Assembly (NCBI RefSeq): GCF_004421105.1
Contig: NZ_CP038033.1
Span: 825,659-889,658, forward strand
Source of the DNA: Nitrosococcus wardiae
GTDB lineage: Bacteria > Pseudomonadota > Gammaproteobacteria > Nitrosococcales > Nitrosococcaceae
Length of the DNA: 64,000 nt
Direction of reading: 5' to 3'
Part shown: one piece after another, positions 1 through 64,000 of the stretch
Position numbering within the stretch: the stretch's first letter is position 1
Layout: the number at the start of each line of letters is the position of its first letter
Notes under the pieces: generated by a model
The model's input: the letters and a program-made list of their open reading frames with translations, nothing else
The model's database searches: none
What the model was told of the DNA's origin: nothing
Program-made: the position numbers and the translations under genes

Positions 1-1289
1 AGGCCCATATGGAGATGGGGGATATTCCCATCGTGGATAAAGGCGGTTATGTCTTATTGGGCAGTGACGACTATGTGCTGCGGATGTTGGCAGCGAACAA
101 GGACCAGAAAGCTTTTAACGACTATGTGGCCTGGACTTTGAAAGCAAGCCAATGCCTGGGGATTAAGGTGGTCAATCCCGGCGGCATCAGCGCCTTCAAA
201 TTCAACCAACGCAAGCTAGATCTCGACGAACCAGGTCCCTACTACGGCGCCACGCCGCGCCAGGTCCTGCTTCATCTTGCCCGTGCAGTACATGAGCTAG
301 GCGTTCCCCACCCCCTTCATGTCCATGGCTGTAATCTGGGTGTGCCGGGCAACATAGAGACCACTTTAAATACCATCCAGGGGATTGAGGGCCTTCCCAT
401 GCATCTTACCCATGTACAATTCCATAGCTATGGAACTGAAGGTGACCGCAAGTTCTCCTCCGGGGCAGCCCAAATCGCGGAAGCAGTGAAGGAGCACGCC
501 AATATTACTATTGACGTCGGTCAGATTCTCTTTGGACAAACTGTTACGGCTTCAGGTGACAATATGCGCCAGTATGCTGGCCACACCCATGCCCGCCCCA
601 AGAAGTGGGTCTGCATGGATATTGAATGTGATGCAGGCTGCGGCATTGTTCCTTTTAAATACCGGGATAAGAGCTTTGTCAATGCCCTACAGTGGGCCAT
701 TGGTCTAGAAATCTTTCTTTTAGTGGATGACCCTTGGCGGGTATTCCTCACCACCGATCATCCTAATGGCGCACCCTTTGTCACTTACCCCCATCTCATC
801 CGATTATTGATGGACCGTAGTTTCCGTAATGACATGCTAGCCACTATCCATCCGGATGCTGCCCTAGCAAGCACTCTAGGCGCTATTGACCGAGAGTACT
901 CCCTCTACGAAATCGCCATCATCACTCGGGCCGGAGCCGCTAAGCTACTTGGCCTTTCAGACCGGGGGCATCTGGGTGTTGGGGCGGCAGCCGATATCAC
1001 CGTCTATACGGAACATGAAGACAAAGAAAAAATGTTCTCTAAACCCGACTATGTCTTTAAGGACGGAGAACTAGTGGTTAAAAATGGAGAGATCGTCAAG
1101 GTGACCTGGGGAACCACTCACGTGGTCCGGCCAGAGTTCGATAACGGCATAGAAAAAGAGCTTGCTAGCTACTTTGATCGTTATCTTTCCATGAAGCTTA
1201 GCAATTTTAAAATAGACGATGAAGAAATTGTTCACCCTGGACGGGGCCGTATTCAGGTGCATCCCTGTCATGGGGGAGCATCCCAATGA
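1..1289 (+). CDS. fhcA: Formyltransferase/hydrolase complex subunit A (formylmethanofuran dehydrogenase subunit A homologue), 5' end missing
   Basis: The reading frame is open from the first base, so the gene begins outside the window; about 428 codons of a protein normally near 550 residues are present. It is an amidohydrolase-fold protein: histidine-rich segments HVHGCNLG and HLTHVQFHSYG and the motif TTDHPNGAPF with its catalytic-type Asp are visible, as in archaeal FwdA. In the Fhc complex this subunit hydrolyses formyl-methanofuran to formate. The stop codon overlaps the start of fhcD by four bases (ATGA), showing one operon. The missing upstream gene is probably fhcB, by analogy with methylotroph operons (inference). 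Family assignment is strong; activity in this organism is inferred. Confidence 0.93.
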   Translation, partial: AHMEMGDIPIVDKGGYVLLGSDDYVLRMLAANKDQKAFNDYVAWTLKASQCLGIKVVNPGGISAFKFNQRKLDLDEPGPYYGATPRQVLLHLARAVHELGVPHPLHVHGCNLGVPGNIETTLNTIQGIEGLPMHLTHVQFHSYGTEGDRKFSSGAAQIAEAVKEHANITIDVGQILFGQTVTASGDNMRQYAGHTHARPKKWVCMDIECDAGCGIVPFKYRDKSFVNALQWAIGLEIFLLVDDPWRVFLTTDHPNGAPFVTYPHLIRLLMDRSFRNDMLATIHPDAALASTLGAIDREYSLYEIAIITRAGAAKLLGLSDRGHLGVGAAADITVYTEHEDKEKMFSKPDYVFKDGELVVKNGEIVKVTWGTTHVVRPEFDNGIEKELASYFDRYLSMKLSNFKIDDEEIVHPGRGRIQVHPCHGGASQ

Positions 1290-2182
1290 TCATCAACGGC
1301 GTCAAGATTGACCCCTCTTTTGCTGAAGCTTTCCCCATGAAAGCCACCCGGGTCATTATTACCGCTCAAAATCTCAAGTGGGCCCATCATTCGGCTCAAG
1401 CCATGACGGGGTTTGCGACTTCAGTAATTGCCTGCGGTTGTGAAGCAGGCATTGAGCGTGAATTAGCCCCTTCTGAAACCCCGGACGGACGACCCGGGGT
1501 TGCCGTTTTGATATTTGCTATGGGAAGCAAAGGATTGGCCAAGCAGCTTGAAACCCGGGCTGGTCAATGCGTGCTCACTTCACCCACTTCCGCTTTATTT
1601 GCCGGAATCCAGGAGGGTGAATCCCTTCCCCTGGGAAAAAATCTTCGCTTTTTTGGCGACGGCTTTCAGATATCAAAACTGATTAATGGCCGCCGCTACT
1701 GGCGGGTTCCTGTCATGGACGGCGAATTTCTCACTGAAGAAACTGTGGGCCTGATCTCTGCCATAGGAGGTGGCAACTTTCTCGTTCTTGCCCAATCCCA
1801 ACCCCAAGCTCTTGCTGCCTGCGAGGCAGCTATTGTAGCCATGGAAAAAATTCCCAATGTCATTATGCCCTTTCCCGGCGGCATAGTTCGCTCAGGCTCA
1901 AAAGTAGGTTCTAAGTACAAGGGGCTGAATGCCTCCACCAACGAAGCTTTTTGTCCTACCCTAAAAGGGCAAACCCGAACTGAGCTTTCGGCCGAAATTG
2001 AATCGGTGATGGAAATCGTCATTGATGGTCTTTCTGAAGAAGACATCCAAAAAGCCATGCGCGCCGGAATCTCCGCCGCCTGTAGTCTCGGAGCCCAAAA
2101 TGGGATCTCTCGCATCAGCGCAGGTAATTACGGTGGTAGACTTGGTCCCTTTCATTTTCACCTCCAGGAAATCATGGCATGA
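1286..2182 (+). CDS. fhcD: Formylmethanofuran--tetrahydromethanopterin N-formyltransferase
   Basis: A 298-residue protein, the usual length of the Ftr/FhcD family. It moves the formyl group between N5-formyl-H4MPT and methanofuran, as a subunit of the cytoplasmic Fhc complex that ends in formate release. Recognisable family segments include the N-terminal VKIDPSFAEAFPMKATRVII and the glycine-rich MPFPGGIVRSGSKVGSKYKG region near the middle-to-C-terminal part. The start ATG overlaps the fhcA stop, implying translational coupling. A 90-base spacer follows before fhcC. Codon use and composition look like the neighbours. The only realistic alternative name is ftr, the archaeal orthologue. Confidence 0.95.
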   Translation: MIINGVKIDPSFAEAFPMKATRVIITAQNLKWAHHSAQAMTGFATSVIACGCEAGIERELAPSETPDGRPGVAVLIFAMGSKGLAKQLETRAGQCVLTSPTSALFAGIQEGESLPLGKNLRFFGDGFQISKLINGRRYWRVPVMDGEFLTEETVGLISAIGGGNFLVLAQSQPQALAACEAAIVAMEKIPNVIMPFPGGIVRSGSKVGSKYKGLNASTNEAFCPTLKGQTRTELSAEIESVMEIVIDGLSEEDIQKAMRAGISAACSLGAQNGISRISAGNYGGRLGPFHFHLQEIMA

Positions 2183-2272
2183 CGAATGGCTTAGCAGCAG
2201 AATGACCCAGTTACAGAATGAGTCTTTCTTTTTGCCGATATCCCATAGGACGATGGTTTATGGAAATCTCCC

Positions 2273-3097
2273 ATGAATATGCTGACTCTAACTTTGAAAA
2301 CTACTCCTCCCCAGGGGGTGGATGTCTCCCCGCTTACTCCAGAAAATTTAGCAGACCTCTCTAAGGCTGAAATAGGCTCTATTGCCTTGATGACAGGCAA
2401 TCGCCGCCTACGGGTAGATGAACTCTTTGAGATTTCCGGGGACAATACCAAGCACCTAGTTTTCACCGGCGAAACTGCCCTGCTTGATTACCTAGGTAAA
2501 AATCTTTCTGGCGGCCAAATCGAGGTCCAGGGTCCTTGCGGTGCCTATGTAGGCATGGGCATGAATACTGGTCAAATCCATGTCCGCGGCAATAGCGGTG
2601 CTTTTGCAGGCTGTGAAATGGGGGGAGGATTACTCCGAATTGAAGGTAATAGTGGTGATTTCCTAGGCGCTGCCCGACCTGGTAACAAAATTGGCATGTG
2701 GGGGGGAACAATCATTGTCACTGGAAATGTGGGCGCCCGTGCTGGAGACCACATGCGTCGGGGAACTTTGCTTATCGAGGGAAACGCAGGTGATTACTTG
2801 GGCTCACGCATGTTAGCGGGCACGATTGCGGTGTTGGGGAAAACTGGAATTTATCCAGGATATGGTATGAAACGAGGGACTCTTTTGCTTTGGCAAGCCC
2901 CCTCTAAGTTGAGCACAACATTTAATGACTGCGGCTATCACACGCTAGGTTTTTTACCCCTCATGCTGAAATCTTACCAGAGTCTGGAAACCCGCTTTAC
3001 CAACCTTACTAAAACGGATCGGGTCCATCGTTTTTGCGGTGATATGGCCACTTTGGGCCATGGTGAGATTTTGATCCAGATCCAAGAAACTGCTTAA
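2273..3097 (+). CDS. fhcC: Formyltransferase/hydrolase complex subunit C
   Basis: A 274-residue protein made mostly of a right-handed beta-helix with repeated Gly-x-x-x-Gly units (for example MGGGLLRIEGNSGDFLG, GGTIIVTGNVGARAG, GTLLIEGNAGDYLG, GTIAVLGKTGIYPG) between about residues 75 and 205. This is the FwdC/GltB C-terminal type fold that holds the polyglutamate tail of methanofuran in the Fhc complex. It follows fhcD in the same direction. No strong ribosome binding site precedes the ATG at 2273, and a second in-frame ATG lies two codons later, so the exact start is open. It is the last fhc gene visible. Confidence 0.93.
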   Translation: MNMLTLTLKTTPPQGVDVSPLTPENLADLSKAEIGSIALMTGNRRLRVDELFEISGDNTKHLVFTGETALLDYLGKNLSGGQIEVQGPCGAYVGMGMNTGQIHVRGNSGAFAGCEMGGGLLRIEGNSGDFLGAARPGNKIGMWGGTIIVTGNVGARAGDHMRRGTLLIEGNAGDYLGSRMLAGTIAVLGKTGIYPGYGMKRGTLLLWQAPSKLSTTFNDCGYHTLGFLPLMLKSYQSLETRFTNLTKTDRVHRFCGDMATLGHGEILIQIQETA

Positions 3098-3442
3098 AAA
3101 TATACTCTATTAATGCTCACATGGAAATCTTATTTCCTGTTGTTGGTATAATAGCGCCTTTTTTGTACCCCAAATGGACATGGCAACCCTCCCCAATCTG
3201 GCCCTAAAAGCAGACTACTCCTACAGCTGGGCCAAAATCTAGGGGCAACATTTGGGCAGAATAACAATATCTTTGGGTATAACGTTCGATTGAGCAGGGA
3301 TACATTTCCCTATGTCAGTGTCAACTCAACCCACTGTTATTTGGATTCTGACGATTTAGCTCAGGGTATACAGCCCTTTCTCCGTCTATTTTCCATTAAG
3401 TTTTTTTGTTTTTCGCTAAACACGTAAGAGGGTAATTAATTT
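3098..3442. other. Intergenic region between fhcC and fbp
   Basis: 345 bases without a convincing gene. An extended -10 promoter-like box lies at 3144-3152. A stop-free run at 3242-3427 has no start or recognisable homology. The string at 3242-3258 (GGGGCAACATTTGGGCA) resembles the leader of the integrase gene at the right end of the window. Confidence 0.5.
3144..3152 (+). promoter_or_regulatory. Candidate extended -10 promoter upstream of fbp
   Basis: TGGTATAAT is a consensus extended -10 element (TGn followed by TATAAT). No good -35 hexamer is seen at the usual distance, which extended -10 promoters can tolerate. A transcript would carry a leader of roughly 280 bases before fbp. Purely sequence-based. 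Confidence 0.35.
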
Positions 3443-4450
3443 ATGCATAGTGGTACCTTTTTAACTCAGTTCATTCTCGAGGAACAACGCAGTATTCCCA
3501 ATGCTACAGGCGATTTTACTGGGCTGCTTAACGATATCGTGACTGCCTGTAAAACTATCTCCCACTTAGTTAACCGTGGTGGTCTCATCGATATACTGGG
3601 GACTGCGGGGACTGAAAATGTCCAAGGTGAAGGCCAGAAAAAGCTCGATGTGATCAGCAATGAGGTCATGGTGAAGTCTCTGGAATGGACGGGACATCTA
3701 GCCGCCATGGCCTCAGAAGAAGTTGAAGGTATCATTTCAATTCCTAACCAATATCCTAAGGGTAAATACCTTTTGCTTTTTGATCCTTTGGATGGCTCTT
3801 CCAATATTGATGTCAACATTTCGGTAGGAACCATCTTCTCCATCCTACGCTGTCCGGATGGAGTGCCTGAGCCCACCGAGAAAGATTTCCTACAACCGGG
3901 TACCCAACAAGTTTGTGCTGGATTTTGCATCTACGGTCCTACCACTATGATGGTGTTAACGACCGGCCATGGCGTCAATGGTTTCACCCTAGACCAGGAC
4001 ATTGGCGAATTTATCCTTACCCATCCTAATATGACCATCCCGAAGGATACCGGGGAATTCGCCATCAATATGTCTAATCAGCGTTTCTGGGAAGCACCGG
4101 TACAACGGTATATTGAGGAATGTATACAAGGGAAGGAAGGTCCCCGAGGCAAGAATTTCAACATGCGTTGGGTTGCCTCCATGGTGGCAGAAGTCTACCG
4201 GATTCTAACCCGAGGCGGGATTTTCATGTACCCCTGGGATAGCCGGGATCCAAGCAAACCTGGCCGATTGCGTTTAATGTATGAAGCCAATCCCATGAGC
4301 TTCATCGTGGAACAAGCTGGTGGTGCCAGCTCCACTAGCCAACAGCGAATTTTAGAAGTAGAGCCGGAAGGTATTCACCAACGAGTACCTGTCATCCTCG
4401 GCTCTAAAAATGAAGTGGAACGGGTGGTAGCTTACCATAAAGAAGCCTAG
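3443..4450 (+). CDS. fbp: Fructose-1,6-bisphosphatase, class I
   Basis: A 335-residue cytoplasmic enzyme that hydrolyses fructose 1,6-bisphosphate to fructose 6-phosphate in gluconeogenesis and, in autotrophs, the Calvin cycle. The metal-binding signature [10 protein letters not shown] is at about residues 114-123 and the SEE motif at 91-93. Length and motifs match class I FBPases. The ATG at 3443 is preceded by AGAGGG at a suitable distance. It lies downstream of the fhc genes but with a 345-base gap, so it is probably transcribed separately. Its product can feed fructose 6-phosphate to the sucrose pathway coded at 37-42 kb (inference). Confidence 0.97.
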
Positions 4451-4484
4451 CTTCTCTGCATAGAAGAAAATTTTTATTGGCTAA

Positions 4485-4521
4485 ATTGGTCCCCATGGGA
4501 GATATTTCCACGGGGACCAAT
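4485..4521. terminator. Hairpin between convergent fbp and multicopper oxidase genes
   Basis: The arms ATTGGTCCCC (4485-4494) and GGGGACCAAT (4512-4521) are perfectly complementary, and the stem extends inward with one mismatch. It sits between two converging genes, the place of a bidirectional terminator. There is no clear U-run, so intrinsic termination is uncertain. Confidence 0.55.
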
Positions 4522-4588
4522 ATCCTTTCCAATTACGTCTTCTACCCTTTAAAGTTCCAAGAAGAGCTCGGACTTAAATGAAAATGCC

Positions 4589-6322
4589 TTACTTTTCTGC
4601 TTTTGCCATATGCCGAGTATGACTAGCACGTCTTTTAAATGCGCCCATTACAATCACAATCCCCCCTAATAGTAATCCAGCAAGAAAAGTTAATAATAGA
4701 GAGCGGATACTGACGAAGCCCACTACAAGTTCAGGATCACCTAATATGCCTGCTTCGTCATAGCTACTCCAAGCCGGTACTTTTCTTTCATAGAACGCTT
4801 TAGAGAAAAACGGCTTGATATCTACGCCATGGAGTAGCGGCATATAATTTTCACCCAGATAGGAATGATAAACGATCAAGGTAATCCCTCCTCCTGGATA
4901 CATCCCGTCCGAAGTCAGCGCCTTCTCTTGGTGATCGTGGAACATCCATACCCCTTCGCCGAAGCTATGCAAACCATCATCAATGGTAGTGAGGACTAAA
5001 TCCAAGCGCTGGGCTGGACTGAGATCAGCCACATCCCGCGTAATCTGAGCCTCCGGGTTATGCTCTATCCCATCGTAATGGGTGATTCTCATCCTGTGCC
5101 CATGGCTATGGATAGCAATGTACTTATCGTCTCCCCCATTGGCCAGACGCAATTTGATACGCTCATTGGCATTGACAACGATAAGTGATTCTCGCAACGT
5201 ATAGGGAAATGACTGCCCATTGAGCAAAAAGTAATCAGGGGTACCCTCAGTCATATCATAGCCGCGGGTGGTGGCCTTGGCGATCAAGCGGGGATCATTT
5301 GCTGTTTTGATTAAATTATTAAGATCCTGGTCCACCTCCTGGTAGATTAGATCATATTCGCGATCGTAATTTTCTTTAACGGCCACGGAAGGATGACGTA
5401 CCTGTCCTGCTCCCACATTTAAGGTTTGGACCCAGTTATTGGGGCGATTCTCTTCCACAACGAACATCCCCATTAGCCCTAGCATGACATGGACAGGTGC
5501 CTGTTCATGGCAGTGATAAAGCATGGTGCCAGTCTGTCTTGGCTTCATTTCATAAACAAAACTTTCGCCAGGCATCACCGGGCGGTGGCTGGTCTCTGGC
5601 ACCCCATCATTACCTTTGCCCATCCCATTCATGTAAGGATGATCGACCCCATGAAAATGGATCGTGTGAGGCAGATAATGGGTATTTTCTAGGATTATTC
5701 TGATCATATCCCCTGCTTCGACCCGGATGGTGGGGGAAGGTAATCGCAATAAGGGGTTAGCCTTCAGACTTTCGAAGTTTTCAGTAGACATGCCGTGGGT
5801 TTTAGGGACAAAGGCCCAAAAACCAGGCTGAATACCTGGAGCAATGAAATAACCAGGAATAGGTTCAGGATAGTCGGGGGAACGTCCGTTTAATTCGGCC
5901 ACTTCAAGCCGGATCTCAATAACATCTGGGTCACCGTCCCCATCCGAGTCTTTCCCCTTAGTGACGGCATCCATCGCCAATCCTGATTCCATCAAAGTAT
6001 CATGGGAAATATTGTTAGTGCCTTTCACAAAAGCAGCCACTAAAGCAGGATTATCTGGGTTACAAAGAGAGGATTCCTCTATCTCAACCTCATCAATAAT
6101 CTGGGATTTCCGCCATAGGGGATCCACTTCCGGACACAGAGGTTCTGTTTCCAACTTTGACAGATCAAATTTGGCGGTAGGAGGTGGAGATTGATAAGCG
6201 GTTTTTCTAAGGGGGAAGGCAAGCAGCGCAGCTCCAAACAGGGTAACGCCCAGGAAAAATACCACCAGAAAACGGCGTGAAACCATCTTTGGTTTAACCT
6301 CATAAAGGTTCGACCAGCTCAT
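4589..6322 (-). CDS. Membrane-anchored multicopper oxidase (two-cupredoxin type)
   Basis: A 577-residue protein with an N-terminal hydrophobic segment (about 18-37, signal anchor) and a C-terminal one (about 540-563), so the oxidase body likely faces the periplasm. Copper-ligand motifs are HTIHFHGVDH (219-228), YHCH followed by H278 and M284 in the first cupredoxin domain, and HSHGH (405-409) and FHDH (461-464) in the second. The Cys of a type 1 copper site is present only in the first domain; the second has Asp in its place. An Asp-rich stretch DSDGDGDPD (126-134) resembles a Ca-binding loop. Substrate is unknown. Relatives include two-domain laccases and NirK-like proteins. Confidence 0.85.
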   Translation of the reverse strand: MSWSNLYEVKPKMVSRRFLVVFFLGVTLFGAALLAFPLRKTAYQSPPPTAKFDLSKLETEPLCPEVDPLWRKSQIIDEVEIEESSLCNPDNPALVAAFVKGTNNISHDTLMESGLAMDAVTKGKDSDGDGDPDVIEIRLEVAELNGRSPDYPEPIPGYFIAPGIQPGFWAFVPKTHGMSTENFESLKANPLLRLPSPTIRVEAGDMIRIILENTHYLPHTIHFHGVDHPYMNGMGKGNDGVPETSHRPVMPGESFVYEMKPRQTGTMLYHCHEQAPVHVMLGLMGMFVVEENRPNNWVQTLNVGAGQVRHPSVAVKENYDREYDLIYQEVDQDLNNLIKTANDPRLIAKATTRGYDMTEGTPDYFLLNGQSFPYTLRESLIVVNANERIKLRLANGGDDKYIAIHSHGHRMRITHYDGIEHNPEAQITRDVADLSPAQRLDLVLTTIDDGLHSFGEGVWMFHDHQEKALTSDGMYPGGGITLIVYHSYLGENYMPLLHGVDIKPFFSKAFYERKVPAWSSYDEAGILGDPELVVGFVSIRSLLLTFLAGLLLGGIVIVMGAFKRRASHTRHMAKAEK

Positions 6323-6410
6323 CGAACCGATGGATTATTACAATTTTCAGGTTCCCTCAGGAGAGAGCTGATTCCTGACGGTGGGTGATTTTGAAAAGAC
6401 CTGCTCAAGC

Positions 6411-6438
6411 CAGGTAGTGACTAATTAGTCACTACCTG
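6411..6438. promoter_or_regulatory. Perfect 28-bp palindrome, candidate operator
   Basis: The half site CAGGTAGTGACTAA (6411-6424) is followed directly by its exact reverse complement (6425-6438) with no loop. It lies in the 281-base region between the divergent multicopper oxidase (start 6322) and the membrane acyltransferase gene (start 6604). The lack of loop and of a U-run argues for a dimeric-regulator binding site rather than a terminator. No regulator gene is adjacent. Confidence 0.6.
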
Positions 6439-6603
6439 AAAGTCATTAGTTCCAGGCGATTTAAAAGTTTATTAAAGACAAATGTCCCCTTAGTTCAGTC
6501 ACCTGATAGCTTTCAAAAGATCAAAAAGATAAACTTTTTGTGGAAACTACGACTCTAGATAAAAAATAATTGCCCAAAAGGTGGGCCGAAGAGGGAGCCA
6601 GCA

Positions 6604-7788
6604 TTGAGTCAGTCAGGACTCTTATCAGCCACTGCACCCCGCATCGTCTCTGTGGATCTCATGCGAGGAATTGTCATGGTCATCATGGCCATTGACCATG
6701 TCCGTAATTTCTTCAGCCCCTTTCCTTACCCACCCGAGGATCTTGCCCAAGCCTCTGCCGGATTGTTTTTAACCCGCTGGATCACTCACTTTTGTGCGCC
6801 AGTGTTTATCTTTCTGGCTGGAACCAGCGCCTACCTCTACCGCCGCAACCGAAGTTACTCCCATCACGAGCTAGCATATTTTCTAGTCACCAGAGGGCTA
6901 TGGCTTATCTTTATTGAGTTATCAGTTATCAACCTCTCCTGGACTTTCGGCTGGTATCCCTATCTTTTTGTTCAGGTGATTTGGGTCATCGGTTGGTCAA
7001 TGATCTACTTAGCCGGAATGCTCTATCTGCCGTTTTGGTTGTCCATGGGAATCGCCCTTGCAATGATAGCGGGTCATAATCTACTCGATCCCATCCAAGC
7101 CCAACAATTCGGCGACTGGTCCATCCTCTGGAACATCTTACATGAAATGGGAGGCCAGCCAGTTTCAGTTATCAATTACTTTTTTGTCGTCTATCCGCTG
7201 ATTCCTTGGCTTGGGGTAATGGTGGCAGGCTATGGCTTTGGTCACCTCGTGATCCTGCCAGCCGACCGCCGCAATCCTCTCCTCTATAAACTTGGCCTAG
7301 GATTAGTTGCCGCTTTTTTTATTCTTCGCGGCTTCAATCTCTATGGTGACCCGGAGCCCTGGCAACCCAGTGAGCGCGGCCTTCTGTTCAGCTTTCTTGA
7401 GATTTTGAATACCGAGAAGTACCCACCATCACTGGCCTATTTATTGATGACCTTAGGCCCAGCCATTGCTTTGCTACCCGTGATTGAAAAATGGCGTGGA
7501 CGGCTCGCCGATGGAGTGAAGGTATTCGGGCAGGTCCCCTTTTTCTACTACCTCGTGCACCTACTCTTCATCCACACCCTGGCGATGCTTTGGATCAGAT
7601 GGACATTTGGTACTTGGGATCGACTGCGGTACCTCTCCCACTCTGGCGACTTTCCGGAAAGTTATGAACCCAGCCTGCTGCGGATTTACCTAGTGTGGAT
7701 TATAGTAGTGGGAGCACTCTATCCCCTGTGCCGATGGTATGCTCATCTCAAAAAACGTAGCCAAAGCTGGTGGCTGAGCTACCTCTAA
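6604..7788 (+). CDS. DUF1624 / HGSNAT-like membrane acyltransferase
   Basis: A 394-residue integral membrane protein with at least eight hydrophobic segments. The N-terminal motif RIVSVDLMRGIVMVIMAIDH is typical of the DUF1624/heparan-alpha-glucosaminide N-acetyltransferase catalytic domain and YeiB-like proteins; the Asp-His pair is the conserved membrane-embedded element. These proteins are thought to move acetyl groups across membranes, but the acceptor here is unknown. The start is TTG at 6604 with GAGGGAG upstream; the next in-frame ATG (6661) would cut into the conserved motif. It is transcribed away from the oxidase gene, and the shared 28-bp palindrome may control both. Confidence 0.8.
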   Translation: MSQSGLLSATAPRIVSVDLMRGIVMVIMAIDHVRNFFSPFPYPPEDLAQASAGLFLTRWITHFCAPVFIFLAGTSAYLYRRNRSYSHHELAYFLVTRGLWLIFIELSVINLSWTFGWYPYLFVQVIWVIGWSMIYLAGMLYLPFWLSMGIALAMIAGHNLLDPIQAQQFGDWSILWNILHEMGGQPVSVINYFFVVYPLIPWLGVMVAGYGFGHLVILPADRRNPLLYKLGLGLVAAFFILRGFNLYGDPEPWQPSERGLLFSFLEILNTEKYPPSLAYLLMTLGPAIALLPVIEKWRGRLADGVKVFGQVPFFYYLVHLLFIHTLAMLWIRWTFGTWDRLRYLSHSGDFPESYEPSLLRIYLVWIIVVGALYPLCRWYAHLKKRSQSWWLSYL

Positions 7789-7883
7789 ATTTTCCTTATC
7801 CCCCTAGCCCCTTGAGAAAAATTATCCAACTCAATTTGGGGAAAGCCAAAATCTATTAAAAGGTATTTCTTTTGAAATTATTG

Positions 7884-8564
7884 TCAGCGCCTATTCAAAG
7901 CGCGCTTAAGCAAAACAATAGCCTTTGGATCAAGGCTAGATTGCCGCTGCCCAGCACAGCATAAAGCGCTGCGAAATCCCAGATAATCAGCTCCTAAAGG
8001 CAGCAGCTTGGGTATATCCTCAAAACTAAGGGAACCTGCTAAGCCGCTCACCAGACCACCACTGCGAACTGCTTGAACGAAGCCACTCAGCTCAGCCAGT
8101 GACAGATGGCTGAGCAAATTGCGGCCATCTTTAGTGGCCGTATCCAACATGGCTCCTGTAAAGCCTGCCTGTTGCATCAAGGATATCCAAGAAAAGTTGG
8201 GCTGTTTGTCGGCAAACATTACTCCCACCAAAGAAACTCCTTGAACTGCCAACGGCTGCAGTGCCACTAGGCAATCAGGTACCCGGCCATCGGGGAACAA
8301 ACCAATTTTCACGTAGTTCACTCCCGTGGCTGCAATTTGTTCCACGGCGTGGCAAATGGGTGCGGGTTTCATGGAGAGATCACCGATAGTGGCACTAGTA
8401 GGACAACGACCTCCAATCAGTCCGACAGCTTGGCAAATGGTTTCTGAGGGTAGAGCCCCCAAAGCCCCTTCTTTGGGTTCCTTAAGATCAATGATGTCAG
8501 GCCCTTCCGCAAGCACAGTGGTGACCTCTTCCAGATTACGAACACTGACCAGCCAGCGGTTCAT
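7884..8564 (-). CDS. mfnB: (5-formylfuran-3-yl)methyl phosphate synthase
   Basis: A 226-residue protein (from the ATG at 8564) of the MfnB/DUF556 family, which condenses two glyceraldehyde 3-phosphate molecules into the furan precursor of methanofuran. Signature segments DLKEPKEGALGA (about 26-37, with Lys28), YVKIGLF (Lys86) and DTATKDG (Asp141, Lys145) carry the lysine/aspartate residues typical of this TIM-barrel enzyme. The start overlaps the upstream gene stop by four bases (ATGA), which fixes it and shows coupling. A longer in-frame extension to 8627 is open but would overlap the upstream gene. It supplies methanofuran for the Fhc complex coded at 1-3.1 kb (inference). Confidence 0.88.
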   Translation of the reverse strand: MNRWLVSVRNLEEVTTVLAEGPDIIDLKEPKEGALGALPSETICQAVGLIGGRCPTSATIGDLSMKPAPICHAVEQIAATGVNYVKIGLFPDGRVPDCLVALQPLAVQGVSLVGVMFADKQPNFSWISLMQQAGFTGAMLDTATKDGRNLLSHLSLAELSGFVQAVRSGGLVSGLAGSLSFEDIPKLLPLGADYLGFRSALCCAGQRQSSLDPKAIVLLKRALNRR

Positions 8565-9145
8565 GACTTTATTTCTTCCCCACGATAATGTTGAACCTGT
8601 TCCATCAACCATTCCCAAGCTTCCCATTCGCGAGGCCCTGCAGCCTTGTCAACAGCAATTTGGAGATATTTCAATTCTCTTTCAATCTTATCGAAAGGTA
8701 AGAGATGTAAGCGGCTTACCAGCACGGCGGCTTCGATAACGGCGCCTTGAGCCCGGTTAAAGCCACGAAAAGGCCTATGGTTCGCTTCGTGTACAACCCG
8801 GCAATAAAAATGAGCTCGAGGATCCCTGTCCTGCAATTGAGTCACCCGCAGTTCACTATGGGCCAAAGCCTGTACCAGGACACCCCCGTAGACATGGGTG
8901 GCCACCTGGGTAGGCCAATGGCGCCGACCCGTAACCGAGCCCGCAAATACCCGGACATCGTCTGTGTAGTTAACTACACACTCAGGATGGCGGAATAAAT
9001 TATTGTAGGTGGTAGAGGGCTTGAAAGGAGCCACGATAAAATTGCCTTTCTCTTCCCAAATGCCCATGGGTGCTGCATGAATCTGCCCGTCTTCACTTAA
9101 GGTGGTAACAATAACCTCATGGATCTTGCTCTCAAGCCTTGCCAT
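8561..9145 (-). CDS. DUF447 family protein, flavin-binding split-barrel type, function unknown
   Basis: A 194-residue protein beginning MARLESKIHEVIVTTL. The first part (IHAAPMGIW, VNYTDDVRVF) is like the FMN-binding split barrel of the archaeal/methylotroph DUF447 family. The start at 9145 is preceded by a strong GGGGAGG site inside the upstream gene end, giving a 14-base overlap. DUF447 genes commonly accompany H4MPT/methanofuran genes in methylotrophs and methanogens; a role in the same cofactor pathway is inferred from this position between mfnB and the dihydropteroate-synthase-like gene. No catalytic residues can be assigned from the sequence alone. Confidence 0.8.
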   Translation of the reverse strand: MARLESKIHEVIVTTLSEDGQIHAAPMGIWEEKGNFIVAPFKPSTTYNNLFRHPECVVNYTDDVRVFAGSVTGRRHWPTQVATHVYGGVLVQALAHSELRVTQLQDRDPRAHFYCRVVHEANHRPFRGFNRAQGAVIEAAVLVSRLHLLPFDKIERELKYLQIAVDKAAGPREWEAWEWLMEQVQHYRGEEIKS

Positions 9146-10544
9146 TGCCCTCCCCCCGCTTAGAGTTCTGCAGCGTGGTACCAGGTGGCTTTTGCTCCAA
9201 GAGATCTTCCGCCTCTCCCTCATAGGCACAACCCCAATCTAGTTCTTCATCCTGGCTGTAATGCTTACCTAATTGCCAGGCAATCTGTGCCCGTGATAGC
9301 TCCACCCCCAGATAAAAGGCATGGCCTGCATCTTCTGTCACGGCAAGATGGGGAAATAAATCAAAGGGATCTTGAGCCCTGTGAATACTATCCCGGTTAA
9401 AAATATGGATTCCTTCCTGACTGATGCGGATACGGTAACTGGGATCTTTAACTCGGGCTGCCAACTCAGCAATCTCTTCAGGAGAATCGGGGAAAGGCCG
9501 CCGCTCATGGAGACATAGCAGCCCATCATCAATATTCTGTGGCAGGGCATTGTTTTCCCGTGCCGCATACATGATACGGCGGGCAAGATCTGCCTCCCGG
9601 ACTGCGCGCCGAGCATGGGAACTCACTTCTGTGGTTAGAATCGCACTGATTCCAAGTTCAGAAATAATACCAAACAGAATGGCGTTAATCCCGGTAGTAT
9701 CGGCATCTGTTAGCTCCGTCAGATTACCTACCCCCATCAGGAGGGGCGCTTGGGGATAGCGACGACGCAGTTCATGATAACGGGCTAGGGAATCCATGAA
9801 GCCAAAATGGATAGGTTCCAAAATGGGATCAGCAAGCCAAGTACGCCCCTGTTTGTCCAGGCTTTCCATCGCCCGCTCCAAGGAAGATAAATCCCCTCGT
9901 GCAGCTGGGACTAGAATAGGAGTAGAACCTACTTCATCGGTAATATAAAGGGTTTTCTCAGTGAGGCTCAATAGATAATCTGCTCCCGCTTTTCCCGCGC
10001 GGATCAAATCCTTTGGCTCCAGGGAATCGGCACTTAAACAATATCCCTCCGCCTTAAGGGCCTGAATTGCCTCTTCTAGGTGGCCGAAGGGTTCACTTGG
10101 AAAAAAACCCAGATCGATAACATCGGCACCACAACTTCGATAGTAGGCAGCCCGGTCTAGAATACCCTGGACTGATTGCTGCGGAGCATCCACGATTTCA
10201 GCAAAGAGACATACATCGTATCGACTGAGATCGGGGGCTGGACCGCTGCGACCAAAGTAAGTAGGAAGCTCATTGAGCTCATTTGGCCCTCGCTCCACAG
10301 GCAATTCCAGTATTGCGGAGAGTTTTTCTAAATCACCGCGGCAACGGCCTGGTACCAAAATCCGGGTGGCTTCACCGGTTTCCGTCAAGCGGCGTTCGAC
10401 CATTTCTGCCGTCATTAAAGCAGCAACACTCAACCCCAGTTGCTTCACAGTGTAATCAAAATCCACCGGTTCCATACTCTTGAGGATTTTGCGCAAGCTA
10501 GGCTCAGCTAGTTTTCCAGTAAGAAAGAGGATATGTTCCCTCAC
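9132..10544 (-). CDS. Dihydropteroate synthase-like protein (H4MPT cluster, DUF6513 type)
   Basis: A 470-residue protein related to dihydropteroate synthase and found with H4MPT genes in archaea and methylotrophs (the TIGR00284 type). The middle has DHPS-like TIM-barrel strands: GADVIDLGFFPSEP, YCLSADSLEP, LLMGVGNLTELTDADTTGINAIL. The N-terminal part (residues 1-140) is a family-specific domain, and the C-terminal part (about 370-470) is extra. A role in joining the pterin to the arylamine part of H4MPT is plausible but unproven. The start is GTG at 10544. It is the first gene of a three-gene minus-strand operon with the DUF447 gene and mfnB. Confidence 0.85.
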   Translation of the reverse strand: MREHILFLTGKLAEPSLRKILKSMEPVDFDYTVKQLGLSVAALMTAEMVERRLTETGEATRILVPGRCRGDLEKLSAILELPVERGPNELNELPTYFGRSGPAPDLSRYDVCLFAEIVDAPQQSVQGILDRAAYYRSCGADVIDLGFFPSEPFGHLEEAIQALKAEGYCLSADSLEPKDLIRAGKAGADYLLSLTEKTLYITDEVGSTPILVPAARGDLSSLERAMESLDKQGRTWLADPILEPIHFGFMDSLARYHELRRRYPQAPLLMGVGNLTELTDADTTGINAILFGIISELGISAILTTEVSSHARRAVREADLARRIMYAARENNALPQNIDDGLLCLHERRPFPDSPEEIAELAARVKDPSYRIRISQEGIHIFNRDSIHRAQDPFDLFPHLAVTEDAGHAFYLGVELSRAQIAWQLGKHYSQDEELDWGCAYEGEAEDLLEQKPPGTTLQNSKRGEGNGKA

Positions 10545-10790
10545 TAGCGGATCTCTCAGAGGCTTTTCTCTATTTTAGTCATTGGGGGTACAGAACCTAG
10601 GAAATGATCTATTCAGAACTATCATCCTAAAAACAGCAATTGAAGGTGCCCAAATATACGGCGAGCCCTCTGAATGGCAAGGCATGAAGACGCCGCAGAG
10701 TCCCCCCACAGGGAGAAGCAAAACTGTCAGCGGCTAGAAAATCGGCATTCATCGTACCTTTCCTATGCAATTGGCTGAGGTTACCTTAAT

Positions 10791-11028
10791 AAGTACCTAT
10801 GAATAAAATATGAGGTGTTTTAGGAACGAACCGGTGGTGTTCCGCAAACCCGTTTTTCCTGCCTAAAAAAAGGAGTTTGATGTGCACCCTTTCTGGCGCG
10901 CCCCCTGAGGGGCCTCCTGCGGATGTCCCGATTCGCTCCCGGCGAATCGGGGCGGGGACTTCCCTGTCCCCTGGCTCCACGCCACCGGCTCGCTCCCGGA
11001 ATATTTCAAAACTTTCACTGAGGTACTT
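10791..11028 (+). mobile_element. MITE-like element, long copy
   Basis: 238 bases bounded by AAGTACCT (10791-10798) and its complement AGGTACTT (11021-11028). The inverted similarity continues inward: both ends, read inward, reach a GAGCGAGCCGGTGG-like block after about 30 bases. The same two ends occur, inverted in orientation, at 43621-43737, where about 120 internal bases are absent. No transposase is coded, so a non-autonomous element is inferred. Confidence 0.7.
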
Positions 11029-11077
11029 AGAAGTCAGTCCTACTCACATTTGGAAACTATTGCTCCACGAAGTTGCT

Positions 11078-11387
11078 GCAGGCACATTTGATTCCCACCA
11101 ACTGGAAACCAATGAACTCAGCCCATTGGTTCTTAGACAGACATTCAGACCACCCACGATGAGAATGTTTTTCCCTTGGTAGCTGCACCGTCTGTCTTTG
11201 GATAAGTCATGAAGGAACAGTGCCGCCTCGTGCCCAAGCAGTCCACCAACAAGCTAAATTGTTATATAAAAATATACGCAATCAGCTGGAGGGAAAACCA
11301 CTTCAGGAATATCACTATCGTGACTATGGCTCACTGGTATCCTTGGCAAGATACGGTACTGTGGGGAACTTGATGGGAAATATTACC
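11078..11387 (+). pseudogene. ndh: Remnant of type II NADH dehydrogenase (ndh), C-terminal part
   Basis: From 11220 the frame reads VPPRAQAVHQQAKLL, then EGKPLQEYHYRDYGSLVSL and YGTVGNLMGN, which is the characteristic C-terminal half of NDH-2 enzymes. Upstream, LETNELSPLVLRQTF (about 11100-11145) and then, one frame shifted, HDENVFPL (about 11155-11178) match the preceding NDH-2 segment. At least one frameshift and an in-frame stop near 11200 break the gene, the FAD/NADH-binding N-terminal domains are missing, and the membrane-binding C-terminus is lost. The MITE-like element lies directly upstream. Confidence 0.75.
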
Positions 11388-11438
11388 AGTTTTACTCTAA
11401 GATACTTTTCAACTAATAATCTTTGCTTATCTCTTAAA

Positions 11439-13877
<2,439 letters not shown>

Positions 13878-13880
13878 TTA

Positions 13881-14969
13881 TTATACCATTTTTTTGAGTT
13901 TTCCCAGTTCCACGTGGAACTGTTGGGCATCGGGATAGGCCTTCAATTCATTATCTAGTGTTTCTACAGTAGTAACAAAGACTTGGATCCCTAATTGGTT
14001 TAGCAACGCCAACACCCGGCTTCGATGATCTGCATCGAGTTCTGAGGTAAAATCGTCAATCAGAAAAATACAATGTTGTTCTTTAATTTTACATAATAAC
14101 TCTACCTGACCCAGCGCCAGGGAATAGCAAAACACCTTCTGCTGGCCTCTCGATAGGATATCCCTAACATCCTTCCCACCTGCATAGAATGCCACCTCTG
14201 CACGATGGGGGCCATATCGCGTGTAACCTGCCGCCCGATCATAATCCAGGGTGGCTTTCAGGATTTGTCCTAAAGTGGTAGTACGGCTCCAACCTCGCTT
14301 AAACTCCATAGTAACAGGCCTAAGTTGGTGGGCTAAGACCGCAAACAGTTGAGAGACGTTGTCTTGCAACTGAGAGAGGATAGCTTCTCGGAAAGAGGTC
14401 ACTTGCTCTCCATAAGTGGCAAGTTCCTTATCCCAGGCATCAATTTCTCGGCGCCAACTCGGCATCTGGGTTTTTAATACATGATTCCGCTGCTTAAGCG
14501 TCCGATGATAGCGCCACCATAAATCACGGAAATTAGCTTCCAAGTGAAACAGCCCCCAATCAAGCCATTGTCTACGATAGCGAGGTCCTCCATCGAGTAG
14601 GATATGGCTATAGGAGGACATATAAAGCAAGGGTAATAGGGCAGCTAGTTGGGAACGCCTCTTTACGGTGTTTCCATTAATACGGGCCCGAAAACCGGTA
14701 GAGTTGAACTCTACTCCTACGACCTGGGAAGCGTCTGTGGCTTGCTTCACTCTAGCCACAACGCGGAGCGATTTCATGTTACCCCGAACAACCGAGGCCA
14801 ATTGAGGACTACGGAAAGAACGTCCCAACCCCAGCAGATAAATAGCTTCTAAGAGGCTAGTTTTACCACTGCCATTGGCACCTGTAAAAATATTAAGGCC
14901 TTTTGCGGGATAAAACTCAATGTGCTCTAGGTTCCTGAAATTGCGTATATCGAGATGAGCAATATGCAT
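13881..14969 (-). CDS. recF: DNA replication and repair protein RecF
   Basis: A 362-residue SMC-like ATPase that helps load RecA at gaps through RecFOR. The Walker A motif GANGSGKTS is near residue 35, the signature LSRGQQK and the Walker B FLIDDFTSELD are in the C-terminal third. The start chosen is the ATG at 14969 giving MHIAHLDIRNFRNL, matching family N-termini; the frame is open upstream to 15032 but the extension has no family similarity. It follows dnaN by about 80 bases and precedes gyrB by 24. The coding sequence near its 3' end contains a parS-like palindrome. Confidence 0.96.
   Translation of the reverse strand: MHIAHLDIRNFRNLEHIEFYPAKGLNIFTGANGSGKTSLLEAIYLLGLGRSFRSPQLASVVRGNMKSLRVVARVKQATDASQVVGVEFNSTGFRARINGNTVKRRSQLAALLPLLYMSSYSHILLDGGPRYRRQWLDWGLFHLEANFRDLWWRYHRTLKQRNHVLKTQMPSWRREIDAWDKELATYGEQVTSFREAILSQLQDNVSQLFAVLAHQLRPVTMEFKRGWSRTTTLGQILKATLDYDRAAGYTRYGPHRAEVAFYAGGKDVRDILSRGQQKVFCYSLALGQVELLCKIKEQHCIFLIDDFTSELDADHRSRVLALLNQLGIQVFVTTVETLDNELKAYPDAQQFHVELGKLKKMV
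13905..13922. promoter_or_regulatory. parS: parS-like centromere site
   Basis: CAGTTCCACGTGGAACTG is a perfect 18-base palindrome. Its core GTTCCACGTGGAAC is the 14-base core of the bacterial parS family (consensus TGTTYCACGTGRAACA); only the outermost base on each side differs. It is inside recF, about 11 kb from parAB and 2.5 kb from the DnaA-box cluster, as expected for an origin-proximal ParB-binding site. Confidence 0.7.
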
Positions 14970-15049
14970 TAAACAGGCTAGAAAGGTGGCCGATGAATGA
15001 AATAAAAGGTGAGCACAGGGGCAATCAACCACTATTTTTCCAAAGTGAG

Positions 15050-16153
15050 CTACAATCTCATAGGCATCACCACATATTTGCTGCCAACCTCACCAATAGG
15101 AGTAATCAGGCAACTACTATTGGCATTAGTGAATTCTAATTTAACCTGCTCAGTATTTATAATGTTAAGAACATCAATGAGATAGGAGTTATTAAAAGCA
15201 ATTTCAAAGCTTTCTCCCTGATATTCGATCTCTAACTCTTCCTCAGCGGACTCTTGCTCCAAGTTCGTAACAGTCGCTTGAAGCTTTAAATTTGATAAAT
15301 GTAAACGTACCCCACGATATTTATCGTTAGTGAGAATATTTACCCGCCCTAAAGCCTGTTTAAATTGTTCCCGATCAGCAATAAACCGCTTCTCGCAGCC
15401 TACAGGTATTACCCGTTTATAATCAGGGAATTGCCCGTCGATCAGCTTAGTAGAAAAGGATAACCCCTGAAATTCAGCCCCCATTTGATTGGTACCAAAT
15501 TTTAATCGTACCGGTTCACTCGATTCCCCTAGCAAACGCACCAACTCCAATACCGCTTTACGAGGGATGATAGACTGGATATGCACTCCCTCTCGTCGAG
15601 GTCCTTTTTCCAAAGAAGCCACTGCAAGGCGGTGCCCATCTGTAGCGACTGCATAGATAGCTTCTTCACCAAGTTCCAATAATAAACCATTGAGATAGTA
15701 ACGGACATCTTGATGGGCCATGCAAAAGACTGTCTGGTGCAATAACTGTTTTAGCTCCGCTTGAGTCAATTCTAACTCTACCACCTCCTCAAGGCTATCA
15801 GTGCTTGGAAAGTCTTCGGCTGGAAGTGTGCCAAGCGTAAACCGGCTCTGACCAGAATGAACGTGAAATTGTCCTTTTTCATGGTGTACTTCCAGTACAG
15901 CTCGAGAAGGTAAAGCACGGCAAATATCCAAGAATTTCCTTGCTGAAACTGTGGTTTTACCTCCTTTTGGGTGGAGAACTTCAAGAGTAGTTCTTATCTC
16001 AACTTCAAGATCCGTTGCCGTCAGGGATAGCCTTGAGTCTTCAACCGATAGAAGAACGTTGAAGAGGATAGGCAGCGTATGCCGTCGCTCTACTACACCA
16101 CAAACAATGGCTAAATGTCTAACGATTTCTTCTCTCTCAATGGAAAACTGCAT
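15050..16153 (-). CDS. dnaN: DNA polymerase III beta subunit (sliding clamp)
   Basis: A 367-residue protein, the normal length for DnaN, forming the ring clamp that tethers polymerase III to DNA. The N-terminal MQFSIEREEIVRHLAIVCGVVERRHTLPIL and the C-terminal VMPMRL are family hallmarks, the latter at the ligand-binding cleft edge. The ATG at 16153 is chosen because it matches E. coli MKFTVERE; an open extension to 16195 has no family match. It follows dnaA across a 306-base gap containing the DnaA boxes, and precedes recF. Confidence 0.97.
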   Translation of the reverse strand: MQFSIEREEIVRHLAIVCGVVERRHTLPILFNVLLSVEDSRLSLTATDLEVEIRTTLEVLHPKGGKTTVSARKFLDICRALPSRAVLEVHHEKGQFHVHSGQSRFTLGTLPAEDFPSTDSLEEVVELELTQAELKQLLHQTVFCMAHQDVRYYLNGLLLELGEEAIYAVATDGHRLAVASLEKGPRREGVHIQSIIPRKAVLELVRLLGESSEPVRLKFGTNQMGAEFQGLSFSTKLIDGQFPDYKRVIPVGCEKRFIADREQFKQALGRVNILTNDKYRGVRLHLSNLKLQATVTNLEQESAEEELEIEYQGESFEIAFNNSYLIDVLNIINTEQVKLEFTNANSSCLITPIGEVGSKYVVMPMRL

Positions 16154-16255
16154 CAATTGCTTTTTCTCTCTTAAAACAAGGGGGGTAAAGGGCATCTAGT
16201 ATTGTTTGGCGATCTTCACAGTATTATCTCAGTTTCCCACAAGGCCTATTACTAT

Positions 16256-16458
16256 TATCTTTAAGAATCTATATTAATAGTGATAGTGAGTCACCCGAAA
16301 ATCTGTGGATATCTTACTTTTATTTAATTAATTCAATAGCTTGCTTTGTGGATAACCCTATGGATAAGTTGTGTATAAATAGTGGATAATTTGTGAATTG
16401 ATTCTTTTCAACAGTTTATCCACGTGTTATACACAACTTATCCACACCTTTATCCACA
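16256..16458. other. oriC: Putative chromosomal replication origin: DnaA-box cluster and AT-rich stretch
   Basis: Within the dnaN-dnaA gap are three perfect DnaA boxes: TGTGGATAA at 16347-16355 and TTATCCACA at 16438-16446 and 16450-16458. Near-matches include TATGGATAA (16360), TGTGTATAA (16370), AGTGGATAA (16381), TTATCCACG (16416) and TTATACACA (16427). Left-hand boxes point one way and right-hand boxes the other. An AT-rich tract at about 16256-16335 could be the unwinding element. Gene direction switches just to the right, between dnaA and rpmH. Confidence 0.75.
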
Positions 16459-16459
16459 C

Positions 16460-17821
16460 CTAGGTAGACAGCCTTTTCAGTAGATTTTGGTAATCTTCAG
16501 CGACTCGTCGATCACTACTCTTAAGCTCATCTATTTTACGACAGGCATGGAGAACTGTGGTGTGATCACGGCCGCCGAAGGATTTTCCAATTTCCGTTAA
16601 ACTGTGATCTGTGAGTTCTTTGGAAAGGCTCATGGCGATTTGCCGAGGTCGAGCGATCGCGCGGGAACGCCGCTTTGACGGTAAATCAGAAACCCGGATC
16701 TTGTAGTATTCGGCCACTGTTTTCTGGATATTCTCGATGGTGACTAGTTTCTCTTGTAAGGCTAGTAGGTCTTTAAGTGCTTCACGGGTCAGTTCCATCG
16801 TAATGGGGCGGCGGGTAAATCGAGAATAAGCAATCACCCGTCGTAGTGCTCCTTCCAGTTCGCGGACGTTGGAATAAATGAGGCGCCCGAGAAAAAATGC
16901 GACGTCATCCGATAGGGCAACGCTTTCGACACTGGCTTTATTCATTAAGATTGCAACCCGCGTTTCCAATTCCGGAGGTTCAACAGCAACCGTTAGTCCC
17001 CAACCAAACCGTGATTTCAACCGCTCCTCCAACCCATTAACCTCTTTCGGGAAACGGTCACAAGTCAAAATGATTTGGTGTTGGACCTCTAGTAAGGTAT
17101 TGAAAGTATAGAAAAACTCTTCCTGTGAGCGCTCTTTTCCGGCGAAAAATTGGATATCATCAATAAGTAAAACATCTACTGAGCGATAACGGCCCTTAAA
17201 TTCGTTTATGGCGTTAAGCTGTAAGGCTCTGATCATCTCGGCAACGAATTGTTCCGAGTGTAAGTAAGCCACCCGAGCGTGAGGGCTGCGGGCTCGGATA
17301 TAATTGCCTACGGCATGCATCAGATGGGTTTTGCCAAGGCCCACTCCTCCGTAAATAAATAAAGGGTTATAGGCACTTCCAGGGTTTTCTGCAACTTGAT
17401 AGGAAGCGGCGCGAGGCAACTGATTAGATTTGCCCTCAACAAAATTATCGAAGGTATAATTTTTGTTAAGTCGGGATTCGGGGATTCGATCAATGTCTCT
17501 GGATGAAGAGGTGAGAACGGCCTCTGAAGGTAGCTCAGGCACAGGAGGGGAGGCTGGTGGTTGTGGATTACAAGAACCCACCTCCAGGATTGCCTTTTCG
17601 ATGCGACCGTCACTGTAGTGGGAGAGTAACGCATTAATGCGGTTTTCAGCGCAGTCTTGTACCCAATCGACCACAAATTGGTTGGGTGCGTAAAGGCGCA
17701 GATTAGAATCTTGCTGTATTGCTTGTAAGGGGCGAATGTAGGTATTGAACTCCTGGAGGTCAAGTTCCCCTTCTAGATGATTAAGGCAGTGTTCCCAAAG
17801 CGAGAATGGCACGGATTGCAT
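16460..17821 (-). CDS. dnaA: Chromosomal replication initiator protein DnaA
   Basis: A 453-residue AAA+ ATPase that binds DnaA boxes and melts oriC. Walker [11 protein letters not shown], Walker [11 protein letters not shown], sensor [10 protein letters not shown], and the C-terminal DNA-binding signature [15 protein letters not shown] are all present. Domain I begins [25 protein letters not shown]. The start is uncertain: ATG at 17821 has AAGGAG only a base or so upstream, too close, while an in-frame TTG at 17836 has no visible ribosome site. I use the ATG. Autoregulation through the DnaA boxes just downstream of the gene or the hairpins upstream is possible but unproven. Confidence 0.97.
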
Positions 17822-17879
17822 ACTCCTTGTAAACAATCGAGATTAGGCTAGATTGCCTAACGTTTAAGAGAGATGCGGC

Positions 17880-17931
17880 CAGAAACAAGGGCAACTTAGT
17901 GTCCTTAGCGTATTAAGGACTGAGGTTTCTG
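17880..17931. promoter_or_regulatory. Stem-loop in the dnaA-rpmH intergenic region
   Basis: Nested inverted repeats: CAGAAAC (17880-17886) pairs with GTTTCTG (17925-17931), and GTCCTTA (17901-17907) with TAAGGAC (17914-17920) around a six-base loop. A smaller one, TTAGGC-N6-GCCTAA (17843-17860), lies next to the dnaA start. On the minus strand they fall in the presumed dnaA leader or promoter. The function is not known. Confidence 0.5.
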
Positions 17932-18014
17932 CCCTGATTATTGTTACTGGGGAAATAAAAAACTTATCCCTATCGAGCCATCTTGGCAAGGAGGAATGGA
18001 TTCCTAATTCTCTC

Positions 18015-18044
18015 TTGACATCAGCCACCGCTGCCAGATAGTTT
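18015..18044 (+). promoter_or_regulatory. Candidate promoter of rpmH-rnpA
   Basis: A perfect -35 TTGACA at 18015-18020 is followed, after 18 bases, by TAGTTT, a weak -10. It is 60 bases upstream of rpmH in the right direction. Confidence 0.4.
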
Positions 18045-18104
18045 ATTAGCTTTATTTCGCACGGGTATCTAGCCAACTATGGCTGCTAAATAGGTTCAAC
18101 AAAG

Positions 18105-18239
18105 ATGAAGCGTACCTTCCAACCTAAGAACTTAAAGCGTAAACGCACACATGGGTTTCGTGCTCGGATGCGGACCCAGGGTGGGCGCGCTGTGATCAAT
18201 AGGCGCCGCGCTAAGGGGCGGAAACGCCTTAGCGCTTAA
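18105..18239 (+). CDS. rpmH: 50S ribosomal protein L34
   Basis: A 44-codon gene coding [20 protein letters not shown] followed by a very basic tail ending KRLSA, the standard bacterial L34. It is a small component of the large ribosomal subunit. It is the first gene of the plus-strand half of the origin region and is 27 bases ahead of rnpA, the usual pairing. The ATG at 18105 is the only sensible start. Confidence 0.98.
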
Positions 18240-18266
18240 CGCTTAGTCCAAATAGATTGTCTCAAT

Positions 18267-18626
18267 ATGAAACAATTCGGGTTCACTCGCTCGATGCGGC
18301 TCGTGGACCCAGGCGACTTCAAGCAAGTGTTTGCGGCTGGGAAGCGGGCTAGCGGCAAAGCGTTTACTGTACTTTATCGCTCGAATAGCTTAGAACATCC
18401 TCGTCTGGGGATGGCTATTCCCCGCAAACACTTTTCCCGAGCAGTTGATAGAAATCGGATAAAGCGCCTGATTAGAGAGAGCTTCCGCCAATGGCAACGA
18501 GTATTGGGTGGGCGGGATCTGGTTGTGTTGTCGAGGCCAGGTATTAACCAGCGTTCAAATTCGGATCTGCTCCGTTGCCTAGAGAGTCAATGGATGCGCC
18601 TAATCGAGCGGCGTAATGATTCCTAA
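18267..18626 (+). CDS. rnpA: Ribonuclease P protein component
   Basis: A 119-residue basic protein that assists the RNase P RNA in removing 5' leaders from tRNA precursors. The family signature RNRIKRLIRESFR is visible at about residues 63-76 after a typical FTRSMRLVDPGDFKQVF N-terminus. It follows rpmH closely and is probably cotranscribed. Unlike many gammaproteobacteria, no yidD gene lies between it and yidC; the 177-base gap holds only a short inverted repeat (GCGATAG/CTATCGC at 18723-18750). Confidence 0.96.
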   Translation: MKQFGFTRSMRLVDPGDFKQVFAAGKRASGKAFTVLYRSNSLEHPRLGMAIPRKHFSRAVDRNRIKRLIRESFRQWQRVLGGRDLVVLSRPGINQRSNSDLLRCLESQWMRLIERRNDS

Positions 18627-18803
18627 ATCTTTTTCCTGCAACGTTATGGCTGTTCTATAGGCTGTCATAAGGCAAATAGGCTGCCAATTTTAGTCATTCT
18701 GTTTAATTCATTGAGGTTATCTGCGATAGAGGCCTAACAATTCCTATCGCTAGCATTTAGGGGATATTGCTCTCCATGCCGGAAACCCAACGGAAAAGGT
18801 GTC

Positions 18804-20474
18804 ATGGAAAACTATCGGTTGCTTCTATTCTCTGCTTTGATTCTAGTATTGTTTTTGATGTGGGATGCTTGGCAAACGGATTATGGCCCTATCCCGCTTA
18901 TGCCCCCGCCGCCGCCGCAACCTTCGGCTAGTTCGGAAGACTCTTCTCCAGCTCCAGCTCTACCTGAGAAGGGTCTAGATACGCCGCCGCCTGAAGGGGT
19001 TTCGGGTACAGCACCACCTGCAATGGCTGATATGGACACAGGCCCCGTCTTAGCAGGGCAAGCTATTGAGGTGAAAACAGATCTCCTCACAGTCAAGATT
19101 GAAATGACGAGTGGTGATCTGTATGAAGTGCAGCTGCTGGATTATCCGGTTTCTCTGAAAAAACCCAATGAGCCAGTATCTTTATTGCATCAAGCCGATC
19201 CTGATCTTTTTGTTACTCAATCAGGGTTGCGGGCGATTTCAGGGCCTTCTGCCACCCATGAAACGGCTCAGTTTTCAGCGTCTAAGAGCCATTATCAACT
19301 GGCACCGGGTGAAGACAGTCTGGTTGTTCCCCTCACTTGGGAGGACGAAAGCGGCATTAAGGTGACGAAGACCTATATATTCCATAGGGATAGCTATGAG
19401 GTTGATCTAAACCTCAAGATCGAAAATGGAACAGATCAAGTTTGGACGGGGCGGCCCTATGCTCAATTCATCCGTACCCCTCCTAAGTCCGACAGCTTTT
19501 TTGTCCGTTCCTACATAGGCGCAGTTTTTTCTACCGAGGAGAATGAGTACCAAAAAGTTGATTTTGGTGACTTGGCCTCAGAGCCCTTTGAGCGCCATAG
19601 CTCAGGGGGATGGGCAGCCATGCTCCAACACTATTTCGTGGCCGCCTGGATCCCTCGGGAGGAGGGAAGCAATTATTATTACGGTAGGCATGTGCAAGGC
19701 TCCCGCTATATTGCTGGGGTAATGCCTTCCCAGCAGACGGTGGCGCCGGGAGAAAGTGGAGAGTTCAAACTAAGTTTATTTGCAGGTCCCAAGATTCAGG
19801 ATCGACTGGCTGCTACAGCCCCTAAACTAAATCTAACCGTGGATTACGGTAAGCTGACTATCCTGGCTGAGCCCCTCTTCTGGCTGATGAGTTGGTTCCA
19901 CAGTTTGGTGGGCAACTGGGGATGGGCTATTGTGCTGTTGACCGTGATGGTCAAACTTATTTTCTTCAAGCTTTCCCAGACCAGTTATCGCTCCATGGCT
20001 CGCATGCGCAAATTACAGCCCCGCCTTCTTGCTCTCAAGGAACAGCATGGGGACGATCGGCACAAAATGGGTCAAGCCATGATGGAGCTATATAGGAAGG
20101 AGAAGGTCAACCCCATGGGGGGATGCCTCCCCATATTGGTGCAGATCCCCGTATTTATTGCGCTCTATTGGATGTTAATAGAATCGGTTGAATTACGGCA
20201 TGCGCCATTTGCTTTTTGGATTCAGGACCTCACTGCGAAAGATCCTTATTATGTCTTGCCCCTATTAATGGGTGTAAGCATGTTTGTCCAGCAGAAGTTG
20301 AGTCCAGCACCAACCGACCCCATACAGGCGAAGGTCATTGCTTTGATGCCGGTTATGTTTACTATCTTCTTTGTCCTGTTTCCGGCGGGATTGGTCCTGT
20401 ATTGGGTGGTCAATAATATCCTCTCCATTGCCCAGCAATGGTACATTACTCGCCAGATCGAAAAGGAGGGCTGA
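18804..20474 (+). CDS. yidC: Membrane protein insertase YidC
   Basis: A 556-residue inner-membrane protein that inserts and folds membrane proteins, alone or with SecYEG. An N-terminal membrane anchor (about 5-20) is followed by a Pro-rich linker (MPPPPPQP), a large periplasmic beta domain (about 85-340), and the conserved C-terminal core of five membrane segments starting near WFHSLVGNWGWAIVLLTVMVK and including NPMGGCLPILVQIPVFIALYW. Length and layout match the Gram-negative family. It sits between rnpA and mnmE, whose frame overlaps the yidC end. Confidence 0.97.
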   Translation: MENYRLLLFSALILVLFLMWDAWQTDYGPIPLMPPPPPQPSASSEDSSPAPALPEKGLDTPPPEGVSGTAPPAMADMDTGPVLAGQAIEVKTDLLTVKIEMTSGDLYEVQLLDYPVSLKKPNEPVSLLHQADPDLFVTQSGLRAISGPSATHETAQFSASKSHYQLAPGEDSLVVPLTWEDESGIKVTKTYIFHRDSYEVDLNLKIENGTDQVWTGRPYAQFIRTPPKSDSFFVRSYIGAVFSTEENEYQKVDFGDLASEPFERHSSGGWAAMLQHYFVAAWIPREEGSNYYYGRHVQGSRYIAGVMPSQQTVAPGESGEFKLSLFAGPKIQDRLAATAPKLNLTVDYGKLTILAEPLFWLMSWFHSLVGNWGWAIVLLTVMVKLIFFKLSQTSYRSMARMRKLQPRLLALKEQHGDDRHKMGQAMMELYRKEKVNPMGGCLPILVQIPVFIALYWMLIESVELRHAPFAFWIQDLTAKDPYYVLPLLMGVSMFVQQKLSPAPTDPIQAKVIALMPVMFTIFFVLFPAGLVLYWVVNNILSIAQQWYITRQIEKEG

Positions 20475-21817
20475 GCGATACCATCGCTGCAATAGCCACC
20501 CCACCCGGTCGAGGTGGCATTGGTGTGGTTCGCGTTTCAGGCCCGCTTTGTTGTCACGTGGCGGAACACATTACGGGGCGGGTTCCTCCGCCCCGTTACG
20601 CTGCTTTCTGCCGTTTTCGTAATCGCGAGGGAGAGACTATCGATCGGGGGCTCGCTCTCTATTTTCCTGGTCCCCGCTCTTTTACCGGTGAAGATGTGCT
20701 GGAGTTGCAGGGGCACGGGGGGCCTGTCGTGATGGACTGGCTTCTGAGTTGTGTTCTCCAGTTAGGCGCTCGTTTAGCGCGCCCTGGTGAGTTTAGCGAG
20801 CGGGCCTTTCTTAATAATAAAATTGATTTGGCTCAGGCTGAAGCGATTGCCGATCTTATTGAAAGTGCTTCGGAGCAAGCCGCCCGCAGCGCCTTGCGTT
20901 CTCTCCATGGTGAATTTTCAGCCCAGATCCAGGAACTGCGAGATCAGCTGATCGAGCTGCGCTGTTTGGTGGAGGCGGATATTGATTTTAGCGACGAGGA
21001 TATTGATTTTATTGAACGAGGGGCAGTGGCAGAGCGTTTACAAGGGCTTCAATCTACATTAAGGAGAATCCATCGTAGCGCCCAGCAGGGGGCTTTACTT
21101 CGGGAAGGGATAAGGGTAGTGCTAGTAGGCCGGCCCAACGTCGGTAAATCCAGCCTGCATAATCGTTTAGCGGGATTTGAAGCCGCCATTGTCACGGATG
21201 TTCCCGGAACTACCCGGGATCTTTTGCGCGAGCATATTACTATCGACGGCTTGCCCATACGTCTTTCTGATACTGCGGGTCTCCATGATTCCATGGATAT
21301 CATCGAGCAGGAAGGAATGCGTCGTACTCGTGAAGAGGTTACTAGCGCTGACCATGTGTTGCTGATTGCCGATGATCAGGTTGGTTTAACAGAACTAGAG
21401 CAAGCAATTCTCAGTGAATTGCCTGATAATGTGACTTATACCCTTATACTGAACAAGATTGATTTGAGCGGCGCATCTGCAGAGCGCAGAGAAGATGCCC
21501 AGGAAGGAGTAATGCTCCGGCTTTCTGTGCTGACCGGCGCTGGCATGGATTTGCTCCTACAGCGGCTGAAAGAGTGCGCAGGCTTTGATGGGGAAGGGGA
21601 AGGATACTTCTCAGCCCGGCGGCGTCATTTAGAAGCTTTGCAGCGGGCAGGAGCTGCTGTAGCGGCGGCGGGGGAGATCCTCAGGGAGGAAGGGCCTGAG
21701 GAAATGCTTGCCGAAGAGCTGCGTCAGGCTCAAAATGCCTTAGCAGAGATTACTGGCGAATACCGTTCGGATGATTTATTGGGTGAGATATTCTCAACTT
21801 TTTGTATCGGCAAATAA
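20438..21817 (+). CDS. mnmE: tRNA modification GTPase MnmE
   Basis: A 459-residue (from the ATG) GTPase that with MnmG adds the carboxymethylaminomethyl group to U34 of certain tRNAs. The N-terminal folate-binding domain begins DTIAAIATPPGRGGIGVVRVSG, the G domain has GRPNVGKSS, DVPGTTRD, DTAG and NKID motifs, and the C-terminus ends FCIGK with the catalytic-type Cys. The start is unclear. The ATG at 20438 is inside yidC and adds 12 residues without an obvious ribosome site, while AAGGAGG at 20463-20469 is almost against a CTG codon (20471) that interlocks with the yidC stop. Confidence 0.95.
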   Translation: MVHYSPDRKGGLSDTIAAIATPPGRGGIGVVRVSGPLCCHVAEHITGRVPPPRYAAFCRFRNREGETIDRGLALYFPGPRSFTGEDVLELQGHGGPVVMDWLLSCVLQLGARLARPGEFSERAFLNNKIDLAQAEAIADLIESASEQAARSALRSLHGEFSAQIQELRDQLIELRCLVEADIDFSDEDIDFIERGAVAERLQGLQSTLRRIHRSAQQGALLREGIRVVLVGRPNVGKSSLHNRLAGFEAAIVTDVPGTTRDLLREHITIDGLPIRLSDTAGLHDSMDIIEQEGMRRTREEVTSADHVLLIADDQVGLTELEQAILSELPDNVTYTLILNKIDLSGASAERREDAQEGVMLRLSVLTGAGMDLLLQRLKECAGFDGEGEGYFSARRRHLEALQRAGAAVAAAGEILREEGPEEMLAEELRQAQNALAEITGEYRSDDLLGEIFSTFCIGK

Positions 21818-21820
21818 TCT

Positions 21821-23710
21821 ATGACCTCTTCTTATCAATATGAGGTAATCATTGTGGGAGGTGGCCACGCAGGCACCGAAGCCGCCTTGGCCGCTGCTCG
21901 GCAAGGTGTGCGAACATTGCTACTGACCCACAATCTTGAAACCCTGGGCCAGATGAGCTGTAATCCTGCGATCGGTGGCATTGGTAAAGGGCACCTCGTT
22001 AAAGAGATTGATGCTTTGGGCGGGTTAATGGCCCACGCAGCGGATCGGGCTGGAATTCATTTTCGCGTGCTGAATGCGCGCAAGGGTCCGGCTGTCCGAG
22101 CTACTCGAGCCCAGGCTGATCGGACCTTATACAAGGCGGCGGTGCGCAAATCTCTAGAACAACAGCCTCATCTATCCCTTTTCCAGCAGGCAGTCGCTGA
22201 CCTCCTAGTGGAAGGGGAACGAGTGATTGGAGTAAAGACTCAACTGGGGCTTACTTTCTATGCTCCGGCAATTATCCTCACCGTGGGGACTTTTCTGGGA
22301 GGTCGCATTCATGTGGGATTAACTCATCATGAAGGGGGACGGGCGGGTGATCCTCCGGCCAATGCTCTGGCTTGTCGGTTGCGGGAACTCCCCTTCCGGG
22401 TTGCTCGTTTGAAGACCGGGACCCCTCCCCGTATCGATGGCCGGAGTATTGACTATTCTCAACTGGAGGTACAACCGGGGGATAGCCCGGTACCGGTATT
22501 TTCTTTCCTGGGTTCAGTGCAGGATCATCCATCCCAGGTACATTGTCATATTACCCGGACTACCCCCCAGACTCATGAGATTATCCGCGCCAATCTGGAC
22601 CGCTCTCCCATGTATAGCGGGGAGATAGAAGGGATGGGACCTCGCTACTGTCCCTCCATCGAAGATAAGGTGGTTCGTTTTTCTGATAAAGAGTCCCATC
22701 AGATTTTTATTGAACCTGAGGGATTGGAAACCTTCGAGGTCTATCCTAATGGCATCTCCACCAGCTTGCCCTTTGATGTTCAGGAAGCTCTCGTGCGCTC
22801 TATTCCGGGATTTGATCAGGCCCATATTACTCGCCCAGGCTATGCTATTGAGTATGATTTCTTTGATCCCCGGGATCTTAAGCCTTCCTTGGAAACCTCT
22901 TTTCTGCAAGGGCTCTATTTTGCTGGGCAAATCAATGGCACTACAGGTTATGAAGAGGCAGCGGCCCAAGGGCTGATTGCAGGACTTAATGCCGGCCTTC
23001 AAATCCGAGATCAAGCGCCTTGGTGGCCACGAAGGGATGAGGCCTATGTGGGGGTGCTCATTGATGATCTGATCACCTGCGGAACTAGTGAACCCTATCG
23101 GATGTTTACCAGCCGTGCTGAGTATCGCCTGCTGCTGCGCGAAGACAACGCCGATCTGCGCTTGACCCCCAAAGGACAGGCGTTGGGGGTGGTAGACGAA
23201 ACCCGTTGGAGGCAATTCAATGCCAAGTGGGAGGCGATTGAAAGGGAAAACCAACGGCTTTCTCAGCAACGAATTGGACCGGATCAGGTTGCCGAGGAAG
23301 AGGCAACTACCCTCTTGGGTGAGCCCCTACGCCGTGAGTACCGTCTTATTGAACTGTTGCGGCGGCCACAAATCAGTTATGAAAAGCTGATGCGTTTGAT
23401 TGGCGAGCCGGTAGCAGTAGACCCAGTTGTGGCAGAACAAATTGCTATTCAAGCCAAATATGCGGGTTATATTGAGCGCCAACAACAGGAGATCACTCGC
23501 CAGCAGCGCCATGAAGGTTTACGCCTCCCCTTAGATTTGGATTACCATCAGGTTAAAGGGCTTTCCGCCGAGGTCCAGGAGAAACTGGCCCGGGTGCGGC
23601 CGGCTACCTTAGGACAAGCAGCGCGGATACCAGGAGTGACTCCTGCTGCCGTGTCACTTTTATTAGTTTACTTAAAGCGTGCCCGTGTTTTAGAAGAAGT
23701 GGAGGTTTAG
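21821..23710 (+). CDS. mnmG: tRNA uridine 5-carboxymethylaminomethyl modification enzyme MnmG
   Basis: A 629-residue FAD enzyme, partner of MnmE in wobble-uridine modification of tRNA. The N-terminal dinucleotide-binding motif [15 protein letters not shown] is at about 11-25; the signatures [24 protein letters not shown] and [16 protein letters not shown] are typical of GidA. The C-terminal helical domain that contacts MnmE and tRNA is complete. It starts three bases after mnmE, as in most proteobacteria, and is followed by rsmG. Confidence 0.98.
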
Positions 23711-23753
23711 GCATCATGTTCCCGTTAGTGTCCCCAGCTAGAGAGGAATAAAC

Positions 23754-24398
23754 TTGGCTTTAATGGGAACAGAAATCCTTGAGAAAGGATTGTTAATCTT
23801 AGGGTTCAAGCTGGAGCAGAGGCAAGTAGGGGGATTGCTGGCCTATATCCGGTTATTGGAGAAGTGGAGCCAGCGTTATAACCTAACGGCTATTAGAAAT
23901 CCTGCGGAAATGATTTCGAAACACTTACTTGACAGCCTCAGTATCGGGCCTTATTTGGGGGTGGGCCGAATCCTAGATGTGGGCAGCGGCGGTGGATTGC
24001 CGGGTATTCCCTTAGCGATAGCCTATCCTGAGCGTGAATTTACTTTACTTGATAAGAGTACTAAAAAAACTCGATTTCTCATTCAGGCATCCATTGAATT
24101 AGGATTATCGAACGTCTCGGTCGTTTGTGAGCGGGTTGAGGCCTACCGCCCCCCCTATCTGTTTGATGTTGTCGTGACTCGAGCCTTTGCCAAATTGGCT
24201 GATTTTGTTGTCCAGGTAGGGCACTTATGCAAGCCGTCGGGGTATTTGCTGGCGATGAAAGGGGGGTTCCCGGAAGAAGAGCTTAAGGAATTGCCTGCAA
24301 CCTTTGACATTGTAGAAGTCTGTGCTTTGTCGGTGCCGGGGCTTAATGCTCAACGCCATTTGGTGAAGTTAAGACCAAGTAGGGCAGGAGATCATTGA
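23754..24398 (+). CDS. rsmG: 16S rRNA (guanine(527)-N(7))-methyltransferase RsmG
   Basis: A 214-residue SAM-dependent methyltransferase. The core is ILDVGSGGGLPGIPLAIAYP (about 73-92) with the downstream LLDKSTKKTRFL and a VVTRAFAKL strand, all typical of GidB/RsmG. It methylates G527 of 16S rRNA; loss gives low-level streptomycin resistance in other bacteria. The start is TTG at 23754 with GAGAGG upstream; the ATG three codons later is an alternative. It is 2 bases ahead of parA. Confidence 0.95.
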   Translation: MALMGTEILEKGLLILGFKLEQRQVGGLLAYIRLLEKWSQRYNLTAIRNPAEMISKHLLDSLSIGPYLGVGRILDVGSGGGLPGIPLAIAYPEREFTLLDKSTKKTRFLIQASIELGLSNVSVVCERVEAYRPPYLFDVVVTRAFAKLADFVVQVGHLCKPSGYLLAMKGGFPEEELKELPATFDIVEVCALSVPGLNAQRHLVKLRPSRAGDH

Positions 24399-24399
24399 G

Positions 24400-25194
24400 A
24401 TGGGTCGTATTATTGCCATTACTAATCAGAAAGGGGGGGTGGGCAAGACAACCACCAGCGTCAATCTAGCAGCTTCACTTGCTGCCCATAAACGCGGCGT
24501 GCTGCTGATCGATATGGATCCTCAAGGGAATGCGACCACCGGCAGTGGTATCGATAAATCCTCCTTATCCGCGACCACCTATGATGTCCTACTGGAAGAT
24601 TTTGCCCCTGGTGATGCTCTGATTAAACTGCAAGAGTCAAGCTATACTGTATTGCCTGCTAATGGCGATTTAACAGCCGCTGAGGTGGAATTGCTTTCAG
24701 CATCAAAACGGGAGTTTCGATTGCGGCTAGCCCTTGAAAAAATTCGTTATAACTATGACGAAATTCTTGTTGATTGTCCACCCGCTCTTAACATGCTAAC
24801 AATCAATGCCTTAACCGCAGCCGATGGGGTTATTATTCCTATCCAGTGTGAATATTATGCCCTTGAAGGTTTGTCGGCCTTGCTGAATACTATTGAAGGC
24901 ATCCAGCAGAGGCTCAATCCTCAATTGCATATTGCTGGCCTGCTTCGAACGATGTTCGACCCCCGCAATAATCTCGCCAATGAGGTATCCAATCAGCTGA
25001 TAAGTCATTTCGGGCAACAAGTCTATAGCACCATTATCCCGCGTAACGTTCGTTTGGCGGAAGCACCAAGTTATGGTAAACCCGTTATGCTGTATGATCG
25101 TGCTTCCCGCGGCTCTGTTGCTTATTTGGTCTTGGCAAAAGAAGTGCTCATGCGGGAGGTGAGAGAAGAACCCTTACAAGCGGAGGTGAGGTAA
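24400..25194 (+). CDS. parA: Chromosome partitioning ATPase ParA (Soj)
   Basis: A 264-residue Walker-type ATPase. The deviant Walker A motif KGGVGKTTTSVNLAA is at about residues 11-25, with DMDPQGNATTG and DEILVDCPPALNMLT following. It forms nucleoid-bound ATP dimers that move ParB-parS complexes. It lies directly downstream of rsmG and upstream of parB, the conserved arrangement, and a parS-like site is present in recF in this window. Confidence 0.97.
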   Translation: MGRIIAITNQKGGVGKTTTSVNLAASLAAHKRGVLLIDMDPQGNATTGSGIDKSSLSATTYDVLLEDFAPGDALIKLQESSYTVLPANGDLTAAEVELLSASKREFRLRLALEKIRYNYDEILVDCPPALNMLTINALTAADGVIIPIQCEYYALEGLSALLNTIEGIQQRLNPQLHIAGLLRTMFDPRNNLANEVSNQLISHFGQQVYSTIIPRNVRLAEAPSYGKPVMLYDRASRGSVAYLVLAKEVLMREVREEPLQAEVR

Positions 25195-25201
25195 TTCCAT
25201 A

Positions 25202-26071
25202 ATGGCGGTAAAAAAACGGGGATTGGGGCGGGGGTTAGATGCCTTACTGGGGGCTGCCGACTTGCCCATTGATATTGGTGAAACCAAGGCTAAAGAGGAA
25301 TTGCGGCGCCTTCCCCTAGATCAGATCCGGCTCGGAAAGTATCAGCCGCGGATGGAAATATGCCCTACGGCCCTAGAGGAATTAGCTGACTCTATTCGTG
25401 CCCAAGGAATAGTTCAGCCGATTGTCGTCCGTCCAGGAGGTAGCGGTACCTTCGAACTCATTGCCGGTGAGCGCCGTTGGCGGGCAGCACAGATGGTAGG
25501 CCTTGATGAAATACCGGCCGTAGTACGGGATGTGCCTGATCAAACTGCCGTGGCAATGGCGCTAATTGAAAATATTCAACGAGAGGACCTCAATCCCATT
25601 GAAGAGGCGAATGCTTTGCAACGGTTGATTAATGAATTTGGAATAACTCACCAAGAAGCTTCCCAGGCAGTAGGTCGTTCTCGGGCTGCAGTATCTAACT
25701 TGTTACGCCTCTTAACACTAGAAAAAGAAGTCAAACAACTGGTGGAAAAAGGTAATCTTGAAATGGGACATGCACGCGCCCTACTGGCGCTTAGCGACGA
25801 GGCTCAGCGGAAAGCAGCACGTACAGTCGCCCAGCAAGGGTTATCAGTGCGAGAAACAGAGCGTCTAGTAAAGCGCTTGCAGCAAGCACCGCGTCCCCAA
25901 CGTTCTAAAGAAAAGTCGTTAGATCCTGATATTCGCCGTTTGCAAGAAGAGCTGGCCGAGCGGTTAGGGGCAGTGGTTCGGCTCCAGCACCATCCTAGTG
26001 GGAGTGGTAAGCTTTTAATTCATTACCATAGTGTTGATGAGTTAGATGGCATACTGGCCCATATCAAGTGA
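25202..26071 (+). CDS. parB: Chromosome partitioning protein ParB
   Basis: A 289-residue CTP-dependent DNA clamp. The N-terminal part has the GRGLDALLG start, the GKYQPRM box, and the CTP-binding motif GERRWRAAQMVG with an arginine patch, then ENIQREDLNPIEEA. A helix-turn-helix follows (TEEASQAVGRSRAAVSNLLRLL-like region at about 150-175), then the C-terminal dimerisation domain. It binds parS and spreads. The spacing to parA is 7 bases. Confidence 0.97.
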   Translation: MAVKKRGLGRGLDALLGAADLPIDIGETKAKEELRRLPLDQIRLGKYQPRMEICPTALEELADSIRAQGIVQPIVVRPGGSGTFELIAGERRWRAAQMVGLDEIPAVVRDVPDQTAVAMALIENIQREDLNPIEEANALQRLINEFGITHQEASQAVGRSRAAVSNLLRLLTLEKEVKQLVEKGNLEMGHARALLALSDEAQRKAARTVAQQGLSVRETERLVKRLQQAPRPQRSKEKSLDPDIRRLQEELAERLGAVVRLQHHPSGSGKLLIHYHSVDELDGILAHIK

Positions 26072-26173
26072 TCTTTTGAGTGCGGGATTGTTTTAACAAG
26101 GAAAAATAAGTTAGGATAGCTGCCCTAAAACAAAACCTCAACAGCATAGTAAGGATAGGTTGCGCAGTTATCA

Positions 26174-26202
26174 TTGACCCTGGCGCTTCCAGTCATTATA
26201 CT
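26174..26202 (+). promoter_or_regulatory. Sigma-70-type promoter of the atp operon
   Basis: TTGACC at 26174-26179, a 17-base spacer and TATACT at 26197-26202 give a near-consensus promoter. It is about 100 bases upstream of atpI with no other start in between, and after the end of parB. Confidence 0.75.
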
Positions 26203-26302
26203 GCGCGCCCCGTAACGGGCGGCGTAAAATAACCAACGTTAACGAAACCTTGATGAAGAAGCTGACACCTCAGCCTTGCTGGATTTATAGAAGATACAGG
26301 TT

Positions 26303-26674
26303 ATGAGCTATGCAGCGCGGGTGCTGCGCGCAACTTTGCGCAGACTGCTGGTTGTTCAGCTGCTTTTAGTACTCCCAGTGGTACTGGCTTATGCTGTCAT
26401 TAAGGGCGGCGATAGTGCGCTGGCAGCGGGATATGGTGGGGGTATTGCCTTAATCAATACCGCGGTCATGGCGTGGCGAGTAGGTCGGGCTAACAGCAAG
26501 CGAGCTTTAGCGGAGTTCTATATCGGAGCGAGCATTCGCTTTGGGGGGACTTTACTTTTGATGGCCATCGGTATGGGAGTATTAAAGTTAGATCCGTTAG
26601 CGTTATTGCTTGGCTTTGCTGCTGCCCAATTAGGCTATCTGTTTAATCGTGTACCTATGAATACACCCGATTAG
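26303..26674 (+). CDS. atpI: ATP synthase subunit I (AtpI)
   Basis: A 123-residue small membrane protein with four hydrophobic stretches (for example LVVQLLLVLPVVLAYAVI and IRFGGTLLLMAIGMGVL). Its place as the first gene before atpB and its hydrophobic pattern identify it as AtpI, a non-stoichiometric helper of c-ring assembly. AtpI is poorly conserved in sequence, so assignment leans on position. Basic residues cluster at the N-terminus. Confidence 0.85.
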   Translation: MSYAARVLRATLRRLLVVQLLLVLPVVLAYAVIKGGDSALAAGYGGGIALINTAVMAWRVGRANSKRALAEFYIGASIRFGGTLLLMAIGMGVLKLDPLALLLGFAAAQLGYLFNRVPMNTPD

Positions 26675-26718
26675 CATTTTGGGATAGCAAAGAAGATTTG
26701 TAATAACTTGTCATATAA

Positions 26719-27543
<825 letters not shown>

Positions 27544-27616
27544 TCAACGCCAGTTTTTCTGAATACTTTTTTTCTAAATATTTTTTCCATCTAGTTTTTT
27601 TACGAGGAGAAATTTC

Positions 27617-27901
27617 ATGAATCCTGAATTGCTTGTTTCTATTTATGCCTCTACTGCGATTGGTGTGGGCATTATCCTTGCCGCTGCGGGTCTTGGTTCT
27701 GCCCTGGGTTGGGGTCTTATTTGTTCCAAGTATATTGAAGGCATCGCTCGGCAGCCTGAGATGCGCCCACAGTTGATGGGGCAGATGTTGTTTACAGGCG
27801 GTCTGATGGAAGCTTTTCCCATGATTGTTCTTGGTATGTCCATGTGGTTTGTCTTTGCCAATCCCTTTGCCGGTGCTGCCCAGACGGCTCTTGGGGGTTA
27901 A
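27617..27901 (+). CDS. atpE: ATP synthase F0 subunit c
   Basis: A 94-residue two-helix proteolipid of the rotating ring. The loop has ARQPEMRPQL and the ion-carrying carboxylate is Glu65 in GGLMEAFPM. The residue after it is Ala rather than the Ser/Thr of sodium-type rings, and no ring-site Gln is evident, so proton coupling is most likely (inference). GAGGAG precedes the ATG at good spacing. Translation is probably high, as the ring needs many copies. Confidence 0.97.
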   Translation: MNPELLVSIYASTAIGVGIILAAAGLGSALGWGLICSKYIEGIARQPEMRPQLMGQMLFTGGLMEAFPMIVLGMSMWFVFANPFAGAAQTALGG

Positions 27902-27950
27902 GTTAATAAAGTAGATCAGCCACAACTATACAAAGTAGAGGAGTGCCGCC

Positions 27951-28421
27951 ATGAATGTAACTGCTACGCTCATCGGCCAGATGGTGGCCTTCGGGATTCT
28001 AATCTGGTTTGTCAACCGCTACCTTTGGGGGCCTTTGACTCACCTGATGGAAGAACGGAAGAAGCGAGTTGCTGACGGCTTGGCTGCGGCCGAGCGCGGC
28101 AAGCATGAACAGGAGCTGGCAGAAAAACGTGCCAAGGAGACCCTGCACGAGGCCAAAGAAAAAGCTGCCGAGATTATCACTCAGGCCCAGAAACGTGCCA
28201 ATGAAATTATTGAGGAAGCTAAGGAATCTGCCCATGCTGAGGGAGAACGGTTAAAAGCCGCGGCTAACGCCGAGATACAGCAGGAGATGAATCGTGCCCG
28301 TGAGGATTTGCGAGGCCAGGTGGTATCGATTGCCGTCGCCGGAGCTAGCAAAATTCTCAAGCGGGAGCTTGACGAAGAGGCGAACAAAGCCTTGGTAAAA
28401 GAATTGGTAGGCCAGATTTAA
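27951..28421 (+). CDS. atpF: ATP synthase F0 subunit b
   Basis: A 156-residue protein, the usual length of b. One N-terminal membrane helix ([19 protein letters not shown], about 11-29) is followed by a long charged helix ([31 protein letters not shown]) that forms the peripheral stalk dimer. Only one b gene is present, unlike the b/b' pair of phototrophs. It lies between atpE and atpH. Confidence 0.96.
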
Positions 28422-28436
28422 GGATCTTATAAGTTA

Positions 28437-28973
28437 ATGGCTGAGAAGATAACAATTGCTCGACCGTATGCCAATGCGGTGTTTGAGCTGGCCCAGGCAC
28501 AGGGGAACTACGATCAATGGTCCGGTGCGCTAAGTGCATTTGCAGACCTAGTTAGAGACCCGGAAATACAGATTTTGATCGACGATCCGCGCTACACTTC
28601 CGAACAGCTCATTGAGTTGTTTGTTGAAATCGGAGGCGATGCGGTCACTGACGCTGCTAAAAATTTTCTCAAAGTATTAGCCGACAATGATCGCCTGTCC
28701 GTACTTCCGGAAATCGCTACCTTATTTGAGCAGCTGCGGGCTGAAACCGAAGAAACATTAGAAGCTGAGGTTATTTCGGCTAAGCCGCTGACCGAAGATC
28801 AATTGAATGAAATTGCGACCGCCCTCAAACGTCGGTTAGGACGTGAGGTGACGTTCTCCTGTAAAACCGATGAATCCCTGCTAGGTGGTGTTGTTATCCG
28901 CGCCGGCGATTTGGTTATTGACGGTTCTGCTATTGGAAAACTTAATCAGTTGGCCACCTCGTTGCTGCACTAG
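28437..28973 (+). CDS. atpH: ATP synthase F1 subunit delta
   Basis: A 178-residue peripheral-stalk protein. The N-terminal helix bundle begins [19 protein letters not shown], the part that contacts the alpha N-termini; the C-terminal signature [36 protein letters not shown] is the OSCP/delta motif. It joins F1 to the b dimer. It starts 15 bases after atpF. Confidence 0.97.
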
Positions 28974-28999
28974 AGCGGGCCGAACAAGAGGACATAGCC

Positions 29000-30547
29000 A
29001 TGCAACTGCAACTCAACGCTGCAGAAATTAGCGAACTTATTAGAAAACGTATTGAAGGATTCGAAGCCAAAGTAGAAGCCCGTACGGAAGGTACGGTGGT
29101 CAGTGTGACCGACGGTATTGTCCGTGTCCATGGGCTTGCCGACGTGATGTTTGGTGAAATGATTGAATTCCCAGGCAACACCTACGGTCTTGCCATGAAC
29201 TTAGAGCGGGATTCAGTCGGTGCTGTAGTACTTGGCCCTTACCAACATATCTCTGAAGGTGATCGAGTTAAATGTACTGGCCGGATCTTAGAAGTACCTG
29301 TTGGGGAAGCGTTACTCGGTCGGGTGGTCGATTCCCTGGGTATTCCCATTGATGGGGGTGGGCCCATTGAGGCAGAAGCCACTTCCCCAATTGAAAAGGT
29401 AGCTCCCGGCGTTATTACCCGTCAGTCGGTTTCGCAACCGGTGCAAACGGGTTTGAAAGCCATTGACTCCATGGTGCCTATTGGTCGAGGTCAGCGGGAA
29501 CTGATCATTGGAGACCGCCAAACGGGAAAAACAGCGGTCGCCGTGGATGCCATCATCAATCAGAAAGGCACCGGTATTAAGTGTATTTATGTGGCTATCG
29601 GCCAAAAGGCTTCCTCCGTTGCAGGTGTGGTGCGCAAACTGGAAGAACATGGCGCCCTTGAACATACCATTATCGTTGCCGCAAATGCCTCTGAATCAGC
29701 TGCGCTGCAATTTATTGCGCCCTATGCCGGTTGTGCCATGGGTGAATATTTCCGTGATCGGGGAGAGGATGCCCTGATTATCTATGATGACCTTACCAAA
29801 CAGGCGTGGGCCTATAGACAGGTCTCCTTGTTGCTCCGCCGTCCGCCAGGGCGTGAGGCATTTCCAGGTGACGTATTCTACCTTCATTCCCGGTTATTGG
29901 AGCGAGCTGCCCGGATTAATGCCGAGCAGGTGGAAAAATTAACTGAGGGAAAGGTTAAAGGTAAGACTGGTTCCTTGACTGCCTTACCTATTATTGAGAC
30001 CCAGGCGGGAGACGTCTCTGCTTTTATCCCCACGAATGTTATTTCTATTACGGACGGCCAGATTTTCTTGGAGACGGATCTATTTAACGCGGGTATCCGT
30101 CCAGCTATTAATGCGGGCCTTTCAGTGTCACGGGTGGGGGGATCAGCCCAGACCAAAATCATCAAAAAGTTAGGGGGTGGTGTTCGCCTAGACCTGGCTC
30201 AATATCGCGAGCTTGCAGCCTTTGCTCAGTTTGCCTCCGATTTGGATGAGGCGACCCGGAGGCAGCTTGAGCGTGGCCAGCGAGTGACGGAACTTATGAA
30301 GCAAACTCAATATTCGCCAATGAGCGTAGGTCAAATGGCGGTGTCATTGTTGGCTGCTAATGAAGGCTTTTTGGATGATATTGAGGTCGATAAGATTCAG
30401 GATTTCGAAGCCGCTTTACAGGGCTATATGAAATCCAGCCATCCGGAACTTTTGGACAAGATTACCCAAACCGGTGATTACAGCGACGAGATTGCAGCAG
30501 AGATTAAAGCTGCCATCGAAAATTTCAAAACCACTAGCACGTGGTAA
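29000..30547 (+). CDS. atpA: ATP synthase F1 subunit alpha
   Basis: A 515-residue regulatory nucleotide-binding subunit. The P-loop GDRQTGKT is at 171-178, and the family signature [14 protein letters not shown] is near 375. The N-terminal beta-barrel and C-terminal helical domain are complete. With beta it forms the hexamer of F1. It is the sixth gene of the operon and has a normal length; an alpha with the usual arginine finger region near SVSRVGG is expected to support catalysis in beta. Confidence 0.98.
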
Positions 30548-30562
30548 GCGGGAGCATTATCC

Positions 30563-31426
30563 ATGGCGAGTGGTAAAGAAATACGGGGTAAGATTGGCAG
30601 TGTAAAGAATACGCAAAAGATTACCCGCGCAATGGAAATGGTGGCGGCGAGTAAAATGCGTAAAGCCCAAGATCGGATGAGGGCATCCCGCCCCTACGCG
30701 GATAAAGTCCGCAATGTAATCCGTCACTTGGCTCAGGCTCATCCAGAATATCAGCACCCCTATCTGATTAGTCGTGAGGTCAAGAAAGTCGGTTTCATTG
30801 TTGTCTCTAGCGATAGAGGGCTATGTGGTGGCCTGAATACCAATTTGTTCAGAAGCCTTTTGCGAACCATGCGGGAGTGGGATGGAAAAGGCGTGCCCAT
30901 GGAACTTTGTACTATCGGTCAGAAGGCAAGTGTCTTTTTTCGCCGATTTGGCGGCAAGATTGTGGCTCAGGCAACCCACCTTGGAGATAGCCCCCACGTG
31001 GAGGATTTGATTGGGACTGTCAAGGTGATGCTGGATGATTACCAGGAGGGGAACATTGATCGCCTCTATTTGGTATTTAATGAATTCGTCAACACCATGA
31101 CCCAGCGCCCGGGGATCGAGCAGTTGTTGCCTATTGATTCTGGGGAAATGGATGAAAAGCTAGAGCATCATTGGGACTATCTCTATGAGCCGGAAGCGAA
31201 GGAAGTTCTGGACCAATTGCTCGTTCGGTATATTGAATCATTGGTCTATCAGGGCGTGGTAGAGAATATTGCTTGTGAACAGGCTGCCCGAATGGTCGCT
31301 ATGAAAGCCGCTTCGGATAATGCTGGAAACCTGATTGATGATCTCCAGTTGGCCTACAACAAGGCCAGGCAGGCGGCAATTACCCAGGAACTTTCAGAGA
31401 TCGTGGGCGGCGCTGCTGCTCTTTAG
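30563..31426 (+). CDS. atpG: ATP synthase F1 subunit gamma
   Basis: A 287-residue rotor shaft. N-terminal helix [31 protein letters not shown] and C-terminal helix [43 protein letters not shown] form the coiled coil inside F1; the middle is a Rossmann-like fold with [13 protein letters not shown]. Length is typical of proteobacteria. It follows atpA by 15 bases. Confidence 0.98.
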
Positions 31427-31467
31427 ATCCTGTCCCTGATTCCAAGCCCAAGGGCAAAAGCGGGTAA

Positions 31468-32880
<1,413 letters not shown>

Positions 32881-32904
32881 TCGGGAACGCGCAAGGAGAA
32901 GGGA

Positions 32905-33336
32905 ATGGCCATGACTATGCATGTGGACGTTGTGAGTGCCGAGAGGGAAATCTTCTCCGGAACGGCCAACATGGTGTTCGCACCAGCAGAGATGGGTGAG
33001 GTGGGTATTATGCCTCGCCACACCCCTTTGCTTACCCGGCTTAAACCTGGGGAGGTTCGAGTTCAGCGTCCGGAAGGTCAAGAGGATTTCTTTTATGTCT
33101 CCGGTGGCTTGCTTGAGGTCCAACCCCATGTGGTTACAGTGTTGGCCGATACTGCCCAGCGGGCTGCGGATATTGATGAAGCCGCTGCCCTTGCGGCTAA
33201 ACAACGGGCAGAGGAGGCGCTCCGAAACCGAGAAGGGGAAATGGATTATGCCCGGGCCGAAGCCGAGCTTGCTGAGGCTATTGCCCAGCTTAGAGCCATT
33301 GAGAGGTTGCGCAAAAAACTCGGCCAAAGAAGGTGA
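32905..33336 (+). CDS. atpC: ATP synthase F1 subunit epsilon
   Basis: A 143-residue protein with the N-terminal beta-sandwich ([39 protein letters not shown]) and a C-terminal helical hairpin rich in Ala, Glu and Arg that can inhibit hydrolysis. It is the last gene of the atp operon and is followed directly by a strong terminator. The start chosen is ATG at 32905 with AAGGAGAAGGG upstream; a second ATG is two codons later. Confidence 0.97.
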
Positions 33337-33351
33337 GCAGTTTTTTCTAGG

Positions 33352-33389
33352 AAATAAAAAAGGCCGTCAATTGACGGCCTTTTTTATTT
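33352..33389. terminator. Bidirectional intrinsic terminator after atpC
   Basis: AGGCCGTCAATTGACGGCCT (33361-33380) is a perfect palindrome flanked by an A-run on the left and a T-run on the right. With its flanks the symmetry covers 38 bases, so it can terminate on either strand. It separates the atp operon from glmU. Confidence 0.9.
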
Positions 33390-33526
33390 CCATATCCTGG
33401 CCTAATATAACAGTTAAGAAGCGTAAAAATGATAATTCATAATGGTTCAACCTTGAGTAAGCACTCAGGGGTAAGTACAAGTAAGCACTCTCTCATTAAG
33501 CCTAATCCTTATTTAGAGGGGAAATA

Positions 33527-34897
33527 GTGGCTGTTAGCGTTATTATCCTGGCAGCGGGGCAAGGAACCCGCATGCGTTCAACCTTACCAAAAGTGCTTCA
33601 TCGGCTCGCGGGCCGGCCGCTATTGAGTCATGTGATTGCAAAGGCACGCCAGCTCAATCCAGAGCAGATTAGTGTAGTCTACGGTCATGGTGGGGAAACT
33701 GTCCCAGAGGCCATAGGGGCAACCGATATTATCTGGGTGCGGCAAGAATCCCAATTGGGTACGGGCCATGCTGTGGCTCAGGGATTGCCCCATATAAAAC
33801 CGGATGCATCGCTGTTAATCCTTTATGGAGATGTTCCCTTGGTCGAGGTTCAGACTCTCCAAAGCCTGCTTGTGATAGCAGAGCAGGGGGGAATAGGGCT
33901 ACTTACGGTTGAGTTGCCGAATCCTACGGGTTATGGCCGAATTATTCGAGATAGGTTAGGAAAGATATCTAAAATTGTTGAGGAGGCTGATACGAGCCCG
34001 GAGCAACGGGAAATTCGGGAAGTCAACACGGGTATCATTGCTATAGAGGCTCGTTATTTAGGACAGCTCATTCCTAAACTTAGCAATAACAATGCTCAGG
34101 GGGAATATTACCTGACAGACATTATTGAATACGCTATTGCCGAAGATCATAGGGTTGAGACAGTCTCCGCAACAGATCGGGTGGAGGTTATGGGGATCAA
34201 TGATCGTGGGCAACTGGCGCGTTTAGAGCGCGCTTACCAGGCCCGAGAGGCGGCCCGCTTAATGGGGGAAGGGGTTAGCCTCAGTGATCCAGCCCGCTTT
34301 GATTTGCGAGGTGAGCTGGAGGTGGGACAAGATATTAATATTGATATTAACGTAATTTTTGAGGGTCGCGTCACCCTTGGTGACGGGGTGAAAATCGGAC
34401 CTAATTGTTATATCCGTAATGCAGCGCTGAGGGAAGGAGTTGAGGTACTGGCGAATTGCGTGATTGAGGATGCCATTATTGATAGCCATGCTCGGATTGG
34501 TCCCTTTGCCCGTATTCGCCCTGAAACAAGATTAGGTGAAGGGGTGCATGTAGGCAATTTCGTGGAAATTAAAAAATCCACTATCAACCAAGGTTCCAAG
34601 GTTAATCACTTGAGCTATATTGGCGATGCTACTGTCGGCAAGGAGGTCAACATTGGTGCTGGCACTATTACCTGTAATTACGACGGCGCTAATAAACATC
34701 CTACGATTATTGAAGACCATGCCTTTATTGGCTCAAATACTCAGCTTGTGGCCCCGGTAAAAATCGGTACAGGTGCCACCATTGGTGCCGGTACAACGAT
34801 TACCCGGGATGCACCTCCCGGTGAATTAACCCTAAGTCGGGTGCCGCAAAAAACGCGGTCTGGATGGAAGCGGGCTACTAAAAAAAAGAGTGATTAG
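33527..34897 (+). CDS. glmU: Bifunctional N-acetylglucosamine-1-phosphate uridyltransferase / glucosamine-1-phosphate acetyltransferase
   Basis: A 456-residue enzyme making UDP-GlcNAc for peptidoglycan and lipopolysaccharide. The N-terminal uridyltransferase has LAAGQGTRMRSTLPKVLH (about 7-24); the C-terminal half is a left-handed beta-helix with hexapeptide repeats (IGDATVGKEVNIGAGTITCNYDG) and the acetyltransferase active site. Start is GTG at 33527 with GAGGGG upstream. Next to glmS as in E. coli, but with a 211-base gap that could hold its own promoter. Confidence 0.97.
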   Translation: MAVSVIILAAGQGTRMRSTLPKVLHRLAGRPLLSHVIAKARQLNPEQISVVYGHGGETVPEAIGATDIIWVRQESQLGTGHAVAQGLPHIKPDASLLILYGDVPLVEVQTLQSLLVIAEQGGIGLLTVELPNPTGYGRIIRDRLGKISKIVEEADTSPEQREIREVNTGIIAIEARYLGQLIPKLSNNNAQGEYYLTDIIEYAIAEDHRVETVSATDRVEVMGINDRGQLARLERAYQAREAARLMGEGVSLSDPARFDLRGELEVGQDINIDINVIFEGRVTLGDGVKIGPNCYIRNAALREGVEVLANCVIEDAIIDSHARIGPFARIRPETRLGEGVHVGNFVEIKKSTINQGSKVNHLSYIGDATVGKEVNIGAGTITCNYDGANKHPTIIEDHAFIGSNTQLVAPVKIGTGATIGAGTTITRDAPPGELTLSRVPQKTRSGWKRATKKKSD

Positions 34898-35108
34898 TCA
34901 AGTGAGGAGAAAGTTTCTTGTTTACTCGATTCAAGTTTTTCTTCTGAGCAATCGATTACCCTAAGGTAAAGTTATTAATCTGGACGCGGTTTTAAAACGG
35001 CTTGCCAGTAAAGGGCAAAGGTGCTTGTGCTCAGTTTTCCTTGAATTTTCTTTTCATATCGCACTGGATGGATAGTCCAATTTAAAAACAACAAGGGAGG
35101 ATGGGGCA

Positions 35109-36941
35109 ATGTGTGGTATCGTCGGAGCGGTTGCGCAGCGGGATGTAGTTCCCATCCTATTGGAAGGATTACGGCGTTTGGAATATCGGGGCTACGACTC
35201 GGCGGGGATGGTCGTCATGGATGGGGGAAGTGCGGGCCTGCAGCGGGTGCGGCGGCGAGGCAAAATAATAGAACTTGAGCAGGGTCTTTCAGGCGCCGCC
35301 CTGAATGGTCCTATAGGTATTGCCCATACTCGCTGGGCGACCCATGGTGAACCTAGCGAAGCCAATGCCCATCCCCACATCTGTCGGCAAACGGTAGCTT
35401 TGGTCCATAACGGTATTATTGAAAACTACGAAGAACTGCGATCTCAGCAACGGAGTGCCAGTTTTGAGTTTACCTCAGATACTGATACAGAAGTCATTGT
35501 CCATCAAATCTATCACTACCTAGAGCAGCATAACAATCTCCTAACAGCGGTTCAAAATGCGCTCCAAGACCTTAAAGGGGCTTATGCTTTGGGAGTGATT
35601 TCAACGAGGAGGCCTGATTATTTAGTGGCGGCTCGCCGGGGCAGCCCCCTCGTTATTGGGATAGGTATTGGGGAACACTTTATTGCCTCTGATGTAGCCG
35701 CTTTGCTTCCGGTGACTCAGCGCTTTATCTTTTTAGAAGAAGGGGATATTGCTGAATTAACCCGGGAGGGTGTGACCATTTATGACGCCAGGGGCCAGCG
35801 GGTGGAGCGGCCAATCCGGGAAAATAGAATCCGCGCTGATGCCATAGAGCGGGGGGAATTCCGCCACTATATGCTCAAGGAAATTTTCGAGCAACCTCGA
35901 GCAATCACAGAAACTCTAGAAGGGCGGATTAGCGAGCACCGGGTTTTGGATGAAGCTTTTGGCCCTAAGGCAGGAGAGGTGTTGGACAAAATCCAATCCG
36001 TGCTGATCCTGGCCTGTGGGACCAGTTACCATGCCGGTATGGTCGGCCATTACTGGCTAGAATCCATTGCCAATATCCCTTGCCGGGTGGAGATTGCCAG
36101 CGAATTTCGCTATCGTCGTCCCGTAGTCACTCCCGACACTTTGGTGGTGACTTTGTCCCAGTCAGGGGAGACCGCTGATACGATCGCCGCCCTTAAAGAA
36201 GCTCAACGGTTAGGATTTGGTCCCAGCTTGAGTATCTGTAATGTTCCAGAAAGCTCGTTAGTTCGAGAATCTGATTTGGTCTTAATGACGCGGGCTGGTC
36301 CTGAAATTGGAGTGGCCTCCACCAAGGCTTTTACCGCCCAGCTAACAGCGCTGCTACTCTTGGTAATTGCATTGGGGCGACGCCACGGGTTAGCCGCAGA
36401 GGAGGCGCGCCTGGTTTCCCAATTAATGCTTCTCCCTGCCCGAGTAGAACAGACATTGCAGCTGAGTCCGGCTATTCAGGAGCTCTCCCAGCAATTTGCA
36501 GAGATTCGGAATGCTTTATTTCTGGGGCGGGGGGCCCATTACCCTATTGCAATGGAGGGAGCCCTCAAGCTCAAAGAGATCTCTTATATTCATGCCGAGG
36601 CTTATCCTGCTGGGGAGTTAAAGCATGGCCCCCTGGCATTGGTAGATGCAGATATGCCAGTGATTGCCGTCGCTCCTAATGACCAGGTTTTAGAGAAATT
36701 GAAGTCTAACCTGCAAGAAGTCCGGGCCCGCGGCGGGCAGCTCTATGTGTTTGCCGATCATGCTGCAGAGGTCGAATCCGGTCCTGGAATGAAGGTCTTA
36801 GAGATGCAGCCAGTAGAAGATGAGACCGCCCCCCTTATTTACACTATCCCATTGCAGTTATTGGCTTATCATGTGGCCGTGATTAAGGGAACAGACGTGG
36901 ATCAGCCTCGTAATTTGGCCAAGTCTGTTACTGTGGAGTAG
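35109..36941 (+). CDS. glmS: Glutamine--fructose-6-phosphate aminotransferase (isomerizing)
   Basis: A 610-residue enzyme that makes glucosamine 6-phosphate from fructose 6-phosphate and glutamine. Cys2 of [10 protein letters not shown] is the glutaminase nucleophile; two SIS domains follow ([27 protein letters not shown], and [19 protein letters not shown]), and the C-terminus ends [19 protein letters not shown] precedes the ATG. Length is normal. The gene immediately downstream uses fructose as substrate, so the two meet at fructose 6-phosphate metabolism. Confidence 0.98.
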
Positions 36942-36955
36942 GCTTTAGGGGATTT

Positions 36956-37900
36956 TTGGGACTTAGAAATTTAGATTATAAAATTATGGAAGAGCAACCA
37001 TTGCCGCGACCTTTTGTCTTTGGGGAAGTACTTTTCGATTGTTTTCCCGATGGAGTCCAGGTGTTGGGGGGGGCTCCTTTTAACGTCGCTTGGCACCTGC
37101 AAGGTTTGGGTTTAGCGCCCCTGTTAATTAGTCGGGTGGGTACTGATGAACACGGCCAGCGGGTGTTAGCTGCAATGGGAACGTGGGATATGGATTGCGG
37201 CGCTGTTCAACAGGACCCGATTCATCCCACAGGCAAAGTAGAAATCACTCTCCAGGGGGGACAGCCCAGCTTCAATATCCTCCCAGACCAGGCCTACGAT
37301 TTTATTGATCCCGATCCCCTCTTAAAACAGTTACCCAGTAAATCCCCTCCTTTGCTTTATCGGGGCACATTGGCAGTACGTTCTCCCACCTCCCGAAGAG
37401 CACTGGAAACCCTATCGAAAATGGGCGATCCGCCGATTTTCCTTGATCTTAATCTTCGCTCTCCCTGGTGGCAGTACAATTTAATAGAACAAGCCTTGCA
37501 TACTGCTCGTTGGGCTAAGCTCAATGATGCCGAGTTGTTTACCCTCCTTGAAAAGAGAGCTGAAAACCAGGAAGAGCTGGTAAAGCTGGCCCAGTCAGTC
37601 TGCCATCGTTTCCAGTTGGAGTGGTTACTCATTACTTTAGGTGAAAAAGGTGCGTTGCTGGTGGTGGCAGACAATCAGTTCCATTGGGCCAAAGCTAATC
37701 CAGTCAAAGTGGTTGATACAGTGGGTGCAGGTGATGCCTTTAGCGCGGTGATGATACAAGCGCTTCTACAGAATTGGCCACTTAAGCAGGCCTTAGAGAG
37801 AGGGGTGGCTTTTGCCGCTGCCGTCTGCACGATGCAGGGAGCTGTGACTCAAGATCCCCAATTCTATGCTGGATTTATGGCCAACTGGCAGGAGGCCTAA
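36956..37900 (+). CDS. PfkB-family sugar kinase, probable fructokinase
   Basis: A 314-residue ribokinase-fold kinase. Near the N-terminus are RPFVFGEVLFDCFPDG and LGGAPFNVAWHLQGLG, and the catalytic signature DTVGAGDAF is at about 254-262 with the base Asp. Fructokinase is inferred from its place as first gene of the sucrose cluster: sucrose synthase run backwards frees fructose, which this kinase would return to fructose 6-phosphate. The start is uncertain: TTG at 36956 has AGGGG four bases upstream, while the ATG at 36986 has no clear site. Its stop interlocks with the next start (TAATG). Confidence 0.85.
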   Translation: MGLRNLDYKIMEEQPLPRPFVFGEVLFDCFPDGVQVLGGAPFNVAWHLQGLGLAPLLISRVGTDEHGQRVLAAMGTWDMDCGAVQQDPIHPTGKVEITLQGGQPSFNILPDQAYDFIDPDPLLKQLPSKSPPLLYRGTLAVRSPTSRRALETLSKMGDPPIFLDLNLRSPWWQYNLIEQALHTARWAKLNDAELFTLLEKRAENQEELVKLAQSVCHRFQLEWLLITLGEKGALLVVADNQFHWAKANPVKVVDTVGAGDAFSAVMIQALLQNWPLKQALERGVAFAAAVCTMQGAVTQDPQFYAGFMANWQEA

Positions 37901-40059
37901 TGAAGCAGCCCGATGGTTTGTACATTGTGTTAATCAGCGTCCATGGGCTTATTCGCGGCCATGAGCTAGAGCTAGGTCGAGATGCTGATACCGGCGGCCA
38001 GACAAAATATGTTATTGAATTGGCGCGGGCACTTGCGGAAAATCCCCAAGTAAGCCGAGTCGATTTATTAACGCGAAGAGTTATCGATCCTAAAATAGAC
38101 AGGGATTACGGGGAATCGATAGAACGTCTTTCCTCTCGAGCCCAAATTATACGCTTATCCTGCGGCCCACGCCGATATCTGCGTAAAGAGGTCCTATGGC
38201 CTTATCTAGGCAGTTTTGCCGATTATGCTCTTCAGCACATTCGTCGCGTCGGTCGCCTGCCCGATGTCATCCACTCCCACTATGCGGATGCCGGGTATGT
38301 TGGATTACGCCTGTCAGGCTTATTAGGCATTCCCTTAGTGCATACAGGGCATTCCTTAGGCCGAGTAAAACATCAGCGGCTTCTTGAGGGTGGGACTAGC
38401 GAGGAGAATATTGAGGCTCGATACAATATAAATCAACGGATTGAGGCCGAAGAACAGGCTCTCGGTGCTGCTGCTCTGGTCGTCGCCAGTACTCAGCAGG
38501 AGGTGGATGAACAATATGCCCTTTATGATAACTATCAGCCAAAGCGGATGGTGGTGATCCCCCCAGGTACTGATCTGGAACGGTTTCATCCTCCTTCTCG
38601 TTTCTGGCGCAATCCACCAATTGAGCGGGAAATAAGCCGTTTTCTATCTTACCCCCGTAAGCCCATGATCTTAGCTTTGTCCCGGCCAGATGCGCGGAAA
38701 AATATTACGACTTTGATCCGGGCCTATGGGGAGAACCCAGCCCTGCGCCAGAAAGCTAATTTAGCCGTGGTGGCGGGTAATCGAGATGATATCAGCACCA
38801 TGGAGAAAGGACCGAGGACAGTGCTAAAGGAGATATTGCTATTAATTGATCGCTACGACCTTTATGGCAGTATTGCCTATCCCAAGCACCATGATATCAG
38901 TGATGTCCCAGACTTATATCGCTTGGCGGCCCAGTCAAAAGGTATTTTTATCAATCCGGCATTAACGGAACCCTTTGGCCTCACATTGATTGAGGCAGCA
39001 GCTAGCGGCCTGCCCGTTGTTGCTACCCATGACGGGGGCCCTCGGGAAATATTGGAATATTGTAAGAACGGGGAGCTTATCGATCCTTTGGATGCAGACC
39101 GCATGGGCGAAGTATTGTTTGAGGCCCTTTCTGATCGCAGCCGGTGGCAACGTTGGGCAAAAAATGGCCTTAAGGGTGCGCACCAACATTACTCTTGGCC
39201 AGGGCATGTGACAAAGTATTTGCGTGAGGTGAGCAAAGTTATCCGGAAGGCGAAAAAGCCCAGGCTCCAGACGAAAAAAAAGAGCCGCTTACCTGTTTCT
39301 GAAAAAGTCCTGGTCTGCGATATCGACAATACCTTAACTGGGGACAGGGAAGGCCTACGCAGCTTGTTTAAAAAACTTAAGGAAGCGGGTACGGAAATTG
39401 GTTTTGGTATTGCAACGGGAAGAAATTTCACCAGTACCCTTAAAGTGCTTAAAGAATGGGAAATTCCTTTGCCCGATCTTTTGATCACGGGGGTGGGATC
39501 TCAGATCTTCTACGGGCCTAATCTCGTGGAGGATCAAAGCTGGCAGCAGCATATTCGTTATCGCTGGAAACGGGAGGCCATTCTTGAGGCAATGGCTGAT
39601 ATACCCAATCTACGTTTTCAGCCCCGTAGTGAGCAGTTGCCTTACAAGATCAGCTATTATGTAGACGCTAAAAAAGGAATAGATATACCGGCGATTACTC
39701 GCCATTTGCGGCGGCTTGATCTGAGTGCCAATATTATCTATTCCCACCAAGCTTACCTGGATTTATTGCCGGTGCGGGCTTCCAAAGGAAGTGCGGTGCG
39801 GTTTTTTTGCAATAAATGGGGTATTCCCTTAGAGCACCTCCTGGTCGTGGGTGACTCCGGTAGTGATGAGGAAATGTTGACCGGCAATACTTTGGGAGCG
39901 GTAGTGGGTAACTATAGTCCTGAGCTCGAATATCTGCATGAGGATCCAAGTATTTATTTTGCCAAAGAGCACCATGCCTGGGGAATTTTAGAAGCTTTAG
40001 AACACTACAATTTTTTTGAACAGGAAAGGATAGTAGCGGTCCAGAAAGAAGCAATATAA
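37900..40059 (+). CDS. sps: Sucrose-phosphate synthase with fused HAD phosphatase domain
   Basis: A 719-residue two-domain protein. Residues about 8-450 are a GT4 glycosyltransferase with [43 protein letters not shown] and the C-terminal [25 protein letters not shown] motif of sucrose-phosphate synthases. From about 470 a HAD phosphatase begins, with the nucleophile motif DIDNT (Asp474, Asp476) and a later [11 protein letters not shown], so the sucrose-6-phosphate phosphatase domain looks active. A single polypeptide could therefore make sucrose from UDP-glucose and fructose 6-phosphate. Start and stop codons interlock with both neighbours (TAATG). Confidence 0.92.
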
Positions 40060-42443
40060 TGGAAATTGTTGATTTTGTGAGCAAGCACAGGGAAGTGGTT
40101 TATCTGTTGTTGCGCCGCTATTTGGCTCTCCAAAAACCTTTTTTGTTGCGATCTGACCTTATCGATGAGTTCGATAGCTTCTGTAATGAGAAGGACATGG
40201 GGTCAGAACTTCGCAATTCCCCCTTGGCAGCTATAATCCAAGCCGTTCAGGAAGCGGCAATGGATCCCGAGTGGATCTACTTGTCGGTACGACCTGGAAT
40301 CGCAAACTGGGAATATTACCGGATCCATGCAGAGGTTATCCAAGTTGAAATAGTAACTGTTTCCCAATTTCTAGAGTTTAAGGCACGTCTAGTGCTCGGT
40401 CCCCAGCAACCTGAGCCGTGGCCGCTGAGGGTGGATATGGGACCTTTTAATCGAGAATTCCCCCGCCTTAGTGAGACTCGTTCCATTGGCCGCGGAATGG
40501 ATTTCCTCAACCGACATCTTTCTAGCCAGTTATTTAAAGAGCTAGAAACGGGAGGCCAATGCTTACTCAACTTTTTAAGTGTCCACCACTGCCGGGGACA
40601 GCCCTTAATGTTAAATGATCGCATCCAGGATTTACGGGGATTGCGCCGTGCCCTACGCCAGGCGATGGATTTTCTCGGCGATTTCCCCGAGGCTGCTAAA
40701 TGGGAAGCCGTAGGGCATAAATTGCAGGAACTGGGATTTGAGCGTGGTTGGGGCGGGACCGTGGCTCAGATGGAGGATTCCTTTAGCCTCTTAATGGATA
40801 TTCTTGAAGCCCCTGATCCGGGCAATTTAGAGCGATTCCTTGCCCGTATTCCGATGATTTTCAATATCGTTATTCTTAGTCCCCATGGGTATTTTGGTCA
40901 GGGCAATATTCTGGGCTTGCCGGATACGGGGGGGCAGGTGGTCTATATCTTGGACCAGGTTCGGGCTCTAGAGAAGGAAATGCGCCGCCAGTTAAAAGAG
41001 GAGGGGCTTGATATTGAGCCCCAGATTTTGGTGGTGACTCGCTTGATTCCGGAGGCCCAGGGCACCCGTTGCGATCAACGCTTAGAAGCCATTGTCGGGA
41101 CGGAAAATGCTGCTATCTTAAGGGTGCCCTTTCGCAGTGCCGCTGGCGAAGTGCTGCCCTATTGGCTCCCTCGCTTTGAGGTTTGGCCTTACCTTGAACG
41201 CTATGTCATGGATGTAGAAAGAGAAATTCTCGCCGAGCTTGAGGGAAGCCCGGATCTTATTATCGGCAACTACTCGGACGGAAGCCTGGTGGCCACCCTT
41301 CTTTCCCACCGTCTGCGCGTGACCCAGTGCAATATTGCCCATGCCTTGGAAAAGACCAAGTATCTTTATTCCGATTTATATTGGCGGGAAAATGATCCCC
41401 AATACCACTTTGCCTGCCAGTTTACCGCTGATTTCATTGCTATGAATAGTGCTGATTTTATTATCACCAGTACTTATCAGGAAATTGCAGGGGATCGGAA
41501 TAGCGTAGGCCAGTATGAAAGCTATGGTGCCTATATTTTGCCTGGATTGTATCAGGTGGTTCAGGGTATTGATGTTTTCGATCCCAAATTCAATATTGTT
41601 TCCCCCGGTGCCGATGCAGAAGTTTATTTTCCCTATACAGAGAGGAAACGACGTTTAAATGGATTGCGTCAGGAAATCGAAGAGTTAGTATGGGGCAACG
41701 AGCGACCTGATGCCCGCGGCAAGCTCCAGGATAAGGGCAAGCCGTTATTGTTTACCATGGCGCGCCTCGACCAAATCAAGAACATCACCGGCTTGGTGGA
41801 ATGGTATGGACGCTGTGAACGACTAAGAAAGCGGGTTAATTTGGTGGTGGTTGCTGGGTATGTGGATGAGGCGCAATCGGCGGACAGGGAAGAACAGGCC
41901 CAAATTACCCGCATGCATCAGTTGATGGAAGAATATGAATTAGATGACCAAGTACGTTGGTTAGGAACTTTGCTGCAAAAAAATTTGGCGGGAGAGCTTT
42001 ATCGTTTTGTTGCTGATTCCCGCGGTGCTTTTGTTCAGCCGGCGCTCTTTGAAGCCTTTGGCTTGACGGTAATAGAGGCAATGAGCAGTGGATTGCCTAC
42101 TTTTGCCACTTGCTATGGGGGACCCTTGGAGATCATCCAAGACGAAGTATCAGGCTTTCACATCAATCCCAACCATGGTGAAGAGACTGCTGCTTGCATC
42201 GCCGATTTCTTCGAGCGCTGTCAAGTTGAGCCTGAATATTGGGAAAAGCTCTCCCACGGTGCATTGCATCGGATTGGGCGCCGTTACACTTGGGATCTTC
42301 ATGCCGAGCAGATGATGACCTTGTCTCGCATTTATGGTTTTTGGAAATATGTAACCAATTTGGAGCGGGAGGAAAGTCGGCGTTATTTGGAGATGTTCTA
42401 TAATTTGCAATTTCGTCCCCTTGCTCGGCAGATGGAGCATTAA
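40059..42443 (+). CDS. sus: Sucrose synthase
   Basis: A 794-residue enzyme of the plant/cyanobacterial sucrose synthase family, catalysing reversible sucrose + NDP to NDP-glucose + fructose. The first ~250 residues are the family-specific regulatory region; the GT-B core begins [30 protein letters not shown], and the nucleotide-sugar site has [29 protein letters not shown]. The start overlaps the previous stop by one base. With the fused synthase/phosphatase and the kinase it makes a complete sucrose synthesis and breakdown unit. It converges with the htrA-type gene with 33 bases between, without an obvious terminator. Confidence 0.95.
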
Positions 42444-42476
42444 CCCAAATACATCTTTTCTTCTCCACTGTAATCA

Positions 42477-43595
42477 TTAAGAATAAGGCACTATTTTTTC
42501 AGGTACCAATGTTGCCGTGATTTTCTTAATGGTGATGGTTAGGTGGATTTCTTTGCCGTTACGGACTGCGGTAAGATTGATCTGTTTCCCCGCCCGAGAT
42601 AGACCAATGATGTTGTGCAATTGGTCGGCGTTATGAACCGGCTGATCATCCACGGCCACAATGATGTCACCCACCTTAAGTCCACTTTCTGCGGCTGCCG
42701 AGTTAGGGAGAACTTGAACAACCACTGCTCCTTGGCGGAGATCGATACCGAAGGCTTGAATCAGGTCAGGTGTCAGGTTCTGGACAGCAATGCCAAGTCG
42801 ACCACGGTGTACCTCGCCATACTTAAGGAGTTGTTCCATAATTTCCTGGGCCATATTACTGGGAATAGCAAAGCCAATCCCCACATTGCCGCCATCGGGA
42901 GTAAAAATAGCGGTATTGATCCCTACCAGCTCCCCTCGGAGATTGACCAACGCTCCTCCAGAATTGCCAGGGTTTATAGAAGCATCGGTTTGAATAAAGT
43001 TTTCATATCCTTCGATTCCCAGGCCGCTGCGGCCTAAGGCGCTGATAATACCCGAAGTGACCGTTTGCCCAAGACCAAAGGGATTGCCGATAGCAATCAC
43101 GAAGTCTCCTACCCGGAGAGTATCGGAATTGGCCATGGGCAAAGCGGTAAGGCCTTGAGCGGGAATTTTAATGACCGCGATATCGCTAAGGGGATCGGTA
43201 CCGACTACCTTTGCGGAAAGTTGGCGCCCGTCACGGAGGGTAACCGTAATCTCATCAGCTTTATCAATCACATGGTTATTGGTGAGGACAAGGCCTTCGT
43301 GGGCATTGATGATGACTCCGGAACCAAGACTTTGCCGGGGAATCGTTTTCGGGGAGTCGGGTAGCTTAAAGAAAAAACGGAAAAAGGGATCTTTCAATAA
43401 GGAATTTCCAGGAACAGGCGTTCGGTTGCGGGTTGCAATGTTGACCACGGAGGGGGTAGCCTTCTCAAGCATGGGCGCAAGGGAGGGGAGTTCCTCTGAA
43501 CCCTCGAACAAACTCAGAGGCAAGCCGGCGTTAACGCGTGGGCTCCAAAGGGTGGTACTCAGCAGGCCGACTATAAAGATTTTCCCGATCTTCAA
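42477..43595 (-). CDS. Periplasmic HtrA-family serine protease with a single PDZ domain
   Basis: A 372-residue protein with an N-terminal hydrophobic segment (about 5-17) and a possible cleavage site after VNA. The trypsin-like domain carries the catalytic triad His108 (LTNNHVID), Asp138 (SDIAVI) and Ser212 (NPGNSGGAL). One PDZ domain follows at about 265-350. DegP, DegQ and MucD have two, so this looks DegS-like in layout. Its role in envelope protein quality control is inferred. It is divergent from gcvT, and a MITE-like element lies just upstream of its start. Confidence 0.9.
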   Translation of the reverse strand: MKIGKIFIVGLLSTTLWSPRVNAGLPLSLFEGSEELPSLAPMLEKATPSVVNIATRNRTPVPGNSLLKDPFFRFFFKLPDSPKTIPRQSLGSGVIINAHEGLVLTNNHVIDKADEITVTLRDGRQLSAKVVGTDPLSDIAVIKIPAQGLTALPMANSDTLRVGDFVIAIGNPFGLGQTVTSGIISALGRSGLGIEGYENFIQTDASINPGNSGGALVNLRGELVGINTAIFTPDGGNVGIGFAIPSNMAQEIMEQLLKYGEVHRGRLGIAVQNLTPDLIQAFGIDLRQGAVVVQVLPNSAAAESGLKVGDIIVAVDDQPVHNADQLHNIIGLSRAGKQINLTAVRNGKEIHLTITIKKITATLVPEKIVPYS

Positions 43596-43620
43596 CGTCC
43601 TTTAACTCCTTCAATCAGTT

Positions 43621-43737
43621 AAGTATCTTAGTAAAAGTTTTGAAGTATTCCTGGGGCGATCCGGTGGTGTGGAGCTAGGGGACAGGGAACAGCACCCGCT
43701 CGCTCCTAAAACACCTCATATTTTTTCATAGGTACTT
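43621..43737 (-). mobile_element. MITE-like element, short copy
   Basis: 117 bases whose ends, read on the minus strand, match both ends of the element at 10791-11028. These include AAGTACCTATGAA at one end and CACCACCGGATCGCC plus CTTCAAAACTTTTACT at the other. About 120 internal bases of the long copy are missing, with the junction at TTCC. It lies 25 bases from the protease gene start and 160 from gcvT, so it occupies their divergent promoter region. Confidence 0.7.
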
Positions 43738-43896
43738 ACCTTGGCGTTAAATCCGCTTTTTATTGCCGCCTGCAAAACTATTTGCTGTCAGCTTTTACGC
43801 GGAGGTGATGCCATGAATAGCAGCGGTTGTGGGAAGATAGCCTTCCATCCCATTCTGGGCTGTGTCATAGTTAATATACATGAGGAGGAGCTTGTA

Positions 43897-45012
43897 ATGG
43901 GAAAACATACCGCAATATTTGAACAGCACCGCTCAGCAGGGGGCCGGTTGGTAGATTTTGCTGGTTGGGATATGCCCCTGCATTACGGTTCACAGGTGAG
44001 AGAACATCAGAGAGTGCGCCAGGGCGCTGGAATATTTGATGTTTCCCATATGGCAGTGATTGATCTTAAAGGTGAGAAAGTACGTCCTTTTTTACGCCGC
44101 TTGCTGGCCAATAATGTGGATCGCCTCACTGTCCCTGGAAAGGCTCTTTATAGTTGCATACTTAATGAGCAGGGTGGGATTCTTGATGACCTTATTGTTT
44201 ACTTTATGGCAGAGCAGGAATTCCGTATCGTATCTAATGCGGGTACCCGGGATAAAGACTTGGTCTGGATCGAAACCCATGGGGCTCCTTTTAAGGTTCA
44301 AGTGGAAGAGCGATCTGATCTGGCAATGATTGCCGTACAGGGGCCTGAAGCACGCACCAAAGTCCATGAGCAATTGCCAGAAACCTTAAGGGAAAAGGTT
44401 TCTAGTCTGAAGCGCTTTCAGGCGGTGTGGGAGAATGAACTCTTTGTTGCCCGTACGGGTTATACGGGGGAAGATGGTTATGAATTGCTGCTACCCGGAG
44501 AGAAAGCGCCAGGCTGGTGGCAGCGCCTGGTGGCCAGCGGCGTGATGCCCTGTGGCCTTGGCGCGCGGGATACCTTGAGGTTAGAAGCGGGCATGTGTCT
44601 TTATGGCACGGATATGGACGAGACGACGACCCCTCTGGAGTCGGGCCTTGGATGGACCGTGGCCTGGGAACCCACCGAGCGGGATTTTATCGGTCGTGAT
44701 GCTTTGGAAGCCCAGCAGGCTGCCGGTTGCCCCCGCCAACTCGTGGGCTTGTTGCTCCAGGGAAAGGGCCTTATGCGCAATGGACAGCGGGTAGTCACCC
44801 CCGTGGGTGAGGGGGTAGTCACCAGCGGCGGGTTTTCCCCTAGCTTAGAGCGATCCATTGCCCTTGCCCGGGTGCCTACCGAAGCTAAAGGCGCCTGTGA
44901 GGTCTATATCCGGGACCGGGCGGTGGCGGCCACTATTGTTAAGCCGCCTTTTGTTCGCCAGGGGCGTCACTGTCTCCCTCCGGAGTTGATGAGCCAAACC
45001 GAGGCCAGTTAG
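43897..45012 (+). CDS. gcvT: Glycine cleavage system aminomethyltransferase (T protein)
   Basis: A 371-residue protein that releases ammonia and forms methylene-tetrahydrofolate from the aminomethyl group held on the H protein. Typical segments are [28 protein letters not shown] and [19 protein letters not shown]. The ATG at 43897 with GAGGAGG upstream gives the family N-terminus ([16 protein letters not shown]). An in-frame ATG at 43813 with its own GGAGGTGA would add 28 residues without family similarity. gcvH and gcvP are not in the window. Its stop shares bases with the convergent argH stop. Confidence 0.95.
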
Positions 45013-46409
45013 GGCTGGAGGCGTAATTTCTTCCGGGCCCGTTGGATGGCAGCGCGTACTTGGGTAGGTGCGGTGCCTCCTAAATGATTTCTTGCCGCCA
45101 CCGAGCCCTCCAATGTGAGGACTGCAAAGACATCTTCCTGGATAAGAGGGGTAAAGCTTTGGAAGGTTTCTAGATTGAGTGCGGCCAGATCCTTGCCCTG
45201 TTGGATGGCATAGGCGACGGCTTTGCCTACTATCTCATGGGCATCCCGGAAGGATACACCTTTGCGTACGAGATAGTCAGCGAGATCAGTGGCAGTGGCA
45301 TAGCCTTTAGCGGCTGCTTCGCGCATTTTATCGGAATTCGTTTTTATTGCGGGAACCATATCGGCAAAAGCCCGCAGGGATCCCAGGAGAGTATCAATAG
45401 TATCGAATAGAGGCTCTTTGTCTTCCTGGTTATCTTTGTTATAAGCAAGAGGTTGGCTTTTCATCAGGGTGAGAAGACTGATGAGATGGCCATTGACGCG
45501 ACCTGTTTTCCCTCTCACTAATTCTGGAACATCAGGGTTTTTCTTCTGGGGCATAATAGACGATCCTGTACAGAACCGATCTGGAAGAGTGACAAAGTCA
45601 AACTGGGCTGAGGACCATAGCACCAATTCCTCAGCAAAACGGGACAGATGGGTCATGAGGAGGGCACCAACAGCGGTAAATTCAATGGCAAAATCCCGAT
45701 CGGAGACTGCGTCCAATGAATTCTCTGTGATAGCCTCAAAGCCCAGCAGTTCAGCCGTATAGGCGCGATCGATAGGAAAGGTGGTTCCTGCTAGAGCTGC
45801 CGCCCCTAAGGGCAAGACATTAACCCGGCGGCGGCAATCCGCAAGGCGTTCGTTATCCCTTGCCAGCATTTCGAACCAGGCCATCAAGTGATGGCCAAAG
45901 GTCACGGGTTGTGCCGTTTGTAGGTGGGTAAATCCCGGCATGATTGTTTCTGCCTCGCGCTCGGCTAAATTTAGCAAGCCTTCTTGTAGGTGCCGTAGTT
46001 GGATTGCAATAGTATCGATGGCATCACGTAGATACAAGCGGATATCCGTGGCAATCTGGTCATTTCGAGAACGGCCCGTATGGAGTTTTTTGCCGACAGG
46101 ACCAATACGTTCAGTAAGGGCGGCTTCAATATTCATGTGCACATCTTCAAGAGTGACGGACCAGGAAAATTGTCCTTTGTCGATGTCTTGGGCAATAGTT
46201 TCTAGGCCCAGGACAATGGCCTCAGACTCCTCCGCAGAGAGCACACCTACCTTAGTTAGCATGTGTGCATGGGCGATAGAACCGCGGATATCCTGCCGAT
46301 ACAGCCGGTGGTCAAAGCTGACAGAGGCGGTAAATTCTTCAACAAAGGCATCGGTGGGCTCATTGAAGCGACCGGACCAGGGTTTACTGGGGACAGCGTC
46401 GTGACTCAT
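45009..46409 (-). CDS. argH: Argininosuccinate lyase
   Basis: A 466-residue enzyme of the fumarase/aspartase superfamily splitting argininosuccinate into arginine and fumarate, the last step of arginine synthesis. The signature [12 protein letters not shown] is at about 285-296, the [12 protein letters not shown] helix near 110-121 and the catalytic His segment [18 protein letters not shown] near 155-172 are present. Length is typical. It runs towards gcvT with interlocked stops and away from hemC. Confidence 0.97.
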
Positions 46410-46612
46410 ATTAAAATAGCGTTCTCCGCGTGTTGGAAGTGGAAAAGTTTTTAGTATAGGGGTATCTTGCGGTAATTTTACGCCAAATATCCGTCTTTTG
46501 GTGCTGCATTCGGATAAGGTCTGTATTCAAGCTTTGCAATTCTATACCCGGTCCCATTTCCTCTTTAAAACAGCTTTAGTCTATTAAATCGATATAAAAT
46601 GGTGTTTTTATT

Positions 46613-47545
46613 ATGAATGCAAAGACTTGTCTTCGTATTGCCACACGTAAGAGTCTCCTTGCTTTGTGGCAAGCTGAATATGTTGCTGATACATTGCGTC
46701 ATCACCACCCTGGCTTGAATGTAGAATTGGTTCGTATGAGTACCCAGGGCGATAAAATCTTAGACACTCCCCTGGCCAAGGTAGGCGGTAAGGGTTTGTT
46801 TGTTAAAGAACTGGAACAGGGTCTGCTTAGTGGGGAGGCCGATATTGCCGTTCACTCTATGAAAGATGTACCCGTGGTTTTGCCGGAAGGTCTCCATATT
46901 GCGGTAATTTGCCAGCGGGAGGATCCTAGGGATGCTTTTGTCTCCAACCACTGGCAGCAATTGGATAGTCTTCCGGAAGGCGCGCGTGTGGGAACTTCGA
47001 GCCTACGTCGACAAAGCCAGGTGCGTGAGCGTCGCCCAGACTTCCATGTTTTGGACTTGCGCGGTAATGTTAATACCCGCTTAGCCAAATTAGACAACAA
47101 TGAATTTGACGGCATTGTTTTGGCGGCTGCGGGTTTAAAACGTTTAGGGTTGACAGAGCGAATAACAGAACTGCTGGCCCCTGAAATCAGCCTTCCTGCT
47201 ATCGGTCAAGGGGCTATTGGCATTGAGTGCCGAAAAGACGATGCCGCTACGGAGGAGCTACTAAAAGTGCTTGAACATACCCCAACACGGACCACAATTC
47301 GCGCTGAACGGGCGTTGAATGAGCGACTTGCTGGAGGTTGCCAAGTTCCCATTGCTGCCTATGCTGAGCTTGATGGTGAGCGGCTGCGGTTACGTGCCCT
47401 GGTGGGACAACCGGATGGGAAGAAAGTCATTCGAGGTGAAATGTGGGGAACGCCTGAGGAAGCAGAGGTATTAGGCGTATCGTTGGGTGAGGATTTACTT
47501 CGCCGAGGGGCGGATAAAATTCTGGCGGAGGTCTACGGTGATTGA
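46613..47545 (+). CDS. hemC: Porphobilinogen deaminase (hydroxymethylbilane synthase)
   Basis: A 310-residue enzyme polymerising four porphobilinogens. The dipyrromethane cofactor Cys is in [15 protein letters not shown] (Cys243), and the substrate-binding arginines lie in [16 protein letters not shown] and [10 protein letters not shown]. It starts the hemCDXY cluster. The ATG at 46613 lies in an AT-rich leader without a strong ribosome site. Tetrapyrroles are in demand in a cytochrome-rich organism (inference). Confidence 0.97.
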
Positions 47546-48335
47546 ACGGGATACTTCCCCACAGCGACGGCTTGCGGATCAGTGGATACTGGTTACCCGT
47601 CCTGCAGAGCAAGCTGAAAGGTTATCTCAATTAATCGAAGCTGAAGGAGGGCAGGTTTTGCGCTTCCCTACAGTGGAAATTGGCGATCCCAAGGAGCCTT
47701 CTGCTGTAGAGGAGATTATTCGCCGCTTAGATAGGTTTCATTGGGCTGTATTCGTAAGTGCTAATGCAGTAAAGCGGGGATTGCCGTGGGTGCTTTCCCG
47801 GCGCGAAATGCCCGCAGATCTTAAAATCGCAGTGGTGGGGCAGGCCACTGCCCAGGCTTTGGCCGACTTCGGGCTGCATCCCCACCTTTGCCCTACCTCC
47901 GGATATAACAGCGAGGCGTTGCTTGCTATGGATGAATTGCAGCATATGAGCGGGAGCCGGGTAGTCATTTTCCGCGGCAGTGGAGGACGAGAACTTTTGG
48001 CAGGGACGTTAGCTAAGCGTGGTGCCCAAATTGAGTATGCTGAAGTGTACCGCCGTTGTTTGCCCCCTCCATCGGTGGCGGCCAAACTGCGCCAGACCCT
48101 GGCATCTCGTCCTGTAGATGTGGTGATTACCACCAGTAAGGCTGTTTTGGAAAATCTCTGTTATCTGGTCGGGGAACCTCTGTTAGAAAAACTTCGTCTG
48201 ATCCCCCTTGTAGTCATCGGCTCGCGGCAAGCGCAGCAAGCAAAAGAGCTTGGATTTACTCAAATATGGGTGGCACAGGAGCCTAGCGATACCGCTCTTG
48301 TCCAAGCCATTATTGAACATGAGGATAAATTATGA
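47538..48335 (+). CDS. hemD: Uroporphyrinogen-III synthase
   Basis: A 265-residue enzyme (from the GTG at 47538) that closes hydroxymethylbilane with ring D inversion. It has the poorly conserved family pattern: [23 protein letters not shown] near the start and [15 protein letters not shown] plus [16 protein letters not shown] later. GTG is chosen because GGAGG sits seven bases upstream and the start overlaps the hemC end by eight bases; an open extension to 47487 has no family match. The end overlaps hemX (ATGA). Confidence 0.92.
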
Positions 48336-49948
48336 GTGATAAAGGAGAAAACTTGCCAGGACGTCGACGCGCGAAAGGAGCACACCGCAGCAAAAGGAAG
48401 CAAAAGGAGGCCGCCTCATCAGTAGAAACAACATTCAATGAAGTTAATACAGAGGTGACGGAGGAAGCCAACGCAAAAGCCCAGGAAGCGGAGAAACCAG
48501 ACGCTAAGACCACTGTATCCAAAGCAGAATCCACGACGGAAAGTCCCGAGGAGAAGGAAGCTTCTTTTTCAGAAATAGACCATAATCAGCCGGCTTTTGA
48601 AGCGCCAGGAGGAACTATGAGTAACTCCCCTGACCAACCTTCGCCAGAAGCGGTATCTAAAAAACCAGAGGAAATGGGGCAGGAAGCAAAAACGCTAGAA
48701 TCAGAACAGCCAGCCTCCGAGGGAGTTGCTGCAATGTCCCAAGCAGAGCCAGCAGCGGAAGCTTCCCCAGCCGAGGGTGGGGGTAGCAAGCCGGTATCTG
48801 AACCGCCCAAAGAGGAAGTTCCTCCGGCACGTGGTCGAGGCAAATACATGGTAGGGTTTATGATTCTGGCCATTGCCCTCATTTTAGTCGCTGTGGGGGA
48901 TGCCTACTACGCGCGCTCCTTGGCTGAGAAGGAACGGGAGGCACGGGAGGCCCTCTCTAAGAAATTGGCTGCACAATTAGATACCCAAGTAGATTCCCGC
49001 GTAGCCTCCCAAGTAGATGAACGGCTTGCGGGTAGAGAAGAACCCCTCCAACAAGAGGTTACCTCCTTGAAGGGGGAGGTGGAGGGGAATGCCGACGAGC
49101 TTGAGATAATTCAGAAGGAAATGGCCGCCTTGGAATCCGCTCTGCGTATTCTCCGTTCGGAAATAGAACAGGGCCCGCAACCTGGGAATTGGGATATTGC
49201 CGAGGCGGCCTACCTCATGCGTATTGCCAATGAACGGTTGCAATTGGAACGGGATGTGAGCACTGCGCTGGTGGCTTTGCAGACGGCTGATCAGATTCTT
49301 CGTGAGATAGCCGATCCAGCGTTAACGCCGGTGCGAGCTAAATTAGCGGAAGAAATCAGTTCCCTGAAAGCGGTGCCTGTTCCTGATATTGATGGCATGG
49401 CTCTATCTCTTACTAGCCTCATTGATCGGGTAAAAGAATTAGAACTCAAAGAAACAGTGATAGAAGAGCCAACACCGACTCCAAAGGTGGAAGAGCAGGC
49501 CCCTGAGCAGCCTCCGGAATCAGAGGGAAATACTTATATTGAAAAGGCTAAGGAATTTTTGCAGGTTATCTGGAGCGATCTTAAGCATTTGGTCGTAGTC
49601 AGGCGCCGGGGTGAAGGGGAAGGCGGTGGCGGTATTCCCATATTGCCGCCGGAAGAGCGCTACTTTCTCTACCAAAATCTGCGGCTTGAATTAGAATCAG
49701 CCCGACTGAGCCTATTACAAAAAAACGAGGACAGTTTTCGGCAAAGTCTCCAGCTAGCTCAAAGCTGGTTGCAGACCTATTTCCAAGGCCCTGAGGCTAA
49801 AGTCATGGAGGACGCTCTCGTTGAACTAGAGCAGACGGCAATTAAACCCACATTGCCGGATATTTCTGGAGCATTAAAAGCTTTGGAGCGGGTGCGGGAG
49901 CATATAGGGCCGCAAGCTGCCAGAGGTAGCGAAGGAGGTGAGGCATGA
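48332..49948 (+). CDS. hemX: HemX family membrane protein
   Basis: A 538-residue protein. The first ~165 residues are low-complexity, rich in Glu, Ala, Lys and Ser; a single membrane helix (VGFMILAIALILVAVGDAYY, about 173-192) is followed by a coiled-coil-prone region (EKEREAREALSKKLAAQLD) and the HemX core with WDIAEAAYLMRIANERLQLERD. Despite the old label uroporphyrin-III methyltransferase, no methyltransferase motif is visible. The family's role in the haem operon is uncertain. Start and stop overlap hemD and hemY by four bases each. Confidence 0.88.
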   Translation: MSDKGENLPGRRRAKGAHRSKRKQKEAASSVETTFNEVNTEVTEEANAKAQEAEKPDAKTTVSKAESTTESPEEKEASFSEIDHNQPAFEAPGGTMSNSPDQPSPEAVSKKPEEMGQEAKTLESEQPASEGVAAMSQAEPAAEASPAEGGGSKPVSEPPKEEVPPARGRGKYMVGFMILAIALILVAVGDAYYARSLAEKEREAREALSKKLAAQLDTQVDSRVASQVDERLAGREEPLQQEVTSLKGEVEGNADELEIIQKEMAALESALRILRSEIEQGPQPGNWDIAEAAYLMRIANERLQLERDVSTALVALQTADQILREIADPALTPVRAKLAEEISSLKAVPVPDIDGMALSLTSLIDRVKELELKETVIEEPTPTPKVEEQAPEQPPESEGNTYIEKAKEFLQVIWSDLKHLVVVRRRGEGEGGGGIPILPPEERYFLYQNLRLELESARLSLLQKNEDSFRQSLQLAQSWLQTYFQGPEAKVMEDALVELEQTAIKPTLPDISGALKALERVREHIGPQAARGSEGGEA

Positions 49949-51228
49949 AAGCAGTAATTTTTGGCCTGATTGTTCTGATTCTCGCGGTAGGCTTGGAACT
50001 GCTCACCCATGATGATTCCGGTTATCTCGTTATCGGATATGGCCAATGGATGGTGGAAACCACACTGACTCTGGCAGTGCTTGTGGCCGGGTTAGCCTTT
50101 ATCGGAGGATACCTAGCTCTGCGCTTCGTTTCGGGCATGTGGCAAACTCCCCAGCGGTTAGGACAGACACGGCAACAGCGGCGGACCTCGCGCGCAAGCA
50201 AAATGTTGATTGAAGGTTTAATTGATGTAGAGGAAGGGAATTGGGATCGGGCAGAACGTGCCTTAATTAAGGATATCGCGTATAGCAATACTCCCTTACT
50301 CAATTATATTGCCGCTGCTCGCGCTGCCCAAAATCAAGGTGCATATGAGCGGCGAGACCATTATTTAGATTTGGCTCGAGAGACTACGCCTGCCGCTAAT
50401 TTTGCCGTCGAGCTTGCTCAGGCGGAATTACAGATTAGCAGTGGGCAGTTTGATCAGGCATTGGCTACTCTAAGGCATCTGCGGGCCTTAGATCCAAGGC
50501 ATCCCCAACCACTTAAGTTGCTAAAGTCCCTTTACTCCCAACACCGAGATTGGGGCCAATTGCTCGACTTGCTACCTGAATTACGCAAACGGCGCTTGGT
50601 AAATAAGGAGGAGGCGCAGTCGTTAGAAGTGATGGCCCATGTGGAGCTTTTGCAAGAGGCTGCTCGCAGTGAAAGCGATGCTTATTTGATCGAGGAATGG
50701 AAAGCGATTCCCAACCGCCTGCGAAGACATCCCCGAATCGTAGCTACCTATGTTTATGCTCTTCTTGAGCGCAATGAGCTAGATCTAGCAGAACAGCTTC
50801 TCCAGGAGACCTTGAAAAGGAATTGGAGCGACGAATTGATTTATCTTTATGGGTTGGTTCGCTCATCGGATCTGGTGGCACAGCTTACGCGGGCAGAGGC
50901 TTGGCTCTCTCAGCAAGGAAATAATCCTTGGTTATTGCTCACTTTGGGACGGATAGCGCAATATAATAGTTTATGGGGCAAGGCTCGGCAATATCTAGAA
51001 ACGAGTATTGCTTATGCTCCCAGACCAGAAGCTTATCGCGAACTAGGGAAAGTGCTTGAGGAGATAGGCGATTCGGAGGCAGCGCTTGAATGTTATAGTA
51101 AAGGATTGTCTATGACTACCGGTGGCGTAATGGAGGAAAGTGGTAAATTCCATTTGCCGGAAACGGCACGGGAGGTTTCCCTGCCAATCAGGGAGCCTAC
51201 TCCTCAACTGACGGGACCTGTTAGCTAG
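49945..51228 (+). CDS. hemY: HemY family TPR membrane protein
   Basis: A 427-residue protein with two N-terminal membrane helices (VIFGLIVLILAVGLELL, and TLTLAVLVAGLAFIGGYLAL) followed by TPR-like helical pairs (for example NWDRAERALIKDIAYSNTPLLNYIAAARAAQ and FDQALATLRHLRALDPRHPQPLKLL). It is the proteobacterial HemY of hemCDXY operons, not the protoporphyrinogen oxidase of the same name. A role in organising haem synthesis at the membrane is proposed for the family. It overlaps hemX by four bases and ends the operon. Confidence 0.9.
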   Translation: MKAVIFGLIVLILAVGLELLTHDDSGYLVIGYGQWMVETTLTLAVLVAGLAFIGGYLALRFVSGMWQTPQRLGQTRQQRRTSRASKMLIEGLIDVEEGNWDRAERALIKDIAYSNTPLLNYIAAARAAQNQGAYERRDHYLDLARETTPAANFAVELAQAELQISSGQFDQALATLRHLRALDPRHPQPLKLLKSLYSQHRDWGQLLDLLPELRKRRLVNKEEAQSLEVMAHVELLQEAARSESDAYLIEEWKAIPNRLRRHPRIVATYVYALLERNELDLAEQLLQETLKRNWSDELIYLYGLVRSSDLVAQLTRAEAWLSQQGNNPWLLLTLGRIAQYNSLWGKARQYLETSIAYAPRPEAYRELGKVLEEIGDSEAALECYSKGLSMTTGGVMEESGKFHLPETAREVSLPIREPTPQLTGPVS

Positions 51229-51305
51229 TAGCGTTTAGGCAAGCTTTCTTTTAATTTTAAGCCCTCTTGGCGGTGTTATGGATAAGGAGCCACTAAGGCA
51301 CCCAA

Positions 51306-51338
51306 ACCCTCCATCATTGCCTATGGATGGTGGAGGGT
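51306..51338. terminator. Hairpin between convergent hemY and minE
   Basis: ACCCTCCATCA (51306-51316) pairs with TGGTGGAGGGT (51328-51338) with one G-U pair; a further ACCCTCCAT copy follows at 51342. It lies between convergent genes but lacks a U-run. Confidence 0.45.
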
Positions 51339-51411
51339 CATACCCTCCATGAAAGGTAAGGCTTTCCACTACATAGCTAAATAAATAGCTACTTGAACCC
51401 CTACCAAAGAG

Positions 51412-51699
51412 TTATTGCTTAGAAGAGCAATGAGTCTCAGGTAAATGAGGCGTATCGGGCAAGTGGATATTCAAAGCGAGAACATCCATATCGCCTTCTT
51501 GTTCCATTTGGATTTTGACCTGGTCTTCATCGACCGCTACATATTTACGAATAACCTCAATAATATCTTGCCGTAGCCTGGGCAAGTAAGACGGGCCATA
51601 TCGATCTATTCGTTCATGAGCAATCACAATCTGCAATCGTTCTTTGGCAGTGCGAGCAGAATTTCCCCGTGTTGTTCGAAAGTAGTCGAGCCAACTCAT
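51412..51699 (-). CDS. minE: Cell division topological specificity factor MinE
   Basis: A 95-residue protein that stimulates MinD ATP hydrolysis and drives the pole-to-pole Min wave. Features are an N-terminal amphipathic membrane/MinD-binding part (SWLDYFRTTRGNSARTAKERLQIVIAHER) and the C-terminal dimer domain (YLPRLRQDIIEVIRKYVAVDEDQVKIQMEQEGDMDVLALNIHLP). It is 6 bases after minD on the minus strand, the end of a minCDE operon. Confidence 0.96.
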   Translation of the reverse strand: MSWLDYFRTTRGNSARTAKERLQIVIAHERIDRYGPSYLPRLRQDIIEVIRKYVAVDEDQVKIQMEQEGDMDVLALNIHLPDTPHLPETHCSSKQ

Positions 51700-51705
51700 T
51701 TTTTT

Positions 51706-52515
51706 TTACCCAAAAAGCCGTTTAAAGAAGGGCTTGCGCTGGATATGGATGAACCGATGGGGAACATCCTCACCCAAAAAGCGACAGACCACATCCCAAT
51801 AGGCCTGGCCGGCATCCGTGGCTTCATCCATGATAATAGGTATTCCCGCGTTAGAGGCTTGCAGAACCTCTTTGGATTCGGGAATGACACCTAGCATGGG
51901 AATAGCAAGGATATCGAGTATATCATCGACACTCAACATGTCGCCCTGTTTGACCTGCTCGGGGCTATAGCGACTGATGATTAAATGCTCTTTCACTGGC
52001 TCTTGGCCTTGTTCGGCCCGTTGGGATTGGCTTTGCAGGATACCAAGAATCCGGTCAGAATCGCGGACCGCTGAAATTTCAGGATTAGTGACCACCAAAG
52101 CCTCGTCTGCGAAGTAGAGCGCCATGAGCGCGCCATGTTCGATACCAGCTGGTGAGTCACAAACGATATAATCAAAATCAAGCTCCCGTAGCTCGTCTAA
52201 AATCCGCGTGACCCCCTCCCGGGTCAGGGCATCTTTGTTACGGGTTTGGGAGGCAGGGAGTATATACAGATCTTCAACGTGCTTATCCTTGATAAGGGCT
52301 TGGTTGAGCCGCGCCTCCTGGTTAATGACATTGACGAGATCATAGACTACGCGTCGCTCACATCCCATAATAAGGTCAAGGTTGCGTAGACCTACATCGA
52401 AATCCACCACTACGGTCTTATAGCCTTGCATGGCGAGGCCCGTGGAAAATGAGGCACTCGTCGTTGTCTTGCCCACGCCACCCTTGCCAGATGTGACGAC
52501 AATTATCTTGGTCAC
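51706..52515 (-). CDS. minD: Septum site-determining ATPase MinD
   Basis: A 269-residue Walker-type ATPase. The deviant Walker A motif GKGGVGKTTTSASF is at about 10-23, VDFDVGLRNLDLIMGCERR near 38-56, and DSPAGIEHGAL follows. The C-terminal basic amphipathic stretch FIHIQRKPFFKRLFG is the membrane-targeting helix. In its ATP form it recruits MinC to block FtsZ at the poles. It sits between minC and minE. Confidence 0.98.
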   Translation of the reverse strand: MTKIIVVTSGKGGVGKTTTSASFSTGLAMQGYKTVVVDFDVGLRNLDLIMGCERRVVYDLVNVINQEARLNQALIKDKHVEDLYILPASQTRNKDALTREGVTRILDELRELDFDYIVCDSPAGIEHGALMALYFADEALVVTNPEISAVRDSDRILGILQSQSQRAEQGQEPVKEHLIISRYSPEQVKQGDMLSVDDILDILAIPMLGVIPESKEVLQASNAGIPIIMDEATDAGQAYWDVVCRFLGEDVPHRFIHIQRKPFFKRLFG

Positions 52516-52552
52516 CTTCGATCCTCCCTAGCCTGTGGATCCGCGTTTTTCA

Positions 52553-53290
52553 TTATAGGGGTGAAATCATTAAGTGATCTTCCTGCAAGTAAATTTGCAC
52601 AGGACGACCCTTGGATGAAGCTTCTACGTCGTCGATTAGTTTGTAATTGCCTGCAATAGCAATCAATTCCGCTTCCAAACTTTGACAAAAGATCCGTACC
52701 TCCGTATCTCCATGAACTCCTGCTAGTGCACGTCCTCGTAAGGGGCCATAGACATGAATATTACCGTCTGCAAGTAATTCTGAACCAGGACTGGACTGAG
52801 CTAACACCACAAGATCACATTCCCGGGCGTAGACTTGCTGTCCTGAGCGAACGGGCCGCGTGATCATCAAACTTTTGCGAGGAGGGCGCGGTGGTCCAGG
52901 GTCCCCTTGGCGACGTTGAGGCCTAGAATTATCAGCGTTTCCAAGGGAGGAGTATTCAGCAGGATCGTTTCTAAGTAAAGCCAGCCCCGCTTGGATTGCC
53001 GCTTCTTGTTCCTTCGCCTCGGCATTACGTACCCCTATGGGTACTAGGCCATGTTTGATGAGTGTGATTTTGAGCGCAGTAAAATCAAGCGGGGTTTTAC
53101 TGCCATTGAGGTCCTTAAGGTCAATGATAATTGGAGTATTAGAAAAGAATCCGGGGGCAATTTTGACTTTGGCAGCAAGCTCATGGGTTATTCGTCCCAT
53201 ATCCGTATCCTGCAATCGCAGTACGCTTAGGGCGCTTAGTTCACCTTTAAGTTCAAAAGCGCGATTTGGATCAAAGGCCATGGATGACAT
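52553..53290 (-). CDS. minC: Septum site-determining protein MinC
   Basis: A 246-residue inhibitor of FtsZ polymerisation. The N-terminal domain (AFELKGELSALSVLRL to about 105) and the C-terminal beta-helix (VRSGQQVYARECDLVVLAQSSPGSELLADGNIHVYGPLRGRALAG) with the MinD-binding RGRALAG segment are joined by a Pro/Arg-rich linker. The start is uncertain: ATG at 53290 is used; another ATG is three codons in, and the frame is open to a TTG at 53353. None has a strong ribosome site. It is first in minCDE. Confidence 0.94.
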   Translation of the reverse strand: MSSMAFDPNRAFELKGELSALSVLRLQDTDMGRITHELAAKVKIAPGFFSNTPIIIDLKDLNGSKTPLDFTALKITLIKHGLVPIGVRNAEAKEQEAAIQAGLALLRNDPAEYSSLGNADNSRPQRRQGDPGPPRPPRKSLMITRPVRSGQQVYARECDLVVLAQSSPGSELLADGNIHVYGPLRGRALAGVHGDTEVRIFCQSLEAELIAIAGNYKLIDDVEASSKGRPVQIYLQEDHLMISPL

Positions 53291-53460
53291 AAAGCGGTAA
53301 TTGCAGATAAGAGCTCCTAGCTCTGCATTTGAAATTACCAGGCTGGTAAACAATAAACTGTGAGAGAAGCACTTGTTATACAGGCGTAGATGTTGAAACG
53401 CAAGGGGAAAAGTGGAATTTGCCTACTCTTTTTTCTGAGGCTTCCAGCCTTCTATCGGTG

Positions 53461-54543
53461 TTAATCACCTAGCGCCGCCAATTGATCAGCTTGATATTCC
53501 GCGATCAATGGATCGATCACCGCATCAAGATGGCCTTCTAAAATTTCATCAAGCTTATAGAGGGTTAAATTGATTCGGTGGTCAGTTACCCGCCCCTGGG
53601 GAAAATTATAAGTGCGAATTCGTTCCGACCGGTCTCCACTACCCACAAGGCTGCGCCGGGTTGCGGCTTCTTCGGCCGCTAGTTTGGTTTCCTCCCTCGA
53701 TTTTAGCTTAGTTCGCAATAGTGACATTGCCCGGACACGGTTCTTATGTTGGGAACGTTCGTCCTGGCATTCTACGACAATCCCGGTAGGAAGGTGGGTG
53801 ATCCGAATGGCTGAGTCGGTTTTGTTGACATGCTGTCCACCTGCCCCAGAAGCACGAAAAGTATCAATGCGCAGATCCGAGGGATTAATGTCAATGTCAT
53901 CAATTTCCTCAGCTTCGGGCATAATGGCGACAGTGCAAGCGGAGGTATGAATACGGCCTTGGGACTCAGTTTGGGGAACTCGTTGGACGCGGTGGCCGCC
54001 AGATTCAAACTTTAAACGTGAATAAGCGCCTTCGCCTACAATTCGTATAATAATTTCTTTATGCCCTCCATATTCTCCAGGGCTATCACTTATGATTTCC
54101 TTCCGCCAACCCCGTTGTTCAGCATAGCGCAGATACATACGTAAGAGGTCACTAGCGAACAGCGCGGCCTCATCGCCGCCAATACCCGCGCGAATTTCTA
54201 AAAAAATATTACGCTTATCATTGGGGTCAGAGGGCAACAGGAGGGTTTGCAGTTCTTGGTCAAGTTGTTCAAGTTTCCTTTCTGCTGCAGCCACCTCTTC
54301 CTGGGCAAGGGCCCGAAGTTCCGGGTCCTGATCCTTGAGCAGTGCTTTGGCTTCATTGAGGGCATTTTGAGTTTCCTCAAAGTCTCTAAAACAGCCAATG
54401 ACCGGCTCAAGTTGGGCATATTCCTGAGAAAATTCACGAAATTGCTTTTGATCGTTGGCTATCTCCGGTTCGGCTAATAGGGCAGCTAGCTCTTGCTGTC
54501 GCTCAGCCAAGTTTTCTAGCTTACTCCGAATAGAGTCCTTCAT
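53461..54543 (-). CDS. prfA: Peptide chain release factor 1
   Basis: A 360-residue release factor that reads UAA and [13 protein letters not shown] with the catalytic GGQ is at 235-237, and the codon-recognition tripeptide is PQT (190-192), a variant of the PxT motif. The length matches the family. It follows hemA by 12 bases on the minus strand, the standard hemA-prfA pairing. No prmC gene follows; the next genes are minCDE. Confidence 0.98.
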
Positions 54544-54555
54544 GGACAGATCTCT

Positions 54556-55818
54556 TTAAGCTTTAAAATGGTTAACATCGAAAATTTTAAGGGCTGTTTG
54601 TAACGCCAGTTCATCTCCTGCAGCACCTAGGCTTCGTAGTTGTCTACTGGGCACATGTAATAGCTTGTTCGTCAAGTTATGGGCCAGCATGGTCAATACT
54701 TCGTTAGGGTCATGGCCTTGAGCCAAGCGGCGGCGGGCCTTTTCTAAAGCCTCCTGGCGCAGTTGATCCGCCTCTTCACGGACAGCGCAGATGACGGGCA
54801 CCGCATCTTGGGCCCGCACCCATTCCATGAAATGTTCCACCTGGGTGTCAATAATTTCCTCGGCCTGTAGCGCCGCTGCCTGGCGGGAGCGGAGGTTTTC
54901 TTGGACCACCTCTTGCAAATCGTCCACATTATAAAGATAGATGTCCTGCAATTCTCCTACTTCAGGCTCGATATCCCGGGGGACGGCAATATCCACCATG
55001 AAAATAGGGCGATGCTTACGGATCCGCAAGGCCCGCTCTACGGCACCTTTGCCCAGGATGGGCAACTGGCTCCCAGTGGAGGAGATAACGATATCCGCCT
55101 CTGCTAAGTGTTTCGGTATATCCGCAAGGGGAATAGCATAGCCGTTGAATTGGCTGGCTAACTGATAGGCTTTTTCAAGATTCCGGTTAGCGACAATGAG
55201 GTGGCCCACCCCGTTTGCAAACAGATGGCGCGCTGTCAACTCGATGGTCTCACCCGCACCAATGAGAAAAGCGGTTGTAGAGCCCAAGTCGCCAAAAATT
55301 TGTTTCCCTAGACTAACTGCGGCAAAGGCCACCGAGATGGGGCTGGTACTAATCGCGGTATCGGTGCGAACCTGTTTAGCTACATAAAAGGTATGTTGGA
55401 ATAAGCGTCCTAGGACACGGCCGATGGTTCCTGCTTCTAAGGCGTAGCTATAAGCTGCCTTAATTTGGCCTAAGATTTGTGGTTCCCCAAGGACCATGGA
55501 ATCCAGACCGCTGGCAACTCGAAGCAAGTGGCGTACCGCCAAGTGATCAGGATGGGTATAGAGGCAAGTCTCAAGGGTCTTAGGCTGCATGTGATGGTAT
55601 TGATGTAACCAGTCAATAATGGCCTCCTGCTGTCCCGGTATACAGCCACAGTAAAGCTCAGTCCGGTTGCAGGTAGATAGAATAGCCGCTTCTTTGGCAC
55701 CACTGTAGCCTATCAATTCCGTCAGCGCTGAGGGCAGATGTTCTGGCGTAAACGTGATCTGTTCTCGGATAGCTACCGGTGCAGTTTTATGATTGACACC
55801 AAAGGCAAGCAATTGCAT
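54556..55818 (-). CDS. hemA: Glutamyl-tRNA reductase
   Basis: A 420-residue NADPH-dependent enzyme reducing Glu-tRNA to glutamate-1-semialdehyde, the first committed step of haem synthesis by the C5 route. The catalytic Cys50 is in [33 protein letters not shown] and a [13 protein letters not shown] nucleotide-binding motif follow, and the C-terminal dimerisation domain is present. It complements the hemCDXY cluster a few kilobases away. It is divergent from the TPR lipoprotein gene. Confidence 0.98.
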
Positions 55819-56084
55819 AGGAATAAGAAAGAGCGCTATTTAGCTCTGGTATTGGGTTAATCTTAATGGAGCGCGTTTTCTCATTTAGGTTCGAAATAGT
55901 TCTTCGCCCGGAACCAGGATACGCGCCGGGACTCTTACATTAAATAAGTCAAATCGCATTCTCATAGGGGACCTTAAGATTAAGTATGCGAAAATGTTAT
56001 CCAAGCTAATCCTATATACTACCAAAAATGAAGCATATTATTCGTATTGACGGGATATCGTTTCCAGGAGTGACGGAGATATAG

Positions 56085-57833
56085 ATGAAGCAAGCTCCTT
56101 TTCGATTAGCTATTGGGTTGATATTGCCCCTGGTGCTAGCAGGCTGTGCTACCCAGGAGACACGCCCAATAGCCCTTACCAAAGCCCAAGAGAATAGCAC
56201 AGGCCTACCAGCAGAAATGGTGGTACCTGAAAAAAGGTACCCCTCTGTTGAGCTGAGTTCTGAGTTGCTCTATCAATTGCTTTCCGCTGAAATTGCAGGC
56301 CAACGCGGTCAAATCGATTATGCCATGAGAAATTACCTGCAGGCAGCGGAGGATACCCGTGACCCACGCCTTGCAGAACGGGCAACCCGGATCGCCCTCT
56401 TCGCTCGGGAAATCAACGATGCCACCCAGGCGGCTAGGTTATGGGTGGAAACTGCTCCGGACAATGGGGATGCCCGCCAGGCTTTGGTCTCTCTGCTCCT
56501 TGGGCTGCAGCAATATGATGAGGTTGAAAATCACCTAGAGCATTTGATTCTCCTGAGCTCAGAAGCAAGGGAGCAGGTTTTTTTGAAGATAGCGGCAATG
56601 CTAGCCGGGAGTGCGGACCCACAAACGGCCCTCACCTTAATGGGCAATCTTTCCGCCTTTCAAGCCAAGGATCCAGATGCCCTCTATGGTTACGCCTATC
56701 TCGCATTGCAGCTGGATCGGTTGGATATTGCTCTGCGCACTGTAGACCAAGTGATTGCCCAACGCCCAGAGGCGGATAGGCCTCTCATTATGCGGAGTCG
56801 AATTCTCCAGCAGCAGGGGAAGGAGAACGCAGCCCTGGAATCATTAGAAAGCGTTATTGAAAGGGGAGAGGCAAGTTTTCCGCTACGCTTAGCCTATGGC
56901 CAAATACTGATGGAAGCTAATCGGGTGGCTAAAGCTCAGGCGTTGTTCGGGCAGTTGGAACAGGAGCAGCCCGAGAGTCCGGATGTCCTCATAGCCCAAG
57001 GCCTTTTAGCTATAGAACAATCGGAGTATGAACAGGCAAAAAACTACTTTCATCGGCTCCTCCAAATAGGCGAGAGTGCAGCACAAGCCCGCTTTTACTT
57101 GGGACGATTAGCTGAATTGCAGGGCCAGCCCCAGAGGGCCATTAAGTGGTACGGCTCAATTACCCGAGGTGGGCTGGTGGTGGATGCCCAGGTCCGTCAA
57201 GCCGTGGTGGTAGCACAGCAGGGCAATATGCAAGCTGCACGTCAGCGCCTGCAATTGTTAAGCAAAAAATTTCCTGAGCAGGCCGCGCGCTTTCAGCTTG
57301 CAGAAGGTGAGATCTTGGTCAATGCTGAGCGTTATAGGGAGGCAATGGCCCATTATGATCATGCGTTGCAAGAGCGGCCGGACGACACCAATCTGCTCTA
57401 TGCTCGCGCTCTGGTGGCGGAAAACCTCGGTCGGCTAGATATCCTTGAACAGGATTTGCAATTGGTTCTTAAGCTAGATCCCAATAATGCCGAGGCGCTT
57501 AATGCCCTTGGTTATACATTAGCGGATCGCACAGAGCGCCTTGAAGAGGCTTTGCGCTATATTTCCCGGGCGATGGAACTACAACCCAATAATGCTTTTA
57601 TCTTGGATAGTATGGGCTGGGTGCATTATCGCTTGGGGAATTACGACAAGGCAGAAAAATATTTGCGTAAAGCGATAGAGCTTCGTAAAGACCCCGAGAT
57701 TGCTGCCCATTTGGGAGAAGTATTGTGGATAAAGGGAGATAAGAGAGGTGCTCGCCAAATATGGCGGCATTCTCTGGAAACAAACCAAGGCAGTAAAGTG
57801 CTCCTGGAAGTTATGCAGCGCTTTCAGGAATGA
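56085..57833 (+). CDS. TPR-repeat lipoprotein
   Basis: A 582-residue protein with a lipoprotein signal (LILPLVLAGC, Cys21) and many tetratricopeptide repeats, the clearest near the C-terminus (DPNNAEALNALGYTLADRTERLEEALRYISRAMELQPNNAFILDSMGWVHYRLGNYDKAEKYLRKAIELRKDP gives three in a row). It belongs to the family of TPR proteins next to lolB in Pseudomonas-type gammaproteobacteria. Location is probably the outer membrane; specific function is unknown. Its stop overlaps the lolB start by four bases (ATGA). Confidence 0.88.
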   Translation: MKQAPFRLAIGLILPLVLAGCATQETRPIALTKAQENSTGLPAEMVVPEKRYPSVELSSELLYQLLSAEIAGQRGQIDYAMRNYLQAAEDTRDPRLAERATRIALFAREINDATQAARLWVETAPDNGDARQALVSLLLGLQQYDEVENHLEHLILLSSEAREQVFLKIAAMLAGSADPQTALTLMGNLSAFQAKDPDALYGYAYLALQLDRLDIALRTVDQVIAQRPEADRPLIMRSRILQQQGKENAALESLESVIERGEASFPLRLAYGQILMEANRVAKAQALFGQLEQEQPESPDVLIAQGLLAIEQSEYEQAKNYFHRLLQIGESAAQARFYLGRLAELQGQPQRAIKWYGSITRGGLVVDAQVRQAVVVAQQGNMQAARQRLQLLSKKFPEQAARFQLAEGEILVNAERYREAMAHYDHALQERPDDTNLLYARALVAENLGRLDILEQDLQLVLKLDPNNAEALNALGYTLADRTERLEEALRYISRAMELQPNNAFILDSMGWVHYRLGNYDKAEKYLRKAIELRKDPEIAAHLGEVLWIKGDKRGARQIWRHSLETNQGSKVLLEVMQRFQE

Positions 57834-58438
57834 GACAGGCCAAACTTTCAATTATTGGAGTGCTGATTATTGCACTTCTTGCTGGCTGTACGCCGCTTCG
57901 CAAACCTCCTCCCCCTTTTGATCCCGAGCACACTTGGCAGAAGCGCCAGCTTGCTTTGCGAAAGCTTGGCGGGTGGAAACTGAAGGGACGTTTAGCCATT
58001 GATGCTATCCAAGAGGCATGGACGGGGACACTGCGTTGGGTACAAAAGGGCGATAAGTTTGAGATTTTATGGATTTCTCCTCTGGGGCAGGGGAGTGTCG
58101 AGCTACGTGGGAACCCGGAAAGGGTTACTCTCCGGGTGCCTAAGGAGGCCCCGATAACGGCAGAATCGGCTGAAAAGCTCCTTGGAATTCGCTTAGGATG
58201 GTCGCTGCCTGTGAGCGGTTTGCGTTATTGGCTACTGGGATTGCCGGCGCCAGGGTTGCCCGTGCTCAGCCGCTCTCTGGATCCTTTTGGACGCCTGCAT
58301 TCTCTGTCTCAAGGGGGTTGGCAAATCCGCTATCTGGGTTACCAGTCAGTTAAGAATTACCAGCTTCCTGGTAAAGTGTTTCTAGACAATCCGAAACTTC
58401 GGCTACGGTTAGTCATTGATCGCTGGCATTTGGTGTAA
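57830..58438 (+). CDS. lolB: Outer membrane lipoprotein LolB
   Basis: A 202-residue lipoprotein with signal IIGVLIIALLAGC (Cys20). It accepts lipoproteins from LolA and places them in the outer membrane. The mature part has WKLKGRLAID and the strand pattern GTLRWVQKGDKFEILWISPLGQGSVELRG of the LolA/LolB half-barrel. It sits between the TPR lipoprotein gene and ispE, the usual setting in gammaproteobacteria, which supports the call. Confidence 0.93.
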   Translation: MRQAKLSIIGVLIIALLAGCTPLRKPPPPFDPEHTWQKRQLALRKLGGWKLKGRLAIDAIQEAWTGTLRWVQKGDKFEILWISPLGQGSVELRGNPERVTLRVPKEAPITAESAEKLLGIRLGWSLPVSGLRYWLLGLPAPGLPVLSRSLDPFGRLHSLSQGGWQIRYLGYQSVKNYQLPGKVFLDNPKLRLRLVIDRWHLV

Positions 58439-58445
58439 GCATTGT

Positions 58446-59297
58446 ATGTTGACCTGGCCTGCTCCTGCTAAATTGAACTTGTTTCTCCATATCACTGGGC
58501 GTCGTGAGGATGGTTATCATCTCCTTCAAACCGCTTTTCAATTTATTAATTTTTGTGATTGGTTAGAATTCCAGCCCTGCCCAGATGGTAGCCTCAAGCA
58601 TTTATCACCCTTGCCGGATGTGTCAGTAGAGCAGGATTTGGTATATCGTGCCGCTCGGCTCTTGCAGCAGAGAACGGCCTGCTCTCAGGGAGCGGAAATC
58701 CGCATTCACAAGCACCTCCCCATGGGGGGTGGACTAGGCGGCGGTAGTTCCGATGCGGCGACCACCTTGGTGGCCTTGAATCATCTTTGGGCTACAGGGT
58801 TATCCACATCACAGTTGGCGCAATTAGGGTTGGAATTAGGTGCGGATGTGCCTGTGTTTGTCTATGGCCGTGCCGCTTGGGCGGAAGGTGTTGGTGAGCA
58901 ATTACAGCCACTGGAGTTACCTGAGCGCTGGTATCTCGTCATTACCCCCTCGATCCAGGTCTCCACCCGTGAGATATTTGCAACCCCAGAATTGACACGA
59001 GATTGCAAACCGATGACAATATCTAGCTTTCTTGGTGGCGAAGGGCAAAACGTGTGTGAGCCTGTAGTACGAGAGCGATATCCTATCGTTGCTGAGACCT
59101 TTGATTGGCTGTCGCAGTTTTCCCCAGCCAGGATGACAGGCACAGGCAGTAGTATATTTGCCATGTTTGATGAAAAGGCACAAGCCTTAGAAGTGTTGGC
59201 GCAAGCGCCTTCTCATTGGCAAGGTATTATTGCTAAAGGCTGTAATTATTCTCCGTTGTTAGGTTGTTTAGAAGAAGCGGTAGGTAAACAGTGCTAG
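58446..59297 (+). CDS. ispE: 4-diphosphocytidyl-2-C-methyl-D-erythritol kinase
   Basis: A 283-residue GHMP kinase of the non-mevalonate isoprenoid pathway. The ATP-binding signature PMGGGLGGGSSDAATTL is at about 94-110; the N-terminal PAPAKLNLFLHITGRREDGYHLLQT is characteristic. The ATG at 58446 is chosen for family alignment; an in-frame TTG at 58416 lies within lolB. No strong ribosome site is seen before the ATG. tRNA-Gln follows 17 bases later. Confidence 0.97.
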   Translation: MLTWPAPAKLNLFLHITGRREDGYHLLQTAFQFINFCDWLEFQPCPDGSLKHLSPLPDVSVEQDLVYRAARLLQQRTACSQGAEIRIHKHLPMGGGLGGGSSDAATTLVALNHLWATGLSTSQLAQLGLELGADVPVFVYGRAAWAEGVGEQLQPLELPERWYLVITPSIQVSTREIFATPELTRDCKPMTISSFLGGEGQNVCEPVVRERYPIVAETFDWLSQFSPARMTGTGSSIFAMFDEKAQALEVLAQAPSHWQGIIAKGCNYSPLLGCLEEAVGKQC

Positions 59298-59314
59298 GGT
59301 GGTTTTAACTATTT

Positions 59315-59389
59315 TGGGGTGTCGCCAAGTGGTAAGGCACGGGGTTTTGATCCCCGCATTCCCAGGTTCGAATCCTGGCACCCCAGCCA
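59315..59389 (+). tRNA. tRNA-Gln (anticodon TTG)
   Basis: 75 bases with a complete cloverleaf: acceptor TGGGGTG/CACCCCA, TTCGAAT T-loop, and a CGGGG/CCCCG anticodon stem around TTTTGAT, giving anticodon TTG for glutamine. CCA is encoded. It lies between ispE and prs, as in many gammaproteobacteria. Confidence 0.97.
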
Positions 59390-59520
59390 GTTTTTTCCGG
59401 TAAAATTAACATCATTTTTTCTCCTTTTCGAGAGTAATGGTGCTGACGCGCGCAAGAAAATTCCGTATTTATCCTCCATGGGATTCCAATGCCGGGCCTG
59501 GGCCTGAGTCTCCATCCCGC

Positions 59521-60456
59521 ATGATTATCCTCAGCGGTAATGCCCATCTTCAGTTGGCAAAGGACATCGCCGCCTATCTCAATCTCCCCTTGGCCAAAGC
59601 CTTGGTAAGTCGTTTCAGCGATGGGGAAGTGATGGTGGAGTTGATGGAGCACGTGCGAGGCAAGGACGTCTTCATCGTTCAGCCTACCTGTGCCCCCACT
59701 AACGACAATTTAATGGAATTGCTGATCCTAGTGGATGCTGTTCGACGTTCCTCAGCAGCCCGAATCACGACCGTGATCCCCTATTTTGGTTATTCCCGCC
59801 AGGACCGCCGGCCCCGCTCAGCCCGCGTGCCTATCAGTGCCAAAGTTGTTGCGAACATGATTACCGTTGTTGGCGCTGACCGGGTACTGACGGTGGATCT
59901 CCATTCCGATCAGATTCAGGGGTTTTTTGACTTGCCAGTAGACAATGTCTATGCTTCGCCGGTCCTTCTGGGTGACATTTGGAAGCATCAATATCCCCAT
60001 TTAATCGTCGTATCCCCTGATGTGGGGGGGGTGGTGAGGGCACGGGCCCTAGCAAAGCACTTGGAAGCAGACCTAGCGATTATTGACAAGCGCCGGCCCC
60101 ATCCCAATGAGGCGAAGGTAATGCACATTATTGGCGATGTCAGGGAACGGACCTGTGTGCTGGTCGATGATCTTGTGGATACGGCGGGCACTTTGTGTGA
60201 GGCTGCCCGAGCACTCAAGAAAAATGGGGCAGCTAAGGTGATTGCTTATTGCACTCACCCGGTGCTCTCCGGGCCAGCAGTAGAAAACATCAATAAATCT
60301 ATGTTGGATGAGTTGGTTGTGACGGATACTATCCCACTCCATGAGGAGGCCCGAGCTTGTAGCAAGATTCGCCAACTCAGTATTGCTGAAATGCTGGCCG
60401 AGACTGTGTATCGGATTAGTACCGAAGAGTCCGTCAGCTCCCTATTTGTGGAATAA
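59521..60456 (+). CDS. prs: Ribose-phosphate pyrophosphokinase
   Basis: A 311-residue enzyme making PRPP from ribose 5-phosphate and ATP. N-terminal [32 protein letters not shown], the catalytic-loop region [21 protein letters not shown], and the PRPP-binding motif [13 protein letters not shown] are present. The start ATG at 59521 is set by family alignment; the frame is open upstream to 59437 through sequence beside the tRNA. rplY follows. Confidence 0.97.
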
Positions 60457-60545
60457 GATGCCCCGCATTGTTGCTCGCTACCCTTGGTCGCGGGGGAGGC
60501 GAGGCAACGTGTATGGCGCTTTTGATTCGTCAACTGGAGACTATA

Positions 60546-61187
60546 ATGACCATGGAAAACCTATTTGAACTCCACGCCGATGTCCGTGGCGAGCAGGGTA
60601 AAGGTGCGAGCCGCCGCCTGCGCCGCGTCGGCAAAGTACCTGCTATTTTATACGGTGCTGGGAAAGAACCTGTTTCTCTTACTTTTGATCATAATTTGCT
60701 TTTTCAGCATCTGGGCTATGAGGCTTTCTACTCTCATATTTTAACTATTCACGCTAACGGCAAGACGGAAAAAGCTGTACTTAAGGCCTTGCAACGAGAT
60801 CCGGCAAATCCTAATAAAGTACTTCATTTGGATCTGCAGCGGGTAAGTTCTACCCAAAAACTGTCTATAAACGTGCCCCTGCATTTTATAGGCGATGATG
60901 TTGCCCGCGGTGTAAGGCAGGAAGGCGGTATCGTAGCCCGCCTGTTGAACGATGTTGAAATCTCTTGCTTGGCTAAAGACTTGCCGGAGTATATTGAAGT
61001 TGATTTGACTGATCTCGGCGCAGGTGAAGCTTTGCATTTATCTGATTTAAAGCTTCCTGAGGGCGTCGAGCTTCCAGCGTTGAAACTTGGCGAGGATTAT
61101 GATCAACCGGTAGTGACTATCCATAAACCACGGGTTGCCGAAGAAGAGGAAACGGGAACTGAAGGTGGCGCTGAAGCTGCCGAGTAG
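60546..61187 (+). CDS. rplY: 50S ribosomal protein L25/general stress protein Ctc
   Basis: A 213-214-residue long form of L25, with the 5S-rRNA-binding domain ([30 protein letters not shown]) and the extra C-terminal TL5-type domain ([28 protein letters not shown]) that short E. coli L25 lacks. The ATG at 60546 has GGAG six bases upstream; an in-frame ATG two codons on is an alternative. It lies between prs and pth. Confidence 0.96.
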
Positions 61188-61197
61188 ACTGCCGTTA

Positions 61198-61788
61198 GTG
61201 AGCCCTGTGGGCACAACTGCTTGGTTGTTGGTGGGTCTGGGTAATCCAGGAGCTAAATATGCTCAGACCCGCCATAATGTTGGATTCTGGTGGATAGATG
61301 CTTTCGCTGAGGAACAAGAGACAGACTTTAAGCCAGCGGCGAAATTTTTTGGTGATTTTGCCCGCGTCAATTGGTACGGGCACAATGTACTGCTACTCAA
61401 ACCGACGATTTTTATGAACCATAGTGGCCAAGCGGTACTCGCCCTTCTGAATTATTACCAACTCTCCCCTGAACGCTTATTGATCATCCATGATGATTTG
61501 GATCTCCCCCCTGGAAGTGCCAAACTCAAGCGCAGTGGGGGACACGGGGGACACAATGGCCTACGGGATATTATCAATCGCCTGGGACGACGGGATTTTC
61601 TGCGGCTACGCCTGGGAATTGGCCATCCTGGGAGTAGCCAGGGTGTGGTTAATTACGTGTTAAACCGTCCCTCGGCAGCAGATCAACAAGCTATTGAAGC
61701 GGCCATTGCCGCAGGACTTGAGGTTTTACCCGAGGTGCTGGCAGATGACATAGAAAAGGCCATGCACCGATTGCACAGCCAACTCTAG
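61198..61788 (+). CDS. pth: Peptidyl-tRNA hydrolase
   Basis: A 196-residue enzyme that frees tRNA from dropped-off peptidyl-tRNAs. The core begins [28 protein letters not shown] with the catalytic His; later [13 protein letters not shown] and [13 protein letters not shown] are family hallmarks. There is no ATG; the GTG at 61198 gives a normal-length protein, and a second GTG three codons on (61207) is also possible. A longer frame reaches back to a TTG at 61135 inside rplY. ychF follows by 13 bases. Confidence 0.95.
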
Positions 61789-61801
61789 GAATTAACTATC
61801 C

Positions 61802-62890
61802 ATGGGATTTAAATGCGGAATTGTGGGCTTGCCCAATGTGGGTAAGTCTACCCTCTTTAATGCCCTTACCCGGGCAGGTATCGAAGCGCAGAATTATCCC
61901 TTTTGCACTATTGATCCCAATGTGGGTGTCGTGCCAGTGCCCGATCCCAGGCTAGATAAAATTGCTGCCATCGTTGGTCCTCAGCAGGTCCTTCCCGCCA
62001 CTATGACGTTTGTGGATATCGCTGGCTTAGTCGCTGGCGCCTCTCAAGGGGAAGGTCTTGGTAATCAATTCCTGGCCCATATTCGTGAGACGGAAGCTAT
62101 CGCCCATGTGGTGCGCTGTTTTGAAGATCAAAATGTGGTTCATGTGGCTGGAAAAGTGAATCCCCTGGGGGATATAGAGGTGATCAATACCGAGTTGGCT
62201 CTGGCAGACCTAGAGACCATAGAAAAGGCCTTATCCCGCGCAACTCGGGCAGCAAAAGCGGATAAGGAGGCCCTTGCCCTCAAAAACTTACTGGAAAAAG
62301 TGCGGGAACACCTGGATGCTGGTAAGCCGGTTCGAGCCCTAGTGCTTGAGAAGGAGGAGTGGAAAAGCCTGCAGTCTTTGCATTTACTTACCTCCAAGCC
62401 GACCCTTTATATCACTAATGTGGCTGAGGATGGCTTTGAAAATAACCCTTGGTTGCGGGAGGTAGAGGCATTAGCCGCCAAAGAAGGGGCTGAAGTCGTC
62501 CCCGTATGCGCTGCTATCGAAGCAGAGTTGTCCCAGTTGGAAGATACCGAAAAAGAGGAATTTTTAGCTGAGCTTGGTATTGAAGAACCAGGTTTAAACC
62601 GGGTAATTCGTGCTGGCTACAAGTTATTAGGCTTACAGACTTTCTTCACTGCCGGTCCGAAAGAAGTTCGCGCCTGGACAGTTCCCATCGGAGCAACAGC
62701 CCCCCAGGCCGCTGGAGTCATCCATACTGACTTTGAAAAAGGGTTCATTCGGGCGGAGGTCATCTCCTATGAGGACTTTATGGCTTACCAAGGAGAACAG
62801 GGCGCCAAGGAGGCGGGGAAATGGCGCCTTGAAGGTAAGGACTACATCGTTCAGGATGGTAATGTCATGCATTTTCGTTTTAATGTATAA
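61802..62890 (+). CDS. ychF: Redox-regulated ribosome-binding ATPase YchF
   Basis: A 362-residue Obg-family P-loop protein. [15 protein letters not shown] is at about 8-22, [20 protein letters not shown] near 66-85, with the ATP-selecting NVAED in place of NKxD, and a C-terminal TGS domain ([29 protein letters not shown]). It binds the ribosome and hydrolyses ATP. The pth-ychF pairing is conserved in gammaproteobacteria. It is the last core gene before tRNA-Met and the island. Confidence 0.97.
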
Positions 62891-62994
62891 TTTCTGACCT
62901 TCTGGACAATTATCTGCTAGATAACGTAAAATCCTTTTTTACTCTGAAAGCCGTTTTTAGTTACGGACTCTCATCACACACTTTAAAGATTCTT

Positions 62995-63071
62995 GGCTAT
63001 GTAGCTCAGTTGGTTAGAGCGCGGCACTCATAATGCTGAGGTCGGTGGTTCGAATCCACCCATAGCCACCA
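62995..63071 (+). tRNA. tRNA-Met (anticodon CAT), elongator type
   Basis: 77 bases folding with acceptor GGCTATG/CATAGCC, a TTCGAAT T-loop and an anticodon stem CGGCA/TGCTG around CTCATAA, anticodon CAT. The CCA end is encoded. It is very like E. coli elongator tRNA-Met (metT type). Its 3' end is the probable attachment site of the following island. Confidence 0.96.
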
Positions 63072-63074
63072 ATT

Positions 63075-63104
63075 CACCATCCAGCACCATCCAACAACAT
63101 CCAT
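63075..63104. repeat. Three 10-bp direct repeats beside the tRNA
   Basis: CACCATCC at 63075 and 63085 and CAACATCC at 63095 recur with an exact 10-base period, one DNA turn, starting 4 bases after the tRNA-Met CCA. They are probably part of the island attachment region. Confidence 0.6.
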
Positions 63105-63106
63105 AA

Positions 63107-63129
63107 GTCCGCGCCACTGCGGGTTTTTT
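63107..63129 (+). terminator. Weak terminator after tRNA-Met
   Basis: A short stem CCGC-N6-GCGG (63109-63122) is followed by a T-run (GTTTTTTA). It is well placed to end the tRNA transcript. Confidence 0.45.
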
Positions 63130-63185
63130 ATTGGATTTGTTGTCCATCAAGGGGCAACAATATCCATTGACATCCGGGGGCAAGT

Positions 63186-63234
63186 GGGGGCAACATTTGG
63201 GGCAAGTGAGTTGCCCCCCTAAGGAGTTGCCCCC
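63186..63234. repeat. Inverted and direct repeats covering the integrase leader
   Basis: GGGGGCAAC (63186-63194) faces two direct copies of GTTGCCCCC (63210-63218 and 63226-63234); related GGGGGCAAG and GGGGCAAG units lie nearby. The second GTTGCCCCC fills the space between the AAGGAG ribosome site and the integrase ATG, so pairing could hide the start. They may also be integrase arm sites. Confidence 0.6.
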
Positions 63235-64000
63235 ATGCCGTTGACGGATACCGCCATTCGTAATGCTAAGCCTGGTGATAAGCCCAAAAAGCTCTTTGAT
63301 GGCGGGGGGCTCTATCTGGAAGTGGCCCCCAGCGGGGGCAAGTGGTGGCGTTTGAAATACCGTTTTGGGGGCAAGGAGAAACGGCTCTCCCTGGGCGTGT
63401 ATCCCGAGGTGTCCTTAAAGGAGGCCCGCGAACGGCGCGATGAAGCACGCAAGCTGCTGGCCAATGAGATCGACCCCGGCGAGCACCGTAAGGCGAAGAA
63501 GGCCGCGAGGGAAGATCGGGCGGCAAACAGTTTTGAGGTAGTGGCGCGGGAATGGTTGGCCAAACATGCTCTCCACTGGTCGGCAAGTCATGGCGAGCGG
63601 ATCATCCGCCGATTGGAGCGCGATATCTTCCCCTGGATCGGCGGCCGGCCCGTGGCCGATATTGCCGCCCCTCAACTCCTCGAGGTCATCCGCCGAATTG
63701 AACAGCGGGGGGCCCTGGAAACCGCCCACCGGGCACTGAGTAGTTGTGGCCAGGTATTTCGCTACGCGGTGGCCACGGGACGCGCTGAACGGGACCCTTC
63801 TGGTGATCTGCGGGGTGCCTTACCCCCGGTCAAAAGCCAACATTTTGCCGCCGCCACTGAACCGAAAGAGATTGCCGAGATACTCCGGGCCATCAACGGC
63901 TATGAAGGTACCCTCACCGTGCGTTGTGCCCTGCGCCTCGCGCCATTGGTCTTCGTTCGCCCCGGTGAACTGCGCAAGGCGGAATGGGCTGACATCGACC
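63235..64000 (+). CDS. P4-type tyrosine integrase, 3' end outside window
   Basis: The frame is open from ATG 63235 to the window end (255 codons), with AAGGAG at 63221-63226. It begins MPLTDTAIRNAKPGDKPKKL and has LFDGGGLYLEV and YRFGGKEKRLSLGVYPEVSLKEAR, the DUF4102 arm-binding domain; a core-binding domain (FEVVAREWLAKHALHWS, about 100-190) follows. The first catalytic Arg is in FVRPGELRKAEW near the window edge; the remaining catalytic residues lie outside. It is directly downstream of tRNA-Met, the standard layout for a tRNA-integrated island. The sequence looks more GC-rich than the neighbouring genes, consistent with transfer. Confidence 0.93.
   Translation, partial: MPLTDTAIRNAKPGDKPKKLFDGGGLYLEVAPSGGKWWRLKYRFGGKEKRLSLGVYPEVSLKEARERRDEARKLLANEIDPGEHRKAKKAAREDRAANSFEVVAREWLAKHALHWSASHGERIIRRLERDIFPWIGGRPVADIAAPQLLEVIRRIEQRGALETAHRALSSCGQVFRYAVATGRAERDPSGDLRGALPPVKSQHFAAATEPKEIAEILRAINGYEGTLTVRCALRLAPLVFVRPGELRKAEWADID

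Follow-up and report, generated by a model that had tools for sequence, protein, structure and literature searches.

A MITE family with IS630-like ends and a probably nested, invertible interior in Nitrosococcus

The window analyzed here is a stretch of 64,000 nucleotides (positions 825659-889658) of the single 4,022,640-bp contig of Nitrosococcus wardiae, a marine ammonia-oxidiser, and it holds two copies of a short repeat (Table 1). The long copy is situated between a DUF6513 gene and gyrB and the short copy between a trypsin/PDZ (HtrA-like) protease gene and gcvT, i.e. both where the original prediction had placed two sites with shared ends. The word AAGTACCT occurs five times in the window against 1.23 expected, a number reached in none of 100 shuffles, and three of these occurrences lie inside the two copies (the other two are at 29292 and 60634). 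Terminal inverted repeats, which had also been predicted, are present in a longer and imperfect form of about 30 nt: left and right end are identical at 20 of 30 positions, with the outer TAAGTA identical in the consensus. The inner blocks that had been pointed out are found as well, and are here reinterpreted as the two arms of another inverted repeat that lies further inside. In the long copy, AT-rich ends (GC 0.265 and 0.29) enclose a GC-rich interior (0.646). One minus frame of this copy is open throughout (79 codons), and a 101-aa ORF overlapping it has no Pfam match.

Table 1. Features of the two copies, in window positions
Feature	Position	Strand	Remarks
Long copy	10790..11029	+	240 bp including TA at each end, left end first; orthologous N. 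halophilus site empty, one TA
Left end, 34 nt	10790..10823	+	homologous to IS left (transposase 5') end; score 18, one 3-nt gap; GC 0.265
Inner 15-bp inverted repeat, left arm	10823..10837	+	
Block B, 73-bp multi-hairpin repeat	10880..10952	+	also occurs alone elsewhere
Inner 15-bp inverted repeat, right arm	10982..10996	+	
Right end, 31 nt	10999..11029	+	homologous to IS right end; score 19, family consensus 25/31 identical
Short copy	43620..43738	-	119 bp including TA at each end; orthologous N. halophilus site empty, one TA
TTCC at deletion junction, short copy	43686..43689	-	GGAA on + strand

Further copies in the genome, one of the checks named in the original prediction, are plentiful. 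Queries with the long copy, the short copy and each of the two ends yielded at least 70 match clusters in N. wardiae, a few of which are lone ends or fragments; this number is a minimum, since 40 of 102 candidates were scored in the BLAST search with the long copy and 40 of 82 in that with the short copy, and the clustering left out weak antisense matches and the last match of one BLAST search. At up to three mismatches, a left-end 21-mer had 58 genome matches and a right-end 24-mer had 56, against none for the reversed patterns in either case, so that the family is not a product of chance. Pairing of both ends gave 57 elements, 65-247 bp in length apart from one of 345 bp, with main size classes of 65, ~120, ~166, ~220 and ~240 bp: five elements are of 65 bp, three of 119-127 bp, three of 144-147 bp, 24 of 158-169 bp, one of 182 bp, seven of 219-224 bp and 13 of 232-247 bp, while the one of 345 bp holds a further insert. 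One end is trimmed by at least 3 nt in five of the 57. Divergence from the class consensus averages ~3-7%, a comparison that excludes the copies at 95485, 3583927 and 2927104 as well as the N. halophilus copy L134, which is without a right end. The elements are thus many, short and dispersed, as MITEs are; they are also too short for a transposase gene, which supports the non-autonomous, MITE-like nature suggested from the two window copies.

Some observations concern sequences at the edge of this set. The insert in the 345-bp copy (2927104-2927448) lies inside the core and has ATACCAATTT/AAATTGGTAT ends; it may be a nested copy from a second MITE family. Near 1605049 we found a mini-element of ~93 bp whose outer ends are similar but whose interior is not; its right-end-like sequence resembles the right end of the IS described below. 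Four lone left ends (706565, 808929, 1344924 and 3814459) were considered as ends of an autonomous element and rejected, as the sequence diverges after the left part and no right end could be paired with them in the loci inspected.

A transposase with matching ends had been proposed as another check, and one IS630-family IS of this kind was identified at 3943798-3944872 (1,075 bp; L168:2299-3373). It was found among left-end-like sequences, of which the first 100 places were listed and 12 inspected. The IS encodes a winged-helix segment together with an almost complete DDE_3 domain (positions 1-145 of 146; E 6.5e-31), and was assigned to the IS630 family because of this domain and its TA target. 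The MITE ends match it at its very boundaries, left to left with a score of 18 (one 3-nt gap) and right to right with 19, against 16 and 11 for the cross matches. Identity is 28/34 plus the 3-nt gap on the left and 25/31 on the right, i.e. ~80%, and since it is no higher than this the true source of the ends may be a lost relative of this IS. The IS interrupts hsdS of a type I restriction system, and when its flanks are joined with one TA the hsdS frame is restored. Its transposase is distributed among three frames, the two breaks lying near homopolymers. These breaks may reflect either decay or assembly error, the genome being PacBio-based (PMC4830845).

Other IS630 copies inspected in the four Nitrosococcus genomes were rejected as partners. 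The search gave 63 matches in these genomes and loci were inspected for 30 of them; at the 29 further loci, some of which are overlapping or partial, no matching ends flank a transposase. End scores there do not exceed 13, with maxima of 10-14 over 20 shuffles per locus. The exception is a score of 16 in L187, at some distance from the transposase, which has the look of a decayed end in one of the genomes (G002). The IS630 proteins of N. halophilus are distant from the partner transposase (31% identity for the best of nine matches, 42-43% for shorter ones), so that the MITE copies in this species are without a recognised close partner. Among 77 stretches that matched in a pattern search for relatives of the transposase, none was confirmed.

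Insertion was followed by comparing occupied with empty sites. The joined flanks of 14 N. wardiae insertions were searched against the other three Nitrosococcus genomes, and nine sites, including those of both window copies, could be aligned to N. halophilus. All nine are empty there, with a single TA at the junction in eight and TC in the ninth (3112182). Of the other five, 1305476 gave a 71% match across the junction, and four gave only partial or split matches. N. halophilus has 19 additional bases next to the TA at 3657706, and at 636885 a gap occurs some ten bases from the junction. Conversely, N. wardiae lacks the N. halophilus copy L132: the joined flank aligns there over 122 nt without interruption and reads GA instead of TA. 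Both directions together thereby give ten aligned empty sites, eight of which read a single TA, one TC and one GA, and the target-site duplications that had been proposed as a check are present: TA is duplicated at the target, as by IS630/Tc1 elements, also for the IS in hsdS. Fixation of the copies at orthologous sites had been named as a finding against a mobile element, and the reverse was observed for both window insertions, which are absent from N. halophilus with a single TA each. Two insertions are common to both species (L144/L158 and L142/L011), and together with the absent ones they imply movement both before and after the species split. Beside the insertion at 1216879 stands the short repeat GGCGTGTTAGCGCCGTACCCAGCAAAA, of which N. 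halophilus has many further copies.

These data make it very probable that the repeats are a non-autonomous MITE family of IS630/Tc1-mariner type, with IS-homologous ends, movement in trans, TA insertion and a nested passenger interior. The ends are shared with the IS, TA is duplicated, and insertions younger than the species split exist. The outer 34 and 31 nt would constitute IS630-family ends and the binding place for a transposase which, made elsewhere in the genome, would move the element in trans and insert it at TA with duplication of the TA. Hairpin-rich repeats of high copy number could also be REP/BIME-type palindromes mobilised by a RAYT (Y1) transposase. REP/BIME elements are short palindromes that are linked to RAYT transposases and are not known to duplicate their target, nor are long DDE-type IS ends known as a REP feature; as the family shares its long ends with a DDE-type IS and has a duplicated TA, we consider a RAYT origin hardly credible.

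Turning to the interior, a length of exactly 65 nt is found in the five smallest copies, which consist of the 34-nt IS-like left end and the 31-nt IS-like right end. In larger copies a core sits at this end-to-end junction, starting and finishing with the 15-bp inverted repeat and flanked by AGGA (CGGA on the right in the long window copy). The 240-bp form is 73 bp longer than the 166-bp form, which is the length of block B. By a 27-mer, block B has 32 matches in N. wardiae, of which 19 are in paired elements, five beside single-ended copies and eight outside known copies, and 39 matches in N. halophilus, of which only four are at located MITE copies and 35 outside. On account of these outside matches, of which three were inspected in N. 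wardiae and about a dozen in N. halophilus, we regard block B as a repeat family of its own. The interior is not IS-like and contains a separate repeat: it would be passenger DNA, made up of a palindromic core with the inner inverted repeat and, in the 240-bp form, the hairpin repeat block B nested in that core. The 240-bp form is accordingly best read as the 166-bp form with a nested block B.

Block B comprises about four hairpins (free copies are e.g. L266-L278 in N. halophilus and L279-L281 in N. wardiae). By eye, some differences between its copies are paired, e.g. CCTCC..GGAGG versus CATCC..GGATG. Several copies share flanks such as CCTTATTG...CCGGCCTAC, forming a larger composite repeat.

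How the size series arose can be argued in two directions. The long and short window copies differ by 120 bp, bounded by the TTCC tetramers at 10840 and 10960 of the long copy (a third TTCC is at 10856), which agrees with the internal difference of about 120 bases and the TTCC junction originally predicted. The short copy fits a 120-bp deletion between TTCC repeats, and its interpretation as an internal-deletion derivative was to that extent right. A 120-bp form with the same TTCC junction is also found at other N. halophilus sites (L138 and L140), which means either a moving subfamily or recurrent deletion. From here it is a short step to the proposal that the whole series was generated by internal deletion only, from one long element and with the 65-bp copies as the last stage. 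Recombination between the AGGA direct repeats flanking the core would give exactly 65 bp, and the ~220-bp copies are without parts of block B. Decayed copies in the two remaining Nitrosococcus genomes (L282 in G002 and L283 in G003) already hold block B in the same place, and for this reason its loss from a 240-bp form is also conceivable. Against deletion alone, the 65-bp form coincides with the IS-like ends, and the frequent occurrence of block B outside MITEs means that its absence from the 166-bp form needs no deletion. We therefore hold a deletion-only series to be possible but do not favor it; the deletion picture originally suggested is refined in that the series was probably built partly by addition. 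The size classes would then have come about via nested addition together with deletion between short direct repeats, as the junctions suggest.

The core is also found in two orientations. Among the 57 N. wardiae elements it is standard in 49, inverted in two (95485 and 3583927) and absent or undecided in six, and among ten loci checked it is inverted in N. halophilus (L263), G002 (L288) and G003 (L284) too, so that each of the four Nitrosococcus genomes has a few copies with an inverted core. The insertion at 3583927 is shared with N. halophilus L144: the two copies align in their flanks and outer ends but have their cores in opposite orientation, which means that the core has inverted since the common insertion. 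The inner inverted repeat would allow this, the simplest mechanism being recombinational exchange or template switching between its arms. A more far-reaching and tentative reading is that of a three-layer nest with a recurrent flip, in which a 65-bp pair of IS630 ends captured a palindromic core, possibly a mobile hairpin inserted with AGGA duplication, and the core in turn took in block B. In all four species examined the core would then undergo repeated flips between the inner arms, needing no dedicated recombinase, and arm-to-arm template switching would keep the hairpins matched.

Another explanation would be a regulatory element or structured RNA with a function, dispersed as a repeat and with its fold under selection. 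The folding energy of the long window copy is about -111 kcal/mol for both strands (z -7.9 and -8.1; none of 200 shuffles as good), while the short copy folds weakly (z -2.1; seven of 200 shuffles as good). In the alignment of the 166-bp class, with 22 of the 24 N. wardiae copies in the 158-169 bp range (omitting the 158-bp copy and the inverted one) and five from N. halophilus, 95.4% of cells pair versus 94.6% in shuffles, and 11 cells are changed on both sides of a pair versus 3.1 in shuffles, a number reached in none of 500. Eight of these 11 belong to a single helix, a control with a shift of one column still gave six pairs with both-sided change (six cells), and relatedness of the copies can inflate the shuffle test. 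The 240-bp class, with 13 N. wardiae and two N. halophilus copies and without the seven of ~220 bp, shows both-sided change in only four of 73 pairs (covariation term 0.14). Quasi-palindromes are subject to correction by template switching, and since such switching from arm to arm would also give paired changes without a selected function, the covariation is weak support for a selected RNA fold. Moreover, nine insertions are absent from the sister species, and Rfam had no match in the window except two tRNAs. An RNA under selection is an improbable explanation.

Outside N. wardiae, the patterns identified 12 left and 12 right ends in N. halophilus; the elements behind the left ends comprise five of 166 bp, two of 238, two of 120, one of 152, one of 146 and one without a right end. 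Neither end pattern matched in G002 or G003, which do hold decayed copies, found via the core, e.g. L285 in G003 with both ends; pattern searches miss diverged copies such as these. Beyond N. wardiae and N. halophilus, a left-end 22-mer matched in one of 57 other relatives (G036, with three mismatches, no element being evident around the match), and a left-end 26-mer matched only N. wardiae among 369 genomes of the class, a set that does not include N. halophilus. The core had no match in 16 genomes outside the genus, and the family none in viral contigs, plasmid records and a genome-contig collection, from the last of which near records were possibly left out. No name for this element was found in the open-access papers searched. 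We consider this MITE family to be genuine and of IS630 type; the present searches showed it only in Nitrosococcus.

Among nitrifying gammaproteobacteria, the family is a well-resolved example of an IS630-type MITE, for which a second species provides empty sites and one IS is a candidate partner. It is also a natural record of the gain and loss of MITE passengers and of core inversion at a shared insertion. In genome annotation its copies are best listed as mobile elements and, as the evidence stands, not as regulatory RNAs.

Its closest precedent, going by description, is RUP of Streptococcus pneumoniae together with IS630-Spn1. RUP has ends like those of IS630-Spn1, a TA target, ~110 copies and a folded structure, movement in trans has been proposed for it, and it is described as a simple 107-bp AT-rich element (PMC2229807, PMC3049150). 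IS630-like ends, TA, folding and many copies are common to both, whereas the Nitrosococcus family has classes of 65-240 bp, a GC-rich core (0.646) with an inverted repeat of its own, and a nested repeat. A further comparison involves ISNpu3, which is of the Tc1/mariner type. For the cyanobacterial MITE Nezha, mobilisation by an ISNpu3-like IS of the same host has been proposed (PMC3049150). By description, Nezha and the present family are both MITEs with a candidate IS in the same host, and differ in host group. Correia elements/NEMIS, described with an interior of up to 156 bp, 26-bp inverted repeats and TA at the termini, and the modular BOX elements (67-637 bp), for which movement by ISSpn2 has been proposed, have, as described, different ends and another or no partner IS. 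The Nitrosococcus family thus joins a well-known kind of element as a new member, with an unusual interior that is probably nested and occurs in both orientations.
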